DNA of 64,000 nt from Armatimonadota bacterium (GTDB lineage: Bacteria; Armatimonadota; Fimbriimonadia; Fimbriimonadales; GBS-DC), in NCBI GenBank assembly GCA_013359125.1, contig JABWCR010000003.1:124001-188000 (forward strand), read 5' to 3'. This document shows positions 1-64,000 of the stretch, piece by piece; the first letter of the stretch is position 1; every line of letters begins with the position of its first letter. The position numbers were made by a program, and so were the translations under genes. The notes beneath the pieces were generated by a model. It made no database searches and was not told where the DNA came from. It saw nothing but the letters and a program-made list of their open reading frames with translations.

Positions 1-11
1 CCTCGGCTCGG

Positions 12-17
12 TAGAAT
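12..17 (+). promoter_or_regulatory. -10 box of groESL
   Basis: TAGAAT at 12-17 lies 10 bases before the CIRCE operator, so transcription should start near 24-25. The -35 element would lie outside the window. Unlike many genes here, this one has a leader with a strong Shine-Dalgarno site (AGGAGGG at 71-77). Confidence 0.55.
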
Positions 18-27
18 ATGACCATCG

Positions 28-54
28 TTAGCGCTCAAACGGTTTGAGCGCTAA
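28..54. promoter_or_regulatory. CIRCE operator (HrcA binding site)
   Basis: A perfect inverted repeat: TTAGCGCTC (28-36), 9-base spacer, GAGCGCTAA (46-54). The classic CIRCE arms are TTAGCACTC and GAGTGCTAA with a 9-base spacer. Each arm here differs by one base, and the two changes compensate so the symmetry is perfect. The site begins a few bases after the expected start of transcription of groES. The matching repressor gene hrcA is at 52724-53785. Confidence 0.93.
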
Positions 55-83
55 AACCAAGACCCATTTCAGGAGGGATCCTT

Positions 84-368
84 ATGCTGAAACCCATAGG
101 CGACCGGGTCGTAGTGCGGCCCAAAGACGCAGACGAAGTAACGAGCAGCGGAATCGTGCTGCCCGACACCGCCAAAGAGCGGCCCCAAGAAGGCGAAGTG
201 ATGGCCGTGGGCGCTGGCCGAACCTTGGACGACGGGCGCGTCGTTGCGCTGGAAGTCAAGGTTGGCGACAAGGTGCTCTTTTCCAAGTATGGCGGCACCG
301 AATTCAAGGTCGGCGGCGAAGAGTACATTATTTTGCGCGAGGACGACATCCTCGCCATCGTTCAGTAA
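84..368 (+). CDS. groES: co-chaperonin GroES
   Basis: 94 residues, the usual length of GroES (Cpn10). It forms the heptameric lid of the GroEL folding chamber in the cytoplasm. The mobile-loop region (about residues 16-35, with SSGIVLP) and the C-terminal stretch [20 protein letters not shown] are typical. The ATG at 84 is preceded by AGGAGGG at 71-77. It is the first gene of a groES-groEL operon, with 18 bases between the genes, and its leader holds the CIRCE operator, so heat-shock control by HrcA is expected. Confidence 0.98.
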
Positions 369-386
369 ACAAGGAGGAAAAACGAT

Positions 387-2006
387 ATGGCTGCAAAGGA
401 CATTCTGTATAACGAAAGGGCGCGGCACGCCCTGGAGCGCGGCGTGGACACCATTGCCAACGCCGTCAAGGTCACATTGGGCCCCCGAGGCCGAAACGTC
501 GTGCTGGAGAAGAAGTGGGGCAGCCCGACCGTCATCAACGACGGCGTAACCATTGCCAAAGAGATCGAGTTGGAAGACCGATTCGAGAACATGGGCGCCC
601 AGTTGGTGCGCGAAGTCGCGAGCAAGACCAACGACGTAGCCGGCGACGGCACCACTACGGCGACCGTGTTGGCTCAGGCGATCTTTCGAGAAGGTCTGAA
701 GGCCGTCGCGTCCGGCGCCAATCCGATCCAGGTTAAGCGCGGCATCGACAAGGCCGTGGAGGCCGTCGTCGAGCACATTAAGGGCGTGGCCGTGCCCGTA
801 GAGGGCAAGGACGCCGTTCTGCAAGTGGCGACCATTTCGGCGAACGATCCTTCGATCGGCGAGAAAGTGGCCGAGGCGATCGACCGAGTTACCAAGGATG
901 GCGTCATCACGGTTGAAGAGAGCAAGGGCACCCAGACCGAGCTGGAAGTGGTCGAGGGTATGCGATTTGACCGCGGCTACATCTCGCCCTACTTCATTAC
1001 CGACGCCGAGCGAATGGAAGCCGTACTGGAAGATCCGCTGATCCTACTGTACGAGAAGAAGATCAGCTCTGCCCAAGACCTTCTGCCCGTTCTGGAGCAG
1101 GTCGTGAAGTCGGGCCGACCGATGGTCATTATCGCCGAAGATGTAGAGGGCGAAGCCCTGGCCACTTTGGTCGTCAATAAGCTTCGAGGCATCGCCCACA
1201 CCGCCGCCGTCAAGGCGCCCGGATTTGGCGACCGCCGAAAGGCCATGATGGAGGACATCGCGATCCTGACCGGCGGCACCTTCATCACCGAAGATCTGGG
1301 ATACAAACTGGAGAACGTTCAGCTGAACCAGCTGGGCAGCGCCAGCCGCGTGATCCTGGAGAAGGAGAACGCCACCATCGTTGGCGGCAAGGGCGAAAAG
1401 AGCGCGATCGACGGGCGCGTGGCCCAGATCAAGAAACAGATCGAGACCACCGAGAGCGACTACGACCGCGAGAAGCTTCAGGAGCGACTGGCCAAGCTGA
1501 GCGGCGGCGTGGCCGTGATCAAGGTGGGTGCGGCGACCGAGACCGAGATGAAGGAAAAGAAGTCTCGATACGACGACGCGATCCATGCGACAAAGGCCGC
1601 AGTCGAAGAGGGCATCGTGGCTGGAGGCGGCGCCACCCTGGTGAGTGCGATCAAGGCGCTGGACAGCGTGAGCCTGGAAGGCGATTCCAAGATAGGCGCC
1701 AACATCGTGCGCCGCGCTCTGGAGGAGCCCCTTCGACAGATCGCCCATAACGCGGGCGTCGAGGGCAGCGTGATTGTGGAGAAGGTGAAGACCCTGCCCG
1801 CTGGCCAAGGCTACAACGCCGTAACCGGCGAGTTTGTCGATATGGTGAAGGCGGGCATCGTGGACCCGGCCAAGGTTACGCGATCGGCTCTGGAGAACGC
1901 CGGTTCGATCGCCGGGATGCTGCTGACCACCGAAGCTCTGGTGGCCGAGCTTCCCGAGACCGACAAACCCGCTATGCCGACCCCCCCCGGCGGCGGAATG
2001 TACTAA
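387..2006 (+). CDS. groEL: chaperonin GroEL
   Basis: 539 residues, close to the usual 540-548. This is the ATP-driven folding chamber that works with GroES. The N-terminal ATP site is intact (GPRGRNVV near residue 30, [12 protein letters not shown] near residue 86), as is the C-terminal nucleotide motif [13 protein letters not shown]. It ends PPGGGMY, a short version of the Gly/Met-rich tail. AAGGAGG at 371-377 precedes the ATG. A hairpin terminator follows at 2024-2055. The long open frames on the opposite strand are shadows of this codon usage. Confidence 0.98.
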
Positions 2007-2023
2007 AGAGTAGTTGATGCATG

Positions 2024-2055
2024 CCCCCCAGCCGTGCTAATGCGCGGTTGGGGGG
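2024..2055 (+). terminator. Terminator of groESL
   Basis: CCCCCCAGCCGTG (2024-2036) can pair with CGCGGTTGGGGGG (2043-2055) around a 6-base loop, with two G-T wobbles. It sits 18 bases after the groEL stop. Only two T residues follow, so it may work weakly as an intrinsic terminator or block in both directions between convergent genes. Confidence 0.65.
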
Positions 2056-2095
2056 TTACCTCTCAAGCCGTAATCCACTCAACGCTTTTCGATAC

Positions 2096-2183
2096 CGCCG
2101 CACTCGCGGGTGTGGCGCCGTGCCGCGCGAACGGGAATCTCCAACTTTGTAGCACAATTCTGGGTACGAATCGCACCCCAGAA
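2096..2183 (-). repeat. Dispersed structured 3' element, copy A
   Basis: Read on the minus strand, this starts 5 bases after the TAG stop of the dockerin gene. It has a 7-bp hairpin with a 12-base loop ending GATTCGTA (2183-2158), then TTGTGCTACA, nine variable bases and ATTCCCGTTCG (to 2128). A GC-rich hairpin follows (2117-2096, arms CGCCACAC and GTGCGGCG). Positions 2183-2128 match 28603-28658 at 45 of 56 bases without gaps. No known RNA family recognised. Confidence 0.75.
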
Positions 2184-2188
2184 CAACG

Positions 2189-3532
2189 CTAACATCCGCT
2201 GCCGAACGAGACCAGAACGATGGCCAAGTCGGTGTCGTCCACCACGCCGTCGCCCGTAACATCCTCGGGGCATCCCGTGCAGAAACTGCCAAACGACGAC
2301 AGGACGCGAGCCAGATCGGTATCGTCCACGCATCCGTCCCTATTCACGTCGGCGCGCGGGTCGGCGGCCGTGCGCTGTACATTGCCGACGTTGTCGCGCG
2401 CAAAGACATAGAAAAGATAGAAGTTGCCCGGCGAGCCATTGAAGACCGCGCTTGTCTGGGTCGTCTGCTCCAACCAAACTTCATAGGGCGCGCCGTTCTC
2501 CGACACCAAGATCGTAAAGTCCTTCACGCCCGAGCCGTCGTCCTGGCCGGCCCAGTTCAACTCGATCGGCTGGTCGCCCAGTCCATGCCTCGGCGAAATT
2601 TGGCTGGTCGGAGGCGTCAAGTCAAGAGCGTTGATCCAAGTATTCGTTACAATCGTCTGTTCGCCATCGAACGTGATCGCGGCTTGATTCGCGTAGCTTG
2701 TAAGATGAGCGGGGTTCGCCCGCGGCTGTACCGAGAACGAAATGCGTCCTTCTCCGCGGCCATCTCTATCGACGTTGGGCGGCAAGAATCCGGCCAGGGG
2801 CGCAGTCGGCGGATTGTTGGTCAACGGATCGATGGTCCTAAAGAGCGTATGTAGCGTCCTCGAGCCGAAGTCGAGGCGAACCTCAATATCGACTACGAGG
2901 TTCGCATTATCCGGTACGATGTCGCCATTGGTAAGAGGCACTCGGACATAGCCGCCCTGCGTGCCGACAAGGTCGGTAACCAGCTGATTTCCAAACGCGA
3001 TGTCGCCCATCTCAAAGGTCGAAAGGTCCAGATCGGGATCCAGCACATCGGTAATTCGGACTTCCTGCGCCGGAGCGGTCGCTGCAGGCAAGTTCTCAAA
3101 AAACACTGCGTAGGTCATGGTCCTTGGCGCAGGCAGCCATCCTTGGGCGCTAAATCCGATAGGACCGACCTTTTCGTTCGGATCGATCGCAACGACGATC
3201 GTGCTTTCGCCTCCTTGATTATCCTCGCCGCCTGTATTGCCTCCGGCGCCTCCTCCTCCTCCGCCGCCTTTGCTGCCGCCTGCTCCGCCGCCGCCCGCAA
3301 TGGAGCCTTGAGAGCCGATCGACGGCGACATGCTGAGCAACGGGCCTAGCGAATAACTGGATCTGCTGTCGAATAGACTTGTTTCGTCTGAACTTGCAAG
3401 GCCGGTCGGTTCGACGCCTGACGTTTCAGCTCGCTCTCCGACTGGCTCTCTTGAGTCGGCGCGAAATCCATGTTGCGGCAAGATGGCCGAAACCAGGACA
3501 AGACCCAAAAGACCGAGGCAGGCTCGTTTCAT
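2189..3532 (-). CDS. Secreted protein with C-terminal dockerin-like tag
   Basis: 447 residues with an N-terminal signal peptide (about 1-25). Next comes a low-complexity region with a Gly-rich stretch near 80-105. A domain beginning DPNEKVGPIGF (about 115-300) has the pattern FENLPAATAPAQ...ITDVLDPDLD seen in many bacterial surface proteins. An Ig-like segment (about 305-390, DGSGVKDFTILVSENG) follows. The last 55 residues hold two calcium-binding repeats, DVNRDGCVDDTDLARVLSSFG and DVTGDGVVDDTDLAIVLVSFG. Similar tags end the proteins at 33428 and 51002. The function is unknown; a surface or extracellular role is inferred. It lies 26 bases downstream of the broken gene at 3559-4735. Confidence 0.85.
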   Translation of the reverse strand: MKRACLGLLGLVLVSAILPQHGFRADSREPVGERAETSGVEPTGLASSDETSLFDSRSSYSLGPLLSMSPSIGSQGSIAGGGGAGGSKGGGGGGGAGGNTGGEDNQGGESTIVVAIDPNEKVGPIGFSAQGWLPAPRTMTYAVFFENLPAATAPAQEVRITDVLDPDLDLSTFEMGDIAFGNQLVTDLVGTQGGYVRVPLTNGDIVPDNANLVVDIEVRLDFGSRTLHTLFRTIDPLTNNPPTAPLAGFLPPNVDRDGRGEGRISFSVQPRANPAHLTSYANQAAITFDGEQTIVTNTWINALDLTPPTSQISPRHGLGDQPIELNWAGQDDGSGVKDFTILVSENGAPYEVWLEQTTQTSAVFNGSPGNFYLFYVFARDNVGNVQRTAADPRADVNRDGCVDDTDLARVLSSFGSFCTGCPEDVTGDGVVDDTDLAIVLVSFGSGC

Positions 3533-3558
3533 GCGAATCGGATAGTGCGACGACTCCG

Positions 3559-4735
3559 CTATGGTGCGACGGCCCGAGCTTGCAACGTGGCCGTGCCAAC
3601 CGTTGGGAAGTTAGGAACGACTGCCTCATAGACGGAGTTTAGATCGTCTCCGCTAATCCGAGTTGCATCGACGATCACATGGTCTCCCTGAAAGGGAACC
3701 ATCCTCACATAGACCCTCCATGTTGACGGCACGTTCTTCGCTTCGATGCGAATGGTAACCGAAGTCGTGTCCTGAAAGATAATCGCGTTGGGATTCACAT
3801 GTCCCGCTCTTGGGTCGGTGGAGACGTTGCTGGTTCCTACGCGAGCGATCGTAACAGATGGCGCCGACAGATCGGGGAAAATGGGCTGAATCGGCCCCAG
3901 AGAGGCGGCACAGGAACCGTGCCGTCCGTATAGCCTGCAGTGTTGCCTTCCAAGCGAACTCGGCCGGGTCTTACGTTGCCGCTATCGCTAGTAACAATAT
4001 TGCCGGTGCCTATGATATGAAAGGCTTGAAGCCGCACAGCGCCGCCGCTGCCCCTATTAGAACTGTTGATGCCGCTGTTGTAGTACGCTTGGATAAGACC
4101 GGAGAGTCGCAGAGTTGTATTGGACGCTATTAAGATCGCGCCGCCCCCGCCACCTCCGGCATGTTGAGTTAGGCCAGCCCCTCCAGAGCCTCCGATTAGT
4201 GGGAAGACGCCTTCATTCCCATAGGTTCGGTTGTTGGGCGGCGGCAATACGCCGTAAACCCCAAAATGCTCATTAAAATGCCCGCCGCCCGGCCCAAGTC
4301 CAGCTGATGGCGAAGTGATGCCGGCACCCGATAGAGGCCTGCCTCCGCGAAAACCGCCCGGGCCAGGCTCCGCGAAACCCTGATTGATTGCGTCCTCCCC
4401 GTGAATGTTGATCCGTCCAGCGATGATGACATCTTCTTGTACAAGCCAAATCACAGGCGCTCGAGAAGGGTGATTTCGGAATGAAACGGTTACACTCGCC
4501 GGAATGTTTACCGATCGAAACTTGAACACAATCGCCCACTTTTCCGGATCGTATATCCCATTGCCGTTGCCCGGTGCATTCCATGCGCCTGTCGGCGCTA
4601 GAGAGAGAGATCGATTAGAATGTTCGAGGCGGGATTAAAGTCCCCGTCTGAGCCATCCGAGCCGTTGTTTAGTTGTGCAAACCCGAACGACGTTGCGAGC
4701 AAAACGACGAAACAAACGAGCGAGAAACGAATCAT
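3559..4735 (-). pseudogene. Frameshifted gene for an exported Gly-rich protein
   Basis: Three pieces in different frames make one protein of about 391 residues. Piece 1 starts with an ATG at 4735 after GGAGGTG, has the signal peptide MIRFSLVCFVVLLATSFGFA, and stops in the (GA)5 tract at 4601-4610. Removing one GA unit rejoins it in frame to piece 2 (NGIYDPEKWAIVFKFRSVNI...). Piece 2 is Gly-rich and ends near 3895-3898, a run of four C. Adding one base there continues into piece 3 (PIQPIFPDLSAPSVTIARVG...), which stops at 3559. Both breaks fall in simple-sequence runs. This may be a decaying gene, a phase-variable gene or sequencing error. No enzyme motif is visible. Confidence 0.75.
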
Positions 4736-4867
4736 GACGCACCTCCGAACTTTCAGTTGTGGAGAATTCACCGAGAGCGAAGCCGATTCCTGTTAAGTTG
4801 TCGCAAAGGATGTGGATCGATCTTGAAACATCTAAGGAAACTCGCAATTATGCCTGAGTCGCCAGGC

Positions 4868-5389
4868 CTATTGGCCCGATGTGCCCGGCACAGTTGTCGG
4901 CTGAGGGTTGTAAGGAGGCGATAGGGTCGGCTGGTTCGGCTGTTGCCGATCCATTGGGATTGTATAACCCTCTGGGGCGCCCTGCACCCCATAGCCGTAT
5001 CGCCCGGTCTGAGGATCTAACTGCACGGGCGGGGTTTGAGGCTGTACAGTCGCGCGCCGCTCGGTCCAAACGTCGGCGCCTTTATTCTGACCGGCCGAAC
5101 TAGTCGAAGGCGGTCCGCCCAGGTTCTGCTCGCCCGGCGTTACCAAACCTTGATCGGGCACAAACGCCGATGTAGCCGGTTGGTCCGATTGCTGTGGCAA
5201 TGGCTCGGGATCGCGCCGACCCGGATAGATGCCGACCGCCGGTCCGGGACCGGATTGGTTCAGTTCGCGCTTTACCCGTTCGTGCTCTTCCTCGGTCTGC
5301 TTGCGCAGCGCTTCTTCGCTCGTCTGGCCGCATCCAGCCAGCATCGCCAGCGCCCCGCACAGCCCGATCATCGCCAGTAGGCTTCTCAT
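4868..5389 (-). CDS. Pro/Gln-rich lipoprotein, function unknown
   Basis: 173 residues. The N-terminus MRSLLAMIGLCGALAMLAGC carries a clear lipobox (LAGC), so lipid attachment at Cys20 is expected. A short charged helix follows (EEALRKQTEEEHERVKREL), then a long low-complexity tail rich in Pro, Gln and Gly, probably disordered. A CATAAT box at 5403-5398 ends 8 bases before the ATG, so the mRNA is probably leaderless. It is divergent from the aldolase gene. No recognised domain. Confidence 0.8.
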   Translation of the reverse strand: MRSLLAMIGLCGALAMLAGCGQTSEEALRKQTEEEHERVKRELNQSGPGPAVGIYPGRRDPEPLPQQSDQPATSAFVPDQGLVTPGEQNLGGPPSTSSAGQNKGADVWTERRATVQPQTPPVQLDPQTGRYGYGVQGAPEGYTIPMDRQQPNQPTLSPPYNPQPTTVPGTSGQ

Positions 5390-5397
5390 CTATCTAC

Positions 5398-5403
5398 ATT
5401 ATG
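5398..5403 (-). promoter_or_regulatory. -10 box, leaderless start of the lipoprotein gene
   Basis: CATAAT on the minus strand, 8 bases before the ATG at 5389. There is no room for a ribosome-binding site. Confidence 0.5.
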
Positions 5404-5426
5404 GCCGATGTTTGCCCCCATCGGCG

Positions 5427-5432
5427 TATAAT
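5427..5432 (+). promoter_or_regulatory. -10 box, leaderless start of the aldolase gene
   Basis: TATAAT, 7 bases before the ATG at 5440. Transcription should start at or next to the A of the start codon. Confidence 0.6.
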
Positions 5433-5439
5433 TTTGACT

Positions 5440-6189
5440 ATGGGGGATGCTCAAAAAGTTCTGGCCGAACTATGCCGACAGATCGCCGCGCTCGATTACG
5501 TCATCCTGAGCGAAGGCAACGCCGCGGCGAGAGAGGACGAGACGACCTTTTGGGTCAAGGCCAGCGGCGAACAAATGGCCAACGTCCAGACTGATTCGCT
5601 GGTCAAAGTTTCATTTGAGCCGTTGGTTCGCCTCCTGAGAGCGGGAGAAGACAGCGGCCCAGAGAGCGCATTGACCGAAGCCAACCAGACGCCCGAACGA
5701 GGCCAACCGTCCGTCGAAAGTTTTATGCACGCCGCGCTGCTGACCCATTGTGGGGCCAACTTTTCGCTCCATTCGCACCCGATCCCGATCTTGGCGCTGG
5801 CCTGTCTGCCCAATATCGAGCATATCGTCGTCGCCCGGCTCTTTCCCGATGACGCGGTCTTTTGCGGTCCGGCCACCTGCCTAGTGCCCTATGTCGATCC
5901 AGGACTGCCGCTGGCGAAAGAGATCATCAAGCAAGTCGATCGCTTCAAAGCCAAGCACGACGGCTGGCCAAAGGTTATCCTGCTCCAAAACCACGGTCTT
6001 ATCACCTTGGGCCAGACTGCTAACGAGGCGATGGCGGCTCACCAGATGGCGGTCAAGGCTGCTCAAGTCTGGCTGGCCGCGCTCGCTGCTTCCGGCGATG
6101 TCGCCGCCTTGCCTCAGGACGAGGTGAAGCGAATCTTGTCCAGAGAAGACGAAAAGCGCCGGCAGAAGATGCTCTGGGGCGATTTGTGA
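5440..6189 (+). CDS. Class II aldolase/adducin-family protein
   Basis: 249 residues. The family includes L-fuculose-, L-rhamnulose- and related sugar-phosphate aldolases that use a zinc ion to cleave a C-C bond. Candidate zinc ligands are His111 and His113 (SLHSHPIP) and His185 (LQNHGLITLG), with the usual TANEAMAAHQMA helix after them. The ATG at 5440 was chosen because TATAAT ends 7 bases upstream and the family N-terminus (VLAELCRQIAALDYV) follows directly. The next gene overlaps by 4 bases (GTGA), so the two are probably co-translated in one sugar pathway. The substrate is not readable from sequence. Confidence 0.85.
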   Translation: MGDAQKVLAELCRQIAALDYVILSEGNAAAREDETTFWVKASGEQMANVQTDSLVKVSFEPLVRLLRAGEDSGPESALTEANQTPERGQPSVESFMHAALLTHCGANFSLHSHPIPILALACLPNIEHIVVARLFPDDAVFCGPATCLVPYVDPGLPLAKEIIKQVDRFKAKHDGWPKVILLQNHGLITLGQTANEAMAAHQMAVKAAQVWLAALAASGDVAALPQDEVKRILSREDEKRRQKMLWGDL

Positions 6190-7673
6190 TCCTCCCCAAG
6201 ACTTTTTGGCAGTGGCGTCTTTATGGCGCCGGGTTAGAAAGCCTGCGGCTTGAAGAGGTCGAGCTGCGACACCCGGGCGCGGGCGAGGTTCTGGCTCGAA
6301 TCGATGCTTGTGGGATTTGTTTTAGCGATGTCAAAATTGTACGACTAGGCGGCGACCATCCGAGACTTCGCGGCCGAGACCTTAGCCGTCATCCTGTGGC
6401 GATGGGGCACGAGATCTGTTGCACGATCGTCGAAGCGGGCGGCGATGTGGCCAGTAGATTTCCCATCGGATCGCGCTGGACGGTGCAGGCGGACGTGTTT
6501 CACCAAGGTGTCGGCAAAGCGGTCGGCTATGCGCTGGAGGGCGGCTTTGGCGAGTATACGATTTTTGGCGAACCGGTTCTGAACGGAGACGAGGGCTGCT
6601 ACCTGATCCCCGTTGCCGACAGTGTGTCGGACGAGGCCGCTGCGCTGATCGAGCCATGGGCCTGCGTGGCCGCCGCGTTGAGAATAGAACCCCGAACTGC
6701 GCCCAAAGAGGGCGGAAAAATGGCCATCGTCTGTGCCGAATCGCCACAAGCCGCTTATACGTTTTCTGGCTTGACGGGCCCAGTCGTCTATTCCGGCCCA
6801 GAGGGCGGTGTTCGATTCGATGTTCCGGCAATCACAAAAGAAAAATGGCAGGACAGCGCGCCGTTCGACGACATCGCACTCTTCGGAAATCTGCCTGACG
6901 AGACGATCATCGAAGCCCAGACCCTCCTCAATCGCGGAGGCGTCTTGGCCATCGTCAGGCACGGCGCAGTGTCGGGTCAATTAGACTTGGGACGCATCCA
7001 CTACGACGGCATCGCCGTCTGCGCCACGACGAATTGGGACGCTCGCGAGGCCTATCGCCGCAATCGTTCGTCGCGATTAACGCCGGGCGGTCGGCTCATG
7101 CTCTTTGGCGCGGGAGGGCCGATGGGTCGGATGTTCGCCGAGCAGGCGCTGTCGTTAGATCGCCCCCCAACGCTCATTTGCGCGGTCGATCGACATCCCG
7201 ACCGGCTGCGCGCGCTTAAGGAGTTCGTCGGCGATCGCGCTAGCCTCCGATTGATCGACACCAGCGACGCCGACTGGATCGGACAAGCCCGCTCTTTGAC
7301 GAACGGTGCAGGTTACGACGAGATTGTCTACCTCTCGTCCTCTCCCGATTCGATCGCCGACGCTTGGTCGCTAATCGGATCGGAAGGCATCTTGAACCTC
7401 TTTGCGGGCATACCTAAAGGTCAGTTAGCGGACTTCGACCTAACGCCAATGCTGGCTCGGCACGCCCGAATCTTGGGCAGCAGCGGATCGACCATAGCCG
7501 ACATGGCAGAGGTCGCCAGACTGACCGAAGCCGGAAGACTGTGTCCAGAGAGAATAGCCGCCGCTGCCGGGGGATTAGCCGCAGTCAAGGAGGGCGTCAT
7601 AGCGACCGCCGAGCGTCGATATCCAGGAAAGATCGTGATCTATCCGCAGCAGCGAGATCGTCCTCTCAGATAA
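6186..7673 (+). CDS. Zinc-dependent alcohol/polyol dehydrogenase (MDR family)
   Basis: 495 residues, longer than the usual 340-420 for medium-chain dehydrogenases. The N-terminal GroES-like catalytic domain shows the zinc Cys in DACGICFSDVK (about residue 43) and MGHE near residue 72. A Rossmann part carries LMLFGAGGPMGRMFAEQA (about 305-325). The extra length lies between them and resembles the layout of L-sorbose-1-phosphate reductase-type proteins, but I cannot assign a substrate. The GTG start overlaps the aldolase stop (GTGA), suggesting a two-step sugar conversion with that gene. Confidence 0.75.
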   Translation: MILPKTFWQWRLYGAGLESLRLEEVELRHPGAGEVLARIDACGICFSDVKIVRLGGDHPRLRGRDLSRHPVAMGHEICCTIVEAGGDVASRFPIGSRWTVQADVFHQGVGKAVGYALEGGFGEYTIFGEPVLNGDEGCYLIPVADSVSDEAAALIEPWACVAAALRIEPRTAPKEGGKMAIVCAESPQAAYTFSGLTGPVVYSGPEGGVRFDVPAITKEKWQDSAPFDDIALFGNLPDETIIEAQTLLNRGGVLAIVRHGAVSGQLDLGRIHYDGIAVCATTNWDAREAYRRNRSSRLTPGGRLMLFGAGGPMGRMFAEQALSLDRPPTLICAVDRHPDRLRALKEFVGDRASLRLIDTSDADWIGQARSLTNGAGYDEIVYLSSSPDSIADAWSLIGSEGILNLFAGIPKGQLADFDLTPMLARHARILGSSGSTIADMAEVARLTEAGRLCPERIAAAAGGLAAVKEGVIATAERRYPGKIVIYPQQRDRPLR

Positions 7674-8421
7674 ACCCATCAAGGTCGATGTCTGGAAGGT
7701 CGTCTTCGACCTGCTCGATGATCGACATCGTAAATCGCAATCGACCGCCAAACTCCTCTTTGGCCATCCGGCCGATCTCCAGCGCCTCGTCCATTTTGCC
7801 GCCCGCCAGCAAGGCAACCAGGGTCAGCGCATACAGATCGTCCAAGTTCTTAATCGCGGTCGCTTCATCGTGTCCGCTCATCCAGCCATAGCCGTTCACG
7901 GCGTCCCAGCAACGCCTGACCCAATGAATGCAACGCGCCTTTTGGCCGCTGTACCATTCAACGCCCACCATGCCCTTTAGGGCGCCAAAATGATCGCCTT
8001 TTAAGGTCAAGGCTTTTCGAAACCAAGAGCGCGCCTGCGCGTAGTGATCCAACTTGCATAAAGCTTCGCCCATGCGAACGATCGGTTCCGGGTCGTAAGG
8101 GCTCAAACGGCGCCAGGTGTCTAGATATTCGAAGTGCCGCTCGTCATCGTCTATGGCAGCCGTTTCGTCGGCCAAGCAGGCAAGCGCGATAATAGAGAGC
8201 TCTCTTGCCCGATCGACGATCAAGTCGTCGCCTATCAGGGTCATCGGCAGCGTGTTCTCCAACGCGCGCGCATACCATCCTCGATCGATCAGGCCTCGAG
8301 CTTCCTCGCATAGCGCCATCGCTTCAAAATGAAGCCGCGCGCGGTCGTGATCGATAGTTTCTGAGAGCAGATTGGCCGCGGCTAGCGCCGCCTTGCTCGG
8401 GGTCGACTTTGTCTTTGCCAT
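7666..8421 (-). CDS. TPR-like repeat protein
   Basis: 251 residues, mostly helical, with tetratricopeptide-like units. The clearest is PIVRMGEALCKLDHYAQARSWF (about residues 110-140), followed by a second unit around FGALKGMVGVEWYSGQKARCIHW. It has no signal peptide, so it is probably a cytoplasmic scaffold protein with an acidic C-terminus (EQVEDDLPDIDLDGFI). The ATG at 8421 is preceded by GGAGGC. Its 3' end overlaps the convergent dehydrogenase gene by 8 bases. The partner is unknown. Confidence 0.7.
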   Translation of the reverse strand: MAKTKSTPSKAALAAANLLSETIDHDRARLHFEAMALCEEARGLIDRGWYARALENTLPMTLIGDDLIVDRARELSIIALACLADETAAIDDDERHFEYLDTWRRLSPYDPEPIVRMGEALCKLDHYAQARSWFRKALTLKGDHFGALKGMVGVEWYSGQKARCIHWVRRCWDAVNGYGWMSGHDEATAIKNLDDLYALTLVALLAGGKMDEALEIGRMAKEEFGGRLRFTMSIIEQVEDDLPDIDLDGFI

Positions 8422-8546
8422 AGTTTAGGGCGCCTCCGTTTATCCTGAGCGCCAGCGAACGTTCTGTCGATATTATGCATTACGAAGGCTCAAGTCCAAA
8501 CGTTTCGGGGGCAGAGCCGGTAAACTTACAGACAGCAAGAGCAACC

Positions 8547-10466
8547 ATGAAGCGATACTATATCACGACGCCGATCTACTACGTCAATAGCGATCCGCAC
8601 GTCGGTACCGCATTGACCACCATACTGGCCGACGCGGCCAAACGGTTTCAGCTCTCTCAAGGCAGAGAGGTCATGTTTCTGACCGGCACCGACGACAACG
8701 CTCAAAAGAACGTCGAGGTCGCCGAGGCTCTGGGTCTGACTGCCGAAGCCTACACCGCGCAGATGGCCGACAAGTTTCGCAAGGTGTGGGGCGATCTGGA
8801 CGTCTCCTTCGATCGCTTTATTCGCACGACGGAGGAATCGCACCATCGAACTGTACAAAAGGTGTTCAATCAGTTGCGCGATCAGGGAGACATCTATCAA
8901 GGCGTCTACGAAGGCTGGTACTGCGTTTCGGACGAGACGTTCTTCCCGCCGGCCAAGGTCGGCGAAGACCGGCTGTGCCCGAATCCCGAGTGCCGTCGCC
9001 CTCTGGAGCATCGACAAGAAGAGAGCTACTTCTTTCGCCTATCGGCCTATGGGGACCGGTTGACCGAATATATCCGATCGCATCCTGAGTTCGTTCAGCC
9101 CGACGCCAGGCGGAACGAAGTGCTGCGCTTCATCGAGGAAGGGCTGATCGACACGGCCGTATCGCGCAAAGACGGCTCTTGGGGAGTGCCGATCCCGGGC
9201 GAGCCGGGCAAGGTGGTGTACGTGTGGTTCGACGCGCTGATCAACTACCTCTCTGCAACCGGCTGGGCGGACGGCGGCGACGCATGGCAAGAGATTTGGC
9301 CGCCTGATCTACAGTTGATGGCTAAGGACATCCTTCCCCGGTTTCACGGCACGATCTGGCCGGCCATGCTGATGGCGCTGGACTTGCCTCTACCGCGCCA
9401 GCTCTTCTGCCACGGCTGGTTTCTGATGGAAGGCGAGAAGATTAGCAAGTCGAAGGGCAACGCGGTTCACCCCGAAAAGGCGATCGGCGATCTAATGGCG
9501 CTATCCGGCTGCGAGCGTCGGTTTGCGGTCGATGCGTTGCGCTACTACCTCTTGCGCGAGACGCCCATCGATTCGGATGGCAACTTCACCATCGCGGGGC
9601 TGCACCATCGATACAACTCCGATCTAGCAAACGATCTGGGCAACTTGACCCATCGTACGCTCTCCATGACGCATCGATATCTGGAGGGCAAGGCTCCCCA
9701 AGCAGCGGTCGCGCCGGTTATCGCAGAGAAGATGAAGGAGGCCGCAGAGCAAACCCGAGAAGCCTACGAAAAGTGCGACTTCCCCAGAGGTTTATCGGCC
9801 GCTTGGGAGCTAATTCGCGCCGTCAACCTCTATTACGATGCGGAGGCGCCCTGGAATCTGGCCAAGAACGGCGATCTTGCCGGCGCGGGCGCCGTTCTGT
9901 ACAGCGGTTTGGAGGCATGCCGCGCGCTCTCCATTCTGGCGCGTCCCGTCTGCCCCAATGCCGCAGTCGAGATCGCCCGACAGCTTGACGTTCCGCACGA
10001 TGCGCCTTGGGAAGACGCATCGAAAGTCGGTTGGATCCCGGCTGGCCATTCCGTCCAATCGCCCATGCCCATTTTCCCGCGGATCGATCCCAATCGCAAA
10101 ACCGAAGCGCCTCAGGAGCCAGCAAAGGAAGCCAAAATGAGCAACGAGATCACCCTAGACGATTTTAAGAGAGTCCAACTCCGGATTGCCACCATCAAGG
10201 CGGCCGAGCCGGTGCCCAATGCCGATAAGCTTCTCAAGCTGACGCTGACCTTGGGCGACGAAGAGCGCCAGATCGTGTCCGGCATCGCAGAGGAGTATGC
10301 GCCCGATCAGCTTGTGGGCCGCCAGATAGCCGTTGTTACCAACCTAAAGCCTGCGACCATCCGTGGCGTGGTCTCCGATGGAATGTTGTTGGCCGCCGAC
10401 GTTGACGGCAAAGCAATCCTGCTGTCGCCCGATAGCAATGTTCCCGACGGCAGCCCTGTGCGCTAA
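8547..10466 (+). CDS. metG: Methionyl-tRNA synthetase
   Basis: 639 residues. It charges tRNA-Met with methionine. Class I signatures are present: HVGT near residue 20 (HIGH-like) and KISKSKGN at about 298-305. The C-terminal 110 residues (from EITLDDFKRVQLRIATIKAAEPV) form the EMAP/Trbp111-like tRNA-binding domain. The zinc knuckle is unusual: it reads YCVSDETFF...CPNPECRRPL, so one expected Cys is replaced (CVSD). I chose the ATG at 8547 (MKRYYITTPIYYVNSDPHVG) over one at 8475, because the 24 extra residues look non-homologous. Its stop codon directly abuts the stop of the convergent gene. Confidence 0.95.
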   Translation: MKRYYITTPIYYVNSDPHVGTALTTILADAAKRFQLSQGREVMFLTGTDDNAQKNVEVAEALGLTAEAYTAQMADKFRKVWGDLDVSFDRFIRTTEESHHRTVQKVFNQLRDQGDIYQGVYEGWYCVSDETFFPPAKVGEDRLCPNPECRRPLEHRQEESYFFRLSAYGDRLTEYIRSHPEFVQPDARRNEVLRFIEEGLIDTAVSRKDGSWGVPIPGEPGKVVYVWFDALINYLSATGWADGGDAWQEIWPPDLQLMAKDILPRFHGTIWPAMLMALDLPLPRQLFCHGWFLMEGEKISKSKGNAVHPEKAIGDLMALSGCERRFAVDALRYYLLRETPIDSDGNFTIAGLHHRYNSDLANDLGNLTHRTLSMTHRYLEGKAPQAAVAPVIAEKMKEAAEQTREAYEKCDFPRGLSAAWELIRAVNLYYDAEAPWNLAKNGDLAGAGAVLYSGLEACRALSILARPVCPNAAVEIARQLDVPHDAPWEDASKVGWIPAGHSVQSPMPIFPRIDPNRKTEAPQEPAKEAKMSNEITLDDFKRVQLRIATIKAAEPVPNADKLLKLTLTLGDEERQIVSGIAEEYAPDQLVGRQIAVVTNLKPATIRGVVSDGMLLAADVDGKAILLSPDSNVPDGSPVR

Positions 10467-11312
10467 CTATCGCTCAAAGGTGATCGACGCCTGCGCCCAC
10501 CAGTTCGCCTGACCAGCGGTAAACGAACGGCCGCCCTCTATCAACAGCCATTCGTTGGCTTGATACCGCAATCCGGCCACAGTTACCGCTCCCGAACCGA
10601 TTTCGGCGCTCTTGTCGTTCCACCCGTACAGCGCTACGAAGGGACGAACATCGCCGAGACCTGTGTATTCCGCCTGGCCGAACCCAAACCAAAATTCTGG
10701 CGCACCCGAGAGGCGCACCGCTTCGCCCGAAAGCGCGATAGGCCCAAGAGAAATCAGAGCGTCCGCTCCCGCAATCTGGTTGTGCGATGTGCCGTAACTG
10801 ATTCCGTCGCCCCAACCGGCCGATACGCCCAGCGTTGCCGAATCGGTCGGAGCCCATTCCGCCCGCGCATAGGCGTTGCCTCGCCTTAGAGCCTCGTTTT
10901 GCACGAGCGCTATCGATACCTTCGCCTCGCCAATCGACGCATCGAGCATCGCGCCGGGCTTTGATTCGTACTGCCACTCCTGCAACCCGAACGGTATCCA
11001 AAACCGGCCCGCGGTCAATCCTGCGCTAGGGGACAAAGGCGCGCGAAGATAGCCCTCCACCAGTTGTCGAGCGGAAGCGACATCCTCTACGCGACCTAAT
11101 CCGAGCGAACCGTAGGCCGTCCAGCCGTTGACCTCGGCGCGCATATAGACGAGAGACGGATAAGCCGTCTCTCGTCCAGCCCAAAAACCATGAAAGAAAC
11201 TGCGATAGCCGGGAATGTCGCTGGCCCCGGCATAAAGCTCGGCGCCGACGTTGACTGTAGGTTGCGCCCATACCGATTGAAGCGTTACTACGGCTATGAT
11301 CAAAGTTCTCAT
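10467..11312 (-). CDS. Predicted outer-membrane beta-barrel protein
   Basis: 281 residues with a short signal peptide (MRTLIIAVVTLQSVWAQ). The rest alternates polar and hydrophobic residues with many Gly and aromatic residues (WTAYGSLGLG, TLGVSAGWGDG, ASITFER at the end), as expected for a small porin-like barrel. The family is not recognised. GAGGTG precedes the ATG, and GATAAT lies about 20 bases upstream. It is divergent from the AddB-like gene and tail-to-tail with metG, with no bases between the stops. Confidence 0.65.
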   Translation of the reverse strand: MRTLIIAVVTLQSVWAQPTVNVGAELYAGASDIPGYRSFFHGFWAGRETAYPSLVYMRAEVNGWTAYGSLGLGRVEDVASARQLVEGYLRAPLSPSAGLTAGRFWIPFGLQEWQYESKPGAMLDASIGEAKVSIALVQNEALRRGNAYARAEWAPTDSATLGVSAGWGDGISYGTSHNQIAGADALISLGPIALSGEAVRLSGAPEFWFGFGQAEYTGLGDVRPFVALYGWNDKSAEIGSGAVTVAGLRYQANEWLLIEGGRSFTAGQANWWAQASITFER

Positions 11313-11357
11313 CTCAACACCTCAACGGCAATTATCGGCGTCCTGTTGCTCGGCTGT

Positions 11358-11363
11358 CATAAT
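11358..11363 (+). promoter_or_regulatory. -10 box of the AddB-like gene
   Basis: CATAAT, 14 bases before the ATG at 11378. The leader would be about 7 bases with no Shine-Dalgarno site. Confidence 0.4.
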
Positions 11364-11377
11364 ACGCATGTCTACAA

Positions 11378-14300
11378 ATGAAGCCGACCTTGACCATCAT
11401 AGCCGGACCGGCCCGGTCTGGCAAGACTTGGCATTGCATCGAGCGAGCGATCGGCGCTCGCTCTCCGACGCGGGTCGTCTTCCCGACATCGTCTGCCGCT
11501 GAGACGGCCCAAAGCGCACTGGCCGCATCCGGATACGAAGCGCCCAACGCCAGTTTTCAAGACTTTCTGGGCTTGATCGGCGACCTGGCCAAGTTAGAAG
11601 CAAACCTGCCTTTGGAGATCGATCCCGCGAGGCGAGCTGCGCTCTGTGGGCGCATCTGTCGGCTGGAACTGAAGTCCGATTCTTTCTTTGGCAAGGTGCG
11701 CGAGATGCCCGGCTTTCACGCGCGTCTCTGCCGATTCTTTGACGACCTGACCATGGACGGCTTGGACGCCGATGCCTTGGAGCTAGCCTCGGAACTAACC
11801 GCCAAGGGTCATGCGCCGCCGGAGCTTGGGCTTGACAAGGAGCCGATTCGCGACCATTGGCTGCTCAAGATGCGCGAACTGGCCAGCCTCTGGCGCGAGT
11901 ATCGCAAAGCGCTGAAGGAAGGCGGGCGATGCGATCTGGCCGACCTCGTTAAGGCCGCGCACGAAGGAATAGAGAAGGCCAGAACGTTGCCTTTCGCCCA
12001 GTTGATTTTAGACGGGTTTGAGGGGTTGCGCCGAGTCGAAGCGGCCATCCTCAAGCAACTGGCGCTTCGGAGAGTTCGATTGGTCATGACCATTTTGGAC
12101 GATCCCGATCGCCCGCGCCTCTTTGCCGTGTGCCAGCGGTTCTTGGCATCGTTGTCGCTCGACTTCGATCTCGACGTTCACTCTCTGCCGGCCAAGAAGA
12201 AAGGCAGTCAAGCCCTGACCCTCTTAGAGAGGCGCCTTTTCGAAAGCATTGAGCAGCCAGGCATGGTGGACGAGGCCGACGTTACCATCCTAGATGCGCC
12301 GAGCGTATTGGCCGAAGTCGAGAGCATCGTACGCACTGTCCGCAAGCTCATCGATTCAGGCGCTAAGCCAGAACAAGTCGCGCTTATCGTGCGCGAGCCG
12401 GAGCGATATCGACCATTCATCGATTCCCTTGCGGCAAGATACAGCGTGCCCATCAACGGATCGGCTCAGGAGCCGATCAGCCACAGCCCGATCGGCCGTC
12501 GCGCCGCAGAGCTTCTCGACCTGCTCACATTGCCGCTCACCAATCAGCGGCTAACGTCATGGTTTTCTTCGGCATTCTGGAATCTGTCGAGATCCGACCA
12601 AGCCGCCTTGAGACGAGCCTCCCGTCGATTGCGCAAGGGCGATGAGCTGACAAACGCAGTGCCCGAACGGTACGAAACGGCCAAGCAATACGCGCAACAG
12701 TTGTACGCCCATCGCAAAGCCTTCTTAGCGACTTCGCTGGGCGCGTCGCCGCCAGCCCGTATTTTCGACGCGTTTCAGGAGGCGCTGAAAGCGCTTCTGT
12801 TGGGCAAGACTCCTCACCTGGACCCCAGAGAGGCTGCGGCGAGCGAAGCGCTCCATCGCACAGCTGCCGCTCAGAGCGAGTATTTGCCGCCCATGTCGGC
12901 GCGCCAATGGTCCGAGGCCATGTCCAGGCTCTGGCGCGAGACGCGGTACGCGTACCAATTGGGACAGAGCGGCGTCCGCCTCATCAGCCCAGACGAACCC
13001 GATCTAGGGTCGATGGAGATCGCCTTCATGCTGGGCGTGAAGGAGGCCATCTATCCGAGAAGGGTGGCCGACGACCCGTTCTTGGGCGAGGCCGAGCGCG
13101 CCGCTCTGAGCCAAGCGATAGCAGGCAACCCGGATGCCTTTCCAGACCTTTCGCCTCGCTTCCATCTTCGGAATCGACAAGACCATGCCGATTTGGAGCG
13201 ACTGCTCTTTTATCGTGCGGCGGCCGCGCCGAACAAGTCTCTCTGGCTATCCTTTCCTCGCGCGGACTCCGAAAGCGAGGAACTGGCGTCTTTCTTCATC
13301 GGCGACGTTCAGCGCGCGGTCGGGCCAGGCGGCTATCGAACTTTGTCTCTTCGCGTTGACGACATCTGTCCTCCAGAGTTTGTCGCGAACGACTTCGATG
13401 CTCAATTGCGCGAAGCGATCGAGAGCGACCAACTCGACCCGTTGCCCAGTTTTGCTCTACAGGATCCCGCCGCCCGAGACTTTATCGCTAAAGTAGACCG
13501 AATCTTCTCCGTCAGAGAGTTAGAAACGCTGGGCGCGTGCCCCTTTCGCCACTTTGCCCAACATCGCCTTCGGCTGCGCACCGAACGCTATGGTATGAGC
13601 ATCGACCAGATCGGCGATCTGGCGCACCAAGCCATTCAGCGAGCCTACAAGAACCTGCCCCCCGAGGCCGACGCCGCTACGCGCGCCAAAGAATTGATCG
13701 AGGAGCTCGACCGACTAATGGCCGAATCGCCCTTGCCCGGCGAGGAGTGGCAGCTCATGCTCATCAAAGAGTATTGCGAGGAGCTCTTGCGCCTCCTGGC
13801 CGAGCGGGAATCGCTCTATCAGGAGCAGTTTCAGACCGAGCCTCTGGCTTTGGAATGGGCGTTCGGCATGAAACCTCGACCCGATATCGACCCCAGTTCT
13901 GTCGCGCCTCCGTTGGAAATCCGGTCGCAACACGGATCGGTCTTTGTCAGCGGCATCGTCGACCGAGTCGACCGAGCGGGCGATGCCATGATGGTGATCG
14001 ACTATAAGCTCACAGGCTCGAGCAATCTGAACGACGACGCGGAGATGAGATCCCTGCAGCCCATCTTCTATTCCCGCGCCGTGCGGGAGAACCTGGGCGC
14101 CAAACAGGTCGTCTTCGCCTTCGATTCCCTAACCGAAGCCAAACGCGCCCGAATTGTGCCGTTCGAACTCTCAAAGCAGTTCAATCAGATGGATTGGGAA
14201 AGGCAATCTCGAGGCAGGTTGATCGAGCTCCGACCCAACATCCGGTTGAAATCCATCGAAACAAGAGCGGAACAGCATGTCATCGGATTGGTCCAGCAGC

Positions 14301-14386
14301 TCAAGAACGCGGAGATCGCGGCACAGCCTGGCGACCATTGCGCGCTCTGTCCGTACGGCGACTTCTGTCGGATGGCGCAGCGCTAG
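11378..14386 (+). CDS. AddB/RexB-like helicase-nuclease subunit
   Basis: 1002 residues. It resembles AddB, the inactivated-helicase plus nuclease subunit of the AddAB double-strand-break resection complex. A Walker A-like GPARSGKT is at about residues 10-17. Cys721 (LGACPFRHFAQHRL) and three Cys at the end (988, 991, 997 in CALCPYGDFC) fit the AddB 4Fe-4S clasp. The PD-(D/E)XK nuclease core is seen in GIVDRVDR...MVIDYKLTG. No AddA partner is in the window, which is odd because addB and addA are usually adjacent. The last 4 bases overlap ogt tail-to-tail. Confidence 0.82.
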   Translation: MKPTLTIIAGPARSGKTWHCIERAIGARSPTRVVFPTSSAAETAQSALAASGYEAPNASFQDFLGLIGDLAKLEANLPLEIDPARRAALCGRICRLELKSDSFFGKVREMPGFHARLCRFFDDLTMDGLDADALELASELTAKGHAPPELGLDKEPIRDHWLLKMRELASLWREYRKALKEGGRCDLADLVKAAHEGIEKARTLPFAQLILDGFEGLRRVEAAILKQLALRRVRLVMTILDDPDRPRLFAVCQRFLASLSLDFDLDVHSLPAKKKGSQALTLLERRLFESIEQPGMVDEADVTILDAPSVLAEVESIVRTVRKLIDSGAKPEQVALIVREPERYRPFIDSLAARYSVPINGSAQEPISHSPIGRRAAELLDLLTLPLTNQRLTSWFSSAFWNLSRSDQAALRRASRRLRKGDELTNAVPERYETAKQYAQQLYAHRKAFLATSLGASPPARIFDAFQEALKALLLGKTPHLDPREAAASEALHRTAAAQSEYLPPMSARQWSEAMSRLWRETRYAYQLGQSGVRLISPDEPDLGSMEIAFMLGVKEAIYPRRVADDPFLGEAERAALSQAIAGNPDAFPDLSPRFHLRNRQDHADLERLLFYRAAAAPNKSLWLSFPRADSESEELASFFIGDVQRAVGPGGYRTLSLRVDDICPPEFVANDFDAQLREAIESDQLDPLPSFALQDPAARDFIAKVDRIFSVRELETLGACPFRHFAQHRLRLRTERYGMSIDQIGDLAHQAIQRAYKNLPPEADAATRAKELIEELDRLMAESPLPGEEWQLMLIKEYCEELLRLLAERESLYQEQFQTEPLALEWAFGMKPRPDIDPSSVAPPLEIRSQHGSVFVSGIVDRVDRAGDAMMVIDYKLTGSSNLNDDAEMRSLQPIFYSRAVRENLGAKQVVFAFDSLTEAKRARIVPFELSKQFNQMDWERQSRGRLIELRPNIRLKSIETRAEQHVIGLVQQLKNAEIAAQPGDHCALCPYGDFCRMAQR

Positions 14387-14859
14387 AAAAGGCTCTTTTG
14401 GCTGGCTTCTCGGCGCAGCAGCTCTCGCTTGACCTCTATACCGCCGCCAAAACCGGTCAGGCTTCCGTTCGAACCGATCACTCGATGGCATGGAATGATG
14501 ATCGGAATGGGATTCTTGGCGCAGGCTTGACCGACGGCTCTTGCCAGCGTTGCATCGCCCAGCCGCAGCGCCAAATCGCCATAGGTGGCCGTCTCGCCGT
14601 AGGGAATCTCGATGAGCATCTTCCAAACGGCCTCGTGCATGGGCGGGCCATGGGTTACCAGTTTCAGGTCGAAAACCGTTCTTTGGCCTGCAAAGTAGTC
14701 GTCTAATTGCCGGCGGGCGTCGCTATCCGATTCGGGCGCATCGATCGGTTCAAAGAATAGACCGTACACGGCGCCCTGCGCGTCCAAGCTCAGCGTCCAA
14801 GGTCCAAACGGCGATTCATACCGATGCCGCGATATCGCTTCGATAGTAGGCCCCCTCAA
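14383..14859 (-). CDS. ogt: Methylated-DNA-protein cysteine methyltransferase
   Basis: 158 residues. It is a suicide repair protein that removes alkyl groups from O6-alkylguanine onto its own Cys. The active-site motif PCHRVIG (about residues 123-129), the upstream YGETATYGDLA helix-turn-helix and the TGFGGGIEVKRELLRREA tail are all intact. The only good start, the ATG at 14859, lies 44 bases inside the end of purD, so translation is probably coupled to that gene. It is the last gene of a five-gene minus-strand operon. Confidence 0.95.
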   Translation of the reverse strand: MRGPTIEAISRHRYESPFGPWTLSLDAQGAVYGLFFEPIDAPESDSDARRQLDDYFAGQRTVFDLKLVTHGPPMHEAVWKMLIEIPYGETATYGDLALRLGDATLARAVGQACAKNPIPIIIPCHRVIGSNGSLTGFGGGIEVKRELLRREASQKSLF

Positions 14860-16060
14860 AGTGAATCTTGCCTGCGGCTTCGTAAGCCGCTTTTCTGGCT
14901 TCAGTCAGTTCCGATCCGACGCCCACAATGCTCAATACTCGTCCACCGTTGGTTACAATCCGACCGTCCTTGCGCTCCGTGCCGGCATGAAAGATCAGAG
15001 CGCCCGGAACCCTTGCCGCCTCTTCCAAACCCTCGATCGGAAAGCCCTTCTTATACTCTCCAGGGTAGCCTCCCGAAGCGATGGTTACGCAAACGGATGC
15101 TTGACGCTTGACCGTAACGGAATCTTTTGGCAATCTCCCCTCTGCCGAACCTACTAAGAGCGGCAAGAGGTCCCCATCGACCAGCGGCATGAGCGCCTGA
15201 GTCTCCGGGTCTCCAAACCGGCAGTTGTACTCCAGCGCCATCGGCCCATCGTCGGTCAGCATCAACCCTGCGAAAAGAGCGCCCGCAAAAGGCTCCCCAG
15301 CATCCCGCATCGTCTTAAGAATTTGTTGCACGCAGGTCTCCAGACACTCCGCAGCAAGTTCGGCAGAAACATCGGGCAGAGGCGAATAAGCGCCCATGCC
15401 CCCCGTGTTAGGGCCGCGATCGTCGTCCAGCGCGCGCTTGTAGTCTCTGACCATAGGCAAGGCGGCTGCTCGTTCGCCGTCGCTGATAACGATCAACGAC
15501 GCCTCGCGCCCTTCCAATCGATCCTCGATCACGATGGTATGGCTGATGGCCAATAGTTGATCGACCGCGTCTTCGGCATCGCCAAGGCTCTCCGGCACGA
15601 TGACTCCCTTGCCCAGCGCAGGCACATCCGCCTTAACGACCTGCTTTCGGACGCTAAACCGCTGACGAAGATGATCCTTGGCCGCGCCGCCGTCTTGAAA
15701 CGCTTTGCTTTCTGCCGTCGGTATGCCGGCCTTGGCCATTAGGCGCTTAGCCAGCGCTTTGCTGCCTTCGATCTGCGCTGCGCGCGCGGAAGGCCCAAAC
15801 GCCAGGATGCGTTCCTCTCGCAACGCATCGGCCATTCCTGCGATCAAAGGCGCTTCTGGGCCAATGACGACTAAGTCGATACGCTCATCTTTGGCAAAAC
15901 GGACGATGGAGGCGACCTCTTCGACCGCGATGATGACGCGCTCGCCCTCGCCGCCGCCGTTCCCCGGCGCAACGAAAAGTCGGTCGCAATCGCTGCTTTG
16001 GGCGATCTTCCAGGCCAAGGCCTGCTCGCGCCCGCCCGAACCAACGACCAGCAGTCTCAT
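14816..16060 (-). CDS. purD: Phosphoribosylamine-glycine ligase
   Basis: 414 residues, a normal length for PurD (GAR synthetase), which joins phosphoribosylamine and glycine in purine synthesis using ATP. The N-terminus MRLLVVGSGGREQALAWKI, the ATP-grasp segment (DDDRGPNTGGMGAYSP) and NCRFGDPETQALMPL are typical. I placed the start at the ATG at 16060, which overlaps the upstream stop (ATGA). An open frame continues upstream but reads through the oxidoreductase gene in the wrong frame. purB, another purine gene, is at 59719. Confidence 0.96.
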   Translation of the reverse strand: MRLLVVGSGGREQALAWKIAQSSDCDRLFVAPGNGGGEGERVIIAVEEVASIVRFAKDERIDLVVIGPEAPLIAGMADALREERILAFGPSARAAQIEGSKALAKRLMAKAGIPTAESKAFQDGGAAKDHLRQRFSVRKQVVKADVPALGKGVIVPESLGDAEDAVDQLLAISHTIVIEDRLEGREASLIVISDGERAAALPMVRDYKRALDDDRGPNTGGMGAYSPLPDVSAELAAECLETCVQQILKTMRDAGEPFAGALFAGLMLTDDGPMALEYNCRFGDPETQALMPLVDGDLLPLLVGSAEGRLPKDSVTVKRQASVCVTIASGGYPGEYKKGFPIEGLEEAARVPGALIFHAGTERKDGRIVTNGGRVLSIVGVGSELTEARKAAYEAAGKIHFEGAYYRSDIAASV

Positions 16061-17286
16061 CCCACGCCCAGAGATTCGGCGGTGATGCTCCCAGCTTGCG
16101 CCTTCGCGCGGATCAGCTCTTCCAGCGTGTCCGACACCGGATCCAGCTTCTTCTCGTCGTGGCTGACCGCTAATCCCATTCTCAGCGCGCCGCCCGCATC
16201 GTAGCGAAGCTCTGCAAATTCGCCCGCTTGCACATCCCCCACATACCGCACGCCGGCCGGATTCTCCGGGTCGCCGCGCAGAATCATGCTGATGTCGTGC
16301 ACATCGGACCAAAAGTACGGCACTCGGTCATAGGGTTCGTTCGCGCCCGCCATGTTCGCCCCAGCCGCTAGCCCCTGCCAGCGAGCGTTCAGATGATGCT
16401 CGATGTGCCAACGCTTGCCCATCGCAATATCTTCAAAGTTCGCAATGTCGCCGCAAGCCCACACGTTCGGATCGGAGGTCTGCAGGTACGAATCGACGCT
16501 AACCCCATGTTCGGGGCTTCCCTCTAGACCAGCGCCTAAAGCAAGTTCAGTGTTCAACGCGGCGCCGATCGCGACGACAACCGCTTTGGCAGGATGCTCG
16601 ACGCCTTCCTCGGTGGTTACGACCAGTCCGCCGTCTCTCGCCTCGATCGAACTCGCCGCATCGCCCAAATGGAACGCAATGCCTAACTTTCCGAAGTGGC
16701 TCTTCAGGAATTCTCCCGTCTCCGATCCTGCAAATCGCGGCCAAAGGTGCGCATTGCGCTCTATCAGCGTGGCCGGAACGCCCAACTTGGCGCACGCCGC
16801 CGCCACTTCCATGCCAATGTAGCCGCCCCCTATGATGACCAACGGCTGGCTCTCGTGTATGGCTTGCTTGATCGCCGCGCTCTCTTCCAATCGCCTTAGA
16901 TAGTACACGCCCGGCAGATTGCCGCCGTTCTCAAATCGCCTTGAACCCGATCCGGTCGCGATCAGAAGATTCTCATACTCGATCTCTCGGCCGTCTTCCA
17001 GCTGAACTCGCCGATGGGTTCGGTCGATCCGCTTAGCTTGGCATCCGATTATCAGTTCGATCTTGTTGTCGGGATAAAAATTGTCGAACTTGCTGTAGGC
17101 GTCGTCGAACTGCCACTCATCCTTGAACAGCGCAGGCTTCGAGAGCGGCGGGCGGTCGTAAGGGGGATGGTTCTCTCCGCAAACGATGGTGATCCCGCCT
17201 TCGGTATCGTGCTCGCGTATGGCCATCGAGCATGCGGGCCCGGAGACGCCGCCCCCAATGATCAGATATCTGGTAGAGAGGCTCAT
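16057..17286 (-). CDS. FAD/NAD-dependent oxidoreductase (ferredoxin-reductase type)
   Basis: 409 residues. The FAD motif YLIIGGGVSGPACS is at the N-terminus and the NAD motif VIIGGGYIGMEVAAA near residue 150. The FAD-ribityl Asp is in SDPNVWACGDIAN (about 285). The family includes rubredoxin and ferredoxin reductases and AIF-like proteins; the electron partner is unknown. The ATG at 17286 lies 8 bases after a TAGAAT box whose TAG is the stop codon of the small gene before it, so it has its own leaderless promoter inside the operon. purD follows with a 4-base overlap. Confidence 0.88.
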   Translation of the reverse strand: MSLSTRYLIIGGGVSGPACSMAIREHDTEGGITIVCGENHPPYDRPPLSKPALFKDEWQFDDAYSKFDNFYPDNKIELIIGCQAKRIDRTHRRVQLEDGREIEYENLLIATGSGSRRFENGGNLPGVYYLRRLEESAAIKQAIHESQPLVIIGGGYIGMEVAAACAKLGVPATLIERNAHLWPRFAGSETGEFLKSHFGKLGIAFHLGDAASSIEARDGGLVVTTEEGVEHPAKAVVVAIGAALNTELALGAGLEGSPEHGVSVDSYLQTSDPNVWACGDIANFEDIAMGKRWHIEHHLNARWQGLAAGANMAGANEPYDRVPYFWSDVHDISMILRGDPENPAGVRYVGDVQAGEFAELRYDAGGALRMGLAVSHDEKKLDPVSDTLEELIRAKAQAGSITAESLGVG

Positions 17287-17294
17287 TATCGGCG

Positions 17295-17300
17295 ATTCTA
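17295..17300 (-). promoter_or_regulatory. -10 box overlapping an upstream stop codon
   Basis: TAGAAT on the minus strand, 8 bases before the ATG at 17286. Its first three bases (17300-17298) are the TAG stop codon of the 56-residue membrane protein gene. Confidence 0.5.
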
Positions 17301-17468
17301 CCTAACGCGCTTTCGCTCGGGCATGTGGGTGGCGATTGTAAAGAGCAGTGCCCCGGCTAAAAGTAGCACAAACGACTTTCGATACCACTCGAACAGCCAC
17401 GGCTGGCAAAGCCCCACAATTCCCGCTAGGATCAGCACGACCGACAGCGGCTCTAAGTATCGTCTCAT
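17298..17468 (-). CDS. Small two-helix membrane protein
   Basis: 56 residues, starting MRRYLEPLSVVLILAGIVGL. Two hydrophobic segments (about residues 8-25 and 33-47) are joined by a short WLFEWYRKS loop, and the end is basic (PERKRVR). The ATG at 17468 overlaps the stop of the ABC ATPase gene (ATGA), a strong sign that it is translated. No family recognised; it could be a small accessory of the transporter or the oxidoreductase. Confidence 0.6.
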   Translation of the reverse strand: MRRYLEPLSVVLILAGIVGLCQPWLFEWYRKSFVLLLAGALLFTIATHMPERKRVR

Positions 17469-18550
17469 CGTATCGCCTCGGTCGATTCGGGGTCGAACAG
17501 GCAACTCCGTTCTGGCTCGAACTCGGCCCATAGCGGTTGCGAGATGCTCGGCAGGTAGCTGGGCGCGGTTCGCGCTTTTACAATCTGGTCGCCCACCTTG
17601 ATGTTGACGATGTTTTCTGAACCCAGCGGCTCCACGACGTACACTTCGCACGGCACGGCGCCGTCTTTGGTCTCGGCGTGAAGCCGAATGTCCTCGGGGC
17701 GCACGCCGTAGATGCACGCCTTGCCCGGCTCGACTTGACCCAACGTGGAAGAGGAGAGATGCAAAGGGATCGGCGGCCCATGCTCGATCTCCAAGGATGC
17801 CTTGTCGGCCGAGAGAACGCCTCGTATGAAATTCATTGGAGGGCTGCCGATAAATCCGGCTACAAACAGGTTCTTGGGCGTGTTGTAGACCTCCATCGGC
17901 GTGCCGTCTTGTTGGATCTTTCCCTCGTTAAAGACAGCGATTCGGTCGCCCATAGACATCGCTTCCATCTGGTCGTGCGTAACGTAGAGGGTCGTCGCGC
18001 CTAGATCGGTCTGCAGCCGTTTGAGCTCCGCGCGCATGATCGTGCGCAATTGAGCGTCCAGGTTTGTCAACGGCTCGTCCATCAAGAAGGCCGCCGGACG
18101 CCGTACTATGGCGCGACCTAACGCCGCTCTCTGCTGTTCGCCTCCTGAAAGCTGGTTCGGTTTTCGACCGAGCAACCGAGCAATCTGTAAGGTCGCGGCA
18201 GCCTTCTGAACGCGCTCGTCCACCTCGGCCTTCGGCGCGCGCACGGCTCTCAGAGGAAAGGCCATGTTGTCGTAGACCGTCAGATGAGGGTAGAGAGCAT
18301 ACGATTGAAACACGAACGCGATGTCCCGATCGGCCGGTTGCAGTTTTGTAACGTCGCGGTTGTTGATCTCGATCCGGCCCTGCGTGGTCTGTTCCAGCCC
18401 GGCTACGCATCGCAAGGTGGTCGTTTTGCCGCTACCCGACGGCCCCAAAAGCGCCACAAACTCTTTGTCCTTTACATGAAGGTCGATGCCTGCGACGGCC
18501 ACCACCTCGTCGTACTTCTTGACCAATCCATGGACGCTGATCGACCCCAT
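17465..18550 (-). CDS. Sugar ABC transporter ATPase (MalK/UgpC/MsmK type)
   Basis: 361 residues. Walker A GPSGSGKTT (about 35-43), Q-loop FVFQSYALYPH, signature LSGGEQQRAALGRA, Walker B FLMDEPLTNLD and the switch His in YVTHDQMEA are all present. The C-terminal 120 residues form the TOBE/MalK-type regulatory domain (YGVRPEDIRLH). ATPases of this type often serve several sugar importers. The only sugar permease nearby is the orphan MalG-like gene at 20733. It heads a five-gene operon (small membrane protein, oxidoreductase, purD, ogt). Confidence 0.93.
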   Translation of the reverse strand: MGSISVHGLVKKYDEVVAVAGIDLHVKDKEFVALLGPSGSGKTTTLRCVAGLEQTTQGRIEINNRDVTKLQPADRDIAFVFQSYALYPHLTVYDNMAFPLRAVRAPKAEVDERVQKAAATLQIARLLGRKPNQLSGGEQQRAALGRAIVRRPAAFLMDEPLTNLDAQLRTIMRAELKRLQTDLGATTLYVTHDQMEAMSMGDRIAVFNEGKIQQDGTPMEVYNTPKNLFVAGFIGSPPMNFIRGVLSADKASLEIEHGPPIPLHLSSSTLGQVEPGKACIYGVRPEDIRLHAETKDGAVPCEVYVVEPLGSENIVNIKVGDQIVKARTAPSYLPSISQPLWAEFEPERSCLFDPESTEAIR

Positions 18551-18596
18551 TGAAGGCCAAGATTTCGCCGCGCTAACCCCGCTTCCTTTCGAGAGC

Positions 18597-18604
18597 AGTA
18601 TAAT
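18597..18604. promoter_or_regulatory. Overlapping divergent -10 boxes between tgt and the ABC ATPase gene
   Basis: On the plus strand TATAAT (18599-18604) ends 8 bases before the GTG of tgt at 18613, giving a leaderless start. On the minus strand the same bases give TATACT (18602-18597), which could serve the ABC ATPase gene with a leader of about 40 bases that contains AAAGGAAG. Confidence 0.5.
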
Positions 18605-18612
18605 CGACAGCC

Positions 18613-19680
18613 GTGTTCCGGTTTGAACTGCTTAAAGAGAGCCCTCAAAGCCATGCCCGATTAGGTCGACTGACCACTTCTCACGGCGAAGCAGAAACGC
18701 CCGTCTTCATGCCAGTGGGCACTCAAGGCTCGGTTAAGGCCATGACTCACGAAGAGTTAGAAGAGATCGGCTTTCAGATCATCCTGGGCAACACTTATCA
18801 CCTGCACCTGCGACCAGGCGAAGAGTTGATCCAGCGTATGGGCGGTCTGCATCGCTTTATCGCATGGAGCCGCTCTATGCTGACCGACAGCGGCGGATTT
18901 CAAGTCTTTAGCCTTTCAAAAACTAGCAAGATCGACGACGACGGGGTCGAGTTCCGTTCGCACATCGACGGCTCGCTTCATCGCCTCACGCCCGAAAGCT
19001 CCATAGCGATCCAAACCGCGCTGGGCGCCGACATCATCATGGCCTTTGACGAATGCCCTCCATTCCCAGCCGATTATGACCAGGTAGCAAAGGCGGTCGA
19101 GCGAACCTACGCCTGGGCCAAGCGCAGCAAAGCCGCTTGGCAAAGCGAGAATCAAGCCCTGTTCGGCATCGTCCAGGGAGGCGTGCACGAGGAACTTCGC
19201 CAACAGAGTTTAGAGCAGATCGCCGGACTCGATTTTCCCGGCATGGCGATTGGCGGCGTGTCGGTCGGCGAAAGCACCGAGGATGTGCGCCGAATCACGC
19301 AGCACACGGCTCCTAAAATGCCGAAAGACAAGCCTCGCTATCTGATGGGCGTCGGTACGCCGGAGGATATTCGCCATGCGGTTTCGTGCGGCGTCGATAT
19401 GTTCGATTGCGTGTTGCCGACTCGCTTGGGTCGCCACGCCGCTGCCTACACATCGATTGGCAGGATCAATCTCAAATCAGCCCAAAACGCCGAGTTAGAC
19501 GAACCCATCGACCCGGCGTGCGAGTGCAAAGTTTGCCGCCGTTATTCCCGTGCGTATCTTTGCCACCTTTTCCGTGCCGCCGAGATCACGGCCTATCGAT
19601 TGACGACTTACCATAACCTTTGGCATTACGCGCGGCTGATGGATCAGATACGAAGCGAGATCGCAGACGGAGCGCTCTAA
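18613..19680 (+). CDS. tgt: tRNA-guanine transglycosylase (queuine/preQ1)
   Basis: 355 residues, slightly short for bacterial Tgt (about 370-380). It exchanges guanine 34 of certain tRNAs for preQ1 in queuosine synthesis. The substrate-binding Asp lies in LTDSGGFQVFSL and the nucleophile Asp in MFDCVLPTRLGRH. The zinc site CECKVCRRYSRAYLCHL is near the C-terminus. The start is GTG at 18613, 8 bases after TATAAT. queA, the next enzyme of the pathway, is at 44322. The last 4 bases overlap deoC tail-to-tail. Confidence 0.97.
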   Translation: MFRFELLKESPQSHARLGRLTTSHGEAETPVFMPVGTQGSVKAMTHEELEEIGFQIILGNTYHLHLRPGEELIQRMGGLHRFIAWSRSMLTDSGGFQVFSLSKTSKIDDDGVEFRSHIDGSLHRLTPESSIAIQTALGADIIMAFDECPPFPADYDQVAKAVERTYAWAKRSKAAWQSENQALFGIVQGGVHEELRQQSLEQIAGLDFPGMAIGGVSVGESTEDVRRITQHTAPKMPKDKPRYLMGVGTPEDIRHAVSCGVDMFDCVLPTRLGRHAAAYTSIGRINLKSAQNAELDEPIDPACECKVCRRYSRAYLCHLFRAAEITAYRLTTYHNLWHYARLMDQIRSEIADGAL

Positions 19681-20654
19681 TCCTCTGAAAACTCGTCTGG
19701 CGATCGATAAACGCCCGTCAACTGCTTGACGATCTGGGAAAGGAGGTCGTTCAGCAAAGAGCTTGCTCCGAACCGAAACAGATCGGGTGTCAGCCAATCG
19801 GGCCCCAGCGTCTCGCGCACCATTACCAGATAGCGAACGGCGTCCTTGGATGTTCGGATCCCCCCAGCCGGCTTCATGCCCACTCGCCGACCGTGTCGAT
19901 CGTAGAAATCGCGGATTGCCTCTAACATGACCAATGTAACGGGCAAAGTGGCCGCGGGCTGTACCTTCCCGGTGCTGGTCTTGATGAAATCGGCTCCGGC
20001 CGCCATCGCGATCTCGGAGGCTCGGCGCACACGGTCGTAGCTGCCCAATTCGCCCGTTTCTAAAATGACCTTTAGATGAACCTCTGAGCCGCAAATCTCC
20101 TTGGTGCGCACAATCTCGTCGTAAACCGTACCGTAATCGCCCGACAAAAACGCGCCGCGATTGATCACCATGTCGATCTCGTCCGCGCCCTGATCGACCG
20201 CGTATCGAACGTCTTCTTGACGCAGCGAGAACGGCTTTTGCCCAGCCGGAAAATCGGTCGCCACGGACGCCACCTTGACCGTCGAGCCTTCTAACCCGCG
20301 CTTGGCGACGGAGACAAACATCGGATAGACGCAAACTGCCGCTACCGGCGGAGCGGCGACCAACGACGCATCCGGCATCCCTGACCGCGGCTGATAGGGC
20401 CGAACGGCCTTGGCGCACAAACGCTGGACTTTGCCCTCAGTGTCCATGCCTTCCAGCGTGGTCAGATCGCACATCGCGATCGCCAGTCGCAAGGCGTACA
20501 GTTTGCTCTCTTTCTTGATGCTGCGCTTGCTCAGCCAGGCCGCCCTCGCTTCCAATTCGACCGCATTGATGGCGCAGCGCTGCTTGAGCGCCGAGTCGAG
20601 CGTCGGCTCTGCGGCTCCTCGTGACGGCGCGTCCAATCGGCTGGAGAGGCTCAT
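19677..20654 (-). CDS. deoC: Deoxyribose-phosphate aldolase
   Basis: 325 residues, the longer class of DeoC with an N-terminal extension of about 65 residues. It cleaves 2-deoxyribose-5-phosphate to acetaldehyde and glyceraldehyde-3-phosphate. The Schiff-base lysine is in ADFIKTSTGK and the proton-relay lysine in GMKPAGGIRT. EIDMVINRGAF is also typical. A CATAAT box ends 8 bases before the ATG, so the mRNA is probably leaderless. No other nucleoside-salvage genes are adjacent. Confidence 0.94.
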   Translation of the reverse strand: MSLSSRLDAPSRGAAEPTLDSALKQRCAINAVELEARAAWLSKRSIKKESKLYALRLAIAMCDLTTLEGMDTEGKVQRLCAKAVRPYQPRSGMPDASLVAAPPVAAVCVYPMFVSVAKRGLEGSTVKVASVATDFPAGQKPFSLRQEDVRYAVDQGADEIDMVINRGAFLSGDYGTVYDEIVRTKEICGSEVHLKVILETGELGSYDRVRRASEIAMAAGADFIKTSTGKVQPAATLPVTLVMLEAIRDFYDRHGRRVGMKPAGGIRTSKDAVRYLVMVRETLGPDWLTPDLFRFGASSLLNDLLSQIVKQLTGVYRSPDEFSED

Positions 20655-20662
20655 GGCGGTTG

Positions 20663-20668
20663 ATTATG
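20663..20668 (-). promoter_or_regulatory. -10 box, leaderless start of deoC
   Basis: CATAAT on the minus strand, 8 bases before the deoC ATG at 20654. Confidence 0.5.
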
Positions 20669-20732
20669 GCACGATCCTAAGGCACTGGCAGGAGCGCCCG
20701 TCGACTACCCAGAAATAGCCTGAAACCAGGTC

Positions 20733-21725
20733 ATGAAGAAGAAGCGACTGATCTCGTTTGCGCTCCTCGCCATCCTCGCAGTCGGATCGATACCGATGCT
20801 CGCCCCGTTCGGCTGGATGCTCTCGACATCGCTCAAGACCAAGGAACTGGCCGGAGAGCATCCGCCGCGCTGGATACCCGAGAAAGAGACTGCATTCTTG
20901 TTGACCGACGGCCGGCGCGAATCGGTAACCGTGCTGACCGAAACCGCGGACGATCGAATCAAAATCCGCACGGCGCAAGGCGAGACGTTGTTCGTCCCCA
21001 TCGACAGGGTTCAGCGGGAAAGACGGGTCGCGATGCATTGGGAGAACTATCAGCGCGTCTTTCAACCCAGCGCCGCCCACCAGGACGAGGACTTTCCCCG
21101 TTACCTCTTAAACACCTTGCTGATTGCGATTCTGACGGCAATGGGTCAGGCGCTCAGCAGCTCCTTGGTCGCTTTCGGCTTCGCACGGCTGCGTTTTTGG
21201 GGAAGCGGTCCGCTCTTTGGCGTCATGCTAGCCACGATGATGATCCCGGGGCAGATCGGCATGATACCGACCTTCATGATCTTCCGCTGGCTCGGCTGGA
21301 TCGATACTTTTTTGCCGCTCATCATACCGGCATGGCTGGGCAGCGCCTTCTTCGCCTTTCTCTATCGCCAATACTTCATGTCGATCCCGTTAGAAATGGA
21401 CGAGGCCGCCAAAGTAGACGGCGCGACGCCGCTCCAAATCTATTGGCACGTGTTGCTGCCAATGGCCAAGCCGGTTACGGTTACGGTCGGCGTCTTTAGC
21501 TTCTTGGGCGCGTGGAACGAGTTTCTCGGTCCACTGATCTATCTCAATTCCGATCACAAGCGCACGCTCTCGCTGGCCTTGGCCAAATTTCAAAGCGCAT
21601 ACGGCGCCGACGTGCCGGCGCTGATGGCCGCGGCTACACTGATGCTGTTGCCAGCCCTCGCTATCTACTTCTTTAGCCAGCGCGCCTTGACCGAGGGCCT
21701 CAACATCGGTGGCGTTAAGGGGTAG
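20733..21725 (+). CDS. Carbohydrate ABC transporter permease (MalG type)
   Basis: 330 residues, against 270-290 for most MalG-like permeases. Six hydrophobic segments are visible. The EAA loop that contacts the ATPase reads MDEAAKVDGATPLQIYWHVLLPMAKP (about 222-247). The extra length is a 50-60-residue periplasmic insert after the first helix (about 50-105, between PPRWIPEK and HWENYQRVF). No binding protein or MalF partner is nearby. The ATPase at 17465 is a possible partner. Its 3' end overlaps the methyltransferase gene tail-to-tail by 11 bases. Confidence 0.88.
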   Translation: MKKKRLISFALLAILAVGSIPMLAPFGWMLSTSLKTKELAGEHPPRWIPEKETAFLLTDGRRESVTVLTETADDRIKIRTAQGETLFVPIDRVQRERRVAMHWENYQRVFQPSAAHQDEDFPRYLLNTLLIAILTAMGQALSSSLVAFGFARLRFWGSGPLFGVMLATMMIPGQIGMIPTFMIFRWLGWIDTFLPLIIPAWLGSAFFAFLYRQYFMSIPLEMDEAAKVDGATPLQIYWHVLLPMAKPVTVTVGVFSFLGAWNEFLGPLIYLNSDHKRTLSLALAKFQSAYGADVPALMAAATLMLLPALAIYFFSQRALTEGLNIGGVKG

Positions 21726-22641
21726 AGAGCGTTTTTACAAGCCTTTCTCTGACGAACAGCTGTAGTTGCTCGTTCTGAGCCGCTTCTGTCAAACGCCCTT
21801 CCGGGATGTGAAAAACCCGCTCGGTGCTATGCGCCTTCGACTTTTCAAGCCTCTCAAATGCGACCTTGACGTACTCCGGCTTGTTGTCGATGACGACCAC
21901 GTTGCGTCCCAAGCCCTCTGCCGCTAGCGCGGTCGTGCCGCTTCCGCCAAAGGGGTCCAGAACCCAATCGCCCTCTTTGGTGAACAGTTTGATAAAAAAC
22001 TCTGGCAGTCCGACCGGAAAGGCGGCCGGATGCCCCATGTTCTTGCCGACCAGCGGCGCCTCGACCACATTGCCCGGTAAAACGTGCTGTTTATCGACCC
22101 ACTTGCGAAGATCGCGACCAAATCCGCTGTCGTTCTCGCTGTTGTGCCGTTCGGCGCTCTTGCCGTTCAGTTTAGCCAATCGCTTGGGAGCCCAATCGCC
22201 GATCGGCTTGCGAACGGCATCCTGATACATGGCAAACTTCGCACGCTTGGTGAGATGAAAGCAATACTCCCACTCGTCGCGCAACCGATTGGGCCAGTAG
22301 CCGGGCATCGCGTTCGGCTTTAGCCAAATGTAGTCGTCGATGCAGCGCCACCCCATCTCTTCCAGCGCCAAAACGGTGCGCCAGACATAGCGGTTGCGAA
22401 CGCCGTTTACCACCTTGTCTTTGATGTTGAGCACAAACGAGCCGTCGTCGTCCAGCGCGCGCCAAAACTCTTCGGCAAAGCGACAAAGAAAATCTGGAAA
22501 GTCGGCTGGCGAGATGCTGTCGTAATGCCTCTTCCTCGCGTCCGCATACGGCGGCGAGGTTACGATCAGATTGAAGAAGCCGTCTGGATAGGCTTTCAAC
22601 GCCTCTCGCGAATCGCCAAGGATGACGGTGGTTTGGGTCAA
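21715..22641 (-). CDS. Type II DNA methyltransferase, beta class, probably N4-cytosine
   Basis: 308 residues. The catalytic motif TSPPYADARK is at residues 28-37 and the AdoMet motif DPFGGSGTTALAAEGLGR near 225, so the order IV-target region-I marks the beta class. SPPY rather than DPPY favours N4-cytosine. The start is TTG at 22641, overlapping the stop of the upstream nuclease gene (TTGA), so its translation depends on that gene. The upstream partner makes this a restriction-modification pair. The recognition site cannot be read from sequence. Confidence 0.9.
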   Translation of the reverse strand: MTQTTVILGDSREALKAYPDGFFNLIVTSPPYADARKRHYDSISPADFPDFLCRFAEEFWRALDDDGSFVLNIKDKVVNGVRNRYVWRTVLALEEMGWRCIDDYIWLKPNAMPGYWPNRLRDEWEYCFHLTKRAKFAMYQDAVRKPIGDWAPKRLAKLNGKSAERHNSENDSGFGRDLRKWVDKQHVLPGNVVEAPLVGKNMGHPAAFPVGLPEFFIKLFTKEGDWVLDPFGGSGTTALAAEGLGRNVVVIDNKPEYVKVAFERLEKSKAHSTERVFHIPEGRLTEAAQNEQLQLFVRERLVKTLSTP

Positions 22642-23576
22642 TCCGATCTCACCCCGCAGAAGAGTTTGACCAGTTTCAAGGAATTGTTAAATCGTCCCCT
22701 TGAATCCAGCAGCCCTGCTTTCTTGCACTCATCGCCGAAAGAATCAAGGACCTCTCGTGGCACCTGGCTTATCCTTGCAGGCTCTGCCTTCTTAGTCAAT
22801 AGCACATCTAACACCGCAGAAACCACTTCCTCATAAGATAATGCAGTAAAAAAAGGCCAGAAATAATCGGAGCGCCAGATTTCAGTGTTGAACGAGTGAG
22901 GCGTGTCCGTCGACTGATTGCGCTTAATCAATCTTTGTCCTCGATCCATTGCAATACCAAACACACAGAGATAAGGCCCGGTCCGATTCTTGTCTTTCAT
23001 TGCAACACCTTCAAGGGCCGCGATCGCCTTCGGCCAATCCTGGCCGCCCATTGTGTTGACCCTATTCTTGACCGAAACATAGATCGAAATCGCAGCTTGG
23101 GGATCGTCCAGATTGGCGAGAGTGACGGTAAAGTCGGCCTCTTGCTTACCCAGATCGGAGACGGAAGTAAACCGAGCACAATGGCTGGCAGCGTCCTTCG
23201 CGATGAACTGATAACGCCAACCCGAGTTCATTCGTTCCTTTTGTAACGTCCTCAGATGGAACTGCTCTTCTGCAACTTCACTATAATGTCGGTCAAGACA
23301 TTGGTAGGCAGTGGAGGCAGGATCGCCGCAGTACTTTTTGAAGTACTTGAACAGTTCTCGACCAGCACGGCTGTAGGTGGACGCAACTTGCTCAGGAGTC
23401 GCGTCCTCGTGCAGATTAAACGCCTCTCGGCTGGACTTCTGATTGGCCTTACGAATTGCGTCTGCAATGATACGCTTCAAGGAATCAACACCGACCCTGT
23501 TGGTATGAGGAGCGATCTTAGCGTCGTCCAAGAGCCCTCCCGGTGTTCTTGGGTATGGCTGGATGGTAGATCTCAC
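22638..23576 (-). CDS. Probable type II restriction endonuclease
   Basis: 312 residues. No close family is recognised; identity rests on its place directly before a DNA methyltransferase with a 4-base overlap and on a PD-(D/E)XK-like core. Acidic residues in KQEADFTVTL are followed about 20 residues later by IYVSVKNR. The start is GTG at 23576. Composition differs from neighbours: 22801-22860 has 25 G+C of 60 bases, while 22081-22140 in the methyltransferase has 32 of 60. This suggests acquisition by transfer. It would cut unmethylated foreign DNA. No controller (C) protein is present. Confidence 0.72.
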   Translation of the reverse strand: MRSTIQPYPRTPGGLLDDAKIAPHTNRVGVDSLKRIIADAIRKANQKSSREAFNLHEDATPEQVASTYSRAGRELFKYFKKYCGDPASTAYQCLDRHYSEVAEEQFHLRTLQKERMNSGWRYQFIAKDAASHCARFTSVSDLGKQEADFTVTLANLDDPQAAISIYVSVKNRVNTMGGQDWPKAIAALEGVAMKDKNRTGPYLCVFGIAMDRGQRLIKRNQSTDTPHSFNTEIWRSDYFWPFFTALSYEEVVSAVLDVLLTKKAEPARISQVPREVLDSFGDECKKAGLLDSRGRFNNSLKLVKLFCGVRSD

Positions 23577-23608
23577 AATATTAAGAGTTTACCCTGCGGG
23601 CCCTGAAC

Positions 23609-23614
23609 CATAAT
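23609..23614 (+). promoter_or_regulatory. -10 box, leaderless start of the DUF1287 lipoprotein gene
   Basis: CATAAT, 6 bases before the ATG at 23621. Confidence 0.5.
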
Positions 23615-23620
23615 ACACCC

Positions 23621-24193
23621 ATGATCGCCGTCATAGCCCTAACTCTTCTCCTCTTCATCGCAGGATGCCAGGAAGAGCCGCGAGCCAAACCGCCCTCCCC
23701 AACCGCAAACAAAGTCCTCATCTCGGCCAAACAGCAGGCCGAAGAAGGCGCGATCTACGATGCTTCGTATAGACAGATCCCCTATCCTATGGGCGATGTG
23801 TCCGAAGATCGCGGCGCCTGCACCGATGTTGTCGTCCGCGCGCTCAGAGCCGCCGGAAAAGACCTTCAAGCTCTCATTCACAAAGACGCCAAGGCCAATC
23901 CGGCCGCTTACCATCGAATCGAAAGAGGCCGCCTCGACAAGAACATAGACCACCGACGCGTGCCCAACCATCTTGCCTTCTTGCGACGACATGCCCAGGC
24001 GATCAAGCGCGATGACCTGATGCCGGGAGACTTGGTCTACTGGATTCTGGACAATGGACGCGATCACTGCGGGATCGTATCCGATGCCAAGAACGCACGG
24101 GGCGAATGGCTCGTCGTCCACAACTTAAGCCGATGCCAAGAAGAAGACGTCCTAACGCGCTGGAAGTTCGTCGCTGGTTTCCGGTATCCATAA
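23621..24193 (+). CDS. DUF1287-family lipoprotein
   Basis: 190 residues. The N-terminus MIAVIALTLLLFIAGC has a lipobox (IAGC, Cys16). The rest fits DUF1287: YPMGDVSEDRGACTDVVVRALR, then NIDHRRVPNHLAFLRR, then DHCGIVSDAKN. The conserved Cys in GACTDV and a later His resemble a papain/NlpC-like catalytic pair, so a cell-wall or peptide hydrolase role is possible but unproven. The ATG at 23621 lies 6 bases after CATAAT. The gene stands alone between the restriction gene and the exported protein at 24238. Confidence 0.85.
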   Translation: MIAVIALTLLLFIAGCQEEPRAKPPSPTANKVLISAKQQAEEGAIYDASYRQIPYPMGDVSEDRGACTDVVVRALRAAGKDLQALIHKDAKANPAAYHRIERGRLDKNIDHRRVPNHLAFLRRHAQAIKRDDLMPGDLVYWILDNGRDHCGIVSDAKNARGEWLVVHNLSRCQEEDVLTRWKFVAGFRYP

Positions 24194-24207
24194 GAGCCAT
24201 TCTGCGT

Positions 24208-24213
24208 TATAAT
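24208..24213 (+). promoter_or_regulatory. -10 box of the exported-protein gene
   Basis: TATAAT, 24 bases before the ATG at 24238, leaving room for the Shine-Dalgarno site TAGGAGGG near 24222-24229. This gene therefore keeps a leader, unlike its neighbours. Confidence 0.5.
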
Positions 24214-24237
24214 CTCCCTAGTAGGAGGGTACTCAGT

Positions 24238-26673
24238 ATGCGAACTTTGTCAGTCTTGTTGCTCGCTTTGCTCGTCGCGCCCGTTCTGGCTCAGAACATG
24301 ATCATGACCTTTCAGGGCCAGTTGCGAGACAACGGGTCCCCCGCGAACGGGACCTACTCGATGACGTTCGGTCTTTTCTCCGTCGCATCTGGCGGAACAG
24401 CCATCGCCACCTTTGGGCCGGTCAATGTAAGCGTCTCCAACGGCCTCTTTACTCAAGAACTGACCTATCCCAGGACGGCCATCAACGGCGGCGCCCGCTG
24501 GATCGAGGTTGCCGTTGCTGGCACCACATTGGCGCCGCGATCGAAAATCAACGAAACGCCGATGGCGACCTATGCGCACCAGGCCGGCACCGTGCCTTGG
24601 AGCGGCGTTACAGGCGCGCCGATGGGCGCCGATGCTTGGGCTTTTACCCACACCGACATTCGCAATGCCAACGCGGGATTCGTCGGCATCGGCGCCAGAG
24701 ATCCGGTCGGCGTACTCCATGTGAAAGACGCGTTGGACTTTGACGATCAGATACAGGATTTGCATTCCGGCTATGGATATACAGGCTCGCCTGGCCTCTG
24801 GCAAACCTTTCAACCAGGCGTTGCCGGAGAACTGACAGGCGTAACCGTTCTGTTGTATACCAGCCAGGAGTTTCCCGACATCGTTGTCAGAATTCATGAA
24901 GGCGAATTGGGCGCGGTTATTGCGGACGAGCGGTTTACACTGCTCGGTCCGGCGGGGTATGCCATTAGACACATCCCCATCACAAGCCGCCCAATGCTCG
25001 CGCAAGATCAGACATACACGATTTTCATCGCCACGCCTTGGGGGCAGAGCTACTGGGCGGTGAGAGAAGGCGACTCCTACCCGCGAGGAAGGGCAATCTC
25101 TAACGATGCGTTGGATTTCTGGTTCACCACGCACATGAAGACGGGGGATACCGATTCGTTGGTGGCTTCCCGCGGCCGGATCGGCATCGGCACGGTTCAA
25201 CCCACAGAAACGCTCGATGTTCGCGGCAACGTATTTGTCGACAATGCCGTCAAGCTGAGCGCATCAGACAGACCCATGGTCGTTAGACAGCACACGCCAT
25301 TTACCGGAGGCAATAAGGCCGGGTATGGCCGCTGGGGGCTTTTCATGGAGCCTGCGCGACTATTCCTGGGGGTGCCCGGCTCTGACTATGGCGGTCCGGG
25401 CCGTCTCACCCTGGGCGGATGGCTCGCGGATGGAACCATGCAGCCTTGGCTGACCATTCTCAGCGCCAACGGCAACGTCGGCATTGGCCAAGATAGTCCT
25501 GGCTTCCCGCTCAACTTTGCCAACACATTAGGAGACAAGGTGTCTTTCCATGGAAACTCGGGCGCCCACTACGGGATTGGAATACAGGGCGGTTTGCTCC
25601 AAATCCACACAGATGTCGCTTCGAGCGACATCGCGTTCGGATACGGAACAAGCGCATCGATGACGGAAGCGATGCGCATCAAAGGCAATGGCAATGTCGG
25701 CATCGGCACCAATGCTCCTACGGCGCGCCTGCACGTGGTCGGCGGCGCCATTCGGCCTGCCGTTGGCAATTCTTCCGCAGCTGGCATCTCTTTCCCTTTC
25801 GATCCGGGCGGCGGATCTGGCGACGACGCGTTCATCCGCTACTATGTGGGAAGCGGAGAGGACACCAAACTCCTCATCGGCATCAACAACGACTTCGACG
25901 ACGACCTCTCTTTCTGGCAGGCAGGGGCAGAGAGAATGACCCTCTACAACGGAAACGTCGGCATCGGCACGAACCAGCCTCCATACCGCTTGACCATTCA
26001 GGGCGGAGAAATCAGATTCTTAACGACTGGTGGCGCCACCTTATACCGCCTGGCCAACTTCAACGATGCTGGGGAGATGGCAACGCTGGGCCCGAACGGA
26101 ACGCGAAACACTGTGCTCGGCCAGGACTCCAGCAGCGCGAACAGAGGTCTTTTTGCAGCCTTTGACGATGCTGGAGCAAGTCGGGCATTAGTGTACGTGA
26201 ACGCCTCAAACCAAGGCATCGTTGCCGCAAACGTCAAGGCCTTCCGCGAGTTCGCGCCCAACGACCCGGAGCACGACTACTGGTACGCCAGTCTGGAAGG
26301 CCCCGAGGCCGCCATGTATGTCCGCGGCACCGCGCAACTGATCAATGGTCGCGCTGTCGTCCAACTGCCCGATCACTTTGCCGAAATGGCTGTGGAAGGC
26401 ACAATGACGGTGCTCCTGACCCCCATGACGGTGAATACGAAAGGGCTCGGCATCGTCAGCCAATCGCTAGCCGGGATCGAGGTGGGCGAACTGGACAACG
26501 GCCGGGGCACGTTTCCCTTCCATTGGGAAGCTAAAGCCGTTCGAAAGGGCTACGAAGAGTGGAAGGTGAAGCGACCCTGGTATGAGGTCGGCGTTCATCC
26601 GCACGAGCTTCAAGAAGCCTGGGAAGCCCGCCTCAAGTCGATCGAAAGCCAAAAGAACGCCGGAAAGCAGTAG
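24238..26673 (+). CDS. Large exported protein with VGIGT repeats
   Basis: 811 residues after the ATG at 24238, preceded by TAGGAGGG. Signal peptide MRTLSVLLLALLVAPVLAQ. An N-terminal module (about 20-125) runs FQGQLRDNGSPANGTYSMTF to APRSKINETPMATYA. The middle holds several VGIGT/IGIGT motifs (near 150, 325, 410, 490, 570) typical of fibrous, tail-fibre-like or surface proteins. The C-terminal 150 residues begin YWYASLEGPEAAMYVRGTAQ, a domain common at the ends of such proteins. It resembles the protein at 37154 but lacks the S74-like end. The role is unknown, presumably at the cell surface. Confidence 0.82.
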   Translation: MRTLSVLLLALLVAPVLAQNMIMTFQGQLRDNGSPANGTYSMTFGLFSVASGGTAIATFGPVNVSVSNGLFTQELTYPRTAINGGARWIEVAVAGTTLAPRSKINETPMATYAHQAGTVPWSGVTGAPMGADAWAFTHTDIRNANAGFVGIGARDPVGVLHVKDALDFDDQIQDLHSGYGYTGSPGLWQTFQPGVAGELTGVTVLLYTSQEFPDIVVRIHEGELGAVIADERFTLLGPAGYAIRHIPITSRPMLAQDQTYTIFIATPWGQSYWAVREGDSYPRGRAISNDALDFWFTTHMKTGDTDSLVASRGRIGIGTVQPTETLDVRGNVFVDNAVKLSASDRPMVVRQHTPFTGGNKAGYGRWGLFMEPARLFLGVPGSDYGGPGRLTLGGWLADGTMQPWLTILSANGNVGIGQDSPGFPLNFANTLGDKVSFHGNSGAHYGIGIQGGLLQIHTDVASSDIAFGYGTSASMTEAMRIKGNGNVGIGTNAPTARLHVVGGAIRPAVGNSSAAGISFPFDPGGGSGDDAFIRYYVGSGEDTKLLIGINNDFDDDLSFWQAGAERMTLYNGNVGIGTNQPPYRLTIQGGEIRFLTTGGATLYRLANFNDAGEMATLGPNGTRNTVLGQDSSSANRGLFAAFDDAGASRALVYVNASNQGIVAANVKAFREFAPNDPEHDYWYASLEGPEAAMYVRGTAQLINGRAVVQLPDHFAEMAVEGTMTVLLTPMTVNTKGLGIVSQSLAGIEVGELDNGRGTFPFHWEAKAVRKGYEEWKVKRPWYEVGVHPHELQEAWEARLKSIESQKNAGKQ

Positions 26674-28602
<1,929 letters not shown>

Positions 28603-28720
28603 TTTTGGGGCGAGATTCGTACTCAAAATTGTGCTACATTCGCGAAGATTCCCGTTCGGCTTGCAACGTCAGAACTTCGACTGGTAGAACCCGCCGCACC
28701 TGCGCGGGGTTGGCGGGATC
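28603..28720 (+). repeat. Dispersed structured 3' element, copy B
   Basis: Begins at the base after the proS stop. The stem TTTTGGG (28603-28609) pairs with CTCAAAA (28622-28628) around a 12-base loop ending GATTCGTA. Then come TTGTGCTACA, nine variable bases and ATTCCCGTTCG (to 28658). A GC-rich hairpin (arms CCCGCC and GGCGGG) follows within the next 60 bases. The 56-base block 28603-28658 matches copy A (2183-2128, minus) at 45 positions without gaps, and the stem differences keep pairing. Confidence 0.75.
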
Positions 28721-28775
28721 GCAGAAAGGGGCAGCGAAGCGACAAGACATAGACGCCAACGTTCAAGAAATCTGT

Positions 28776-28961
28776 CTATGTGCCTTGCGCGTCTTGCTCT
28801 CTCAGGTCGGGCTCGTACTCCCATTCGCCATCCCTGTACTCGTACTCCCAGTGCTCGTTCGGGTTCTCAGAGACATCCTCCTCCCAGCGCTCGTTCGGGT
28901 TCTCAGAGACATCCTCGAACTCGTATCGTCGAGTAGGATCTATCATGGTTACCACCCCCAC
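28776..28961 (-). CDS. Small acidic protein with tandem 12-residue repeats
   Basis: 61 residues. Two 12-residue repeats, EDVSENPNERWE and EDVSENPNEHWE (residues 16-39), are followed by a Tyr/Trp/Glu-rich stretch (YEYRDGEWEYE). TAGAAT (28973-28968) ends 6 bases before the GTG at 28961, so it has the same leaderless layout as well-supported genes nearby. There is no signal peptide or membrane segment. It is probably disordered and strongly acidic. Function unknown; protein binding is a guess. Confidence 0.55.
   Translation of the reverse strand: MGVVTMIDPTRRYEFEDVSENPNERWEEDVSENPNEHWEYEYRDGEWEYEPDLREQDAQGT
28845..28916. repeat. Tandem 36-base repeat inside the small acidic gene
   Basis: Two direct copies, 28845-28880 and 28881-28916, are identical at 35 of 36 bases (T/C at the seventh base). 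The period of 36 keeps the reading frame. Such near-identity suggests a recent duplication. Confidence 0.85.
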
Positions 28962-28967
28962 GATTAG

Positions 28968-28973
28968 ATTCTA
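28968..28973 (-). promoter_or_regulatory. -10 box, leaderless start of the small acidic gene
   Basis: TAGAAT on the minus strand, 6 bases before the GTG at 28961. Confidence 0.5.
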
Positions 28974-29009
28974 CCAACGTCTAACTCTTAGTTTTCGAGC
29001 GGCGCTAGC

Positions 29010-29030
29010 AAAAAAAAAGCGAGGGATCGC
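29010..29030 (-). terminator. Terminator after the LuxR-type gene
   Basis: On the minus strand a short stem GCGA/TCGC (29030-29019) is followed by nine T (29018-29010). The stem is only 4 bp, so efficiency is uncertain. It lies 46 bases after the stop at 29076 and before the next promoter. Confidence 0.5.
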
Positions 29031-29075
29031 ATCCGTGCGTTTCCCCCGCCCTGTTGCATCCTTAGTACTGCTTGA

Positions 29076-29333
29076 TTACGATTCGTTGCCGCTGAAAAAG
29101 GCTTCGAAAGGTATCAGCCCCAGCTGTGCCGCTCGGCGGAACGCCTGAACGCGATTAGTAACGTTTAACTTTTCGTAGATATTGGCCAGGTGAAAGTCCA
29201 CCGTGCGCTTGCTGACGAAAAGCGCGTCCGCCACTTCTTTGGATGACTTGCCCTGAGCGATCAGGCTCAGCACCTCGATCTCTCGCTTGGTCAGTCTAAC
29301 CGGCTTTTGTCCGTGCCACTTTCGAAAGCTCAT
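29076..29333 (-). CDS. Small LuxR/NarL-type DNA-binding protein
   Basis: 85 residues from the ATG at 29333 (MSFRKWHGQKPVRLTKREIE), preceded by GAGAGGTGG. It is essentially just a GerE-type helix-turn-helix: LTKREIEVLSLIAQGKSSKEVADALFVSKRTVDFHLANIYEKLNVTNRVQAFRRA. There is no receiver or ligand domain, so it must be controlled by level or by a partner. A GTG six codons upstream is possible. It lies downstream of dprA, separated by 134 bases holding two hairpins. Confidence 0.85.
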   Translation of the reverse strand: MSFRKWHGQKPVRLTKREIEVLSLIAQGKSSKEVADALFVSKRTVDFHLANIYEKLNVTNRVQAFRRAAQLGLIPFEAFFSGNES

Positions 29334-29368
29334 CGTCTTTCCACCTCTCACTCCGTGAGTTGACCGCC

Positions 29369-29436
29369 GCCTGTATGGGTCTTTCCATAGCCCCAGGCGT
29401 TCTTAACATGCCAACTCGCGGTCCAGCTTTAGCGAG
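29369..29436 (-). other. Two hairpins between dprA and the LuxR-type gene
   Basis: On the minus strand a first hairpin has arms CTCGC/GCGAG (29436-29415). A second has arms GCCTG/CAGGC, an inner stem TATGG/CCATA and a four-base bulge GGGC (29398-29369). They could end dprA transcription or form a leader that regulates the HTH gene. I recognise no riboswitch class. Confidence 0.4.
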
Positions 29437-29467
29437 GCGAAAAGTTCATCCACCTGCCCCAGCTTCG

Positions 29468-30538
29468 TTACTGCATGACCTTGATGAAGCAGCCGCCGGC
29501 AACCCGGCGAACCAGCCCCATCACCTCCAGTTTGGTCACTTCTACTTGGACAGTCTGGACGGTCAGATTTGTTTCATGAACGATCTCATCGATTCGAACG
29601 GGTTGAGAGGTGAGCGCGTCGAGCACGAGACGTTGCTCAAACGAGAGAGTTTTGGCTTTTGGTGCAAAGGCCGCAGTGCGAAGGCCGAGCGGCTCGCACA
29701 CATCCTCGGGCGAAACGGCCATGCGGGCGCCGTCTTTCAGCAAGGCGTAGCTGCCAGCCAGGTTGGGGTTGTCGATATTGCCCGGCACGACGTAAACATC
29801 GCGACCGAGTTCGGCCGCCATGTCGGCTGTGATCAGGGCGCCGCTCTGTTGGGGCGCCTCTACGACGAGCAAAGCGTCGCTGGCCGCAGCGATCAATCGG
29901 TTGCGCATGGGGAAGTTGTGCGGATAGGGCGCCATGCCGAAGTAGAACTCGGAGACCAAGGCGCCGTTTTCTTGAATCTGCTCAAAGAGCGCTTTGTTGT
30001 CCGCTGGGTAGACGATATCGACGCCGCATCCGAGAAAGGCAATGGTTTGGCCGCCCTCCTCTGCAGCGGCCTTGTGAGCCCGGGCATCGACGCCGAATGC
30101 GCCGCCGCTCACGATAATCGCTCCTGCTCTGGCCAATTCGCGCGAGAACTTGTCGGCAACCATGCGTCCATAGGCCGAGGCGCGACGGGTGCCCACTATT
30201 CCGACCTTCTGCGCCTCTTCGGTAGGCAGTTCGCCTCGCACAAAGAGCGCGGGAGGCGGATCGGCCAGGTCTCGCAGCGCGGAGGGATAGGCGGGATCGT
30301 CCAACAGCACTAGACGCGCACGGCCCGATTCGATCTCGTCCATGGTCGTTGGCTCGCCGGACGCAAGGATCGCCTCGGCATCGGCAGGACGAATGCCATC
30401 CGCCGTTATCAGGGCGTCCTTTTTGGCGTCCAAAATCGAATCGGGATCGCCGAATCGCTCCAGCAATGCGTTCCGCTTGCGGGCAGTCAGCTCGACCGAC
30501 AAGAACCGAAGCCAGGCCGACAGGTCCCGACTATCCAT
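29468..30538 (-). CDS. dprA: DNA-processing protein DprA
   Basis: 356 residues. It binds incoming single-stranded DNA and loads RecA during natural transformation. The Rossmann core is complete: VGIVGTRRASAYGR, IIVSGGAFGVDARAHKAA, GCGVDIVYP, NFPMRNRLIAAASDALLVVEA and GALITADMAAELGRDVYVVPGN. A C-terminal winged-helix (about 290-356) follows. The start is the ATG at 30538, overlapping the permease stop by one base (TGATG). A longer frame upstream is out of frame with the permease and is not used. Confidence 0.95.
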   Translation of the reverse strand: MDSRDLSAWLRFLSVELTARKRNALLERFGDPDSILDAKKDALITADGIRPADAEAILASGEPTTMDEIESGRARLVLLDDPAYPSALRDLADPPPALFVRGELPTEEAQKVGIVGTRRASAYGRMVADKFSRELARAGAIIVSGGAFGVDARAHKAAAEEGGQTIAFLGCGVDIVYPADNKALFEQIQENGALVSEFYFGMAPYPHNFPMRNRLIAAASDALLVVEAPQQSGALITADMAAELGRDVYVVPGNIDNPNLAGSYALLKDGARMAVSPEDVCEPLGLRTAAFAPKAKTLSFEQRLVLDALTSQPVRIDEIVHETNLTVQTVQVEVTKLEVMGLVRRVAGGCFIKVMQ

Positions 30539-31398
30539 CAGGGGCGCTCCACGAACAGCCACTTCTTTCGGTTGAAATAGGCATAGCCCGCCAAGGCGAT
30601 GAGGATTGCCGTCAGTCCGTTGGCACAAAGCAACCAAGCTGGCAAGGGCTCCTCGGTCAGCGCGCGGGTTACTCCCAAGTTGCTCTGCTCCACCGTTATG
30701 GGCGGCAGCATCAGTTTGCGATAGAGCGTCAAGATCGTTGCGATTGGATTGAGGCCGTGATAGAGGTAAAAGGCGGTCTGTCGATAGGCCTCGGGCACCA
30801 GCGAAGCGTGTCGAATCTGTTCGGAAAAGTAGATGACGGGCGACAGAAAGAAGAGCAGCTGCACACCGATCGAGACGAGATATTTGATGTCCTCGTAGAA
30901 GACGTTTAGGCTGGCGATGAAGAACGAGAGTCCAAGCGTCAGAAGCAGTTGGGCGATCATCAGTAGGGGCACGAGCAGCATGGTAGCTTGTACGGGCGCC
31001 CCGACAAAGATGTGCAGATAGACCAAGAAAACGCCCATCGCCAACAGAAAGTGGATGAAATTGGCAATGATCGCGCTAATGGGCAGAAGCTCTCGCGGAA
31101 AATATATTTTTTTGATCACGGGCATATAGGCGAGCACGGTTTGGCTGGAATCGAGCAGCGCGAACTGGAAGAAGGTCCAGGGCAGATAGGCCGCCAGAAC
31201 GTAGGCCGAGTAGTTAGCGATCTTCATCCCCATCACATGCTTGAAGATGAGCGTCATCACCATGACGGTTACCAAGGGGTTCAGCAGCGACCAGAAGAAG
31301 CCCAAGAACGAGTTTTTGTACCGGACGCGCAGTTCTCGAACGACGAGGGTATAGAGAAGCTCGCGAAACTTATAGAGTTCGATCAGCTCGGCGCGCAT
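30538..31398 (-). CDS. ABC-2 type polysaccharide export permease (Wzm/TagG type)
   Basis: 286 residues with six predicted membrane helices. The amphipathic N-terminus before them reads ELYKFRELLYTLVVRELRVRYKNSFLGFFWSLLNPL, as in Wzm, TagG and KpsM. It would form the membrane pore that exports a lipid-linked polysaccharide. The ATPase partner (Wzt/TagH) is absent from the window. It is divergent from a glycosyltransferase-FkbM pair, which fits a surface-glycan locus, yet it is translationally coupled to dprA. Confidence 0.9.
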   Translation of the reverse strand: MRAELIELYKFRELLYTLVVRELRVRYKNSFLGFFWSLLNPLVTVMVMTLIFKHVMGMKIANYSAYVLAAYLPWTFFQFALLDSSQTVLAYMPVIKKIYFPRELLPISAIIANFIHFLLAMGVFLVYLHIFVGAPVQATMLLVPLLMIAQLLLTLGLSFFIASLNVFYEDIKYLVSIGVQLLFFLSPVIYFSEQIRHASLVPEAYRQTAFYLYHGLNPIATILTLYRKLMLPPITVEQSNLGVTRALTEEPLPAWLLCANGLTAILIALAGYAYFNRKKWLFVERP

Positions 31399-31463
31399 AT
31401 CGGGGAGTTAAAAGTTCGACGCTCGCACTCGAAACCCTGCCTGGGCTTTGGCGGGCGATGGGT

Positions 31464-31469
31464 CATAAT
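31464..31469 (+). promoter_or_regulatory. -10 box, leaderless start of the glycosyltransferase gene
   Basis: CATAAT, 8 bases before the ATG at 31478. Confidence 0.45.
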
Positions 31470-31477
31470 TAGGATTG

Positions 31478-32617
31478 ATGTCGAATGCCGAGCCAGAATG
31501 CATGATGCACGTGCTGGGCGATTTTCGCCTGGCCGGGGCGGAGCGCTTTGCCGCAAATATGCTTCTCCACCATGATCGTTCAAAGTACACGCCTGTTGGG
31601 GTTTGTCTTTATCGAAAGTTGGGCACCAGCATCGAAGCGGAACTCGAGGAAGCGGGTATCGAGGTGCACTACTTGGAGAAGGGCGAGCGAGCGGGATGGG
31701 AGCCTGTGCGAAAACTGCGGGCTCTGTTCAAGCAGTATCGACCCGTAGCCGTCAACACCCACATGGACGGACTGCAGTACGCCTTTTTTTCGATGATTCA
31801 AGAGCGAGTACCGGCGCGCGTGCACACTTTGCACAACCTAGCCGAAAAGGAAGGCACCAATCGGGGCGGGCGGTTCTTTCGTTGGCTGGCGTTCAAGGCG
31901 AGAATCGGCGGCATCGCACCGGTCTCCATTGCACGGGAAGTGCAAGACAGCGTCAAGCGATTCTATGGAAACATCGACTCCCCGTTGATCATGAACGGCG
32001 TGCCGGTGGCTCGGTATCAAACGCCGGAAGGCACGGGCGCGACCTGGCGAGAGGCGAACGGCTTTTGCCCCGAATGCCCCCTGCTGCTGCACATTGGGCG
32101 TTTTATGAGCCAGAAGAACCACGAGATGCTCTTGAGAAGCTTCGCGCGCGTCGTCAAGGAGCACCCCAGTGCGGTATTGGCCATGGCGGGCTGGGGCGAG
32201 TTGGAGGATCAGACCCGAACGTTGGCCAACGAGCTGGGACTGGGCGAGAGCGCGCGGTTCCTAGGCCAGCGAAACGACGTGCCAGAAATGTTAGCGGCTT
32301 GCGACGCGCTGCTGCTGCCGTCGCATTACGAAGGAAACCCGCTAGTTGTGATGGAAGCGATGGCTGCCGGTCGTCCGGTGATCGCGACGGCGGTTGGCGG
32401 CGTGCCGGAGCTGATCGAACACGGGGTATCGGGCCTATTGATGCCGCCGGGCGATGAAGTTGCGTTTGCAACCGCCGTTACCGATCTGTTGACAAACCAA
32501 GAGAAGCGGCTGAACATGGGTCTTGCAGCTCGACAAAGGGCGGACGAACGATTTGACATTCGACACACCGTCAAGGCTTACGAGGCGCTTTACGAACGAT
32601 TGAGGGAGGCACGATGA
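31478..32617 (+). CDS. Glycosyltransferase, family 4 type
   Basis: 379 residues, GT-B fold. The N-terminal acceptor domain starts MMHVLGDFRLAGAERFAANML. The donor domain starts LLHIGRFMSQKNHEMLLRSF (about 205). The nucleotide-sugar motif is ALLLPSHYEGNPLVVMEAMAAGRPVIATAVGGVPELIE, with the E-x7-E pair. It probably adds a sugar to a surface polysaccharide. The start is the ATG at 31478, 8 bases after CATAAT. A FkbM methyltransferase follows with a 4-base overlap. Confidence 0.92.
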   Translation: MSNAEPECMMHVLGDFRLAGAERFAANMLLHHDRSKYTPVGVCLYRKLGTSIEAELEEAGIEVHYLEKGERAGWEPVRKLRALFKQYRPVAVNTHMDGLQYAFFSMIQERVPARVHTLHNLAEKEGTNRGGRFFRWLAFKARIGGIAPVSIAREVQDSVKRFYGNIDSPLIMNGVPVARYQTPEGTGATWREANGFCPECPLLLHIGRFMSQKNHEMLLRSFARVVKEHPSAVLAMAGWGELEDQTRTLANELGLGESARFLGQRNDVPEMLAACDALLLPSHYEGNPLVVMEAMAAGRPVIATAVGGVPELIEHGVSGLLMPPGDEVAFATAVTDLLTNQEKRLNMGLAARQRADERFDIRHTVKAYEALYERLREAR

Positions 32618-33390
32618 AAAGACTGCGCAAGGCGCTGGGGCCGTTGGCGCACGCCCTGATGAGAAACGTTACCTATCGCATGAACCAGGGTCCTTCGCGC
32701 GGGATGAAGCGCAAGGGCGGGTTCGGCTTTCTTTACAAACCTCCCTCGCGCGAAGAGACCTTCATCACCAGCCTCAATTTGGAGGGCAAGGTCGTTTACG
32801 ACATTGGCAGCCACATCGGGCTCTTTACCATGTACTTTGCCAAAGCGGTGGGGCCCAACGGCCAGGTGATCGCCTTCGAACCGCATCCGCTGTTTTTTAG
32901 GAAGGTGTCCGAGCATATCGCGATCAACAAGCTGGACAACGCGACGGCGCGCAACTTTGCGATCGGTGGAGAGAAGGGCATGGCAACGATGACTTTTCGA
33001 CCCGGTTTTGGCGGCACACCCAGCATCGAGCCGGGCCATCAGCAGAACATGATGCGCGAGAAGGGGATTATGAGCGCGGATGTGCCGGTCGACACGATCG
33101 ACAATCAGATTGCAGAGAACAATTTGCCGCCGCCGAACTTTGTGAAGATGGACGTAGAGGGATTCGAGGTTCCGGCCCTATTAGGCATGAGAGAGACGTT
33201 GGAGAAGCATCATCCCGCGCTGTTTATCGAGCTTCACGGGGTAACCGAGGAGATGCAGGTAGAAAACGCTCAGAAGGTAGTGGATTACTTGGTCGGATTT
33301 GGGTACGACATCACGCACGTGGAATCGGGCGACAAGATTGTTTCGGCCAACGCTCCCAGCGCAAAGATGGGGCACTTGTACTGCGTGTAA
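32614..33390 (+). CDS. FkbM-family methyltransferase
   Basis: 258 residues. The AdoMet motif is VVYDIGSHIGLFTMYFAKAVG (about 53-73), followed by VIAFEPHPLFFRKV. The FkbM hallmark PPNFVKMDVEGFEVPALLGMRETL is near 170. It probably O-methylates a sugar or lipid-linked glycan. The ATG overlaps the glycosyltransferase stop (ATGA), and GGAGG lies just before it. A strong hairpin follows its stop at 33396. Confidence 0.92.
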   Translation: MKRLRKALGPLAHALMRNVTYRMNQGPSRGMKRKGGFGFLYKPPSREETFITSLNLEGKVVYDIGSHIGLFTMYFAKAVGPNGQVIAFEPHPLFFRKVSEHIAINKLDNATARNFAIGGEKGMATMTFRPGFGGTPSIEPGHQQNMMREKGIMSADVPVDTIDNQIAENNLPPPNFVKMDVEGFEVPALLGMRETLEKHHPALFIELHGVTEEMQVENAQKVVDYLVGFGYDITHVESGDKIVSANAPSAKMGHLYCV

Positions 33391-33395
33391 AGTAT

Positions 33396-33421
33396 GGCGG
33401 AGGGCCAGTCGGCCCTCCGCC
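33396..33421. terminator. Bidirectional terminator
   Basis: A perfect 11-bp stem, GGCGGAGGGCC (33396-33406) with GGCCCTCCGCC (33411-33421), loop AGTC. It lies between the stops of two convergent genes (33390 and 33428). No long T-run follows on either side. Confidence 0.7.
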
Positions 33422-33427
33422 AGCAGA

Positions 33428-36400
33428 CTAACAGCCGACGCCGAACTGCGACAGAACGATTGCCAGATCGACATCGTCCACGATTCCGTCGCCGTTGACG
33501 TCCTCGTTGAGCGGCCCAGACATGCCGAACGCCGACAGAACCCGCGCCAAGTCGATGTCGTCTACGCATCCGTCGCCGTTCACGTCGCCTAACAGCGGCT
33601 CCAGCCAGAATCCGCCCTTCAGCGCAAAGCCGCCGGGCGCCGTCTGCGGATTGACGTTGGCATCGTGCTGTCCTGCCGTGCCGCCGATGGTGAAGCCGCC
33701 GCCCGTGCTGAACGTGCCGCCGCCACCGTCAATGGTGTACCATGGCACTCTAGGCCCGAGCGCAACGTCGCAACAAATGGGCGTACGATAGGTCAGTTCC
33801 AATTGCCAGCAGAAGAGCGTTCCAGAATCGCCTCCGGCAACGTCTGCTATACGGATCTTCCAATCGCCGTTGGTCGCTTTTCCGTTCAAGCCAGAGAGCG
33901 CTTGATCGGGTCGGAAGGTGCCGGCAAAAGGCGCCGAACCGGACGAGATCGGCGTTGCGGCATCGTCGTCAAAGACCGTGAACGTGCCGCTACAGTTGTT
34001 TGCGCCAGAGCCAAAGTTATCGCCCGAACCGCCGCGGCGATTACTGAGAACGATCGCCGTGCCGTCCGGATGCACGAGGCTCACGACGAGGTCGCCGTTG
34101 AACGTATGATTGAAGCGTACTCGCACGCGGACCTTAGCGACTGCGTGCGCATCGGCAACGTTGATCGTGTGCTCTGTGGTCGTCAAGTCGGGCAGAGGCA
34201 CCGAGAGGTTGCCGCTGCTGTAGTTCAGCACAGCCGGCGCTCCCAGGTCTCCAAGGCGCAGCGTAAACTGCACGGTTCCAAGGTCGGTGGCTCCGTCCTG
34301 AAGCTGGAGCGTTACCGTTACGTTCTGGTCACAGTTCCCATATAGGGCGAAGCTGAACGGCCTGATGGCAGAAGAGCCGATGCCGATGACGCCGTAGTTT
34401 TGGCTGGGGGTGATGGGCAGCACGTTGGCGTTGCCTTGCATCGTTGCGACCAAGTTGACGGTTGCCGCGTTGCCGGTGTTTTCCAACGTTATGTTGTATA
34501 CGACGCCTTCGCCTGGATCGGGATTGTTGTTCCCGGGCAAGCACGATTCAGACATCAGCGAGACTGCTCCAATGCCGATGGCCGGTAGAGCGACCTCGGA
34601 ACCGTTGTAAACAACAAGGCCGAAGTCCTGATCCAGAGCGCCGCCGACGTTGGGCACGCCGTCGGAGTTGATGTTGGTCGCCTTTACGGTGATGGAGAAT
34701 GAACCTGTTACGCCAGCGGGCAGAAACACGCTTTCGACGTTGTTTCTGATGTCGGCCGTGCCGCCCGTTACGGAATTGGCTCCGGTGAAGACATTGCCCA
34801 GATAGGTTTGGCCGCCGACGGTAACTTCGAGGTCCAGATTGTTGTTGTAGGCCGCGCCGCTGGTGTTTCCGGGCGCGTCCGTCCATGCAAGCGTTACTCG
34901 AAACGGCTTCGTGTTGTCTAAGATCGTGCCAGTGAACGTCCTGGTCTGTCCGGTCGCCGTAAACATCTGCGCGCCGACCTGATCCTTCAGCACGCGGCCT
35001 GTTCCGTCGAAGGCGCGGCCCATGTCGGTCAACCCCATGCCTTGGCTGTTCGACGGCAGGTTGCCGCCTGCTCCGGTCCCAGTTATGTACCTTGCGGAGT
35101 TCATCAGAAATGCTTTGGTCATAGCCGGGCTGGGGGCGGCCAGACTCTGGTTGATGAAGAACTGCCGCACCAATGCCGCTGCGCCCGCGACTGCTGGGCA
35201 GGCATGGCTGGTGCCCGAGGAGGCCGTATACCACTGCTGGCCCGCTGGGAAGAAGATACTGCCGACGCCGCCGCAGACGTTACTGCCGTTGTAACAGGGA
35301 TCGGCTTGTCCGTTTGCAGGCGGATTGGCCACCTGATAGACCCCTCCGGTTACGTGCGTGCCCGGAGCGACGATGTCGGGCTTGATGCGGCCATCCGTGC
35401 ATGGGCCTCGACTGGAGAAGCCGATGATGTCGTTGAGATTGTCCGCCCCCGAATCGGGGATCGCGCAACCATCGCTCCCGCCGAACGGATGCACGTTTTC
35501 GGACGCGCCGACCGTGATGACGTTCTTTCCTGTAGCCGGCGAGCCAATCGTGGTCGAACCGGAACCCGAGTTTCCGGCGGCGAAGACGATCACCATCTCT
35601 TGATTGCCGGCGTTAGGCACAGCCGAACCGGCAGGCTGTGCGTCGCGCACTAAAAAGTCATATCTCTGCGCGTTTGTATTGTATGCGCCGCCCACTGCCG
35701 CGCCCCAGCTGTTGGTGCTGATTCGCGCGGTATCCCGATAGGCTCGGCTCTGAAGATTTTCAAAGTCAGGGTTTGTAAAGCCGGGGTCAAAAATGACGGA
35801 CCCGCCTACTTTTACAAACGGACAGACTCCAAGGCCGTACCGAAAGCCAGAAGCGTCGGCATGGGGGAAGCCTGAACTATTGTTGTATCCCGCCACTATA
35901 AAGGCGTCGATAGTGCCGTGGCCCGCACAGCCGCGGCCCGTGTGCGATCCGACGGTGCCTTCATTGCGATGGTAGGCCACTCGGCTTGTGCCGGGTCGCA
36001 CGCCGTTCACGTAAAGGCCAAAGTGGTTGGGCGAGGTGGTCGCGTTGTCGATTCCCTGGTCGGACACATCGACCGTGAAACCCGAGGCCGTAAACTGCGC
36101 CTGGGTAAAGCCCTTTGTGCCGAGCCAGGCCAAGTAGCCCGGGCCGGTGGGGACATTGCCCGTGATATTGCCCGAAATGATCTGATTCTGCCGCTCGTCG
36201 AGCAACTCTGGCTCGATGTAAGGATGGATCGAAACGACATCGGGGAGCGCGGCGACCTGATCCAGCTCGGCCTTTGACAGGCGAACGGTCAGATTGTAGT
36301 ACCCCATGCTATGGTCGGAGACGATCGTTTCGCCGCCCAGATGCTTGATCAAAGCATCGCCCGCGTCGTTGCTCTTCTCGTCGCGCACGCGCTGGATTTC

Positions 36401-37123
36401 GAATGCCTCGACCGGCAATCGTATGGCGTTCGGATGGATTCGGAACTCCTCGTAGAAAGGCGCCTCCCACTGAACGTGCGCCGCGTTGCGCGATTCGGTC
36501 TGCAAGGCGCTCAGCGAGGCAAAATCGCCGTAGACGAGGTAGGCGTTTTCTGGGATATAGGCGATGCGTTGCACGCCCCAGCCCTCCAACTGATCGATCC
36601 ACGCCTGGCGGATCGGTCCGTTAAACTGAATCAGATGCAGCCGCTTGCCGTCGAATCCCTCGATCTGCGATCGGTACTTTTGGCCGCTGGGGATCGTCGT
36701 ATCGATCTGCTCGACGTTCAGATAAACGACGTTCATGTCGTCGCGAAGCTCGATGCTTGGTCGCCCTATGAGTTGGCGAGCCAGTTCGGTCGAGACCTCG
36801 AACAGTTGGAACGAGCCGTAGTCGTCCAACATCCGTCCGCCCGCGTCCAGAATCTCTCGCGAGGCTTCGGGCGTCTTGGACAGAAATTTGTGCTTGTCGC
36901 CCGGGCTAAAGTAGCCGTCTATCGGTATTGGCAACGGCTCCGGTTTGTTTGCGTTTCGGCTTGGCGGCTGGGGTTTCTCGGCGACGCCGATCTTTTCGGC
37001 AACGGTCGAGAGAGCAACGGCAAGCGGCGCCTTTGGTTCGGTCAGCGATATCGTTCCGACCGATGCGGCGACCGTCGCGATCAATAGTCCCAAAGCGCCG
37101 ACCCAGCGTCTTTTGTCGGTCAT
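33428..37123 (-). CDS. Secreted subtilisin-like protease with P-domain and dockerin-like tag
   Basis: 1231 residues. An N-terminal signal or membrane segment (about 8-27) and a long propeptide come first. The S8 catalytic triad is Asp355 (VSDQGID), His402 (CAGHGTI) and Ser639 (GTSHACPAVAGAAAL). Beta-rich domains follow. A proprotein-convertase-like P-domain (about 1010-1140, with FNHTFNGDLVVSLVHPDGT and GDWKIRIADVAGGDSGTLFCWQLEL) comes next. Two calcium-binding repeats end the protein (DVNGDGCVDDIDLARVLSAFG and DVNGDGIVDDVDLAIVLSQFG). AAGGAGA precedes the ATG. It probably degrades external protein and is held at or released from the surface by its tag. Confidence 0.92.
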   Translation of the reverse strand: MTDKRRWVGALGLLIATVAASVGTISLTEPKAPLAVALSTVAEKIGVAEKPQPPSRNANKPEPLPIPIDGYFSPGDKHKFLSKTPEASREILDAGGRMLDDYGSFQLFEVSTELARQLIGRPSIELRDDMNVVYLNVEQIDTTIPSGQKYRSQIEGFDGKRLHLIQFNGPIRQAWIDQLEGWGVQRIAYIPENAYLVYGDFASLSALQTESRNAAHVQWEAPFYEEFRIHPNAIRLPVEAFEIQRVRDEKSNDAGDALIKHLGGETIVSDHSMGYYNLTVRLSKAELDQVAALPDVVSIHPYIEPELLDERQNQIISGNITGNVPTGPGYLAWLGTKGFTQAQFTASGFTVDVSDQGIDNATTSPNHFGLYVNGVRPGTSRVAYHRNEGTVGSHTGRGCAGHGTIDAFIVAGYNNSSGFPHADASGFRYGLGVCPFVKVGGSVIFDPGFTNPDFENLQSRAYRDTARISTNSWGAAVGGAYNTNAQRYDFLVRDAQPAGSAVPNAGNQEMVIVFAAGNSGSGSTTIGSPATGKNVITVGASENVHPFGGSDGCAIPDSGADNLNDIIGFSSRGPCTDGRIKPDIVAPGTHVTGGVYQVANPPANGQADPCYNGSNVCGGVGSIFFPAGQQWYTASSGTSHACPAVAGAAALVRQFFINQSLAAPSPAMTKAFLMNSARYITGTGAGGNLPSNSQGMGLTDMGRAFDGTGRVLKDQVGAQMFTATGQTRTFTGTILDNTKPFRVTLAWTDAPGNTSGAAYNNNLDLEVTVGGQTYLGNVFTGANSVTGGTADIRNNVESVFLPAGVTGSFSITVKATNINSDGVPNVGGALDQDFGLVVYNGSEVALPAIGIGAVSLMSESCLPGNNNPDPGEGVVYNITLENTGNAATVNLVATMQGNANVLPITPSQNYGVIGIGSSAIRPFSFALYGNCDQNVTVTLQLQDGATDLGTVQFTLRLGDLGAPAVLNYSSGNLSVPLPDLTTTEHTINVADAHAVAKVRVRVRFNHTFNGDLVVSLVHPDGTAIVLSNRRGGSGDNFGSGANNCSGTFTVFDDDAATPISSGSAPFAGTFRPDQALSGLNGKATNGDWKIRIADVAGGDSGTLFCWQLELTYRTPICCDVALGPRVPWYTIDGGGGTFSTGGGFTIGGTAGQHDANVNPQTAPGGFALKGGFWLEPLLGDVNGDGCVDDIDLARVLSAFGMSGPLNEDVNGDGIVDDVDLAIVLSQFGVGC

Positions 37124-37153
37124 GGCAATTCTCCTTTTGGTCGTATCGATCGT

Positions 37154-38497
37154 CTACTTGCGAGCCTTGGTCTCGAGGAGTTGCTCGATTAGCTGATAGA
37201 GCCGCTCCAGTTCGCCCTTCATCTCGGCGTTTTGACCGCGCAACAGGTCGATCTGCCGCTGTTGCTCCTTGATCGCCTGAACGGTTACGGGGACGATGCG
37301 CCCATAGTCGATGGCGACCGCTTTGCCGTTCTCGTCGTAATTGATGATCTCGGGCAGGACTTGCTCGACTTCTTCGATGATGAAGCCCAAGTCCAGCGTG
37401 CCGCCGTACTCCTGCTTCCAGCGAAATCGAACGCCTTCGAGCTGCATGACTTTTGCTATTGCGCTCTCGATGGGATGGATTTCCTCTTTCCAGTCGCGAG
37501 AGGAGTAGGTCGTCCATTGATTGGCCCGACCCCTTCCATCCGCATTCGCTAGGTTCGGAAGATCGATGCGAAAAGCGGCTGCCGCAAGTCCAATACCCAC
37601 GCCGACGTAACCGTTTCCGGCCTCGACCGACAGTCGCGGAGTCCCGCCGCCGCTGTTGTCTACCACGGCCCAGCGATTGCCGGCCGAATCGAGACCGAAA
37701 AACCACTCTTTTTGAGGGTTGTTCGCTCTCACGCCGGCGAAGCCATTCGCTGTCGTTGTCCTTAGCAACATCCGGACGGGCGCCGTATCGTCCACATGGA
37801 GTTTGTCTAAAGGCGAGGCCGCGCCAGTCCCGATTCCCAAGAAACCGTTGGCCATTAGAGACATGATCGGAGTGGTGCCGATTCCCGAGTCGGAATACCA
37901 TCGGAACGGCCCTCCATTGGTGACAAAACGCATCCAGGAGCTGGCGATTTGCTGGTAAAGCCCCAGGTCTGTGGTGGCGGTTAGCGCCGCGCCGCCTCTC
38001 TGGATAACGCCGCTGCCCACATGAATACGACCGTTGACATCTAAGGTTTGAATGGGAGAGGGAGTGCCTATTCCAACCGAGCCGGGATAGTTGACGGTGT
38101 TTCCGACCGTCTGCCAAGGTCCGGCCGAATAGAGCGAATAGGGCGCAGCGGTGATCGGCTGGCGCGGCGCGACGATGTTGTAACTGCCGCCTCCGCTGGG
38201 CCGAACGGCCAACTGAAGCCACCGAGGAGCGCCCATGAACGGAGCCGCCCCAAAGTTCAGTTCGACCGTAAAGGTGCCCTTGGTCACCGTAACGTTGTTG
38301 ACGGCAAGGGGTCCGGCGACTATGTTGCCTGCCGTGAGTGCGTCGTATAACCAAAACTGGAAGTCGAAATTACCGTTGGCGAATCCGGTCGAATCCTTCA
38401 ACTGACCCTGGTAAACCCAGTTTGGACCTTGGGAGTAGAGCGAGCAGACCACGGTAACGGCTGCGAGCAACGACAGAAGTAAGCGTGCATGACGCAT
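37154..38497 (-). CDS. Exported protein with C-terminal peptidase-S74-like chaperone domain
   Basis: 447 residues. Signal peptide MRHARLLLSLLAAVTVVCSLYSQ. The N-terminal module (WVYQGQLKDSTGFANGNFDF) matches that of the protein at 24238, with VGIGT-type repeats after it. The last 116 residues, from SSRDWKEEIHPIESAIAKVMQLEGV (residue 332), fit the S74 intramolecular chaperone. That domain trimerises fibres and cuts itself off at the Ser near its start. The end is a coiled coil (about 410-445). AAGGAGGG precedes the ATG. The protease gene follows 30 bases downstream on the same strand. Confidence 0.85.
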   Translation of the reverse strand: MRHARLLLSLLAAVTVVCSLYSQGPNWVYQGQLKDSTGFANGNFDFQFWLYDALTAGNIVAGPLAVNNVTVTKGTFTVELNFGAAPFMGAPRWLQLAVRPSGGGSYNIVAPRQPITAAPYSLYSAGPWQTVGNTVNYPGSVGIGTPSPIQTLDVNGRIHVGSGVIQRGGAALTATTDLGLYQQIASSWMRFVTNGGPFRWYSDSGIGTTPIMSLMANGFLGIGTGAASPLDKLHVDDTAPVRMLLRTTTANGFAGVRANNPQKEWFFGLDSAGNRWAVVDNSGGGTPRLSVEAGNGYVGVGIGLAAAAFRIDLPNLANADGRGRANQWTTYSSRDWKEEIHPIESAIAKVMQLEGVRFRWKQEYGGTLDLGFIIEEVEQVLPEIINYDENGKAVAIDYGRIVPVTVQAIKEQQRQIDLLRGQNAEMKGELERLYQLIEQLLETKARK

Positions 38498-38636
38498 CTT
38501 GGGCGCCCTCCTTGAGAATCTTGCGAGCCAGTGCCCGCAGTGCGATGAAGGGTTATTCCCCGTTTGAGGCTGAGATTCCTTCCTTGGCCATTGATTTTTT
38601 CGCCGAATCCTGGAATATCATCCTTGGAGTCTAGAC

Positions 38637-38912
38637 ATGATCTGGTTTCTTGGGCTGCTTTCCGTCTTGTTCGGAGCCGCGGGCTTGGTTTACCGCGATC
38701 CGAAGTGCTTGTCGGCTGCGTTCGGATTTGCGATGCTTAGCTTGGCGCCGATGGCCTCCCTGCCTGTCGCCGCGGCGCTAATGGCGACCTGCGCCGCGAT
38801 GGCCGTCTTTATGGTCGCTTTGGATCGAAAGCCTGTCCGTTCTCTAAGACGCTTCCATCTTGCAGCGTGTAGACCCTATTCGCATACTCCAGCGTCTGAG
38901 GATCGTGGGTAA
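38637..38912 (+). CDS. Possible small membrane protein
   Basis: 91 residues. Two or three hydrophobic segments occupy residues 2-60 (MIWFLGLLSVLFGAAGLVY, then a long Ala/Leu/Met stretch). The rest is basic and probably not folded. The last 104 bases overlap the convergent ABC ATPase gene, which is unusual even here. A TATCAT box lies 15 bases before the ATG. No family recognised. Confidence 0.4.
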   Translation: MIWFLGLLSVLFGAAGLVYRDPKCLSAAFGFAMLSLAPMASLPVAAALMATCAAMAVFMVALDRKPVRSLRRFHLAACRPYSHTPASEDRG

Positions 38913-39486
38913 CCAATACGACTGCGCCCTCTCCGCGATGAGCGTTGAGCAGTTCGACCACGTGCATTCCGTTCTCTCGATCCAATGATGCGGTCGGCTC
39001 ATCGGCAAAGATCACGGCCGGATCGTTGATCAGCGCTCTGGCTATGCAAGCTCTTTGCCTCTCGCCGCCCGATAAGGCCGCTGGAAATCGATGCGCTTTG
39101 TCGCCCAAACCCAGATCGATCAGGAGTTCCATTGCCTTCGTTCTCGACCGCTTGGCATCCATAGCGGGCGCCAACACGTTCTCCAAGACGTTCAAATAGC
39201 CCAAGAGATAGGGCTGTTGGAACACAAAGCCAAAACGGGCTCGGCGCAGAAAGCTCCGCTCGCTGTCGCCCATCTTGGAGTAGTCCGCTCCTTTGAAGGA
39301 AATCTGACCGGAAGTTGCAATCTTAAGGCCGCTGAGGAGGTAGAGCAACGAGCTCTTTCCGGAGCCGGACGGCCCCAGTATGCCGATGAATTCGCCGGGA
39401 TCAATGATCAGGCTCAGATCGTGCACCGCGCGCACGATGCGATCGCCGTCTTGGTAATCCAGCTCTGCCTGATGAGCCACGATCAT
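38809..39486 (-). CDS. ABC transporter ATPase, LolD/MacB type
   Basis: 225 residues. Walker A GPSGSGKSS (about 39-47), signature LSGGERQRACIARA, Walker B VIFADEPTASLD and the His switch VLVTHDPQTL are intact. The family powers FtsX-type permeases that move lipoproteins or peptides from the inner membrane. The start is the ATG at 39486, sharing one base with the stop of the permease gene (TGATG); a TTG one codon earlier is less likely. Confidence 0.93.
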   Translation of the reverse strand: MIVAHQAELDYQDGDRIVRAVHDLSLIIDPGEFIGILGPSGSGKSSLLYLLSGLKIATSGQISFKGADYSKMGDSERSFLRRARFGFVFQQPYLLGYLNVLENVLAPAMDAKRSRTKAMELLIDLGLGDKAHRFPAALSGGERQRACIARALINDPAVIFADEPTASLDRENGMHVVELLNAHRGEGAVVLVTHDPQTLEYANRVYTLQDGSVLENGQAFDPKRP

Positions 39487-40640
39487 CAAACGATTTTCCT
39501 CTCGACTATGGCCACAGGATCAAATCGCCGGAGCCTCCATGCGATGGTGCCCGCCGCAAAGGCGAGCACGAACACGGGCACAGGCAGCGTATAGAGGTAG
39601 GGCATCCACTCATCAGGCTTGAGCACCAAACCGCGGGGTTCCATCGCCCACTCTCGAACAGCGGTCATGACCGCATAGGCCGTTATCGCCCCGGTCGCCC
39701 AACCCAGCGTTACGACGACCAAAGTCTCGCCCACCACCCTACGAAGCAGGGCAGCCCGCGTGAATCCGATCGCCTGCAGAAGCCCAAACTCGACGATTCT
39801 CTGTTGAAAATAAATGTTGGCCAGCATCCCCATCATTACCGAGAGCATCAGGGCGATCACCACAACGACAATGTTGATGATGAAATAGAGGTTGCGAAAC
39901 GAGCGATGCGTCTCCTCAACGATCAGGCCATATGTCCAAACTCGGGCGCGTTTGCCCTTGAACTGTTCCTCAAGCCAGCGATCCATCCGCTTCTGATCGC
40001 GAGGCGATTCCGCAAAGAGCAGCAGATTGTTCAGCGCCGGATAGAAGTTCTGGTCGACAAACTCGTAAGAGGCCAGCCCGAGCCATACGTCGCCGCTCAA
40101 ACGACCGACCAGCCTGACAGGTGTCGGCGCAAACTGATCGGGAGTCAGCGGAGAGAGCACGGTGTCGCCCAGTTTTAGTCCCTTGTTGCGCATTACAGGG
40201 TCGGAAAGCGCGACGGCGGCCTCGCCCGGCCCTGGGAATCTTCCCTCGGCGAGATTAGTCTTACAGTAGGCGGCCATTTTGGGCATCTCCTCCTGTCTAA
40301 GCCCAAAGATGACAAACGGCATCCGGCCAACGATCGTCTGGGCGTTCATCACGCAGACGCTGGTTTCAAAGGTCTCTTTCAGGCCGGGGGCCTGCCTCGC
40401 CAGCACGCCCAGTTCGGGCTGCAAATCGCCCGAGCCGCGAGGGGTGATGGCGGCAAAGAATCGGTTATAGTCGTAAATCTTGAGAATCGTGCCGTCGATC
40501 GAGCGCAACAGCGCGATCACGCCGGCAATGGTCAGCCCGGCCAAGGCCAGCACGACGATCAGGGGTATCGCTCGACCGGGATTCCGCCGAAGAAAGAGAG
40601 AGATCGAGAGGGGATGCCCCTTGATAGGAGGCGGCGTCAC
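39486..40640 (-). CDS. ABC transporter permease, FtsX/MacB type
   Basis: 384 residues from the GTG at 40640, which overlaps the upstream stop (GTGA). One membrane helix near the N-terminus (about 22-44, IPLIVVLALAGLTIAGVIALL) precedes a large periplasmic domain. Three helices lie near the C-terminus, including LYFIINIVVVVIALMLSVMMGMLANIYF. This is the standard FtsX-like layout. With the ATPase at 38809 it probably forms a Lol- or MacB-like transporter. A frame reading further upstream covers the isomerase gene and is not real. Confidence 0.88.
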   Translation of the reverse strand: MTPPPIKGHPLSISLFLRRNPGRAIPLIVVLALAGLTIAGVIALLRSIDGTILKIYDYNRFFAAITPRGSGDLQPELGVLARQAPGLKETFETSVCVMNAQTIVGRMPFVIFGLRQEEMPKMAAYCKTNLAEGRFPGPGEAAVALSDPVMRNKGLKLGDTVLSPLTPDQFAPTPVRLVGRLSGDVWLGLASYEFVDQNFYPALNNLLLFAESPRDQKRMDRWLEEQFKGKRARVWTYGLIVEETHRSFRNLYFIINIVVVVIALMLSVMMGMLANIYFQQRIVEFGLLQAIGFTRAALLRRVVGETLVVVTLGWATGAITAYAVMTAVREWAMEPRGLVLKPDEWMPYLYTLPVPVFVLAFAAGTIAWRLRRFDPVAIVERKIV

Positions 40641-41377
40641 AGCGCGCCGATGCGCTCCAGATACTGAACCGAGGCCTCCACGCGCTCCAAAACCTGGGAT
40701 TCGGTTGGACTTTCGCCTTCGATGCCTTCCAACTCCATGGCGCACGGACCATCGAAGCCTGCCTCGTCCAATATTGTGAAGATGCGTGGAAAATCGACTA
40801 TCCCATCTCCCAAAGGTGGAAAGTTGAAGTCCCGATAGTTCCCCTCGGTGTCCTTCAGATGCAGGCTGACGACCGCCGGCATCGCTTTGGTCAACTCCTC
40901 GCAGGCATCCGCGCTCTTGTTGTAGTAATAGATGTTGGCGGTATCGAAGTTGTAGCGCACGTGCGGCGAGTTAATGGCTTCCAGCGTTTGGAGGGCGATT
41001 TCCGCGTTGTGAGCCAGTTCTGGATGGGTCTCTATCGCGATGACAACGCCGTTCGCCCCGGCGATCTCGCCCAACTCGCGCATCTTTTTGATGATTTGAT
41101 CGCTCTTTTCGTGAAGGCTCAAGAATGCGATCTTTGCGCCAAGCCGTGCAACGGTCTTAAAGGCTTGCTCGGCCTTCTGAGCGTCCCATTCGACGATTTC
41201 TCTGGGAAGCATCAGGCTCGAAACTTTCATGTCTGCCTGCTCCAACTTGCTTTTGACGCTCTCTGGGTCGTCGGGCAAGGGCAATTCGACATGCTTGACG
41301 CCCAAAGACGGCAAGTGATCCCAGATTCGAGACGGGTAGGGTCCGTAGCTAGCCGCGTTGCAGGAGATGACTCTCAT
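40637..41377 (-). CDS. Sugar phosphate isomerase/epimerase-like TIM-barrel protein
   Basis: 246 residues, of the xylose-isomerase-like (AP endonuclease 2) superfamily. Likely metal ligands are Glu in VVIAIETHPELAH, Asp and His in VRYNFDTAN and VVSLHLKD, and Glu near the end in CAMELEG. The substrate is unknown; inosose, ketose or hydroxypyruvate relatives are all possible. It heads the three-gene minus-strand run with the FtsX/LolD pair, although no functional link is obvious. A TATAAT ends only 2 bases before its ATG. Confidence 0.82.
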   Translation of the reverse strand: MRVISCNAASYGPYPSRIWDHLPSLGVKHVELPLPDDPESVKSKLEQADMKVSSLMLPREIVEWDAQKAEQAFKTVARLGAKIAFLSLHEKSDQIIKKMRELGEIAGANGVVIAIETHPELAHNAEIALQTLEAINSPHVRYNFDTANIYYYNKSADACEELTKAMPAVVSLHLKDTEGNYRDFNFPPLGDGIVDFPRIFTILDEAGFDGPCAMELEGIEGESPTESQVLERVEASVQYLERIGAL

Positions 41378-41389
41378 TGATTATAAAGA

Positions 41390-41407
41390 GGGCGGCTTTC
41401 GCCGCCC
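41390..41407 (-). terminator. Terminator of the small membrane protein gene
   Basis: On the minus strand GGGCGGC, tetraloop GAAA, GCCGCCC, then TCTTTAT. It lies 10 bases after the stop at 41417. The T-rich tail runs directly into the TATAAT of the next gene (41385-41380). Confidence 0.8.
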
Positions 41408-41416
41408 AATGGATCG

Positions 41417-41626
41417 TCAGTCGTCCAACAGCCTTCGCGTTCCCCCGTTCAACGCTTTAGGGCCGCCGGTTACCAGTCTGTACACGACCACCGCCGCGAA
41501 GGCGATGATGCCGAGCGTGATCAGCGACTTGGCCAGGCTCAGCACAATGCCAAGCAGGCTTAGCGCCAGCTTCACCGCGATAAACGCCACGATGATTGTC
41601 AGAACGAGCTTGATCAGATTTCCCAT
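41417..41626 (-). CDS. Small hydrophobic membrane protein
   Basis: 69 residues, starting MGNLIKLVLTIIVAFIAVKL. One long or two short membrane helices span about residues 4-50, followed by a charged tail (RLVTGGPKALNGGTRRLLDD). AAGGGGG precedes the ATG. It has its own promoter (TAGAAT at 41677-41672), a palindrome over the expected start of transcription and its own terminator, so it is a regulated single-gene unit. No family recognised. Confidence 0.75.
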   Translation of the reverse strand: MGNLIKLVLTIIVAFIAVKLALSLLGIVLSLAKSLITLGIIAFAAVVVYRLVTGGPKALNGGTRRLLDD

Positions 41627-41640
41627 TCTTTTCCCCCTTG

Positions 41641-41669
41641 TTGCGATCGATCGTTCTCGATCGTCGCAA
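41641..41669. promoter_or_regulatory. Candidate operator palindrome
   Basis: TTGCGATCGATCG (41641-41653) and CGATCGTCGCAA (41658-41669) form a 12-bp inverted repeat with one extra T. It starts 2 bases after the minus-strand -10 box TAGAAT and covers the expected start of transcription, as CIRCE does at groES. It could be the site of an unknown repressor. It is also 27 bases from the kdsA -10 box. Confidence 0.5.
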
Positions 41670-41671
41670 CG

Positions 41672-41677
41672 ATTCTA
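41672..41677 (-). promoter_or_regulatory. -10 box of the small membrane protein gene
   Basis: TAGAAT on the minus strand, 45 bases before the ATG at 41626. This leaves a leader with a Shine-Dalgarno site. Confidence 0.45.
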
Positions 41678-41696
41678 CCCAAAGATGCGGGTCGGG

Positions 41697-41702
41697 TATA
41701 TT
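41697..41702 (+). promoter_or_regulatory. -10 box, leaderless start of kdsA
   Basis: TATATT, 6 bases before the ATG at 41709. Confidence 0.5.
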
Positions 41703-41708
41703 CGGCTC

Positions 41709-42521
41709 ATGGTGGAGATTGGCGGCGCAAAGTTCGGCGGGGAGCGCTTGGCGCTCATCGCAGGCCCCTGCGTCGCTGAGAGCCTTGACCTGTGCCGTCA
41801 GATTGCCGAGACGATGAGGTCGATCTGCGCTCGCTTCGACATTCCTTATGTCTTTAAGGCGTCTTTCGACAAGGCCAATCGCTCGTCCGGAGCCTCGCGC
41901 AGGGGACCGGGGATCGACGCCGGGCTGGAGGTTCTCTCGCGCATACGCTCGGAGTTCGATCTGCCCGTTACGACCGACGTGCACGAGCCGTCTCAGTGCG
42001 CTCCAGTAGCCGAAGTCGTCGATTTGTTGCAGATACCCGCGTTCTTGTGCCGTCAGACCGATCTGTTGGAAGCCGCGGCCCGTACGGGCAGGGCCGTGAA
42101 CGTTAAAAAGGGCCAGTTCCTTGCTCCAGAAGATTGCAAAAACATCGTGGTCAAGTTAGAATCGGCGGGCTGCAACCAAATCTTGCTGACCGAGCGCGGC
42201 ACGACATTCGGATATCGCGCTCTGATCGTGGATATGGCCGGGATACCGGTAATGAGGAGTTTTGGGTGTCCGGTTGTGTTCGACGCCACTCACAGCGCTC
42301 AGCGGCCCGGCGCATTGGGCGATCAGACGGGCGGCCATCGAGAATCGATCCCCACCATGGCGAGCGCGGCGGTGGCGGCCGGCGTCGATGCGATCTTTAT
42401 GGAGGTCCATCCCGACCCGGAAAATGCTTGGAGCGATGCAGCGACCCAATGGCCCTTAGGCCAAGCCGAAGCGCTGCTCAGATCGCTTGTTCGGATAAGG
42501 CAGGCCCTTCGGGATTCATAG
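41709..42521 (+). CDS. kdsA: 3-deoxy-8-phosphooctulonate (Kdo-8-P) synthase
   Basis: 270 residues. It condenses phosphoenolpyruvate and arabinose-5-phosphate to Kdo-8-phosphate for lipopolysaccharide. Cys21 in IAGPCVAES marks the metal-dependent class; the metal-free E. coli type has Asn there. The other expected ligands are also present: His in FDATHSAQRPG, Glu in IFMEVHPDP and Asp in AWSDAATQ. The start is the ATG at 41709, 6 bases after TATATT. Its presence supports a lipopolysaccharide-like outer membrane. The last 44 bases overlap the convergent glycosyltransferase gene. Confidence 0.95.
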   Translation: MVEIGGAKFGGERLALIAGPCVAESLDLCRQIAETMRSICARFDIPYVFKASFDKANRSSGASRRGPGIDAGLEVLSRIRSEFDLPVTTDVHEPSQCAPVAEVVDLLQIPAFLCRQTDLLEAAARTGRAVNVKKGQFLAPEDCKNIVVKLESAGCNQILLTERGTTFGYRALIVDMAGIPVMRSFGCPVVFDATHSAQRPGALGDQTGGHRESIPTMASAAVAAGVDAIFMEVHPDPENAWSDAATQWPLGQAEALLRSLVRIRQALRDS

Positions 42522-43647
42522 CGGCATTGTAAACCGCCAGTGCCTTGTCGCCCATCGCCCGGACGGACAACCCTTCTCGCTTTTTGAGTCCGTTGCCTGC
42601 CAATTCTCCCCAAAGCGCGTCGTCTGAAAGCAGCCGTTCGATCGCGCTGGCAAAAGGTTCTGTCTCGGCGGGAGTTACGATTCCCGTTACCATGTGCTGC
42701 ACCGCTTCGGGCGAGCCGCCCTGGTCCGTTACGACGCACGGTAGCCCGGCCGCTTGTGCTTCGTCCAGCGCCATGCCTTGCGATTCGGTGGTCGAGGGAA
42801 AGGCGAACAGGTCGCATGCCAATAGAAACTCGGAAACGCGCTCGCGAGGCAACGGCCCCTCAAAAACGACTCGAGAATCGATGCTAAGCCTCGTCGCATG
42901 GGCGCGCAGACCGTCCGCTTCTGGCCCGTCGCCCAATAGCCTTAAGCGAAGCTGAGGATATTTAGGAAAAAGCCTGCCGCACGCCTCCATCAGCATGCCG
43001 ACGTTCTTCTCGCGCGCCAGCCGCCCCACGTAAAGCAGCACGAACTCCCCGTCGTGCGCTCCTATTCGCTTGCGCGCCTCTTCTTTGGTAATGTCCGGAA
43101 ACGGCAGGACGGCGTTGCGAATGACTGTAACCGGAGTCTTCACGCCATACGAGGTCAGCAATCCTTTGGCCAGTTCGGACGGCGTAACCACCTGCGCGAC
43201 CCTCGTATAGTATCGCCTTAGGTACTGGCGCAAAGCGGTGCGGGCGACTGCCACCGGAAAGGGGGGCGGCACATAGTGAAGATACTGCTCGTAAAGGGTG
43301 TGAAAGGTCGAGACGATAGGGACATGCATACGCCTAGCCCAGCGCATACCGTGAATGCCGGTCGAAAAGGGCGTGTGGGTGTGAACCAGGTCGAATTTGC
43401 GCTCGCGCCAATGGTTAAAAAGCTCTCTCGCCACGGGCACAGCCAGCGGGTAGTCGGGTTCGAACGGCGTGTAGACGCTCGGAAAGCGCGCTATGTGGGG
43501 GTCCTCGTCTTTGTGATTCTTAAAGGCGGGCGCATAGACCCAGACCTCATGGCCGCGCCTCTCCAACTCCTCCTTTAGAATTCGAATCGAGACGCTGACC
43601 CCGTTGACGAACGGGAAGTAGCTTTCCGAAAAGATCGAGATTTTCAA
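42478..43647 (-). CDS. Glycosyltransferase, family 4 type
   Basis: 389 residues, GT-B fold. It resembles lipid-directed transferases of the diacylglycerol-glucosyltransferase/PimB group. The N-terminus is MKISIFSESYFPFVNGVSVS and HTHTPFSTGIHGMRWARRMHVPIVSTFHT is typical. The donor motif is LFAFPSTTESQGMALDEAQAAGLPCVVTDQGGSPEAV, with the E-x7-E pair. The start is TTG at 43647, overlapping the stop of the HTH gene (TTGA). It is probably an envelope glycolipid enzyme. Confidence 0.9.
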   Translation of the reverse strand: MKISIFSESYFPFVNGVSVSIRILKEELERRGHEVWVYAPAFKNHKDEDPHIARFPSVYTPFEPDYPLAVPVARELFNHWRERKFDLVHTHTPFSTGIHGMRWARRMHVPIVSTFHTLYEQYLHYVPPPFPVAVARTALRQYLRRYYTRVAQVVTPSELAKGLLTSYGVKTPVTVIRNAVLPFPDITKEEARKRIGAHDGEFVLLYVGRLAREKNVGMLMEACGRLFPKYPQLRLRLLGDGPEADGLRAHATRLSIDSRVVFEGPLPRERVSEFLLACDLFAFPSTTESQGMALDEAQAAGLPCVVTDQGGSPEAVQHMVTGIVTPAETEPFASAIERLLSDDALWGELAGNGLKKREGLSVRAMGDKALAVYNAAMNPEGPALSEQAI

Positions 43648-44300
43648 TCGGTTGGATTTTTGGGCTTTCGACGACGGCGGGCTTTGCTCGTTTCATTTTC
43701 GAGAAAGGCCGCCACGTCGGAGAGGCGAAATCGTCGTTGATTGCCTTCGGTTCTAAAGTGCGGGAGCCAGCCTTTGTCGGTATATCGGCGCACGGACATC
43801 GGGCAGACGCCCAAGATTCTTGCGACCTCCTTGAGGCTCAGCACCTGATCGGCGATCCGAGCCAAGAGCATCTCGCGGCTCTCTTCGAATGGGCGTCGGT
43901 AGTACCTCTGCGTGGTCGCGTCGTCGTATTGGTCGCCGATCTTGTCGATCTTCTCGGCTAGTTTGGGGAGCAGGGAGTCGGCCGTCTTGGGGCTGGGCGC
44001 GGTTTTTGTCGGCTTCGAGCGCTTCTTGCGCGGCTTAACGGGAACGGCAGTCGAAGCGCTGGTCTCGCCCCTTTCTTCTTTCAGTAACGGCACATAATCG
44101 AAAAACGGCGGCAGATCGATCGCCACGCGCTGAGTCTCTTGGCGCGGACGGACAATGCGGCGAGGCGCAGGCTCTTGGACGATCGGCTCCTCTATCGGCT
44201 CGGCCACCGCCGTTTTCGCCTCTTCTTTGGGCTTCGGATTATTCTCGTCGATGAATTGGCTTTCCAGTTTCTTGAACCAATCGTCCATGCTGATCTGCAT
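43644..44300 (-). CDS. HTH protein with MerR/excisionase-type DNA-binding domain
   Basis: 218 residues. The first 150 are charged and Pro-rich and look disordered (KPRKKRSKPTKTAPSPK). The C-terminal 50 form a helix-turn-helix of MerR/excisionase type, LSLKEVARILGVCPMSVRRYTDKGWLPHFRTEGNQRRFRLSDVAAFLE (about 154-201), then a basic tail. GGAGGGG precedes the ATG. It lies between queA and a glycosyltransferase in one operon. The target genes are unknown. Confidence 0.82.
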   Translation of the reverse strand: MQISMDDWFKKLESQFIDENNPKPKEEAKTAVAEPIEEPIVQEPAPRRIVRPRQETQRVAIDLPPFFDYVPLLKEERGETSASTAVPVKPRKKRSKPTKTAPSPKTADSLLPKLAEKIDKIGDQYDDATTQRYYRRPFEESREMLLARIADQVLSLKEVARILGVCPMSVRRYTDKGWLPHFRTEGNQRRFRLSDVAAFLENETSKARRRRKPKNPTD

Positions 44301-44321
44301 TGCAGTCCCCTCCGATAGATC

Positions 44322-45323
44322 TTAGATGATCAGCATCGCATCCCCAAAACTGAGGAAGCGATACTCGTTGTCCAGCGCGGCCCGATAGGCTCTGCGCAAA
44401 TTCTCCATGCCGCACAGCGCGCCCACCAAACCCAGCAGCGTCGTGCGCGGCATATGAAAGTTCGTTATCATGCCCTCGACCGCTCGAAATCGGTATCCGG
44501 GCAAGATGTAGAGCTTAGTTTCGCCGTCCATTTTCGAAACCCTGCCCGATTCGTCTGCTGCGCTTTCGATCGCTCGGACGCTCGTCGTGCCGACGGCGAT
44601 CAAGCGGCCTTTGCGCTCGTTGATCGCTTGGGCAGTTGATTCTGGCACGACGAAGCGCTCGCCGTGCATGGGATGTTCTTCGGCCAGATCGGTCTGGATG
44701 GGTCGAAAGGTGTCCGCGCTTACTTCCAAGGAGACGGGAGCGAAGCCGATTCCGCCAACTTTGAGCCTTTCGATCAGTTCGGGCGTGAAGTGCAAGCCTG
44801 CCGTGGGCGCTGCCGCAGAGCCGGGCGTTTGGGCATAGATCGTCTGGTAGCGGGACGGATCGCTCAATCGCAGGCGAATGTAGGGAGGCAAGGGAGTCTG
44901 ACCGATCGATTCGAGTTCGCTTTCTCCGCCTAACAGATCGACCAGGCGTTCGCCATGGCCAAGACGATCCCCTATGCAAACCTGCAAACCGTCGCCGCAA
45001 TCGACCATCGTGCCGGGTTGCAGCCGTCTCCCAGGTTTGACCAGCGCCGTCCATCGTCCGTCTCCTACTGGTCGCAGCAACAGAATCTCGACCTGGCCGC
45101 CAGTCGCCTTCCTGCCCAACAATCGCTTGGCCGTTACGCGAGTTTCGTTGACGACCAAAAGGTCGTTTGGATGCAGCAAGTCGGGCAAATCGAAGAATCG
45201 CTGGTGCTCGATCGAACCGCCCGATAGGCGAAGAACGAGCAACTTGGAAGCGTCTCGCGGCTCGATCGGCGTCTGCGCGATGCGCTCTTCCGGCAGGCAA
45301 TAATCGAGTTCGTCGCGTCTCAT
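44322..45323 (-). CDS. queA: tRNA preQ1(34) S-adenosylmethionine ribosyltransferase-isomerase
   Basis: 333 residues, a normal length for QueA, which builds epoxyqueuosine on tRNA after Tgt has inserted preQ1. Typical segments are LDYCLPEERIAQTPIEPRDASKLL, LLVVNETRVTAKRL, AAPTAGLHFTPELIERL and the C-terminal FHMPRTTLLGLVGAL. tgt is at 18613, and no other queuosine genes are in the window. The ATG at 45323 lies 11 bases after a minus-strand TATTAT that overlaps the -10 box of the divergent MFS gene. Confidence 0.97.
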   Translation of the reverse strand: MRRDELDYCLPEERIAQTPIEPRDASKLLVLRLSGGSIEHQRFFDLPDLLHPNDLLVVNETRVTAKRLLGRKATGGQVEILLLRPVGDGRWTALVKPGRRLQPGTMVDCGDGLQVCIGDRLGHGERLVDLLGGESELESIGQTPLPPYIRLRLSDPSRYQTIYAQTPGSAAAPTAGLHFTPELIERLKVGGIGFAPVSLEVSADTFRPIQTDLAEEHPMHGERFVVPESTAQAINERKGRLIAVGTTSVRAIESAADESGRVSKMDGETKLYILPGYRFRAVEGMITNFHMPRTTLLGLVGALCGMENLRRAYRAALDNEYRFLSFGDAMLII

Positions 45324-45333
45324 CGGGCTGTGT

Positions 45334-45340
45334 TATAATA
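45334..45340. promoter_or_regulatory. Symmetric -10 region shared by queA and the MFS gene
   Basis: TATAATA on the plus strand reads TATTATA on the minus strand, so one AT box can serve both directions. It ends 13 bases before the MFS ATG (45353) and 11 bases before the queA ATG (45323). Confidence 0.55.
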
Positions 45341-45352
45341 GCCGATGTCCCC

Positions 45353-46636
45353 ATGACTACCGCTCCGAAGGAACCGCCCAATGCGACCTCGGCGCCGACC
45401 AAGTTAGAAGTTCTGTTTGGCGAGACTTTTCGCGCAATGCGCCACTGGGTTTTTCGGCGCTACTGGATCGGCGCGTTCTTCTCCTTCGTCGGCGGTTGGT
45501 TTCAACAGGTCGCTCACGGTTGGCTGATCTACGATCTGACGGAATCGAAGTGGCTCTTAGGCTTAGTCGGTTTTGCGAGCGGCCTTCCGATGCTTTTGAG
45601 CCCCATCGGCGGCGCGATCGTCGACCGGCTGGACAGAAGAACCGTCCTGATGAGCACCCAGTCTGTCTTGGCCGTGTCCGCAACAACTCTGGGGCTCCTG
45701 ACTATAACGGGCAACATCCAGTATTGGCACATCCTAACCCTCGCCTTTACCAACGGATGCTTGATGGCTTTAGACGCTCCCGCGAGGCTGTCGCTGGTGT
45801 CCGAGTTAGTGCCCAACGAGGATCTGGCAAACGGCATTGCGCTCAATGCGACCGCGTTTCACAGCGCTCGCATTGTCGGGCCGGCTTTGGGCGGCATCCT
45901 GTTGCAACAGTTTGGCGCGGGCTGGTGCTTTTTGGCAAACGGCATGAGCTACCTGGCGATCTTGGCCGCGCTCTCGACCATTCCTCTGCCCAAGCGATTG
46001 CCCAAGACAAACGGCGGCACGGTGATGCAAGATCTGTCCGAGGGCCTCAATTTTGTGCGCGCCCGGCCCGAGCTGTCCAGCTTGATTCTGCACATCTCGC
46101 TGTTGGGCATGTTCGGCTTCTCGTACATGACGCTGATGCCTGTCATGGCGGCAGACGAGCTGAAGGTCTCGGAGCGCGGTCTTGGAGAGCTGTTCTCCAG
46201 CATCGGCATCGGCTCGTTGTTCGGTTTGCTGTTGATGGCTCGCCTGGCGCGTGCGGGACTGCAGACGAACATGGTTGTGATCGCCGCCAACCTGTTCGGT
46301 CTATTGGTGATCGGTTTCTCTCAAGTCGACTCGCCGATTATTGCAAAAGCCTTGCTGGCTTTCGTTGGGCTGACGGCGGTTACGCAGATGGCCAACACGA
46401 ACACGATCTTGCAATTGGCCGCTCCGGATCATTTGCGCGGGAGGGTCGTTTCCTTGCACGTCTGGGCGTTGAACGGTCCGGCGCCCTTTGGAGCCGTGAT
46501 GATCGGCGCCTTTGCAGAGGAGTACGGCGCGCGCTCGGCCATTGCGCTGGGTGGCGCGATCATGGCGATTTCTGGGCTGAGGCTCGCAGTGATGCATCGC
46601 AAACTAAGCCGTGTGTCGGATACGGAGACCGCGTGA
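45353..46636 (+). CDS. MFS transporter (MFS_3/EntS-like)
   Basis: 427 residues, with about 11-12 membrane helices after a cytoplasmic N-terminus of some 45 residues. MFS loop motifs are visible: GGAIVDRLDRRTVLM (loop 2-3) and LDAPARLSLVSELVPNEDLANGIALN, the hallmark of the EntS-like exporter group. The substrate is unknown. The ATG at 45353 overlaps the stop of a possible three-codon frame that begins 6 bases after TATAAT. The next gene overlaps its stop by 4 bases (GTGA). Confidence 0.92.
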   Translation: MTTAPKEPPNATSAPTKLEVLFGETFRAMRHWVFRRYWIGAFFSFVGGWFQQVAHGWLIYDLTESKWLLGLVGFASGLPMLLSPIGGAIVDRLDRRTVLMSTQSVLAVSATTLGLLTITGNIQYWHILTLAFTNGCLMALDAPARLSLVSELVPNEDLANGIALNATAFHSARIVGPALGGILLQQFGAGWCFLANGMSYLAILAALSTIPLPKRLPKTNGGTVMQDLSEGLNFVRARPELSSLILHISLLGMFGFSYMTLMPVMAADELKVSERGLGELFSSIGIGSLFGLLLMARLARAGLQTNMVVIAANLFGLLVIGFSQVDSPIIAKALLAFVGLTAVTQMANTNTILQLAAPDHLRGRVVSLHVWALNGPAPFGAVMIGAFAEEYGARSAIALGGAIMAISGLRLAVMHRKLSRVSDTETA

Positions 46637-48345
46637 AACTCCTCCTAGCTGGCTTGGCTTGCCTGATATATGGGGCGGCCTATAGCAAGAACGCAATCCT
46701 CTATGTGCCGTCGGCAGACTTCGGGCAGGCTGTAGATTATCGACCGGTCCACTTGGGCGCATCGATCATTCTTCTGAGATCGTCCCTGCCGGATTTTGAT
46801 GTTGGCAGCGCTCTTTTCCTGGACGATGTCGATCTGTCTCCGTCGCCCTCCTCGCTTGGGCTGTCGGTCGGCTCGCCAGAGAGGATGGTTCTGCGGACGA
46901 CCGACGACCCCGAGTTCGCCTATGGCGTTCGGTTAGATTTGGAGAGCGCCGTCTCGCTGATAAGGGCTTCTCGGCACGATTGGGTCGTCGTTACCCTCTA
47001 TGACGTTGCTCGAGCGGAAAGTTATGGAGAGTTATCCATGCCCGGCGCAAAAGCGGAACTGCTGAGAAGGGCATGGGAATCTGTTCGCGAACTGGCCAAC
47101 CATCTCAGCGAGCATCGAACGGTCTTGATTGCCGAGCATCGAGACGCGCCATTGGCCGTTGCCTTTTTACTCGGCGATGGAACGCTTTCCTCTCCGCGCT
47201 TGTCGCCTTCGAACAAACGGCGCAATGGAATCGGGCTGCTGCAAGAGCTTCCCAGGTGGTTTGGCGAAAGCGCATGGAAGCCTGCTACAGTTTCGATCGA
47301 CATCCAATCCGAGACCGCCAAACTGATTGCAACGGCCGAACGGCGTCGGCTTGGAGGTTGCCTGCCCTTTGTCTGGATCGGCCTCATTGCGCTTTGCCAC
47401 GGGTTGCTGGCGCTTTCGGCCAAGCGACCTGCGCTCAAACCCAAACTAAAATTTCTACCTTGGATCGCCGTCTTCGCGGCCGCGCTTTCGGTCGGGTCTA
47501 TGCTTCCTCATGCCGTTCTTGCGGCTCCGCTCTTTGCGCTGCTCGTCGTGTTCTTTGGGAGGGGACTCGGGTCGGCGCCCTTGAGCCTTGGGGTCGCAGG
47601 CGGCCTGGGCGCGATGCTCTTGCTATTGGACTCTCTCCTGGACGGAGGATTTCGAAGCGAAGGGCTGTTAGGCTATTCGCTGTTGCACGGCGACCGATTC
47701 TACGGCATCGGCAACGAGTACGCGGCGCTCGGGCTGGCATGGACGCTGCTCTTTCTCGCCTCGTGGCTGGATATTGATGGTTTGCCTCTGACCGGCACGG
47801 TCGTACTGTTCGGGTTTGCCCTGATCATGGCCGCGACCGGCGCAAACTTAGGGGGATCGGCGGCGGCCCTCTTGACGGCAACGACCTATGGGTCGATGGC
47901 AGCCTACTTAGACAGAGATAAGCCTCGAAAAGCGATTCTGCAAATTGCGGGAGTTGCGATTGCCGCTGTCCTTTGCGCCTACCTGGCGTGGAAAGGCGCG
48001 CCGCACGTTGCCGAGTTCGCCGCCAGTTCAGATCAGCAAGAAACGATCGCAAGAAAGATGCTGACTAACCTGACCGTGGTCGCTCCCTCGCGCTGGGGGA
48101 TCTTGTTGCTCTGTGCCTTAGCTGGCATCTTCTGGACACGGCGCGCAGGCCCCGTTGTCATGCACAAGATCAACCTTTGGCCGGTCTGGTGGGTCGCGGG
48201 CGGCTCGTGTCTGGTTTTGAACGACTCCGGATTCTTGATGGCCGCCGGCATCGCGTTGATCGCTTGGTGCCGATTCTGCGGCGAGACTTGGAGCGAGGCC
48301 ATGGTCCGCGCTTCGCGCTCTAACGTCGGATTCTCCCGGCTCTAA
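46633..48345 (+). CDS. Membrane protein of unknown function (FYGIGNEY motif)
   Basis: 570 residues from the GTG at 46633, overlapping the MFS stop. A signal-like N-terminus (KLLLAGLACLIYGAAY) leads into a soluble domain of about 230 residues. It may be a degenerate alkaline-phosphatase-like fold, since it contains HDWVVVTLYDVARAESYGEL. Ten or so membrane helices follow. The motif GDRFYGIGNEYAALGLAWTLL (about 355) and GANLGGSAAALLTA resemble uncharacterised membrane proteins I recall from Bacillota and Actinomycetota. An open frame continues far upstream through the MFS gene but is a shadow. Confidence 0.75.
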   Translation: MKLLLAGLACLIYGAAYSKNAILYVPSADFGQAVDYRPVHLGASIILLRSSLPDFDVGSALFLDDVDLSPSPSSLGLSVGSPERMVLRTTDDPEFAYGVRLDLESAVSLIRASRHDWVVVTLYDVARAESYGELSMPGAKAELLRRAWESVRELANHLSEHRTVLIAEHRDAPLAVAFLLGDGTLSSPRLSPSNKRRNGIGLLQELPRWFGESAWKPATVSIDIQSETAKLIATAERRRLGGCLPFVWIGLIALCHGLLALSAKRPALKPKLKFLPWIAVFAAALSVGSMLPHAVLAAPLFALLVVFFGRGLGSAPLSLGVAGGLGAMLLLLDSLLDGGFRSEGLLGYSLLHGDRFYGIGNEYAALGLAWTLLFLASWLDIDGLPLTGTVVLFGFALIMAATGANLGGSAAALLTATTYGSMAAYLDRDKPRKAILQIAGVAIAAVLCAYLAWKGAPHVAEFAASSDQQETIARKMLTNLTVVAPSRWGILLLCALAGIFWTRRAGPVVMHKINLWPVWWVAGGSCLVLNDSGFLMAAGIALIAWCRFCGETWSEAMVRASRSNVGFSRL

Positions 48346-48394
48346 GGTAAAATTGCCCCGCAAATTGAAGAACGATAACCAGCGAGGTGTCTTT

Positions 48395-49384
48395 ATGAAG
48401 AGTTGGATAATAGTCGGTCTGGCCGCAATCGCCTTGAGCGCCGTTGCTCAGCCAGGAACCGGCGGTCAGCCCGGCGCTCAGCCGCCCGCAGACCAACCGA
48501 AACCTGTCATCCCCGATATGCCCAAGACCTCTCCTCCGTTGCCCGACCCTAAAAAGGTCGTAGCGACCGTCAATGGAGCACAGATCACGGCAGAAGAAGT
48601 GGCCAGAATGGCGTTTGAATGGGCCGCCGCAGAGATTATCGACGAGATCATCCTCCAAAGATTAGTCGAAGAGGACGCGAAGAAGCTGGGCATCGCCATC
48701 GACGACGCCGAGATCGACAAGAAGTACATGGCCTCGCTGGAGAACGCAGCCCGAAACGTGCCCCCGAACATGACGCTGCCCGACTTCTTAAAGCGCAATC
48801 GCTTTCCCGCCAGCCGTCTCTATTCTCGCACTCGAACCCAGCATCTGGCTGAGAAGGCGGTCGAACGGCAGCTGAACTTGGACGAGTTCGTACAATACCG
48901 CCAGATCGTATTTCGAATTCCTGGCTCAACCCCGGAAGAGCAGAACAACAACGCCGTCGAAGTCGAGAAGAAGGCGAACGAAGTGCACAAGATGCTGACC
49001 GATGGATTGGATTTCGGCGAGGCGGCCAAAGTGCATTCAGAAGACCAGTTCTCCAAGGACAAGGGCGGTCTGATGGACTTCCAGCCGATGCAGTTCCTGA
49101 TGCCCGAGCTCCAAGAGAAGCTTAAGAGCATGAAGCCGGGCGACTTTAGCGCCCCTTACAAGTCGTTGCAAGGCTACATGATCATCAAACTGGAGAAACT
49201 AGGCTCGCAGGCGACCCCTGCCGAGATGGAGACGATCAAGCAAACGGGCGTGCGACTAAAGATCGGCGAGTACATTCAAAACCTTCAGAGCACGGCCAAG
49301 ATCACCAATGAGATCGTCAAGCCGCCGAGCACTGAAGCCGAAGGCGCAAACACGGGAGTTCCGTCGCCTCGAAACCGACCGTAA
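48395..49384 (+). CDS. Exported parvulin-type peptidyl-prolyl isomerase
   Basis: 329 residues, PpiC/SurA/PrsA-like. Signal peptide MKSWIIVGLAAIALSAVAQ, a Pro/Gln-rich linker, an N-terminal chaperone region (VVATVNGAQITAEEVARMAF), then the rotamase domain (about 170-285). The rotamase domain shows FGEAAKVHSEDQFSKDKGGLMDFQPMQFLMPELQEKLKSMKPGDFSAP. It helps fold exported proteins in the periplasm. The start is the ATG at 48395 after a weak GAGG. The oxidoreductase gene follows 2 bases after its stop. Confidence 0.92.
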   Translation: MKSWIIVGLAAIALSAVAQPGTGGQPGAQPPADQPKPVIPDMPKTSPPLPDPKKVVATVNGAQITAEEVARMAFEWAAAEIIDEIILQRLVEEDAKKLGIAIDDAEIDKKYMASLENAARNVPPNMTLPDFLKRNRFPASRLYSRTRTQHLAEKAVERQLNLDEFVQYRQIVFRIPGSTPEEQNNNAVEVEKKANEVHKMLTDGLDFGEAAKVHSEDQFSKDKGGLMDFQPMQFLMPELQEKLKSMKPGDFSAPYKSLQGYMIIKLEKLGSQATPAEMETIKQTGVRLKIGEYIQNLQSTAKITNEIVKPPSTEAEGANTGVPSPRNRP

Positions 49385-49386
49385 GA

Positions 49387-50547
49387 ATGGCCAAGCGAAC
49401 CTTAAACGTCGCGCTTATCGGCTACCAGTTTATGGGAAAGGCGCACAGCAACGCCTACCGGCAAGTCTCGCGCTTCTTTCCCGAATTGAACATCGAACCG
49501 CGCCTCAAACTGCTCTGCGGACGCAACGAGGCGCGGGTTCGAGAAGCCGCCGAACGGTTCGGGTTCGAAGAGATCGAAACCGATTGGAAAAGCGCGGTTT
49601 CACGTCCAGACATCGATATAGTGGACGTCTCTACTCCGGGCAATCTCCATGCGCCGATAGCGATCGAAGCCGCTCGTCAGGGCAAAATCGTGCTGTGCGA
49701 GAAGCCTCTGGCCAACACGCTGTCCGAAGCGCGCGAGATGGTCTCCGCCGTCAATCAGAGCGGAGTCAAGCACGGCGTTTTCTTCAACTATCGCAAGGCG
49801 CCCGCCGTCGCGTTGGCCAAGCGACTGATCGAATCGGGGCAGTTAGGCGACATCTACCACTTTCGAGGCACCTATCTGCAGGATTGGATCGTCGATCCCA
49901 ATTTCCCGCTGGTCTGGAGGCTCGATAAGAGCGTCTCGGGTTCGGGCGCGCACGGCGATCTCAACGCGCACTTGATCGATCTGGCGCAATGGCTGGTCGG
50001 CGATATTGCCGAGACCTGCGCGATGATGACGACGTTTATCAAACAAAGGCCAAAACTAGCCGAGATCGATGATCGTTTGGGCGGCAGCGCCAGCCAAGAA
50101 AAGGGCGACGTTACCGTGGACGACGCGGCTTGCTTCTTAGCACGGTTCTCCAACGGCGCCATCGGCACGTTCGAGGCCACTCGGTTTGCGCTTGGCCGCA
50201 AGAACTACAACCGATTTGAAATCAACGGATCGAAAGGCTCCCTGGCCTTCAACTTAGAGCGCATGAACGAATTGGAGGTCTACTTCGAATCGGACGCGCC
50301 GGGCGTCAAGGGATTTAGAACTGTTCAGGCGACCGAGGGCGATCATCCCTATGTCTCCGCATGGTGGCCGGCCGGGCATATCATAGGGTACGAGCACACC
50401 TTCACCCATCTGATACGAGACGCGCTCGAAGCCATCGACAAAGGCGAACAGCCTTCGCCCAACTTCAACGACGGCCTGAAGTGTCAGGCTGTGCTCGAAG
50501 CCGCCCAAACCTCCGCCAACGAGCGCCGCTGGGTAACGGTTACATGA
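49387..50547 (+). CDS. Gfo/Idh/MocA-family oxidoreductase
   Basis: 386 residues. The NAD(P) domain starts LNVALIGYQFMGKAHSNAY, and the catalytic EKP motif lies in IVLCEKPLANTLSEAREM. The C-terminal substrate domain runs from about 125 (HGVFFNYRKAPAVALAKRLI). The family oxidises sugars, inositols or related polyols; the substrate is not clear. It begins 2 bases after the parvulin stop and overlaps the DoxX gene by 4 bases, so it is in the same transcript. Confidence 0.92.
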   Translation: MAKRTLNVALIGYQFMGKAHSNAYRQVSRFFPELNIEPRLKLLCGRNEARVREAAERFGFEEIETDWKSAVSRPDIDIVDVSTPGNLHAPIAIEAARQGKIVLCEKPLANTLSEAREMVSAVNQSGVKHGVFFNYRKAPAVALAKRLIESGQLGDIYHFRGTYLQDWIVDPNFPLVWRLDKSVSGSGAHGDLNAHLIDLAQWLVGDIAETCAMMTTFIKQRPKLAEIDDRLGGSASQEKGDVTVDDAACFLARFSNGAIGTFEATRFALGRKNYNRFEINGSKGSLAFNLERMNELEVYFESDAPGVKGFRTVQATEGDHPYVSAWWPAGHIIGYEHTFTHLIRDALEAIDKGEQPSPNFNDGLKCQAVLEAAQTSANERRWVTVT

Positions 50548-51005
50548 AAAGTCTCAATCTTCGCGCCATCTTGTTCGGACGCTTTCGTGGCGCAGTAAAT
50601 GCTGCGGACATTGGCCTTTTGATACTGAGGGTCGGCATGGGCGTCTACATGGCGGTCGGGCACGGATTTGGCAAATTGCCGCCCGTCGAGCGGTTTATCG
50701 AAGGCGTCGAGAAGATGGGATTCCCGTTTCCCACGGCCTTCGCATGGTTGGCCGCCGTTACCGAATCGATTTTTGCCATGATGCTGGCGGCAGGGCTGCT
50801 CTCTCGGCCGGCGGCGTTCGCGCTGGTCATTAACATGGCGGTAGCGGCCTTTGTCGCCCATGCCGCCGATCCGTTCTTTGCCTCCAATCCGGGCGAACGG
50901 TCGAAAGAAATGGCGATGCTCTATCTGATGCCGTTCCTGTGTTTGCTCTTTACAGGTCCGGGCAAGATCAGCCTCGACCGCGTGCTGGCCGGGTCGAAAG
51001 CCTAG
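50544..51005 (+). CDS. DoxX-family membrane protein
   Basis: 153 residues with four predicted membrane helices. It begins after DIGLLILRVGMGVYMAVGHGFGKL and includes FAWLAAVTESIFAMMLAAGLLSRPAAFALVINM, the usual DoxX pattern. DoxX relatives take part in redox or quinone-linked reactions, but many are uncharacterised. The ATG overlaps the oxidoreductase stop (ATGA). The stop shares 4 bases (CTAG) with the convergent gene at 51002. Confidence 0.9.
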   Translation: MKSLNLRAILFGRFRGAVNAADIGLLILRVGMGVYMAVGHGFGKLPPVERFIEGVEKMGFPFPTAFAWLAAVTESIFAMMLAAGLLSRPAAFALVINMAVAAFVAHAADPFFASNPGERSKEMAMLYLMPFLCLLFTGPGKISLDRVLAGSKA

Positions 51006-52144
51006 CGCCTCAGCCCAAAGAACGCCAGCGTCTCGCTCAGGTCGATGTCGTCCACCGTGCCGTCGCCGTTCAAGTCCGAAGGGCATCCACGGCAGTTCTC
51101 GCCAAACGCCTCTAACACCATCGCCAGATCGGTATCGTCCACAGTTCGATCTCTGTTGACATCGCCCGGCGGATAGACGGTGAACCAGGACGAGGAGTGC
51201 GGAGAGCTCTTGAGAAAGTCCATAAGCAGTTGAGCGACTTTTTGCCTTCCTTGAGGGCTGGGGTGCGTGCCGTCATTATTCAGGTCCAAGCACTCATAGG
51301 TCAATCCATCGCTTCGGGGCGTCAAGCCATCCGCCCACAAATACGGCCCCCACGCGATCCACGGCGCCACGGTGTTGTGGTTCAAATCGCCCGCAGTCGG
51401 ATCGATCTGCCCCGACTGCATCTGCCGCATCTGAGCCTCGATCAGCCACTTGACGGCGAAGCCCGACTCATAAGCATATGGCTCTGGGTTGAGCGTCGTA
51501 TCGGCATACCCGGCGTAGATACGACTGGAGAAGAAGACCACCCTCGCGTTGGGATACCGCACCTTCAGCGCTCTAGCAATGCTGCCCATTTGTTGCAGCA
51601 AATTGAACGCATCGGCATTGCTGTTGGGCAGGCGCACAGTGGGGCCGGCGTTCGCTACCTTGACCCAAAGCGCCTGCACCTGCAGTTCGCTCAAGCCCCG
51701 AGGCGTCAAAATCTGATCTCGAACCCGATTGTAGTTCGCGTCGTCCGGCGAATCCCATGTGGCCGCCGTTTGCCCTCCAGCCGCGCCGTTTAAGATGGTC
51801 AAACGGTTGTGCCACAGTTCGCTGTCGCCCTGCGCGACCGTCATAAACTGAGAAAATTCTTGCGCCGTGTTGGACATGCCGATGGACAAAAGGACGATCC
51901 GACCCTCGGGATGAGGGTTTCCAGAAGCGTCCAACGGACGAACCGACACCGCTCTACCGCGACCTATCCGCGCATGGCCTGCAGGCATGAAGTTCGAGCC
52001 GTTGAGATAGAGTCCGCCTGTATACTGTCCCAAGTAGGCGCCTGTGCCCAAGTCGTTGATCGGGATCAATCCGACCGAGGTGCGGGTGCAGTCGGACGGT
52101 ATCAGCGAAGCCAGCAATAGGCCGCAAATCGCAAGATTCGTCAT
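51002..52144 (-). CDS. Secreted SGNH/GDSL-type hydrolase with dockerin-like tag
   Basis: 380 residues. Signal peptide [19 protein letters not shown] (a lipobox reading is possible). SGNH features are [14 protein letters not shown] (nucleophile Ser, about 85-98), NGAAGGQTA and the C-terminal [14 protein letters not shown], which holds the Asp-x-x-His pair. An esterase acting on polysaccharide acyl groups is a reasonable guess. The last 60 residues hold two calcium-binding repeats ([21 protein letters not shown] and [21 protein letters not shown]). The ATG overlaps the pabA/trpG stop (ATGA), an odd operon partner. Confidence 0.8.
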
Positions 52145-52719
52145 GCCGATTCAGACGCTCGCATTCGCAAGAAGTTCGCTATCATCTGCTTGCCATGCTC
52201 GGTCATGATCGATTCGGGATGAAACTGCACGCCCTCGATCGGCAATCTCTTGTGACGGACGCCCATAATCTCGCCCTGTTCGGTCTTAGCGGTTACGGAA
52301 AGGTCGCTTGGCAAAGTCTCCGGCATGAGCAACAGCGAGTGATAGCGAATCGCACTAAACGGGCTGGGCAGACCGTCAAATACGCCTTGCCGATCATGCT
52401 CGATCGCGCTGGATTTGCCGTGCATGATCCGGTCGGCGCGCACGATCGTGCCGCCGAATGCAGCGCAAATGCATTGATGGCCCAGGCAGACGCCCAATAG
52501 GGGGATGCTTTCCAAAGCTCGAATCAGCTCAACCGAGATGCCCGCTTCGTTCGGAGTGCAGGGCCCTGGCGAGATGAGAATTCTAGACGGTCCGAGCGCG
52601 AGTGCCTCCTCGACGCTGATCTCGTCGTTTCGATAGACCTGTGGATCGCCGCCCAACTCGCCGATGTATTGGACGAGGTTGTAAGTGAAACTGTCGTAGT
52701 TGTCGATGACCAGGGTCAC
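52141..52719 (-). CDS. Glutamine amidotransferase, PabA/TrpG type
   Basis: 192 residues. It supplies ammonia from glutamine to aminodeoxychorismate or anthranilate synthase. Many bacteria use one such subunit for both, and sequence alone cannot decide here. The triad is intact: Cys78 (LLGVCLGHQ) and His/Glu in GVQFHPESI near residue 168. The oxyanion loop [13 protein letters not shown] is typical. The start is GTG at 52719, 4 bases after the hrcA stop. No trp or pab synthase genes are nearby. Confidence 0.92.
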
Positions 52720-52723
52720 GGAA

Positions 52724-53785
52724 TCACTCTTCGATCAGTTTGGCCAGGACGCCGGAAAGGCTGCGCGCCATCTGTTGGACCAGAGGCAAAGTCTCGGAGT
52801 AGCGCATTCTGGCCGGACCGACCACGCCGATCACGCCGCCTTCTCGCTTTCCAGCCTTGTATCGAGCGACCACCATGCTGCAGTTCTGAAGTTCGGGCAC
52901 CGGGTTCTCTTCGCCTACCATGACGCTCAGCTCGTTCTCCGGCGTCTGCTCCATGGCGTCATAGACTCTGTGCTTGTCCTGTAGGGCGCCTAGCACCTGT
53001 TCCAGCGATTCGAGACTGCGCTGAAACTCGACGTGCTCCATCATTTTCAGAATGCCTTCGTAATACAGTTCGCCTCTTGTAGCGACCCTTGCGGAAGATT
53101 GAGCGGCACGAAGAGTTCTGGCAATCGCGTCCTGCAAGAACCGATCTTCGACCACTGGCAGGGATAGCTTCAAAGCAACCACTTCGGCGGCTTGCTGGCC
53201 TTCGACCAGTTTGGCAATGGAGGCGTTTAACCGTCTCATCTGTTGCGCGCTAAGAGCCGAGCCTAAATCGACCACATGGCTATCGACGCTGCCATTGTCG
53301 AACGCGCACATCATCAGCGCGCGCCCCCTGGTCAACGGGGTTACGACGCACTTCAAAAGTTTCAGGCTCTGGTCTCTTGCGGTCGTCGCCACGGCAGCAT
53401 AGCGCGTGATGCCAGAGAGCATGCGAAGCGTGGCCGTTACCATCTCCGGCTGGCTCTCCACGGTCTTGGCCAGCCTTCTGGCAATCTGGCGGGCTTCGTC
53501 TTCGTTCATCGGCTCGGCTAATCGATCCACATAGTATCGATAGCCTCGATGCGTGGGCGCGCGACCGGCGCTAGTGTGCGGCTGATGCAAATAGCCCATG
53601 TCCGAGATGGTCGCCATCTCGTTGCGCACAGTGGCCGGCTTGACGCCAAGCGGATAGCGCTGAAGGAGCGACTCCGAACCAACCGGCTCGGCGGTCTCCA
53701 CATAATCGTCCACCACAGCCTTCAGAATCGTCTGCTTGCGCGGATCGAGCTCTTCGGCCTGTCGCTGGTCGCCTTTCTTGGTCAT
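52724..53785 (-). CDS. hrcA: Heat-inducible transcription repressor HrcA
   Basis: 353 residues, a normal length. The N-terminal winged helix ([29 protein letters not shown], then [39 protein letters not shown]) is the conserved HrcA region that binds CIRCE. A GAF-like middle and a dimerisation C-terminus ([23 protein letters not shown]) follow. The CIRCE site at 28-54 before groES is its expected target. No CIRCE lies before hrcA itself, and dnaK, grpE and dnaJ are not adjacent, unlike many genomes. Confidence 0.97.
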
Positions 53786-53797
53786 GTCTCAGCCTCG

Positions 53798-53803
53798 ATT
53801 CTA
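53798..53803 (-). promoter_or_regulatory. -10 box of hrcA
   Basis: TAGAAT on the minus strand, 12 bases before the ATG at 53785. The leader would be about 5 bases with no clear ribosome-binding site. Confidence 0.45.
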
Positions 53804-53914
53804 CCTGTTGAATCCCAAGCCGGCATACTGTCAAAATTACAGGGTCTCGCGCAAACCGAATGAACCGTTCGAGCCGGTTCGCGCTTCTAATAGGGCGTCA
53901 GGAGGGTTGGGAAC

Positions 53915-56900
53915 ATGAGAGGAATCGTGCTTGCACTGGCTGTAATAGCCGCGCTAACGCTGATCGGCGCCGGCATTTCTGCAAAGTTGGACGCTGTTGC
54001 TATTCAGGATATTGCAACGCTAAAGTCTCAAGCGGAGCGGCATTATGCCGAAGGCTCGTTCGCCGAAGCGCTCAGGCTCTACCAACGAGCGGACGCTCTC
54101 ACCCTGTCCGAAGTCGATCGTCGCTGGGTCGATTTTCGATTGGCCGACTGCCAATGGCGGTCGCTGGGCGCCGATCGACGACCCGACCAAACGCCTATCG
54201 AGGAATCCGAGTCGAAGCTTAAAGCGATCGTCGAGAAAATCAAAGAACCCAAAGATCGAGACCTCGTGTGGGCTTTGGCGGCAGAATCCCTGGGAGATCT
54301 TGATCTTCAACACAGGCGCGGCGGCAGCGCTTGGAACTGGTACTCGCAAGCCTTGAGCTACTGGGCGGACCAGACCGAGTTAGAGACCGCTCGTAAGAAA
54401 TACATCGAGATCGTTTTTCGATACGCTCGCGGGCCGCAAGACAGCGGCGGACCCTGGGGATGGTCGAGATTTGGCTACGAGAGAGTTCCATCGCAATTCC
54501 TCGAGAACGCGCTTTCCATTGCCAAAACGGAGAACGATCGCGCTGGGCTGGCGCATCTCTTGGCAATGGCTCTGTTCAATCGAAACGACTTTTCGGGCGC
54601 AAAGCGAGCCGAGCAAGCCTTCCTGCTCTCCATTCAACACGGCAAGCGCGTCAAGTGGTACGACGAAGCGCTCTATCACTACGGATTATGGAGCGAACAG
54701 CGCGGCGCAACGACGAGGGACGAAAACGGCAACCAGTCGCGCAAATCAGACTTCGAAAAAGCGCTGAAACTCTATCAGCGATTGATCTCCGAGTACAAAC
54801 AAGAGGAATCGGCCTATTGGGAGAACGCGAGAGACCGAAGCCGCCAAATCACCCAAGAACAGGCTACCGTCATGATCGGCGAGCAGTTTCTGCCCGGTTC
54901 GCTCGTTCGCTTCCACGTCGCCTATCGCAACGTAGCGCAGGGCCAGTTCGCTATCTATCGAGTCAATGTGATGACCGACTTTGAGCCGGTCGGCGACCGC
55001 TATCGCAACGCAGACCTTTATCGAGCGGAGAGAATTATGGCCCGCCAACCCATAAGAACCTGGCAAAAAACCTTCGCCCAAACAGGCAAACATTACCCCG
55101 GCCAAGAGCAGTACGTCCTGGAAGACAAACTTCCCGTCGGCGCCTATCTAATTTCGGTCAAAGCAGGGTCGGCTGCGAGCCATGCGCTTTTGGTCGTAAC
55201 CGATGCGGCGATCATATCGAACCCGCTCAATCAGGACATGAGCGTTTACATGGCCGATGCGATTTCGGGCCAGCCTGTGCCCAATGCCAAGGTCAAAATC
55301 TGGTTCGGCGAATACAACGGTCAGTCCAACCGCTGGAATTGGGTATCCCGAGAGGGGACGTCCAACTCGGATGGAATGGTCCGGATACCCAAGCCCGGAA
55401 CGTATCAGCGATCGGTCGTCATCGCCGATGCAGACGGGCGCACCGCTTTCATCCCCGATCAATACATCTATGATTATGGCCAGCGCGGTCGTGGATGGAT
55501 GATCTATGCCTTTACCGACCGTCCTGCATACCGCCCGGGCGATACCGTACAGTGGAAGTCGATCCTGCGCGCTTACCAGGAACAAACCTACGCGACCCCA
55601 GCGGGCAAGAGGCTTGAGTTATCGATCACCGATCCAAAGGGCGAAAAGGTGAAGACCGGCCTCATATCCCTCAACGACTTTGGATCCTGTTGGGGCGACC
55701 TGGAGCTGACCGACAAAATGCCTTTGGGCCAATACATGCTCCACTTTTCGGACCCTTCCAATGCCAACAACCATATTGGAAGCGCCGTGCTTTTTCGCCT
55801 GGAAGAGTACAAACTCCCCGAGTTCAAGGTCAGCGTCTCTACGCTGGAAGAGAACGGCGTTAAGAAGACCTTCCGATTGGGCGAGCCGATCGAGATCGAG
55901 ATTAAGGCGGAGTTTTACTTTGGAGGCGCCGTTGGGGATGCAGATGTGGACGTTGTGGTGCGCCAGCGCAACTTCTACCCCTACTTTGCGCCAGACCGGC
56001 GCTATCCCTGGTACTTTGAAGAGACTCGATATGGCCGATGGGGCTACAACTGGGATCGTGGACAAGAGATTCGGCGAGAGAAACTGAAGACCGATGGCGA
56101 CGGGCGGGCCCGTTTGACCATCGAAAGCCCGCCGAGCGGGGACAACATCGAGTACATCGTCGAAGCAAGGGTAACCGACTCTTCGCGCCGCGAAATCGTC
56201 TCGACCGGCACAGTGCGCGTTACCAATCAGCGCTACTTTGCCCATCTGGATGCGAAACGATTTCTGGTGCGGCCTGGCGACCGAGCCCTATTTGCGCTAA
56301 AAACCAAGGACGCCAACAAGAATCCCGTAAGCGCGAGCGGCAAGGCGACCGTTTATCACATCCAGACGGTCGAAACCTGGATAAACCCGCACGGTGTTCG
56401 CGTGTCGGGCGCCGAATTGGAGACGGCCCGATCGAAGGGCTTCCCTATGGTCGACGGCCGTAGATGGCAGATGGAAAGCCGTGCGGAAAGGCGCACCAAA
56501 GTCAAGGAGATGCCCGTAAACACGACATCGAACGGTGAAGCAGAGTTTGATCTTGTGATCGAAAAGACAGGCGCCTATGAGGTCGTCTGGTTAGGCCCCG
56601 AGAGCGACGGCCCGGACGTTAAGGCTCAGACCAACTTCTGGGTAGCCGACCGAAACACCCGGGACGTGGAGCGGTTCCGAAACGGCTTGGAGATCGTCGT
56701 CGAGTCGGAGAGTATGAAGGCAGGCGGCTATGGCCGCATCGCCCTGATCTCCGACTCGCCTAACTCTTCCGTGCTGTTGACGCTGGTCGGACAAGGCGTC
56801 ATCGACCATCGGCTTGTCAGAATGTCGGGCCGAATGGCGGTGGTGGACATGCCGATCGATAGCCGACATGTGCCGAACTTCTATGTCTATGCCTCGACCG

Positions 56901-59722
56901 TTCGAAACGCGATGTGGCTCACCGATCAGAAAGAAGTGATCGTGCCTCCAGAACAGCAGTTCTTGAACGTCGAGGTCGTAGCGGACAGGGAGGTCTACGA
57001 GCCGGGCGAGACCGGCTCTCTGACCATAACCGCAAAGGACCATGCGGGCAAGCCCGTCATAACCGAACTGGGCGTGCGCGTGAGCGACTATGCGGTCGAG
57101 TACATTCAGAAGGACGAAACGCTCGACCCTCGCCAGTTCTTCTATGGCGACAAGCGATATAGCTACTTTAGCTACGCCTGTTCGCTCGCTTATCACGGAT
57201 TGTCGTTGCTCGAAAAGAACAAAGACGGATCTGTACTCGCTCGCTCTCGAGACGAACTGGCCGCCATGCCTGCTAGGGAGAACGCACGGTTTCAAGGCGC
57301 CCCAGCCTCGGCCGAGACTGGCGGCAGTGGCGGTTTTGGTGGTCGTGGCGGAGGCTTCGCGCTAGGCGCCGAACTCAAATCGATGGACCTGGCCGCCGCT
57401 ATGCCATTAGTAGAGCAAGCGCCAGAACAAGAGATAGCCGTCCGAACGGATTTTCGCGCCACCGCCTACTGGAACGCCGCGATCGTTACGGACGCGAACG
57501 GCAAAGCGACCGTCCAGTTCAAATATCCCGAATCGACCACTGAATGGCGAGCCGTGGTTCGCGGCGTTACGACATCCACCCAGGTTGGCAAGGGCGAGGC
57601 GACCTCGCGAACGCGCAAGCCCATCATTGTGCGGCTACAGGCGCCCCGGTTCTTTGTTGTTGGCGACGAGCCGGTCATCTCGGCAGTCGTTAACAACAAC
57701 ACCGACCAAGCCATGCGCGCCCGAGTCTCTTTGGACGCAGAAGGCATCGATCGAACCGGCAGTCGCGACATCGAACTAACCGTGCCCGCCAATGGCGAAG
57801 CCCGCGCCGACTGGAAGACCCGCGTTTTGAACCACGGTCCGGTCAAGTTGAAGACAACGGCTGTCGCAGGCCGCCAGACCGACGGTATGGAGCGGACCTA
57901 CCTGGCGTTTGAACATGGCATCGATCGCTTAATCGCCAAGTCGGGCAAGTTCGCGTCGAACGAAGCCGCTATTCTGATGGACATCCCCGCAGCGCGGCGC
58001 TCGACCGAGTTCGAGGTGATGGTAACGCCCAGCCTGGCCGTAACGATGCTCGACGCGCTGCCCTACCTGATCCGCTATCCCTATGGCTGCACCGAGCAAA
58101 CCATGAGCCGATTCCTGCCCACCGTGATCGTCAAGAGCACGCTGCAAAAGATGGGCATGAAGCCGGAGGACATCGCTAACAAGGTGTTTGGCGGCATTAC
58201 GCCCGAAGCGGCCAAACGAATGGCGACCAACCCGCAGGCAATGCTAAAGGAACTGGATCAAGTCATCCAGGCTGGACTGGCGCGGCTGTACGACATGCAG
58301 CACGAGGACGGCGGATGGGGCTGGTGGAAGGAGGGCGAATCGGACCTCTGGATGACGGCCTATGTCGTCTGGGGCTTGACGCTGGCACAATCGGCAGACC
58401 TCGACTTTGAGCACGATCGACTGGAGCGCGGCAGAGCGTTCCTGCAGACGAAGATTGTAACGGCCAAGAACAATCTGGCCCTGCAAACTTGGGTCCTGCA
58501 TGCGCTGACCGCGCGAAACGGGAACGGCTCCGGCCCAGAACGCGCCGCGTTTGAGAACCTGTACGAACGCCGAAGCGAACTGCCCTCTTACAGTCTTGCG
58601 CTGCTTGCGCTCTCGGCGCACCGAATGGGAATGCGCGAACAGGCGCAGGTGTTGTCTCGAAACCTGGCCAACGGCGCCCAGATCGATAATGCGCCCGACC
58701 AATCGATACTGGTCCCCGGGGGCGAGCGCAACCCGCTGGCCGGCAGAACCGCGTTCTGGGGTTCGCGCGGATATTGGTGGAGATGGCACGACGGCCCAGT
58801 GGAGAGCACCAGTTTTGTACTGAGCGCTCTGTTAGCCATCGATCCCAAACACGAGCTGATAGAACCCGCGATCAACTGGCTGCTAAAAAACCGACGAGGC
58901 GCGCAATGGTCCAACACCCGCGACACCGCGATCGCGATTCTGACCCTCAACGACTATCTAAAAACGACCAACGAGCTCGGCCAGCGTTTTGACTTCGAGG
59001 TGTTCTTAAACGGCCGATCGATCGGAAAGCAGAGCGTAACGCCCGAGACTGCGATCTCTGCGCCGAGCCGTTTTGCCGCCGACCCCGAATTGGTGCGAGA
59101 CGGTCGAAACGAGATTCGGATTGTTCGCACGGGCGAATCCGGCAACCTCTACTTTAGCGTCGAAGCTCGATTCTTCAGTCTGGAGGAGCCGATCCCTGCA
59201 GGCGGCCATGAGATCTTCGCCCGGCGAGAATTCTATCGCTACGTCGAGAAGAGAACTCTGCTGAACGGGATCCAGTACGAGCGCGTGCCGCTTCGCGATG
59301 GAGAAACCGTGCGCAGCGGCGAGCGAGTCGAGGTCGTCGTTACCGTCGAATCGAAGAATGACTATGAGTATCTGATCTTCGAAGACCTGAAGCCCGCCGG
59401 GTTGGAGGCCGTGCAGCTTCAGAGCGGCGCTCCCTTGTATGCCAGAGAGCTGAAGGCGTCTCGCGCGGGCGAGGCGAGCGGCAACCGCGACCCGAACGCG
59501 CCTTACACCGGTCGCTCCGCTTGGCTCTATCAGGAGCTGCGAGACCGAAAAGTGGCCATGTTCGCCTCGAGTCTGGAGCAGGGCTTGTGGGAAATCCGGT
59601 ATGAGCTTCGCGCCGAGGTTCCCGGCAGGTTCCACGCGCTGCCGCTAATGGGCCATGCGATGTACGTGCCGGAGATTCGGTGCAACAGCGACGAAACGCG
59701 CTTGACCGTTCTGGACCGTTAG
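53915..59722 (+). CDS. Bacterial alpha-2-macroglobulin
   Basis: 1935 residues. The N-terminal signal segment MRGIVLALAVIAALTLIGAG is followed by a TPR-like helical region (to about 300). Macroglobulin domains come next (the MG2-type segment VYMADAISGQPVPNAKVKIWF near 445 and AFTDRPAYRPGDTVQWKS near 535). A Gly-rich bait-like stretch lies at about 1136-1150. A FRATAYWNAAIVTDANGKA segment and the thioester motif GCTEQ (Cys1392) follow, then alpha-helical thioester and receptor-like domains. It would trap proteases in the periplasm. The usual partner PBP1C is absent. GGAGGG precedes the ATG. Confidence 0.93.
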   Translation: MRGIVLALAVIAALTLIGAGISAKLDAVAIQDIATLKSQAERHYAEGSFAEALRLYQRADALTLSEVDRRWVDFRLADCQWRSLGADRRPDQTPIEESESKLKAIVEKIKEPKDRDLVWALAAESLGDLDLQHRRGGSAWNWYSQALSYWADQTELETARKKYIEIVFRYARGPQDSGGPWGWSRFGYERVPSQFLENALSIAKTENDRAGLAHLLAMALFNRNDFSGAKRAEQAFLLSIQHGKRVKWYDEALYHYGLWSEQRGATTRDENGNQSRKSDFEKALKLYQRLISEYKQEESAYWENARDRSRQITQEQATVMIGEQFLPGSLVRFHVAYRNVAQGQFAIYRVNVMTDFEPVGDRYRNADLYRAERIMARQPIRTWQKTFAQTGKHYPGQEQYVLEDKLPVGAYLISVKAGSAASHALLVVTDAAIISNPLNQDMSVYMADAISGQPVPNAKVKIWFGEYNGQSNRWNWVSREGTSNSDGMVRIPKPGTYQRSVVIADADGRTAFIPDQYIYDYGQRGRGWMIYAFTDRPAYRPGDTVQWKSILRAYQEQTYATPAGKRLELSITDPKGEKVKTGLISLNDFGSCWGDLELTDKMPLGQYMLHFSDPSNANNHIGSAVLFRLEEYKLPEFKVSVSTLEENGVKKTFRLGEPIEIEIKAEFYFGGAVGDADVDVVVRQRNFYPYFAPDRRYPWYFEETRYGRWGYNWDRGQEIRREKLKTDGDGRARLTIESPPSGDNIEYIVEARVTDSSRREIVSTGTVRVTNQRYFAHLDAKRFLVRPGDRALFALKTKDANKNPVSASGKATVYHIQTVETWINPHGVRVSGAELETARSKGFPMVDGRRWQMESRAERRTKVKEMPVNTTSNGEAEFDLVIEKTGAYEVVWLGPESDGPDVKAQTNFWVADRNTRDVERFRNGLEIVVESESMKAGGYGRIALISDSPNSSVLLTLVGQGVIDHRLVRMSGRMAVVDMPIDSRHVPNFYVYASTVRNAMWLTDQKEVIVPPEQQFLNVEVVADREVYEPGETGSLTITAKDHAGKPVITELGVRVSDYAVEYIQKDETLDPRQFFYGDKRYSYFSYACSLAYHGLSLLEKNKDGSVLARSRDELAAMPARENARFQGAPASAETGGSGGFGGRGGGFALGAELKSMDLAAAMPLVEQAPEQEIAVRTDFRATAYWNAAIVTDANGKATVQFKYPESTTEWRAVVRGVTTSTQVGKGEATSRTRKPIIVRLQAPRFFVVGDEPVISAVVNNNTDQAMRARVSLDAEGIDRTGSRDIELTVPANGEARADWKTRVLNHGPVKLKTTAVAGRQTDGMERTYLAFEHGIDRLIAKSGKFASNEAAILMDIPAARRSTEFEVMVTPSLAVTMLDALPYLIRYPYGCTEQTMSRFLPTVIVKSTLQKMGMKPEDIANKVFGGITPEAAKRMATNPQAMLKELDQVIQAGLARLYDMQHEDGGWGWWKEGESDLWMTAYVVWGLTLAQSADLDFEHDRLERGRAFLQTKIVTAKNNLALQTWVLHALTARNGNGSGPERAAFENLYERRSELPSYSLALLALSAHRMGMREQAQVLSRNLANGAQIDNAPDQSILVPGGERNPLAGRTAFWGSRGYWWRWHDGPVESTSFVLSALLAIDPKHELIEPAINWLLKNRRGAQWSNTRDTAIAILTLNDYLKTTNELGQRFDFEVFLNGRSIGKQSVTPETAISAPSRFAADPELVRDGRNEIRIVRTGESGNLYFSVEARFFSLEEPIPAGGHEIFARREFYRYVEKRTLLNGIQYERVPLRDGETVRSGERVEVVVTVESKNDYEYLIFEDLKPAGLEAVQLQSGAPLYARELKASRAGEASGNRDPNAPYTGRSAWLYQELRDRKVAMFASSLEQGLWEIRYELRAEVPGRFHALPLMGHAMYVPEIRCNSDETRLTVLDR

Positions 59723-61011
59723 TCGGCAAAGGCCCGGTCGAAAATCGCGTCCAAGTTGCGCAGATGATGGTCGATGTCGCAACAGGTTCTGAGCGCCTCC
59801 TCGCTCAGAACCTCTCGCACATCCGGGTCGGCAATCAGGCTGTCTAAGAATGAGCCGCCCTCCCAGGCTTTGGCCGCATTTCGCTGCACCAGTTCATAAG
59901 CCCGTTCCCTGGGCAGACCGGCCGAAACAAGCGCAAGCATCACATGCTCGCTAAAGGACAGTTGCCCCATCAGCGCAAGGTTCTGCGCCATCCGTTCGAC
60001 ATTTATGTTTAAGTTTGCGAGGATGTCGTTAAACTTTCGGAGCATGAAATCGACTGCCAGGCAGGCATCGGGAATGACGATCCGCTCGACGCTAGAATTG
60101 GTCAGGTCGCGCTCGTGCCAAGTGGAAATCGACTCGAACATGGCCAACGAATAGCCGCGCACCACCCGTGCCAAGCCCGCTACCGTCTCGCAGTTCCAAG
60201 GGTTTCGTTTATGCGGCATGGCGGAGGAGCCTGTTTGGCCTTTGGCAAACGCCTCCTGAGTTTCAAGGATCTCGGTGCGTTGGAGGTTGCGCAGCTCCGT
60301 AGCGTATCGCTCCAGAGAACCGGCCAAGATGGCCAGAGCGCTCATAAACTCGGCGTGGCGGTCGCGATTGACGATCTGAGTGGAAACCGGATCGGGCTGC
60401 AGGCCGAGCTTCTGGCAAACCAATTCTTCGACTTGGGGATCGGCGTTGCCATGGATGCCGACCGCGCCTGAGACCTTGCCCACGCTGATGGCAACTTTTG
60501 CCCGTTCCAACCTCTCCAAATTGCGCTTCATCTCGGCGTGCCAGCCCGCTAGCTTGAATCCGAAGGTGATCGGCTCGGCATGGACGCCGTGCGTGCGCCC
60601 GATCATCGCTGTGCGTTTGTGCTCCATAGCCCGTCGACGAATGGTATCAGAAAGCGTCTTAGCCTCACTTATGATCAGCTCGATCGCTTGGCGCAACCGA
60701 AGGGCCAGCGCGGTATCGACCACATCGTACGAGGTTACTCCAAAGTGGATCCATCGCCCCTCGTCGCCCACGTTCTCGGCCGCGTTGCGCACAAACGCCA
60801 TCACATCGTGCCGGGTCGTCTTTTCCAGCTCTAGAATCCGGTCGATGTCGAAACGCGCGCGCTGGCGGATGGCCTCGACATCGGCCTTGGGAATGCGGCC
60901 GATCTCTGCCATCGCCTCGCAGATAGCGATCTCGACCTCAAGCCAGCTTTGGTACTTGTTCTCCTCGCTCCAAACGCGCTGCATCTCTGGCGAGCTGTAT
61001 CGGGCAATCAT
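59719..61011 (-). CDS. purB: Adenylosuccinate lyase
   Basis: 430 residues. It cleaves SAICAR and adenylosuccinate in purine synthesis. The signature SSAMPHKRNPWNCE (about 260) carries the catalytic Ser, and GRTHGVHAEPITFG (about 135) the catalytic His. VTSYDVVDTALALRLRQA is also typical. The start is the ATG at 61011, 6 bases after a minus-strand TAGAAT, so the mRNA is leaderless. The stop shares 4 bases (TTAG) with the alpha-2-macroglobulin gene. Confidence 0.97.
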   Translation of the reverse strand: MIARYSSPEMQRVWSEENKYQSWLEVEIAICEAMAEIGRIPKADVEAIRQRARFDIDRILELEKTTRHDVMAFVRNAAENVGDEGRWIHFGVTSYDVVDTALALRLRQAIELIISEAKTLSDTIRRRAMEHKRTAMIGRTHGVHAEPITFGFKLAGWHAEMKRNLERLERAKVAISVGKVSGAVGIHGNADPQVEELVCQKLGLQPDPVSTQIVNRDRHAEFMSALAILAGSLERYATELRNLQRTEILETQEAFAKGQTGSSAMPHKRNPWNCETVAGLARVVRGYSLAMFESISTWHERDLTNSSVERIVIPDACLAVDFMLRKFNDILANLNINVERMAQNLALMGQLSFSEHVMLALVSAGLPRERAYELVQRNAAKAWEGGSFLDSLIADPDVREVLSEEALRTCCDIDHHLRNLDAIFDRAFAD

Positions 61012-61017
61012 GAGCTG

Positions 61018-61023
61018 ATTCTA
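61018..61023 (-). promoter_or_regulatory. -10 box, leaderless start of purB
   Basis: TAGAAT on the minus strand, 6 bases before the purB ATG at 61011. Confidence 0.55.
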
Positions 61024-61033
61024 CTTGACGGGC

Positions 61034-61039
61034 TATAAT
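61034..61039 (+). promoter_or_regulatory. -10 box, leaderless start of the M16 gene
   Basis: TATAAT, 6 bases before the GTG at 61046. Only 10 bases separate it from the divergent purB -10 box. Confidence 0.6.
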
Positions 61040-61045
61040 CGGCGC

Positions 61046-63121
61046 GTGAAGGTCATTGTGCGTCCCTTGCCGCAGTCCTTGCGGGTCTCCATCAACGTAC
61101 TGGTTGCGGCGGGCGCTCGCCACTCTCCAGCGGGAGCGGCGCACTTGGCCGAGCACCTGCTCTTGGCCGATGCCGAGTTGGACGCGCGGTTGGAGTCTTG
61201 GGGCGGCACGGTGGACGCGGAGACCGGTTACTCGTTTACCCGCTACTATGCAACCGTTCGAAAGGAGCGCTGGCGGGATGCTCTGGAGGCGTTGTTGCGA
61301 GGGCTGAATCGGCTGGACGGAAGTCGGTTTGCTCGCGAAAGGGAGTTGATTCTGCGGGACGAGGCAGCCACCTATTGGTCCGATCCGTTGCGCTCGGCCT
61401 TTGATGCGGCAGTCGGCGCCATACTAACCAATGGGGCCGTTACCAGCTTGGTGGGGACCAGGGACGAGCGCCTGTCCCTTGAAGATGTCGCTCGGTTTCA
61501 TCGCCATGGCTACACGAAGGATCGGTTGTATGTCGCATTGGCAGGCGCGGTCGAGCCCCGAGAAGCAGAAGACATAGTTGCTCGAGCATCATGGCCGGCA
61601 ACGGGAGAACTCAAGCAGGTTGAGGGCGAACCTCGGCCTAAAATAGAGATCGACTCGACCGTTGTTCCATTCGAGGCGGCGATGACCGCGCTTCCTCTGG
61701 CAGAGACTCAATTTGTAGAACTGCTAATGCCGAAACTTATACAAATAGGCGGCTTGGGCGCTGAAACGCGGCTTATCGAAAGGCAACGATTCTTGGCAAT
61801 CTTTGGCGAGCGCGTGCCGGAGGGCTTAGGCGCCGTTACCAAGATCATTGAGGACGCCAGAGCCGAGTTCCGGCCCAAAGAGTCGGCTGAACAAGAACGA
61901 ACGATTTCAGCCGTAGCGCGAGAGGCTGTTTTCCAGTTAGCCTTCCCAGACACCCAGCCTCTGCCTTTTGGTTGGGTCAAAGTCGTTGCCAGGCTTGCGA
62001 AACCGCCGGTAGTTTCCATCCAAAAACCAACCATCAAGTTCCCTCCAATTACAACCCCAGCATTGAGGCAGCCCCAACCGCTCAAGATGCCCGAGCACAC
62101 CGTAACGCATCTTGAGTCGGGCATGAAGTTGATTCGCTCCGATAGCCCTGGACCAGTGAAGATGACGCTTAAGCTTCAGACCCCAATGGACGAGCCGCAC
62201 GATCCGCGTCTGCCCGATCTGATCGCTCGGTGCCTCTTCGCCGAGAGCCTGAACGAGACCTCGACCAGTTGGGCACGACGACTGGCTCGCACGGGCGCGC
62301 GATTCTGGGTATTGGCACAGCCCGACGGTTTGAGGCTAGAAGCCGTATCCGATCCAACCACCTGGCAGGAGGCGCTGGATGCCATGCTCGAGGCAGCCTT
62401 CCATGCCGATCTGCCGATGCCGCTGCTTCGCAAACAATGCGGAAATATCTGTAAACCGCCAACCGTAACCGATGCGATCCTGACCGCACAAATCGGCCGA
62501 CTCCGCGATCGGCGTCCAACAACTGCGCAACTCTCAGTCGCGCGCTTTTACTCAAAGTTCGCCGTACCGGCGCAGGCAACCCTCGCCCTAGTCGGTCGCA
62601 CGGACGAGCGTCAAATCGTGCAGATCGTTCGCCGATACGATCCTCGGCCGATGACACAGGCGAACCCTGCGCCCATAGAGTTCGATCCGGCGCCGCCCCC
62701 CTTTTCCTTATTCGCATTACGATACGAGGGCGATATCGATCCCATAATGCCCTATCTTCTTGGCCATGGTCGTGGCTGCCGTCTTTACCGCGTCTTGCGC
62801 GGCGCCTGCCAGATAGGCTACGCGATCGGCGCCGCACTACAGGGTTCTGCGCTCACCGTCTGGGCGCAAACCGGCCGCACCGATACAGACCTGACCGACG
62901 CGTTGCGATCCATCGTCGATTCCCTAACATCCAATCCTCCCAACCAAGCAGAACTGGATCGAGCGTTTTCGCTTCAGCAAGGCGATCTCGCAAACGCGCT
63001 CGACCAGTCGCCCGGCCATGTTCTAATCGAATGGCCGCGGTGGCAGACGAAAGTAAACCGTCCAGAGGAGATTGTCGACGCGACAAAGAAACTCCGGCAG
63101 CCCGAGGCGATTCGGCTGTAG
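61046..63121 (+). CDS. M16-family zinc metallopeptidase
   Basis: 691 residues, two M16 halves in one chain. The inverted zinc motif HLAEH is at residues 33-37, with a further Glu in ARERELILRDEAA (about 96-108), so the N-terminal half looks active. The second half (about 355-691, from HTVTHLESGMKLIRSD) is the usual inactive partner and ends with an FALRYEGDID... domain. No signal peptide is visible, so it is probably cytoplasmic and degrades peptides. The start is GTG at 61046, 6 bases after TATAAT. Confidence 0.88.
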   Translation: MKVIVRPLPQSLRVSINVLVAAGARHSPAGAAHLAEHLLLADAELDARLESWGGTVDAETGYSFTRYYATVRKERWRDALEALLRGLNRLDGSRFARERELILRDEAATYWSDPLRSAFDAAVGAILTNGAVTSLVGTRDERLSLEDVARFHRHGYTKDRLYVALAGAVEPREAEDIVARASWPATGELKQVEGEPRPKIEIDSTVVPFEAAMTALPLAETQFVELLMPKLIQIGGLGAETRLIERQRFLAIFGERVPEGLGAVTKIIEDARAEFRPKESAEQERTISAVAREAVFQLAFPDTQPLPFGWVKVVARLAKPPVVSIQKPTIKFPPITTPALRQPQPLKMPEHTVTHLESGMKLIRSDSPGPVKMTLKLQTPMDEPHDPRLPDLIARCLFAESLNETSTSWARRLARTGARFWVLAQPDGLRLEAVSDPTTWQEALDAMLEAAFHADLPMPLLRKQCGNICKPPTVTDAILTAQIGRLRDRRPTTAQLSVARFYSKFAVPAQATLALVGRTDERQIVQIVRRYDPRPMTQANPAPIEFDPAPPPFSLFALRYEGDIDPIMPYLLGHGRGCRLYRVLRGACQIGYAIGAALQGSALTVWAQTGRTDTDLTDALRSIVDSLTSNPPNQAELDRAFSLQQGDLANALDQSPGHVLIEWPRWQTKVNRPEEIVDATKKLRQPEAIRL

Positions 63122-63124
63122 CGG

Positions 63125-63526
63125 CTACTTGGCTTCTTTCGTAACTTTTCCGCCCTCGGTGGGAGAGGCGTCCAGTTCGTTCTTGAAAGTCAGTTCGCCC
63201 AGTTTCTTCTCTGTGTAAAAGCGCGCCGTAACGACCACCCTGTCGCCCTCTTTGATCTCTAGCTTGCCGCGAGAATAGACGTGCACCTTGTCGTCCTTCT
63301 CGGTCAGGTCGAAGGTTGTGTAATCGTTGCCCGCTTTGGAGGTTCTCAAGCGGAGGTTCTTCACGATGCCCGACGCCTTAACAAGTTTCTTGTCGAACTT
63401 GGCCGGCTCGTCGGCAATCTCGGCGACGGTCGCAACGATCGGCTTGGGCGGCGCTTTGGCGCCGTCTTGGACAAACGCCACGCCAAATGCGATAAATAGG
63501 GCAAACGCGATGCTGAAAGCTCTCAT
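63125..63526 (-). CDS. Exported OB-fold protein
   Basis: 133 residues. Signal peptide MRAFSIAFALFIAFGVAFVQD. The mature part resembles a small OB-fold: VKASGIVKNLRLRTSKAGNDYTTFDLTEKDDKVHVYSRGKLEIKEGDRVVVTARF. Similar folds bind nucleic acid or oligosaccharide, so the ligand is open. TGGAGGA precedes the ATG at 63526. It is convergent with the M16 gene (3 bases between) and downstream of a barrel gene on the same strand. Confidence 0.75.
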   Translation of the reverse strand: MRAFSIAFALFIAFGVAFVQDGAKAPPKPIVATVAEIADEPAKFDKKLVKASGIVKNLRLRTSKAGNDYTTFDLTEKDDKVHVYSRGKLEIKEGDRVVVTARFYTEKKLGELTFKNELDASPTEGGKVTKEAK

Positions 63527-63573
63527 GTTCTTGTCCTCCAGCTCAGAGTTCTAAACTATGGCGCGGTGTCCTG

Positions 63574-64000
63574 CTAGAACCTAAACGCCAGCTCCGCGTC
63601 CAACGTCCTCGCCCGATAGTTGTACCGCTGAAGCTCCGGATCGAAGTTTCGAAGCTCCCTCAACTTTCCGCTAAAGATCAGCGATATGTTCTCCGTGATC
63701 CGATACTCATAACCCAGATTCGCAAAGAAGTCGCGCGACCCCTGATAGCCTTGCGTGCGCGAGGTTCTCCAATCCATAAACACGTTCTGCCGAGGATTGA
63801 TCGCATATTCTAATCTGCCGCCCAGCGATCCAAGCTTCTGCCGGATCTCGCCTCGCTCGCCCAGCCCGTCTACGATCACGCTCGCCGTGTCCACCTGCTG
63901 AACGTCAAAACTCAATGTCCATCGCTTCCAAGGTCCGATTTGCAGCGTCGCGAAGAACATGTCGTTTTCGGAACTACCGCTGCCCGACAAAAATCCAACG
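63574..64000 (-). CDS. C-terminal part of an outer-membrane beta-barrel protein
   Basis: The gene runs off the end of the window; 142 codons are visible. Alternating hydrophobic and polar strands with aromatic belts (WTLSFDVQQVD, GGRLEYAINPRQNVFMDWRTSR, FFANLGYEYRITENISLIFSGKLREL) and a final Phe (ELAFRF) are typical of the last strands of an outer-membrane barrel. The family cannot be named from this part. Confidence 0.7.
   Translation of the reverse strand, partial: VGFLSGSGSSENDMFFATLQIGPWKRWTLSFDVQQVDTASVIVDGLGERGEIRQKLGSLGGRLEYAINPRQNVFMDWRTSRTQGYQGSRDFFANLGYEYRITENISLIFSGKLRELRNFDPELQRYNYRARTLDAELAFRF

Follow-up and report, generated by a model that had tools for sequence, protein, structure and literature searches.

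A lineage-specific family of about 120 short, probably mobile repeats with a nearly invariant decamer in an Armatimonadota genome

Pattern and profile searches show that a short block located just past a stop codon, in the 64,000-nucleotide stretch of DNA analysed here (the window), is one of about 120 copies of a repeat family dispersed in its genome. The element is probably a lineage-specific, non-autonomous and very short mobile repeat which is recognised by a putative protein. It is not a structured RNA. Two traits are unusual: a non-palindromic 45-bp unit that mostly stands alone and a nearly invariant decamer inside it. The window holds two copies (A and B), with the following features:

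2128 to 2172, minus strand: 45-bp unit of copy A, sequence GATTCGTACCCAGAATTGTGCTACAAAGTTGGAGATTCCCGTTCG (profile match over model positions 1-45)
2148 to 2157, minus strand: invariant decamer TTGTGCTACA of copy A (core constraint)
2176 to 2179, minus strand: GGGG, 4-7 bp beyond the 5' end of copy A (position-specific G bias; preferred target feature, outside the unit)
2189 to 3532, minus strand: gene upstream of copy A, encoding a secreted-type protein that matches DUF7619 and, marginally, dockerin (Pfam)
387 to 2006, plus strand: gene 3' of copy A and convergent with it, Cpn60/TCP-1 family chaperonin of 539 aa (Pfam)
28614 to 28658, plus strand: 45-bp unit of copy B, sequence GATTCGTACTCAAAATTGTGCTACATTCGCGAAGATTCCCGTTCG, single (profile match)
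28629 to 28638, plus strand: invariant decamer TTGTGCTACA of copy B (core constraint)
28607 to 28610, plus strand: GGGG, 4-7 bp beyond the 5' end of copy B (G bias of the family)
26692 to 28602, plus strand: gene upstream of copy B, prolyl-tRNA synthetase (Pfam)

The original prediction, made from the letters of the window, described copy A as a 56-base block at 2183-2128 (minus strand), 5 bases past the TAG of the open reading frame at 2189-3532, and this placement is correct. The ungapped identity of 45 out of 56 bases to copy B (28603-28658, plus strand) could be reproduced as well. The motif common to both, TTGTGCTACA-N9-ATTCCCGTTCG, has two matches in the window against 0.00 expected from shuffled window sequence. 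The block is indeed a repeat, but its extent had been drawn too wide: only 45 bp are conserved and the 5' stem arm lies outside. Similarly, the gene before copy A had been called a dockerin gene; DUF7619 is found there, with a dockerin match that is only marginal. Copy A is single, since a partner or repetitive DNA was sought on both of its sides and none was found. Ten of the 273 proteins encoded next to copies are members of a single family, to which the secreted protein that precedes copy A is related (L003, L025, L031, L037, L038, L043, L113, L118, L124), a recurrence that may reflect the size of this family in the genome alone. The 56-base block of copy B abuts the TGA of the prolyl-tRNA synthetase frame, and the 45-bp unit begins 11 bp past that stop. 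Best relatives of the synthetase are found in Chthonomonadales, in other Armatimonadetes MAGs and in Chloroflexi, which makes Armatimonadota the probable phylum of the host. A little past copy B, two tandem 36-bp units (TCGTACTCCCAGTGCTCGTTCGGGTTCTCAGAGACA) occupy window positions 28840-28911.

Further copies had been expected elsewhere in the genome (2.82 Mb, 47 contigs), and they are numerous. With at most three mismatches, TTGTGCTACA-N9-ATTCCCGTTCG gives 97 matches genome-wide against 0 for a reversed control, while a 5'-anchored pattern gives 127 against 6; counts vary from 97 to 127 according to the pattern used (controls: 0 to 7). A profile built from 100 copies recovers 117 distinct copies in stretches taken around copies, and four further divergent ones were recognised among extra occurrences of the decamer. 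Whole units are only about 75% identical to one another. Information content is high solely from GATTCG (-15) to CCCGTTCG (+29), which makes up the 45 bp (consensus GATTCGTACTCAAAATTGTGCTACATTTTGAAAAAATCCCGTTCG). Outside the unit, enrichment is limited to an upstream G-run, with G in 58, 77 and 70% of copies at -6, -5 and -4 from the 5' end.

The flanks were compared in 356 pairs of close copies, having a mean identity of 93% over the 45 bp and unrelated 5' flanks. In these pairs only 24-29% identity is left at positions -3 to -1, and roughly 26-39% over the 30 bases 3' of the unit. With the exception of the G-run, flanks on both sides are at near-random identity (about 24-35%). This collapse shows that the unit ends sharply at either side. 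The joint frequency of G at -6 to -4 in close copies approximates the product of the single frequencies, as for independent draws, which indicates that the G-run belongs to the target and not to the element.

Units also occur in a second form. Among neighbouring copies at most 600 bp apart in the profile set, 16 of 21 pairs are convergent, five are tandem and none is divergent; a 17th convergent pair was seen on C7, beyond this set. Convergent pairs bound elements of 115-375 bp (117-374 bp for the 16 of the profile set), in which the 45-bp unit acts as terminal inverted repeat (TIR) and the interior is variable and palindromic (REP-like). No convergent pair spaced 0.6-6 kb, as would be expected around a transposase-encoding parent, exists among the copies found, in an assembly of 47 contigs where copies cluster at contig ends. 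Target-site duplications were absent from the 16 convergent pairs examined; in MITEs these may vanish in old copies (PMC10969869). The C33 and C44 pairs represent one two-ended element, with both ends present at two loci of unrelated flanks, and C1:120159 and C11:38551 hold its left part only. Of the options initially offered for the block, it is the small mobile repeat that gains support from the roughly 120 dispersed copies, their unrelated flanks and the two-ended element found intact at two loci.

At least 51 mid-contig units are single. A search for hidden partners of 51 such units revealed none, save one weak score within a gene. Singles are not more decayed than paired units (mean identity 75.8% versus 75.3%, p = 0.58). 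Near contig ends, 25 of 26 singles face the end with their 3' side, because palindromic repeats lie inside. In all groups, repetitive DNA is on average more frequent in the 3' flank than in the 5' flank, although many singles have unique DNA on both sides.

Many elements are filled by the palindrome GGCGAGCGTCCCCGCGAGCC, present in 153 copies here and in 42 copies in G002, a genome of the same family but another genus. In G002 it lies inside a clear MITE, which is about 260 bp long and has other ends (AGAGACTGTTTAAGAA...TTTTTAAACAGTCTCT). This supports the view that MITE-like elements have the 45-bp unit as their end repeat. Using the MITE definition from PMC10969869, convergent terminal inverted repeats within a total of less than 500 bp are seen in 16 pairs, whereas most units are single. 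Like the prokaryotic MITEs Correia/NEMIS, RUP and ERIC, the elements are short (<500 bp), non-coding, dispersed and intergenic, with inverted terminal repeats and an interior common to different loci. Differences are that the 45-bp TIR occurs mostly alone, that neither a target duplication nor a parent transposon was found and that the interior is variable and rich in palindromes.

The family is lineage-restricted. No copy was obtained by a pattern search of 60 relatives, nor by a profile search of 113 genomes of the order and 291 of the phylum, the relatives in which the original prediction had anticipated further copies. Exact-pattern searches of IMG/VR and of about 85,000 species genomes (where records closest to this genome may be absent) also returned no copy, and neither did plasmids and phages.

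Genes around the copies were called with a simple codon-based caller. All but two of 107 profile matches are intergenic, the two exceptions being the lowest-scoring ones. Of about 100 copies with a called left neighbour, slightly more than half share its strand and about 43 do not, of which 16 sit between divergent genes. Copies are therefore not tied to gene 3' ends: they adjoin starts as well as ends of genes, and on either strand. About twelve long open frames, mostly real genes, stop on a codon formed at the unit junction (T/GA, T/AA or TA/G, with the slash at the junction), and three frames extend four codons inside the unit, ending in IRT and a stop. Clearly genuine genes are among the frames ended by the unit, for example XerD, PsuG and a Vsr-like gene. 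PsuG here has the tail SIRT before its stop, and relatives carry other short tails at the same place. Both the junction stops and the PsuG tail fit insertion at gene ends. No recurring mobility gene was found beside the unit among the 273 neighbour proteins.

The decamer within the unit is nearly invariant. To remove ascertainment, the middle of the unit was masked and copies were sought by the flanks on either side of it, yielding 94 matches (against one in the control) of which 93 are true copies. In these 93 copies TTGTGCTACA shows a single substitution over 930 positions, against 5.4% at the flank positions, where mismatches are capped by the search itself (p = 7e-17). Genome-wide there are 143 exact decamers, and some free ones are expected by chance alone. 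Of 19 examined outside the original copy set, four are the divergent copies, and the other 15 lack any similarity in their flanks and appear chance-like. Taken with the near-invariance in copies, this points to a constrained recognition site and not to an independent signal of the uptake-sequence type. The constraint could stem from recognition for movement or from use by the host.

Host use would imply that a protein of the lineage (a nucleoid organiser or a regulator) occupies the 45-bp site and that host selection keeps the decamer. The almost perfect retention of the decamer against about 75% overall identity, the intergenic location and a G-run contact at fixed spacing all agree with this. 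Nevertheless, we consider a host-selected site unlikely: the unit is absent from all other family and phylum genomes searched, common descent of related copies extends over the unit and not into their flanks, the two-ended unit has been duplicated entire, and the unit alters gene ends.

Another candidate reading is that the genome's own Y1 (RAYT/TIRYT) transposases move the unit as a REP-like or TIR family. A whole-genome search with PF01797 detects four Y1-transposase-like genes. One lacks the HUH histidines, two are RAYT-like and intact, and the fourth is RAYT-like but broken. Furthermore, published TIR families of TIRYT genes comprise singles, dimers and clusters (PMC3733652), and the flanking G-run could pair with an internal CTC. 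However, none of the four genes has a 45-bp unit nearby, and the RAYT-like genes adjoin other palindromes (CCGGCGGGGACGCCGGCGGTACTT, CCCTCCACACCTGCGGGTGTGGAGGG, GCGCCGGCTTGCCGGCGC), for which reason RAYT/Y1 was dropped as the obvious partner. The unit also lacks a conserved hairpin, and a terminal GTAG or CGTC tag was not found: GTAG is seen only midway along the reverse strand (TGTAGCACAA), some 20 bases short of the end. Movement of the unit by these Y1 enzymes is thus quite improbable. As to other enzymes, the genome has only two tyrosine recombinases, both Xer-type, and these were rejected as partner; one of them has its end at a copy. A parent element could be hidden in collapsed repeats at contig ends.

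REPs and REPINs associated with RAYT reach about 100 copies per genome, occur as singles and as inverted doublets of one polarity, are extragenic and lineage-specific, and have singles that are more decayed than doublets (PMC3116915). Our family resembles them in copy number, in singles plus one-polarity doublets, in extragenic location and in lineage specificity. It differs by having no palindrome and by singles that are conserved as well as doublets, and the RAYT-like genes of this genome are flanked by other repeats. The TIR families of TIRYT genes are moderate-sized sets of non-REP terminal repeats in single, dimeric or grouped units (Di Nocera et al. 2013, PMC3733652). Here too the family is moderate-sized with units single or grouped, yet no tyrosine transposase gene is flanked by the unit. 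Because the RAYT-like transposases of the genome have their own hairpin repeats, the family is not a REP, nor is it proven to be a TIRYT family.

These hairpin repeats accompany RAYT-like genes at C17:2500-7500 (CCGGCGGGGACGCCGGCGGTACTT), on C28 (CCCTCCACACC..GGTGTGGAGGG) and at C21:33500-37500 (GCCGGCTTGCCGGC); the gene on C28 is disrupted by frame changes. The Y1-like protein without HUH histidines (C18:22825-23160) is apparently fused to a helix-turn-helix tail resembling sigma region 4. Its gene is flanked by a PyrB-like gene and a vitamin-K epoxide reductase/DsbA-like gene, and the protein may be domesticated.

For the mobile repeat that we favour, the observations suggest the following course. 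A sharp-ended unit of 45 bp would insert 3 bp downstream of a G-rich trinucleotide (the G-run at -6 to -4), into intergenic DNA or the last codons of genes, and would leave no detectable target-site duplication. It is found both singly and in convergent inverted pairs that end MITE-like elements. A sequence-specific DNA-binding transposase or recombinase is presumed to recognise the unit through the decamer TTGTGCTACA, probably aided by ATTCGTACTC and CCCGTTC. Single units may be either independently moved units or leftovers of pairs. There is a modest chance that this amounts to a class of mobile DNA in its own right, with a non-palindromic minimal unit of 45 bp, a putative enzyme acting at an invariant decamer, no target duplication and an adjoining G-run, or else that the same units have been co-opted as a lineage-specific, genome-wide protein-binding system. 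The family may also resemble the very small cyanobacterial repeats SDR, reportedly described by Elhai et al. in 2008 as mobile units of tens of bases that often lie beside palindromic repeats.

The original prediction described the block as a structured element, and here the larger family gives a different picture. The stems TTCTGGG/CCCAGAA and TTTTGGG/CTCAAAA can be drawn in copies A and B, but they are not kept: among 94 copies (93 distinct sequences) standard pairs make up 48.1% against 47.4% in shuffles. RNAalifold predicts 0 pairs on the 94 sequences. The compensatory change read from the two copies likewise fails across the family, with no covariation excess over shuffles, and is a coincidence, because the upstream stem arm is flanking DNA. 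Other foldings were also tried and rejected. The stem TTYTGGG/CYCARAA pairs no better than shuffles in either of two registers (the second shifted by one), and the same holds for an internal hairpin (TCAAAA/TTTTGA plus GATT/AATC) and for pairing of flank GGG with CCC. Copies A and B do lie directly past stop codons on the same strand, and the slight majority of left neighbours on the same strand would suit a 3' UTR regulator or a terminator-like RNA element. Given stem pairing at the shuffled level, no Rfam match in the window and about 43 of some 100 left neighbours transcribed oppositely (including the 16 copies between divergent genes), this reading is highly improbable and the supposed rule that copies always follow stop codons on the same strand breaks down. 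A small RNA with its own promoter fares no better: where the right-hand gene is known, it shares the strand of the copy in less than half of the cases.

DNA uptake sequences (Neisseria DUS, Haemophilus USS) have an invariant core of about 10 bp and form inverted pairs at gene ends. An uptake signal accumulating via biased transformation would share with our family the invariant 10-mer core, inverted pairs close to gene ends and lineage restriction, and dprA is present in the window, but it is hardly credible here since the core is scarce beyond the 45-bp context (the 15 out-of-set decamers without flank similarity and the four divergent copies), copy number is far lower and the flanks of the core are kept by descent over 45 bp.

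With these results the poorly studied phylum Armatimonadota gains a well-defined repeat family, with about 120 short and dispersed members. They also teach that a persuasive compensatory change between two copies can arise by chance. Should a transposase or binding protein recognise the decamer, the contrast between invariant core and variable surround offers a handle for finding that protein. In addition, the family marks the start points of many intergenic palindrome islands in the genome. The palindrome GGCGAGCGTCCCCGCGAGCC itself also forms tandem arrays with periods of 33 or 38 bp (C13:66837-67160, C30:257-507 and C8:91396-91605), two of the three being located at contig ends.
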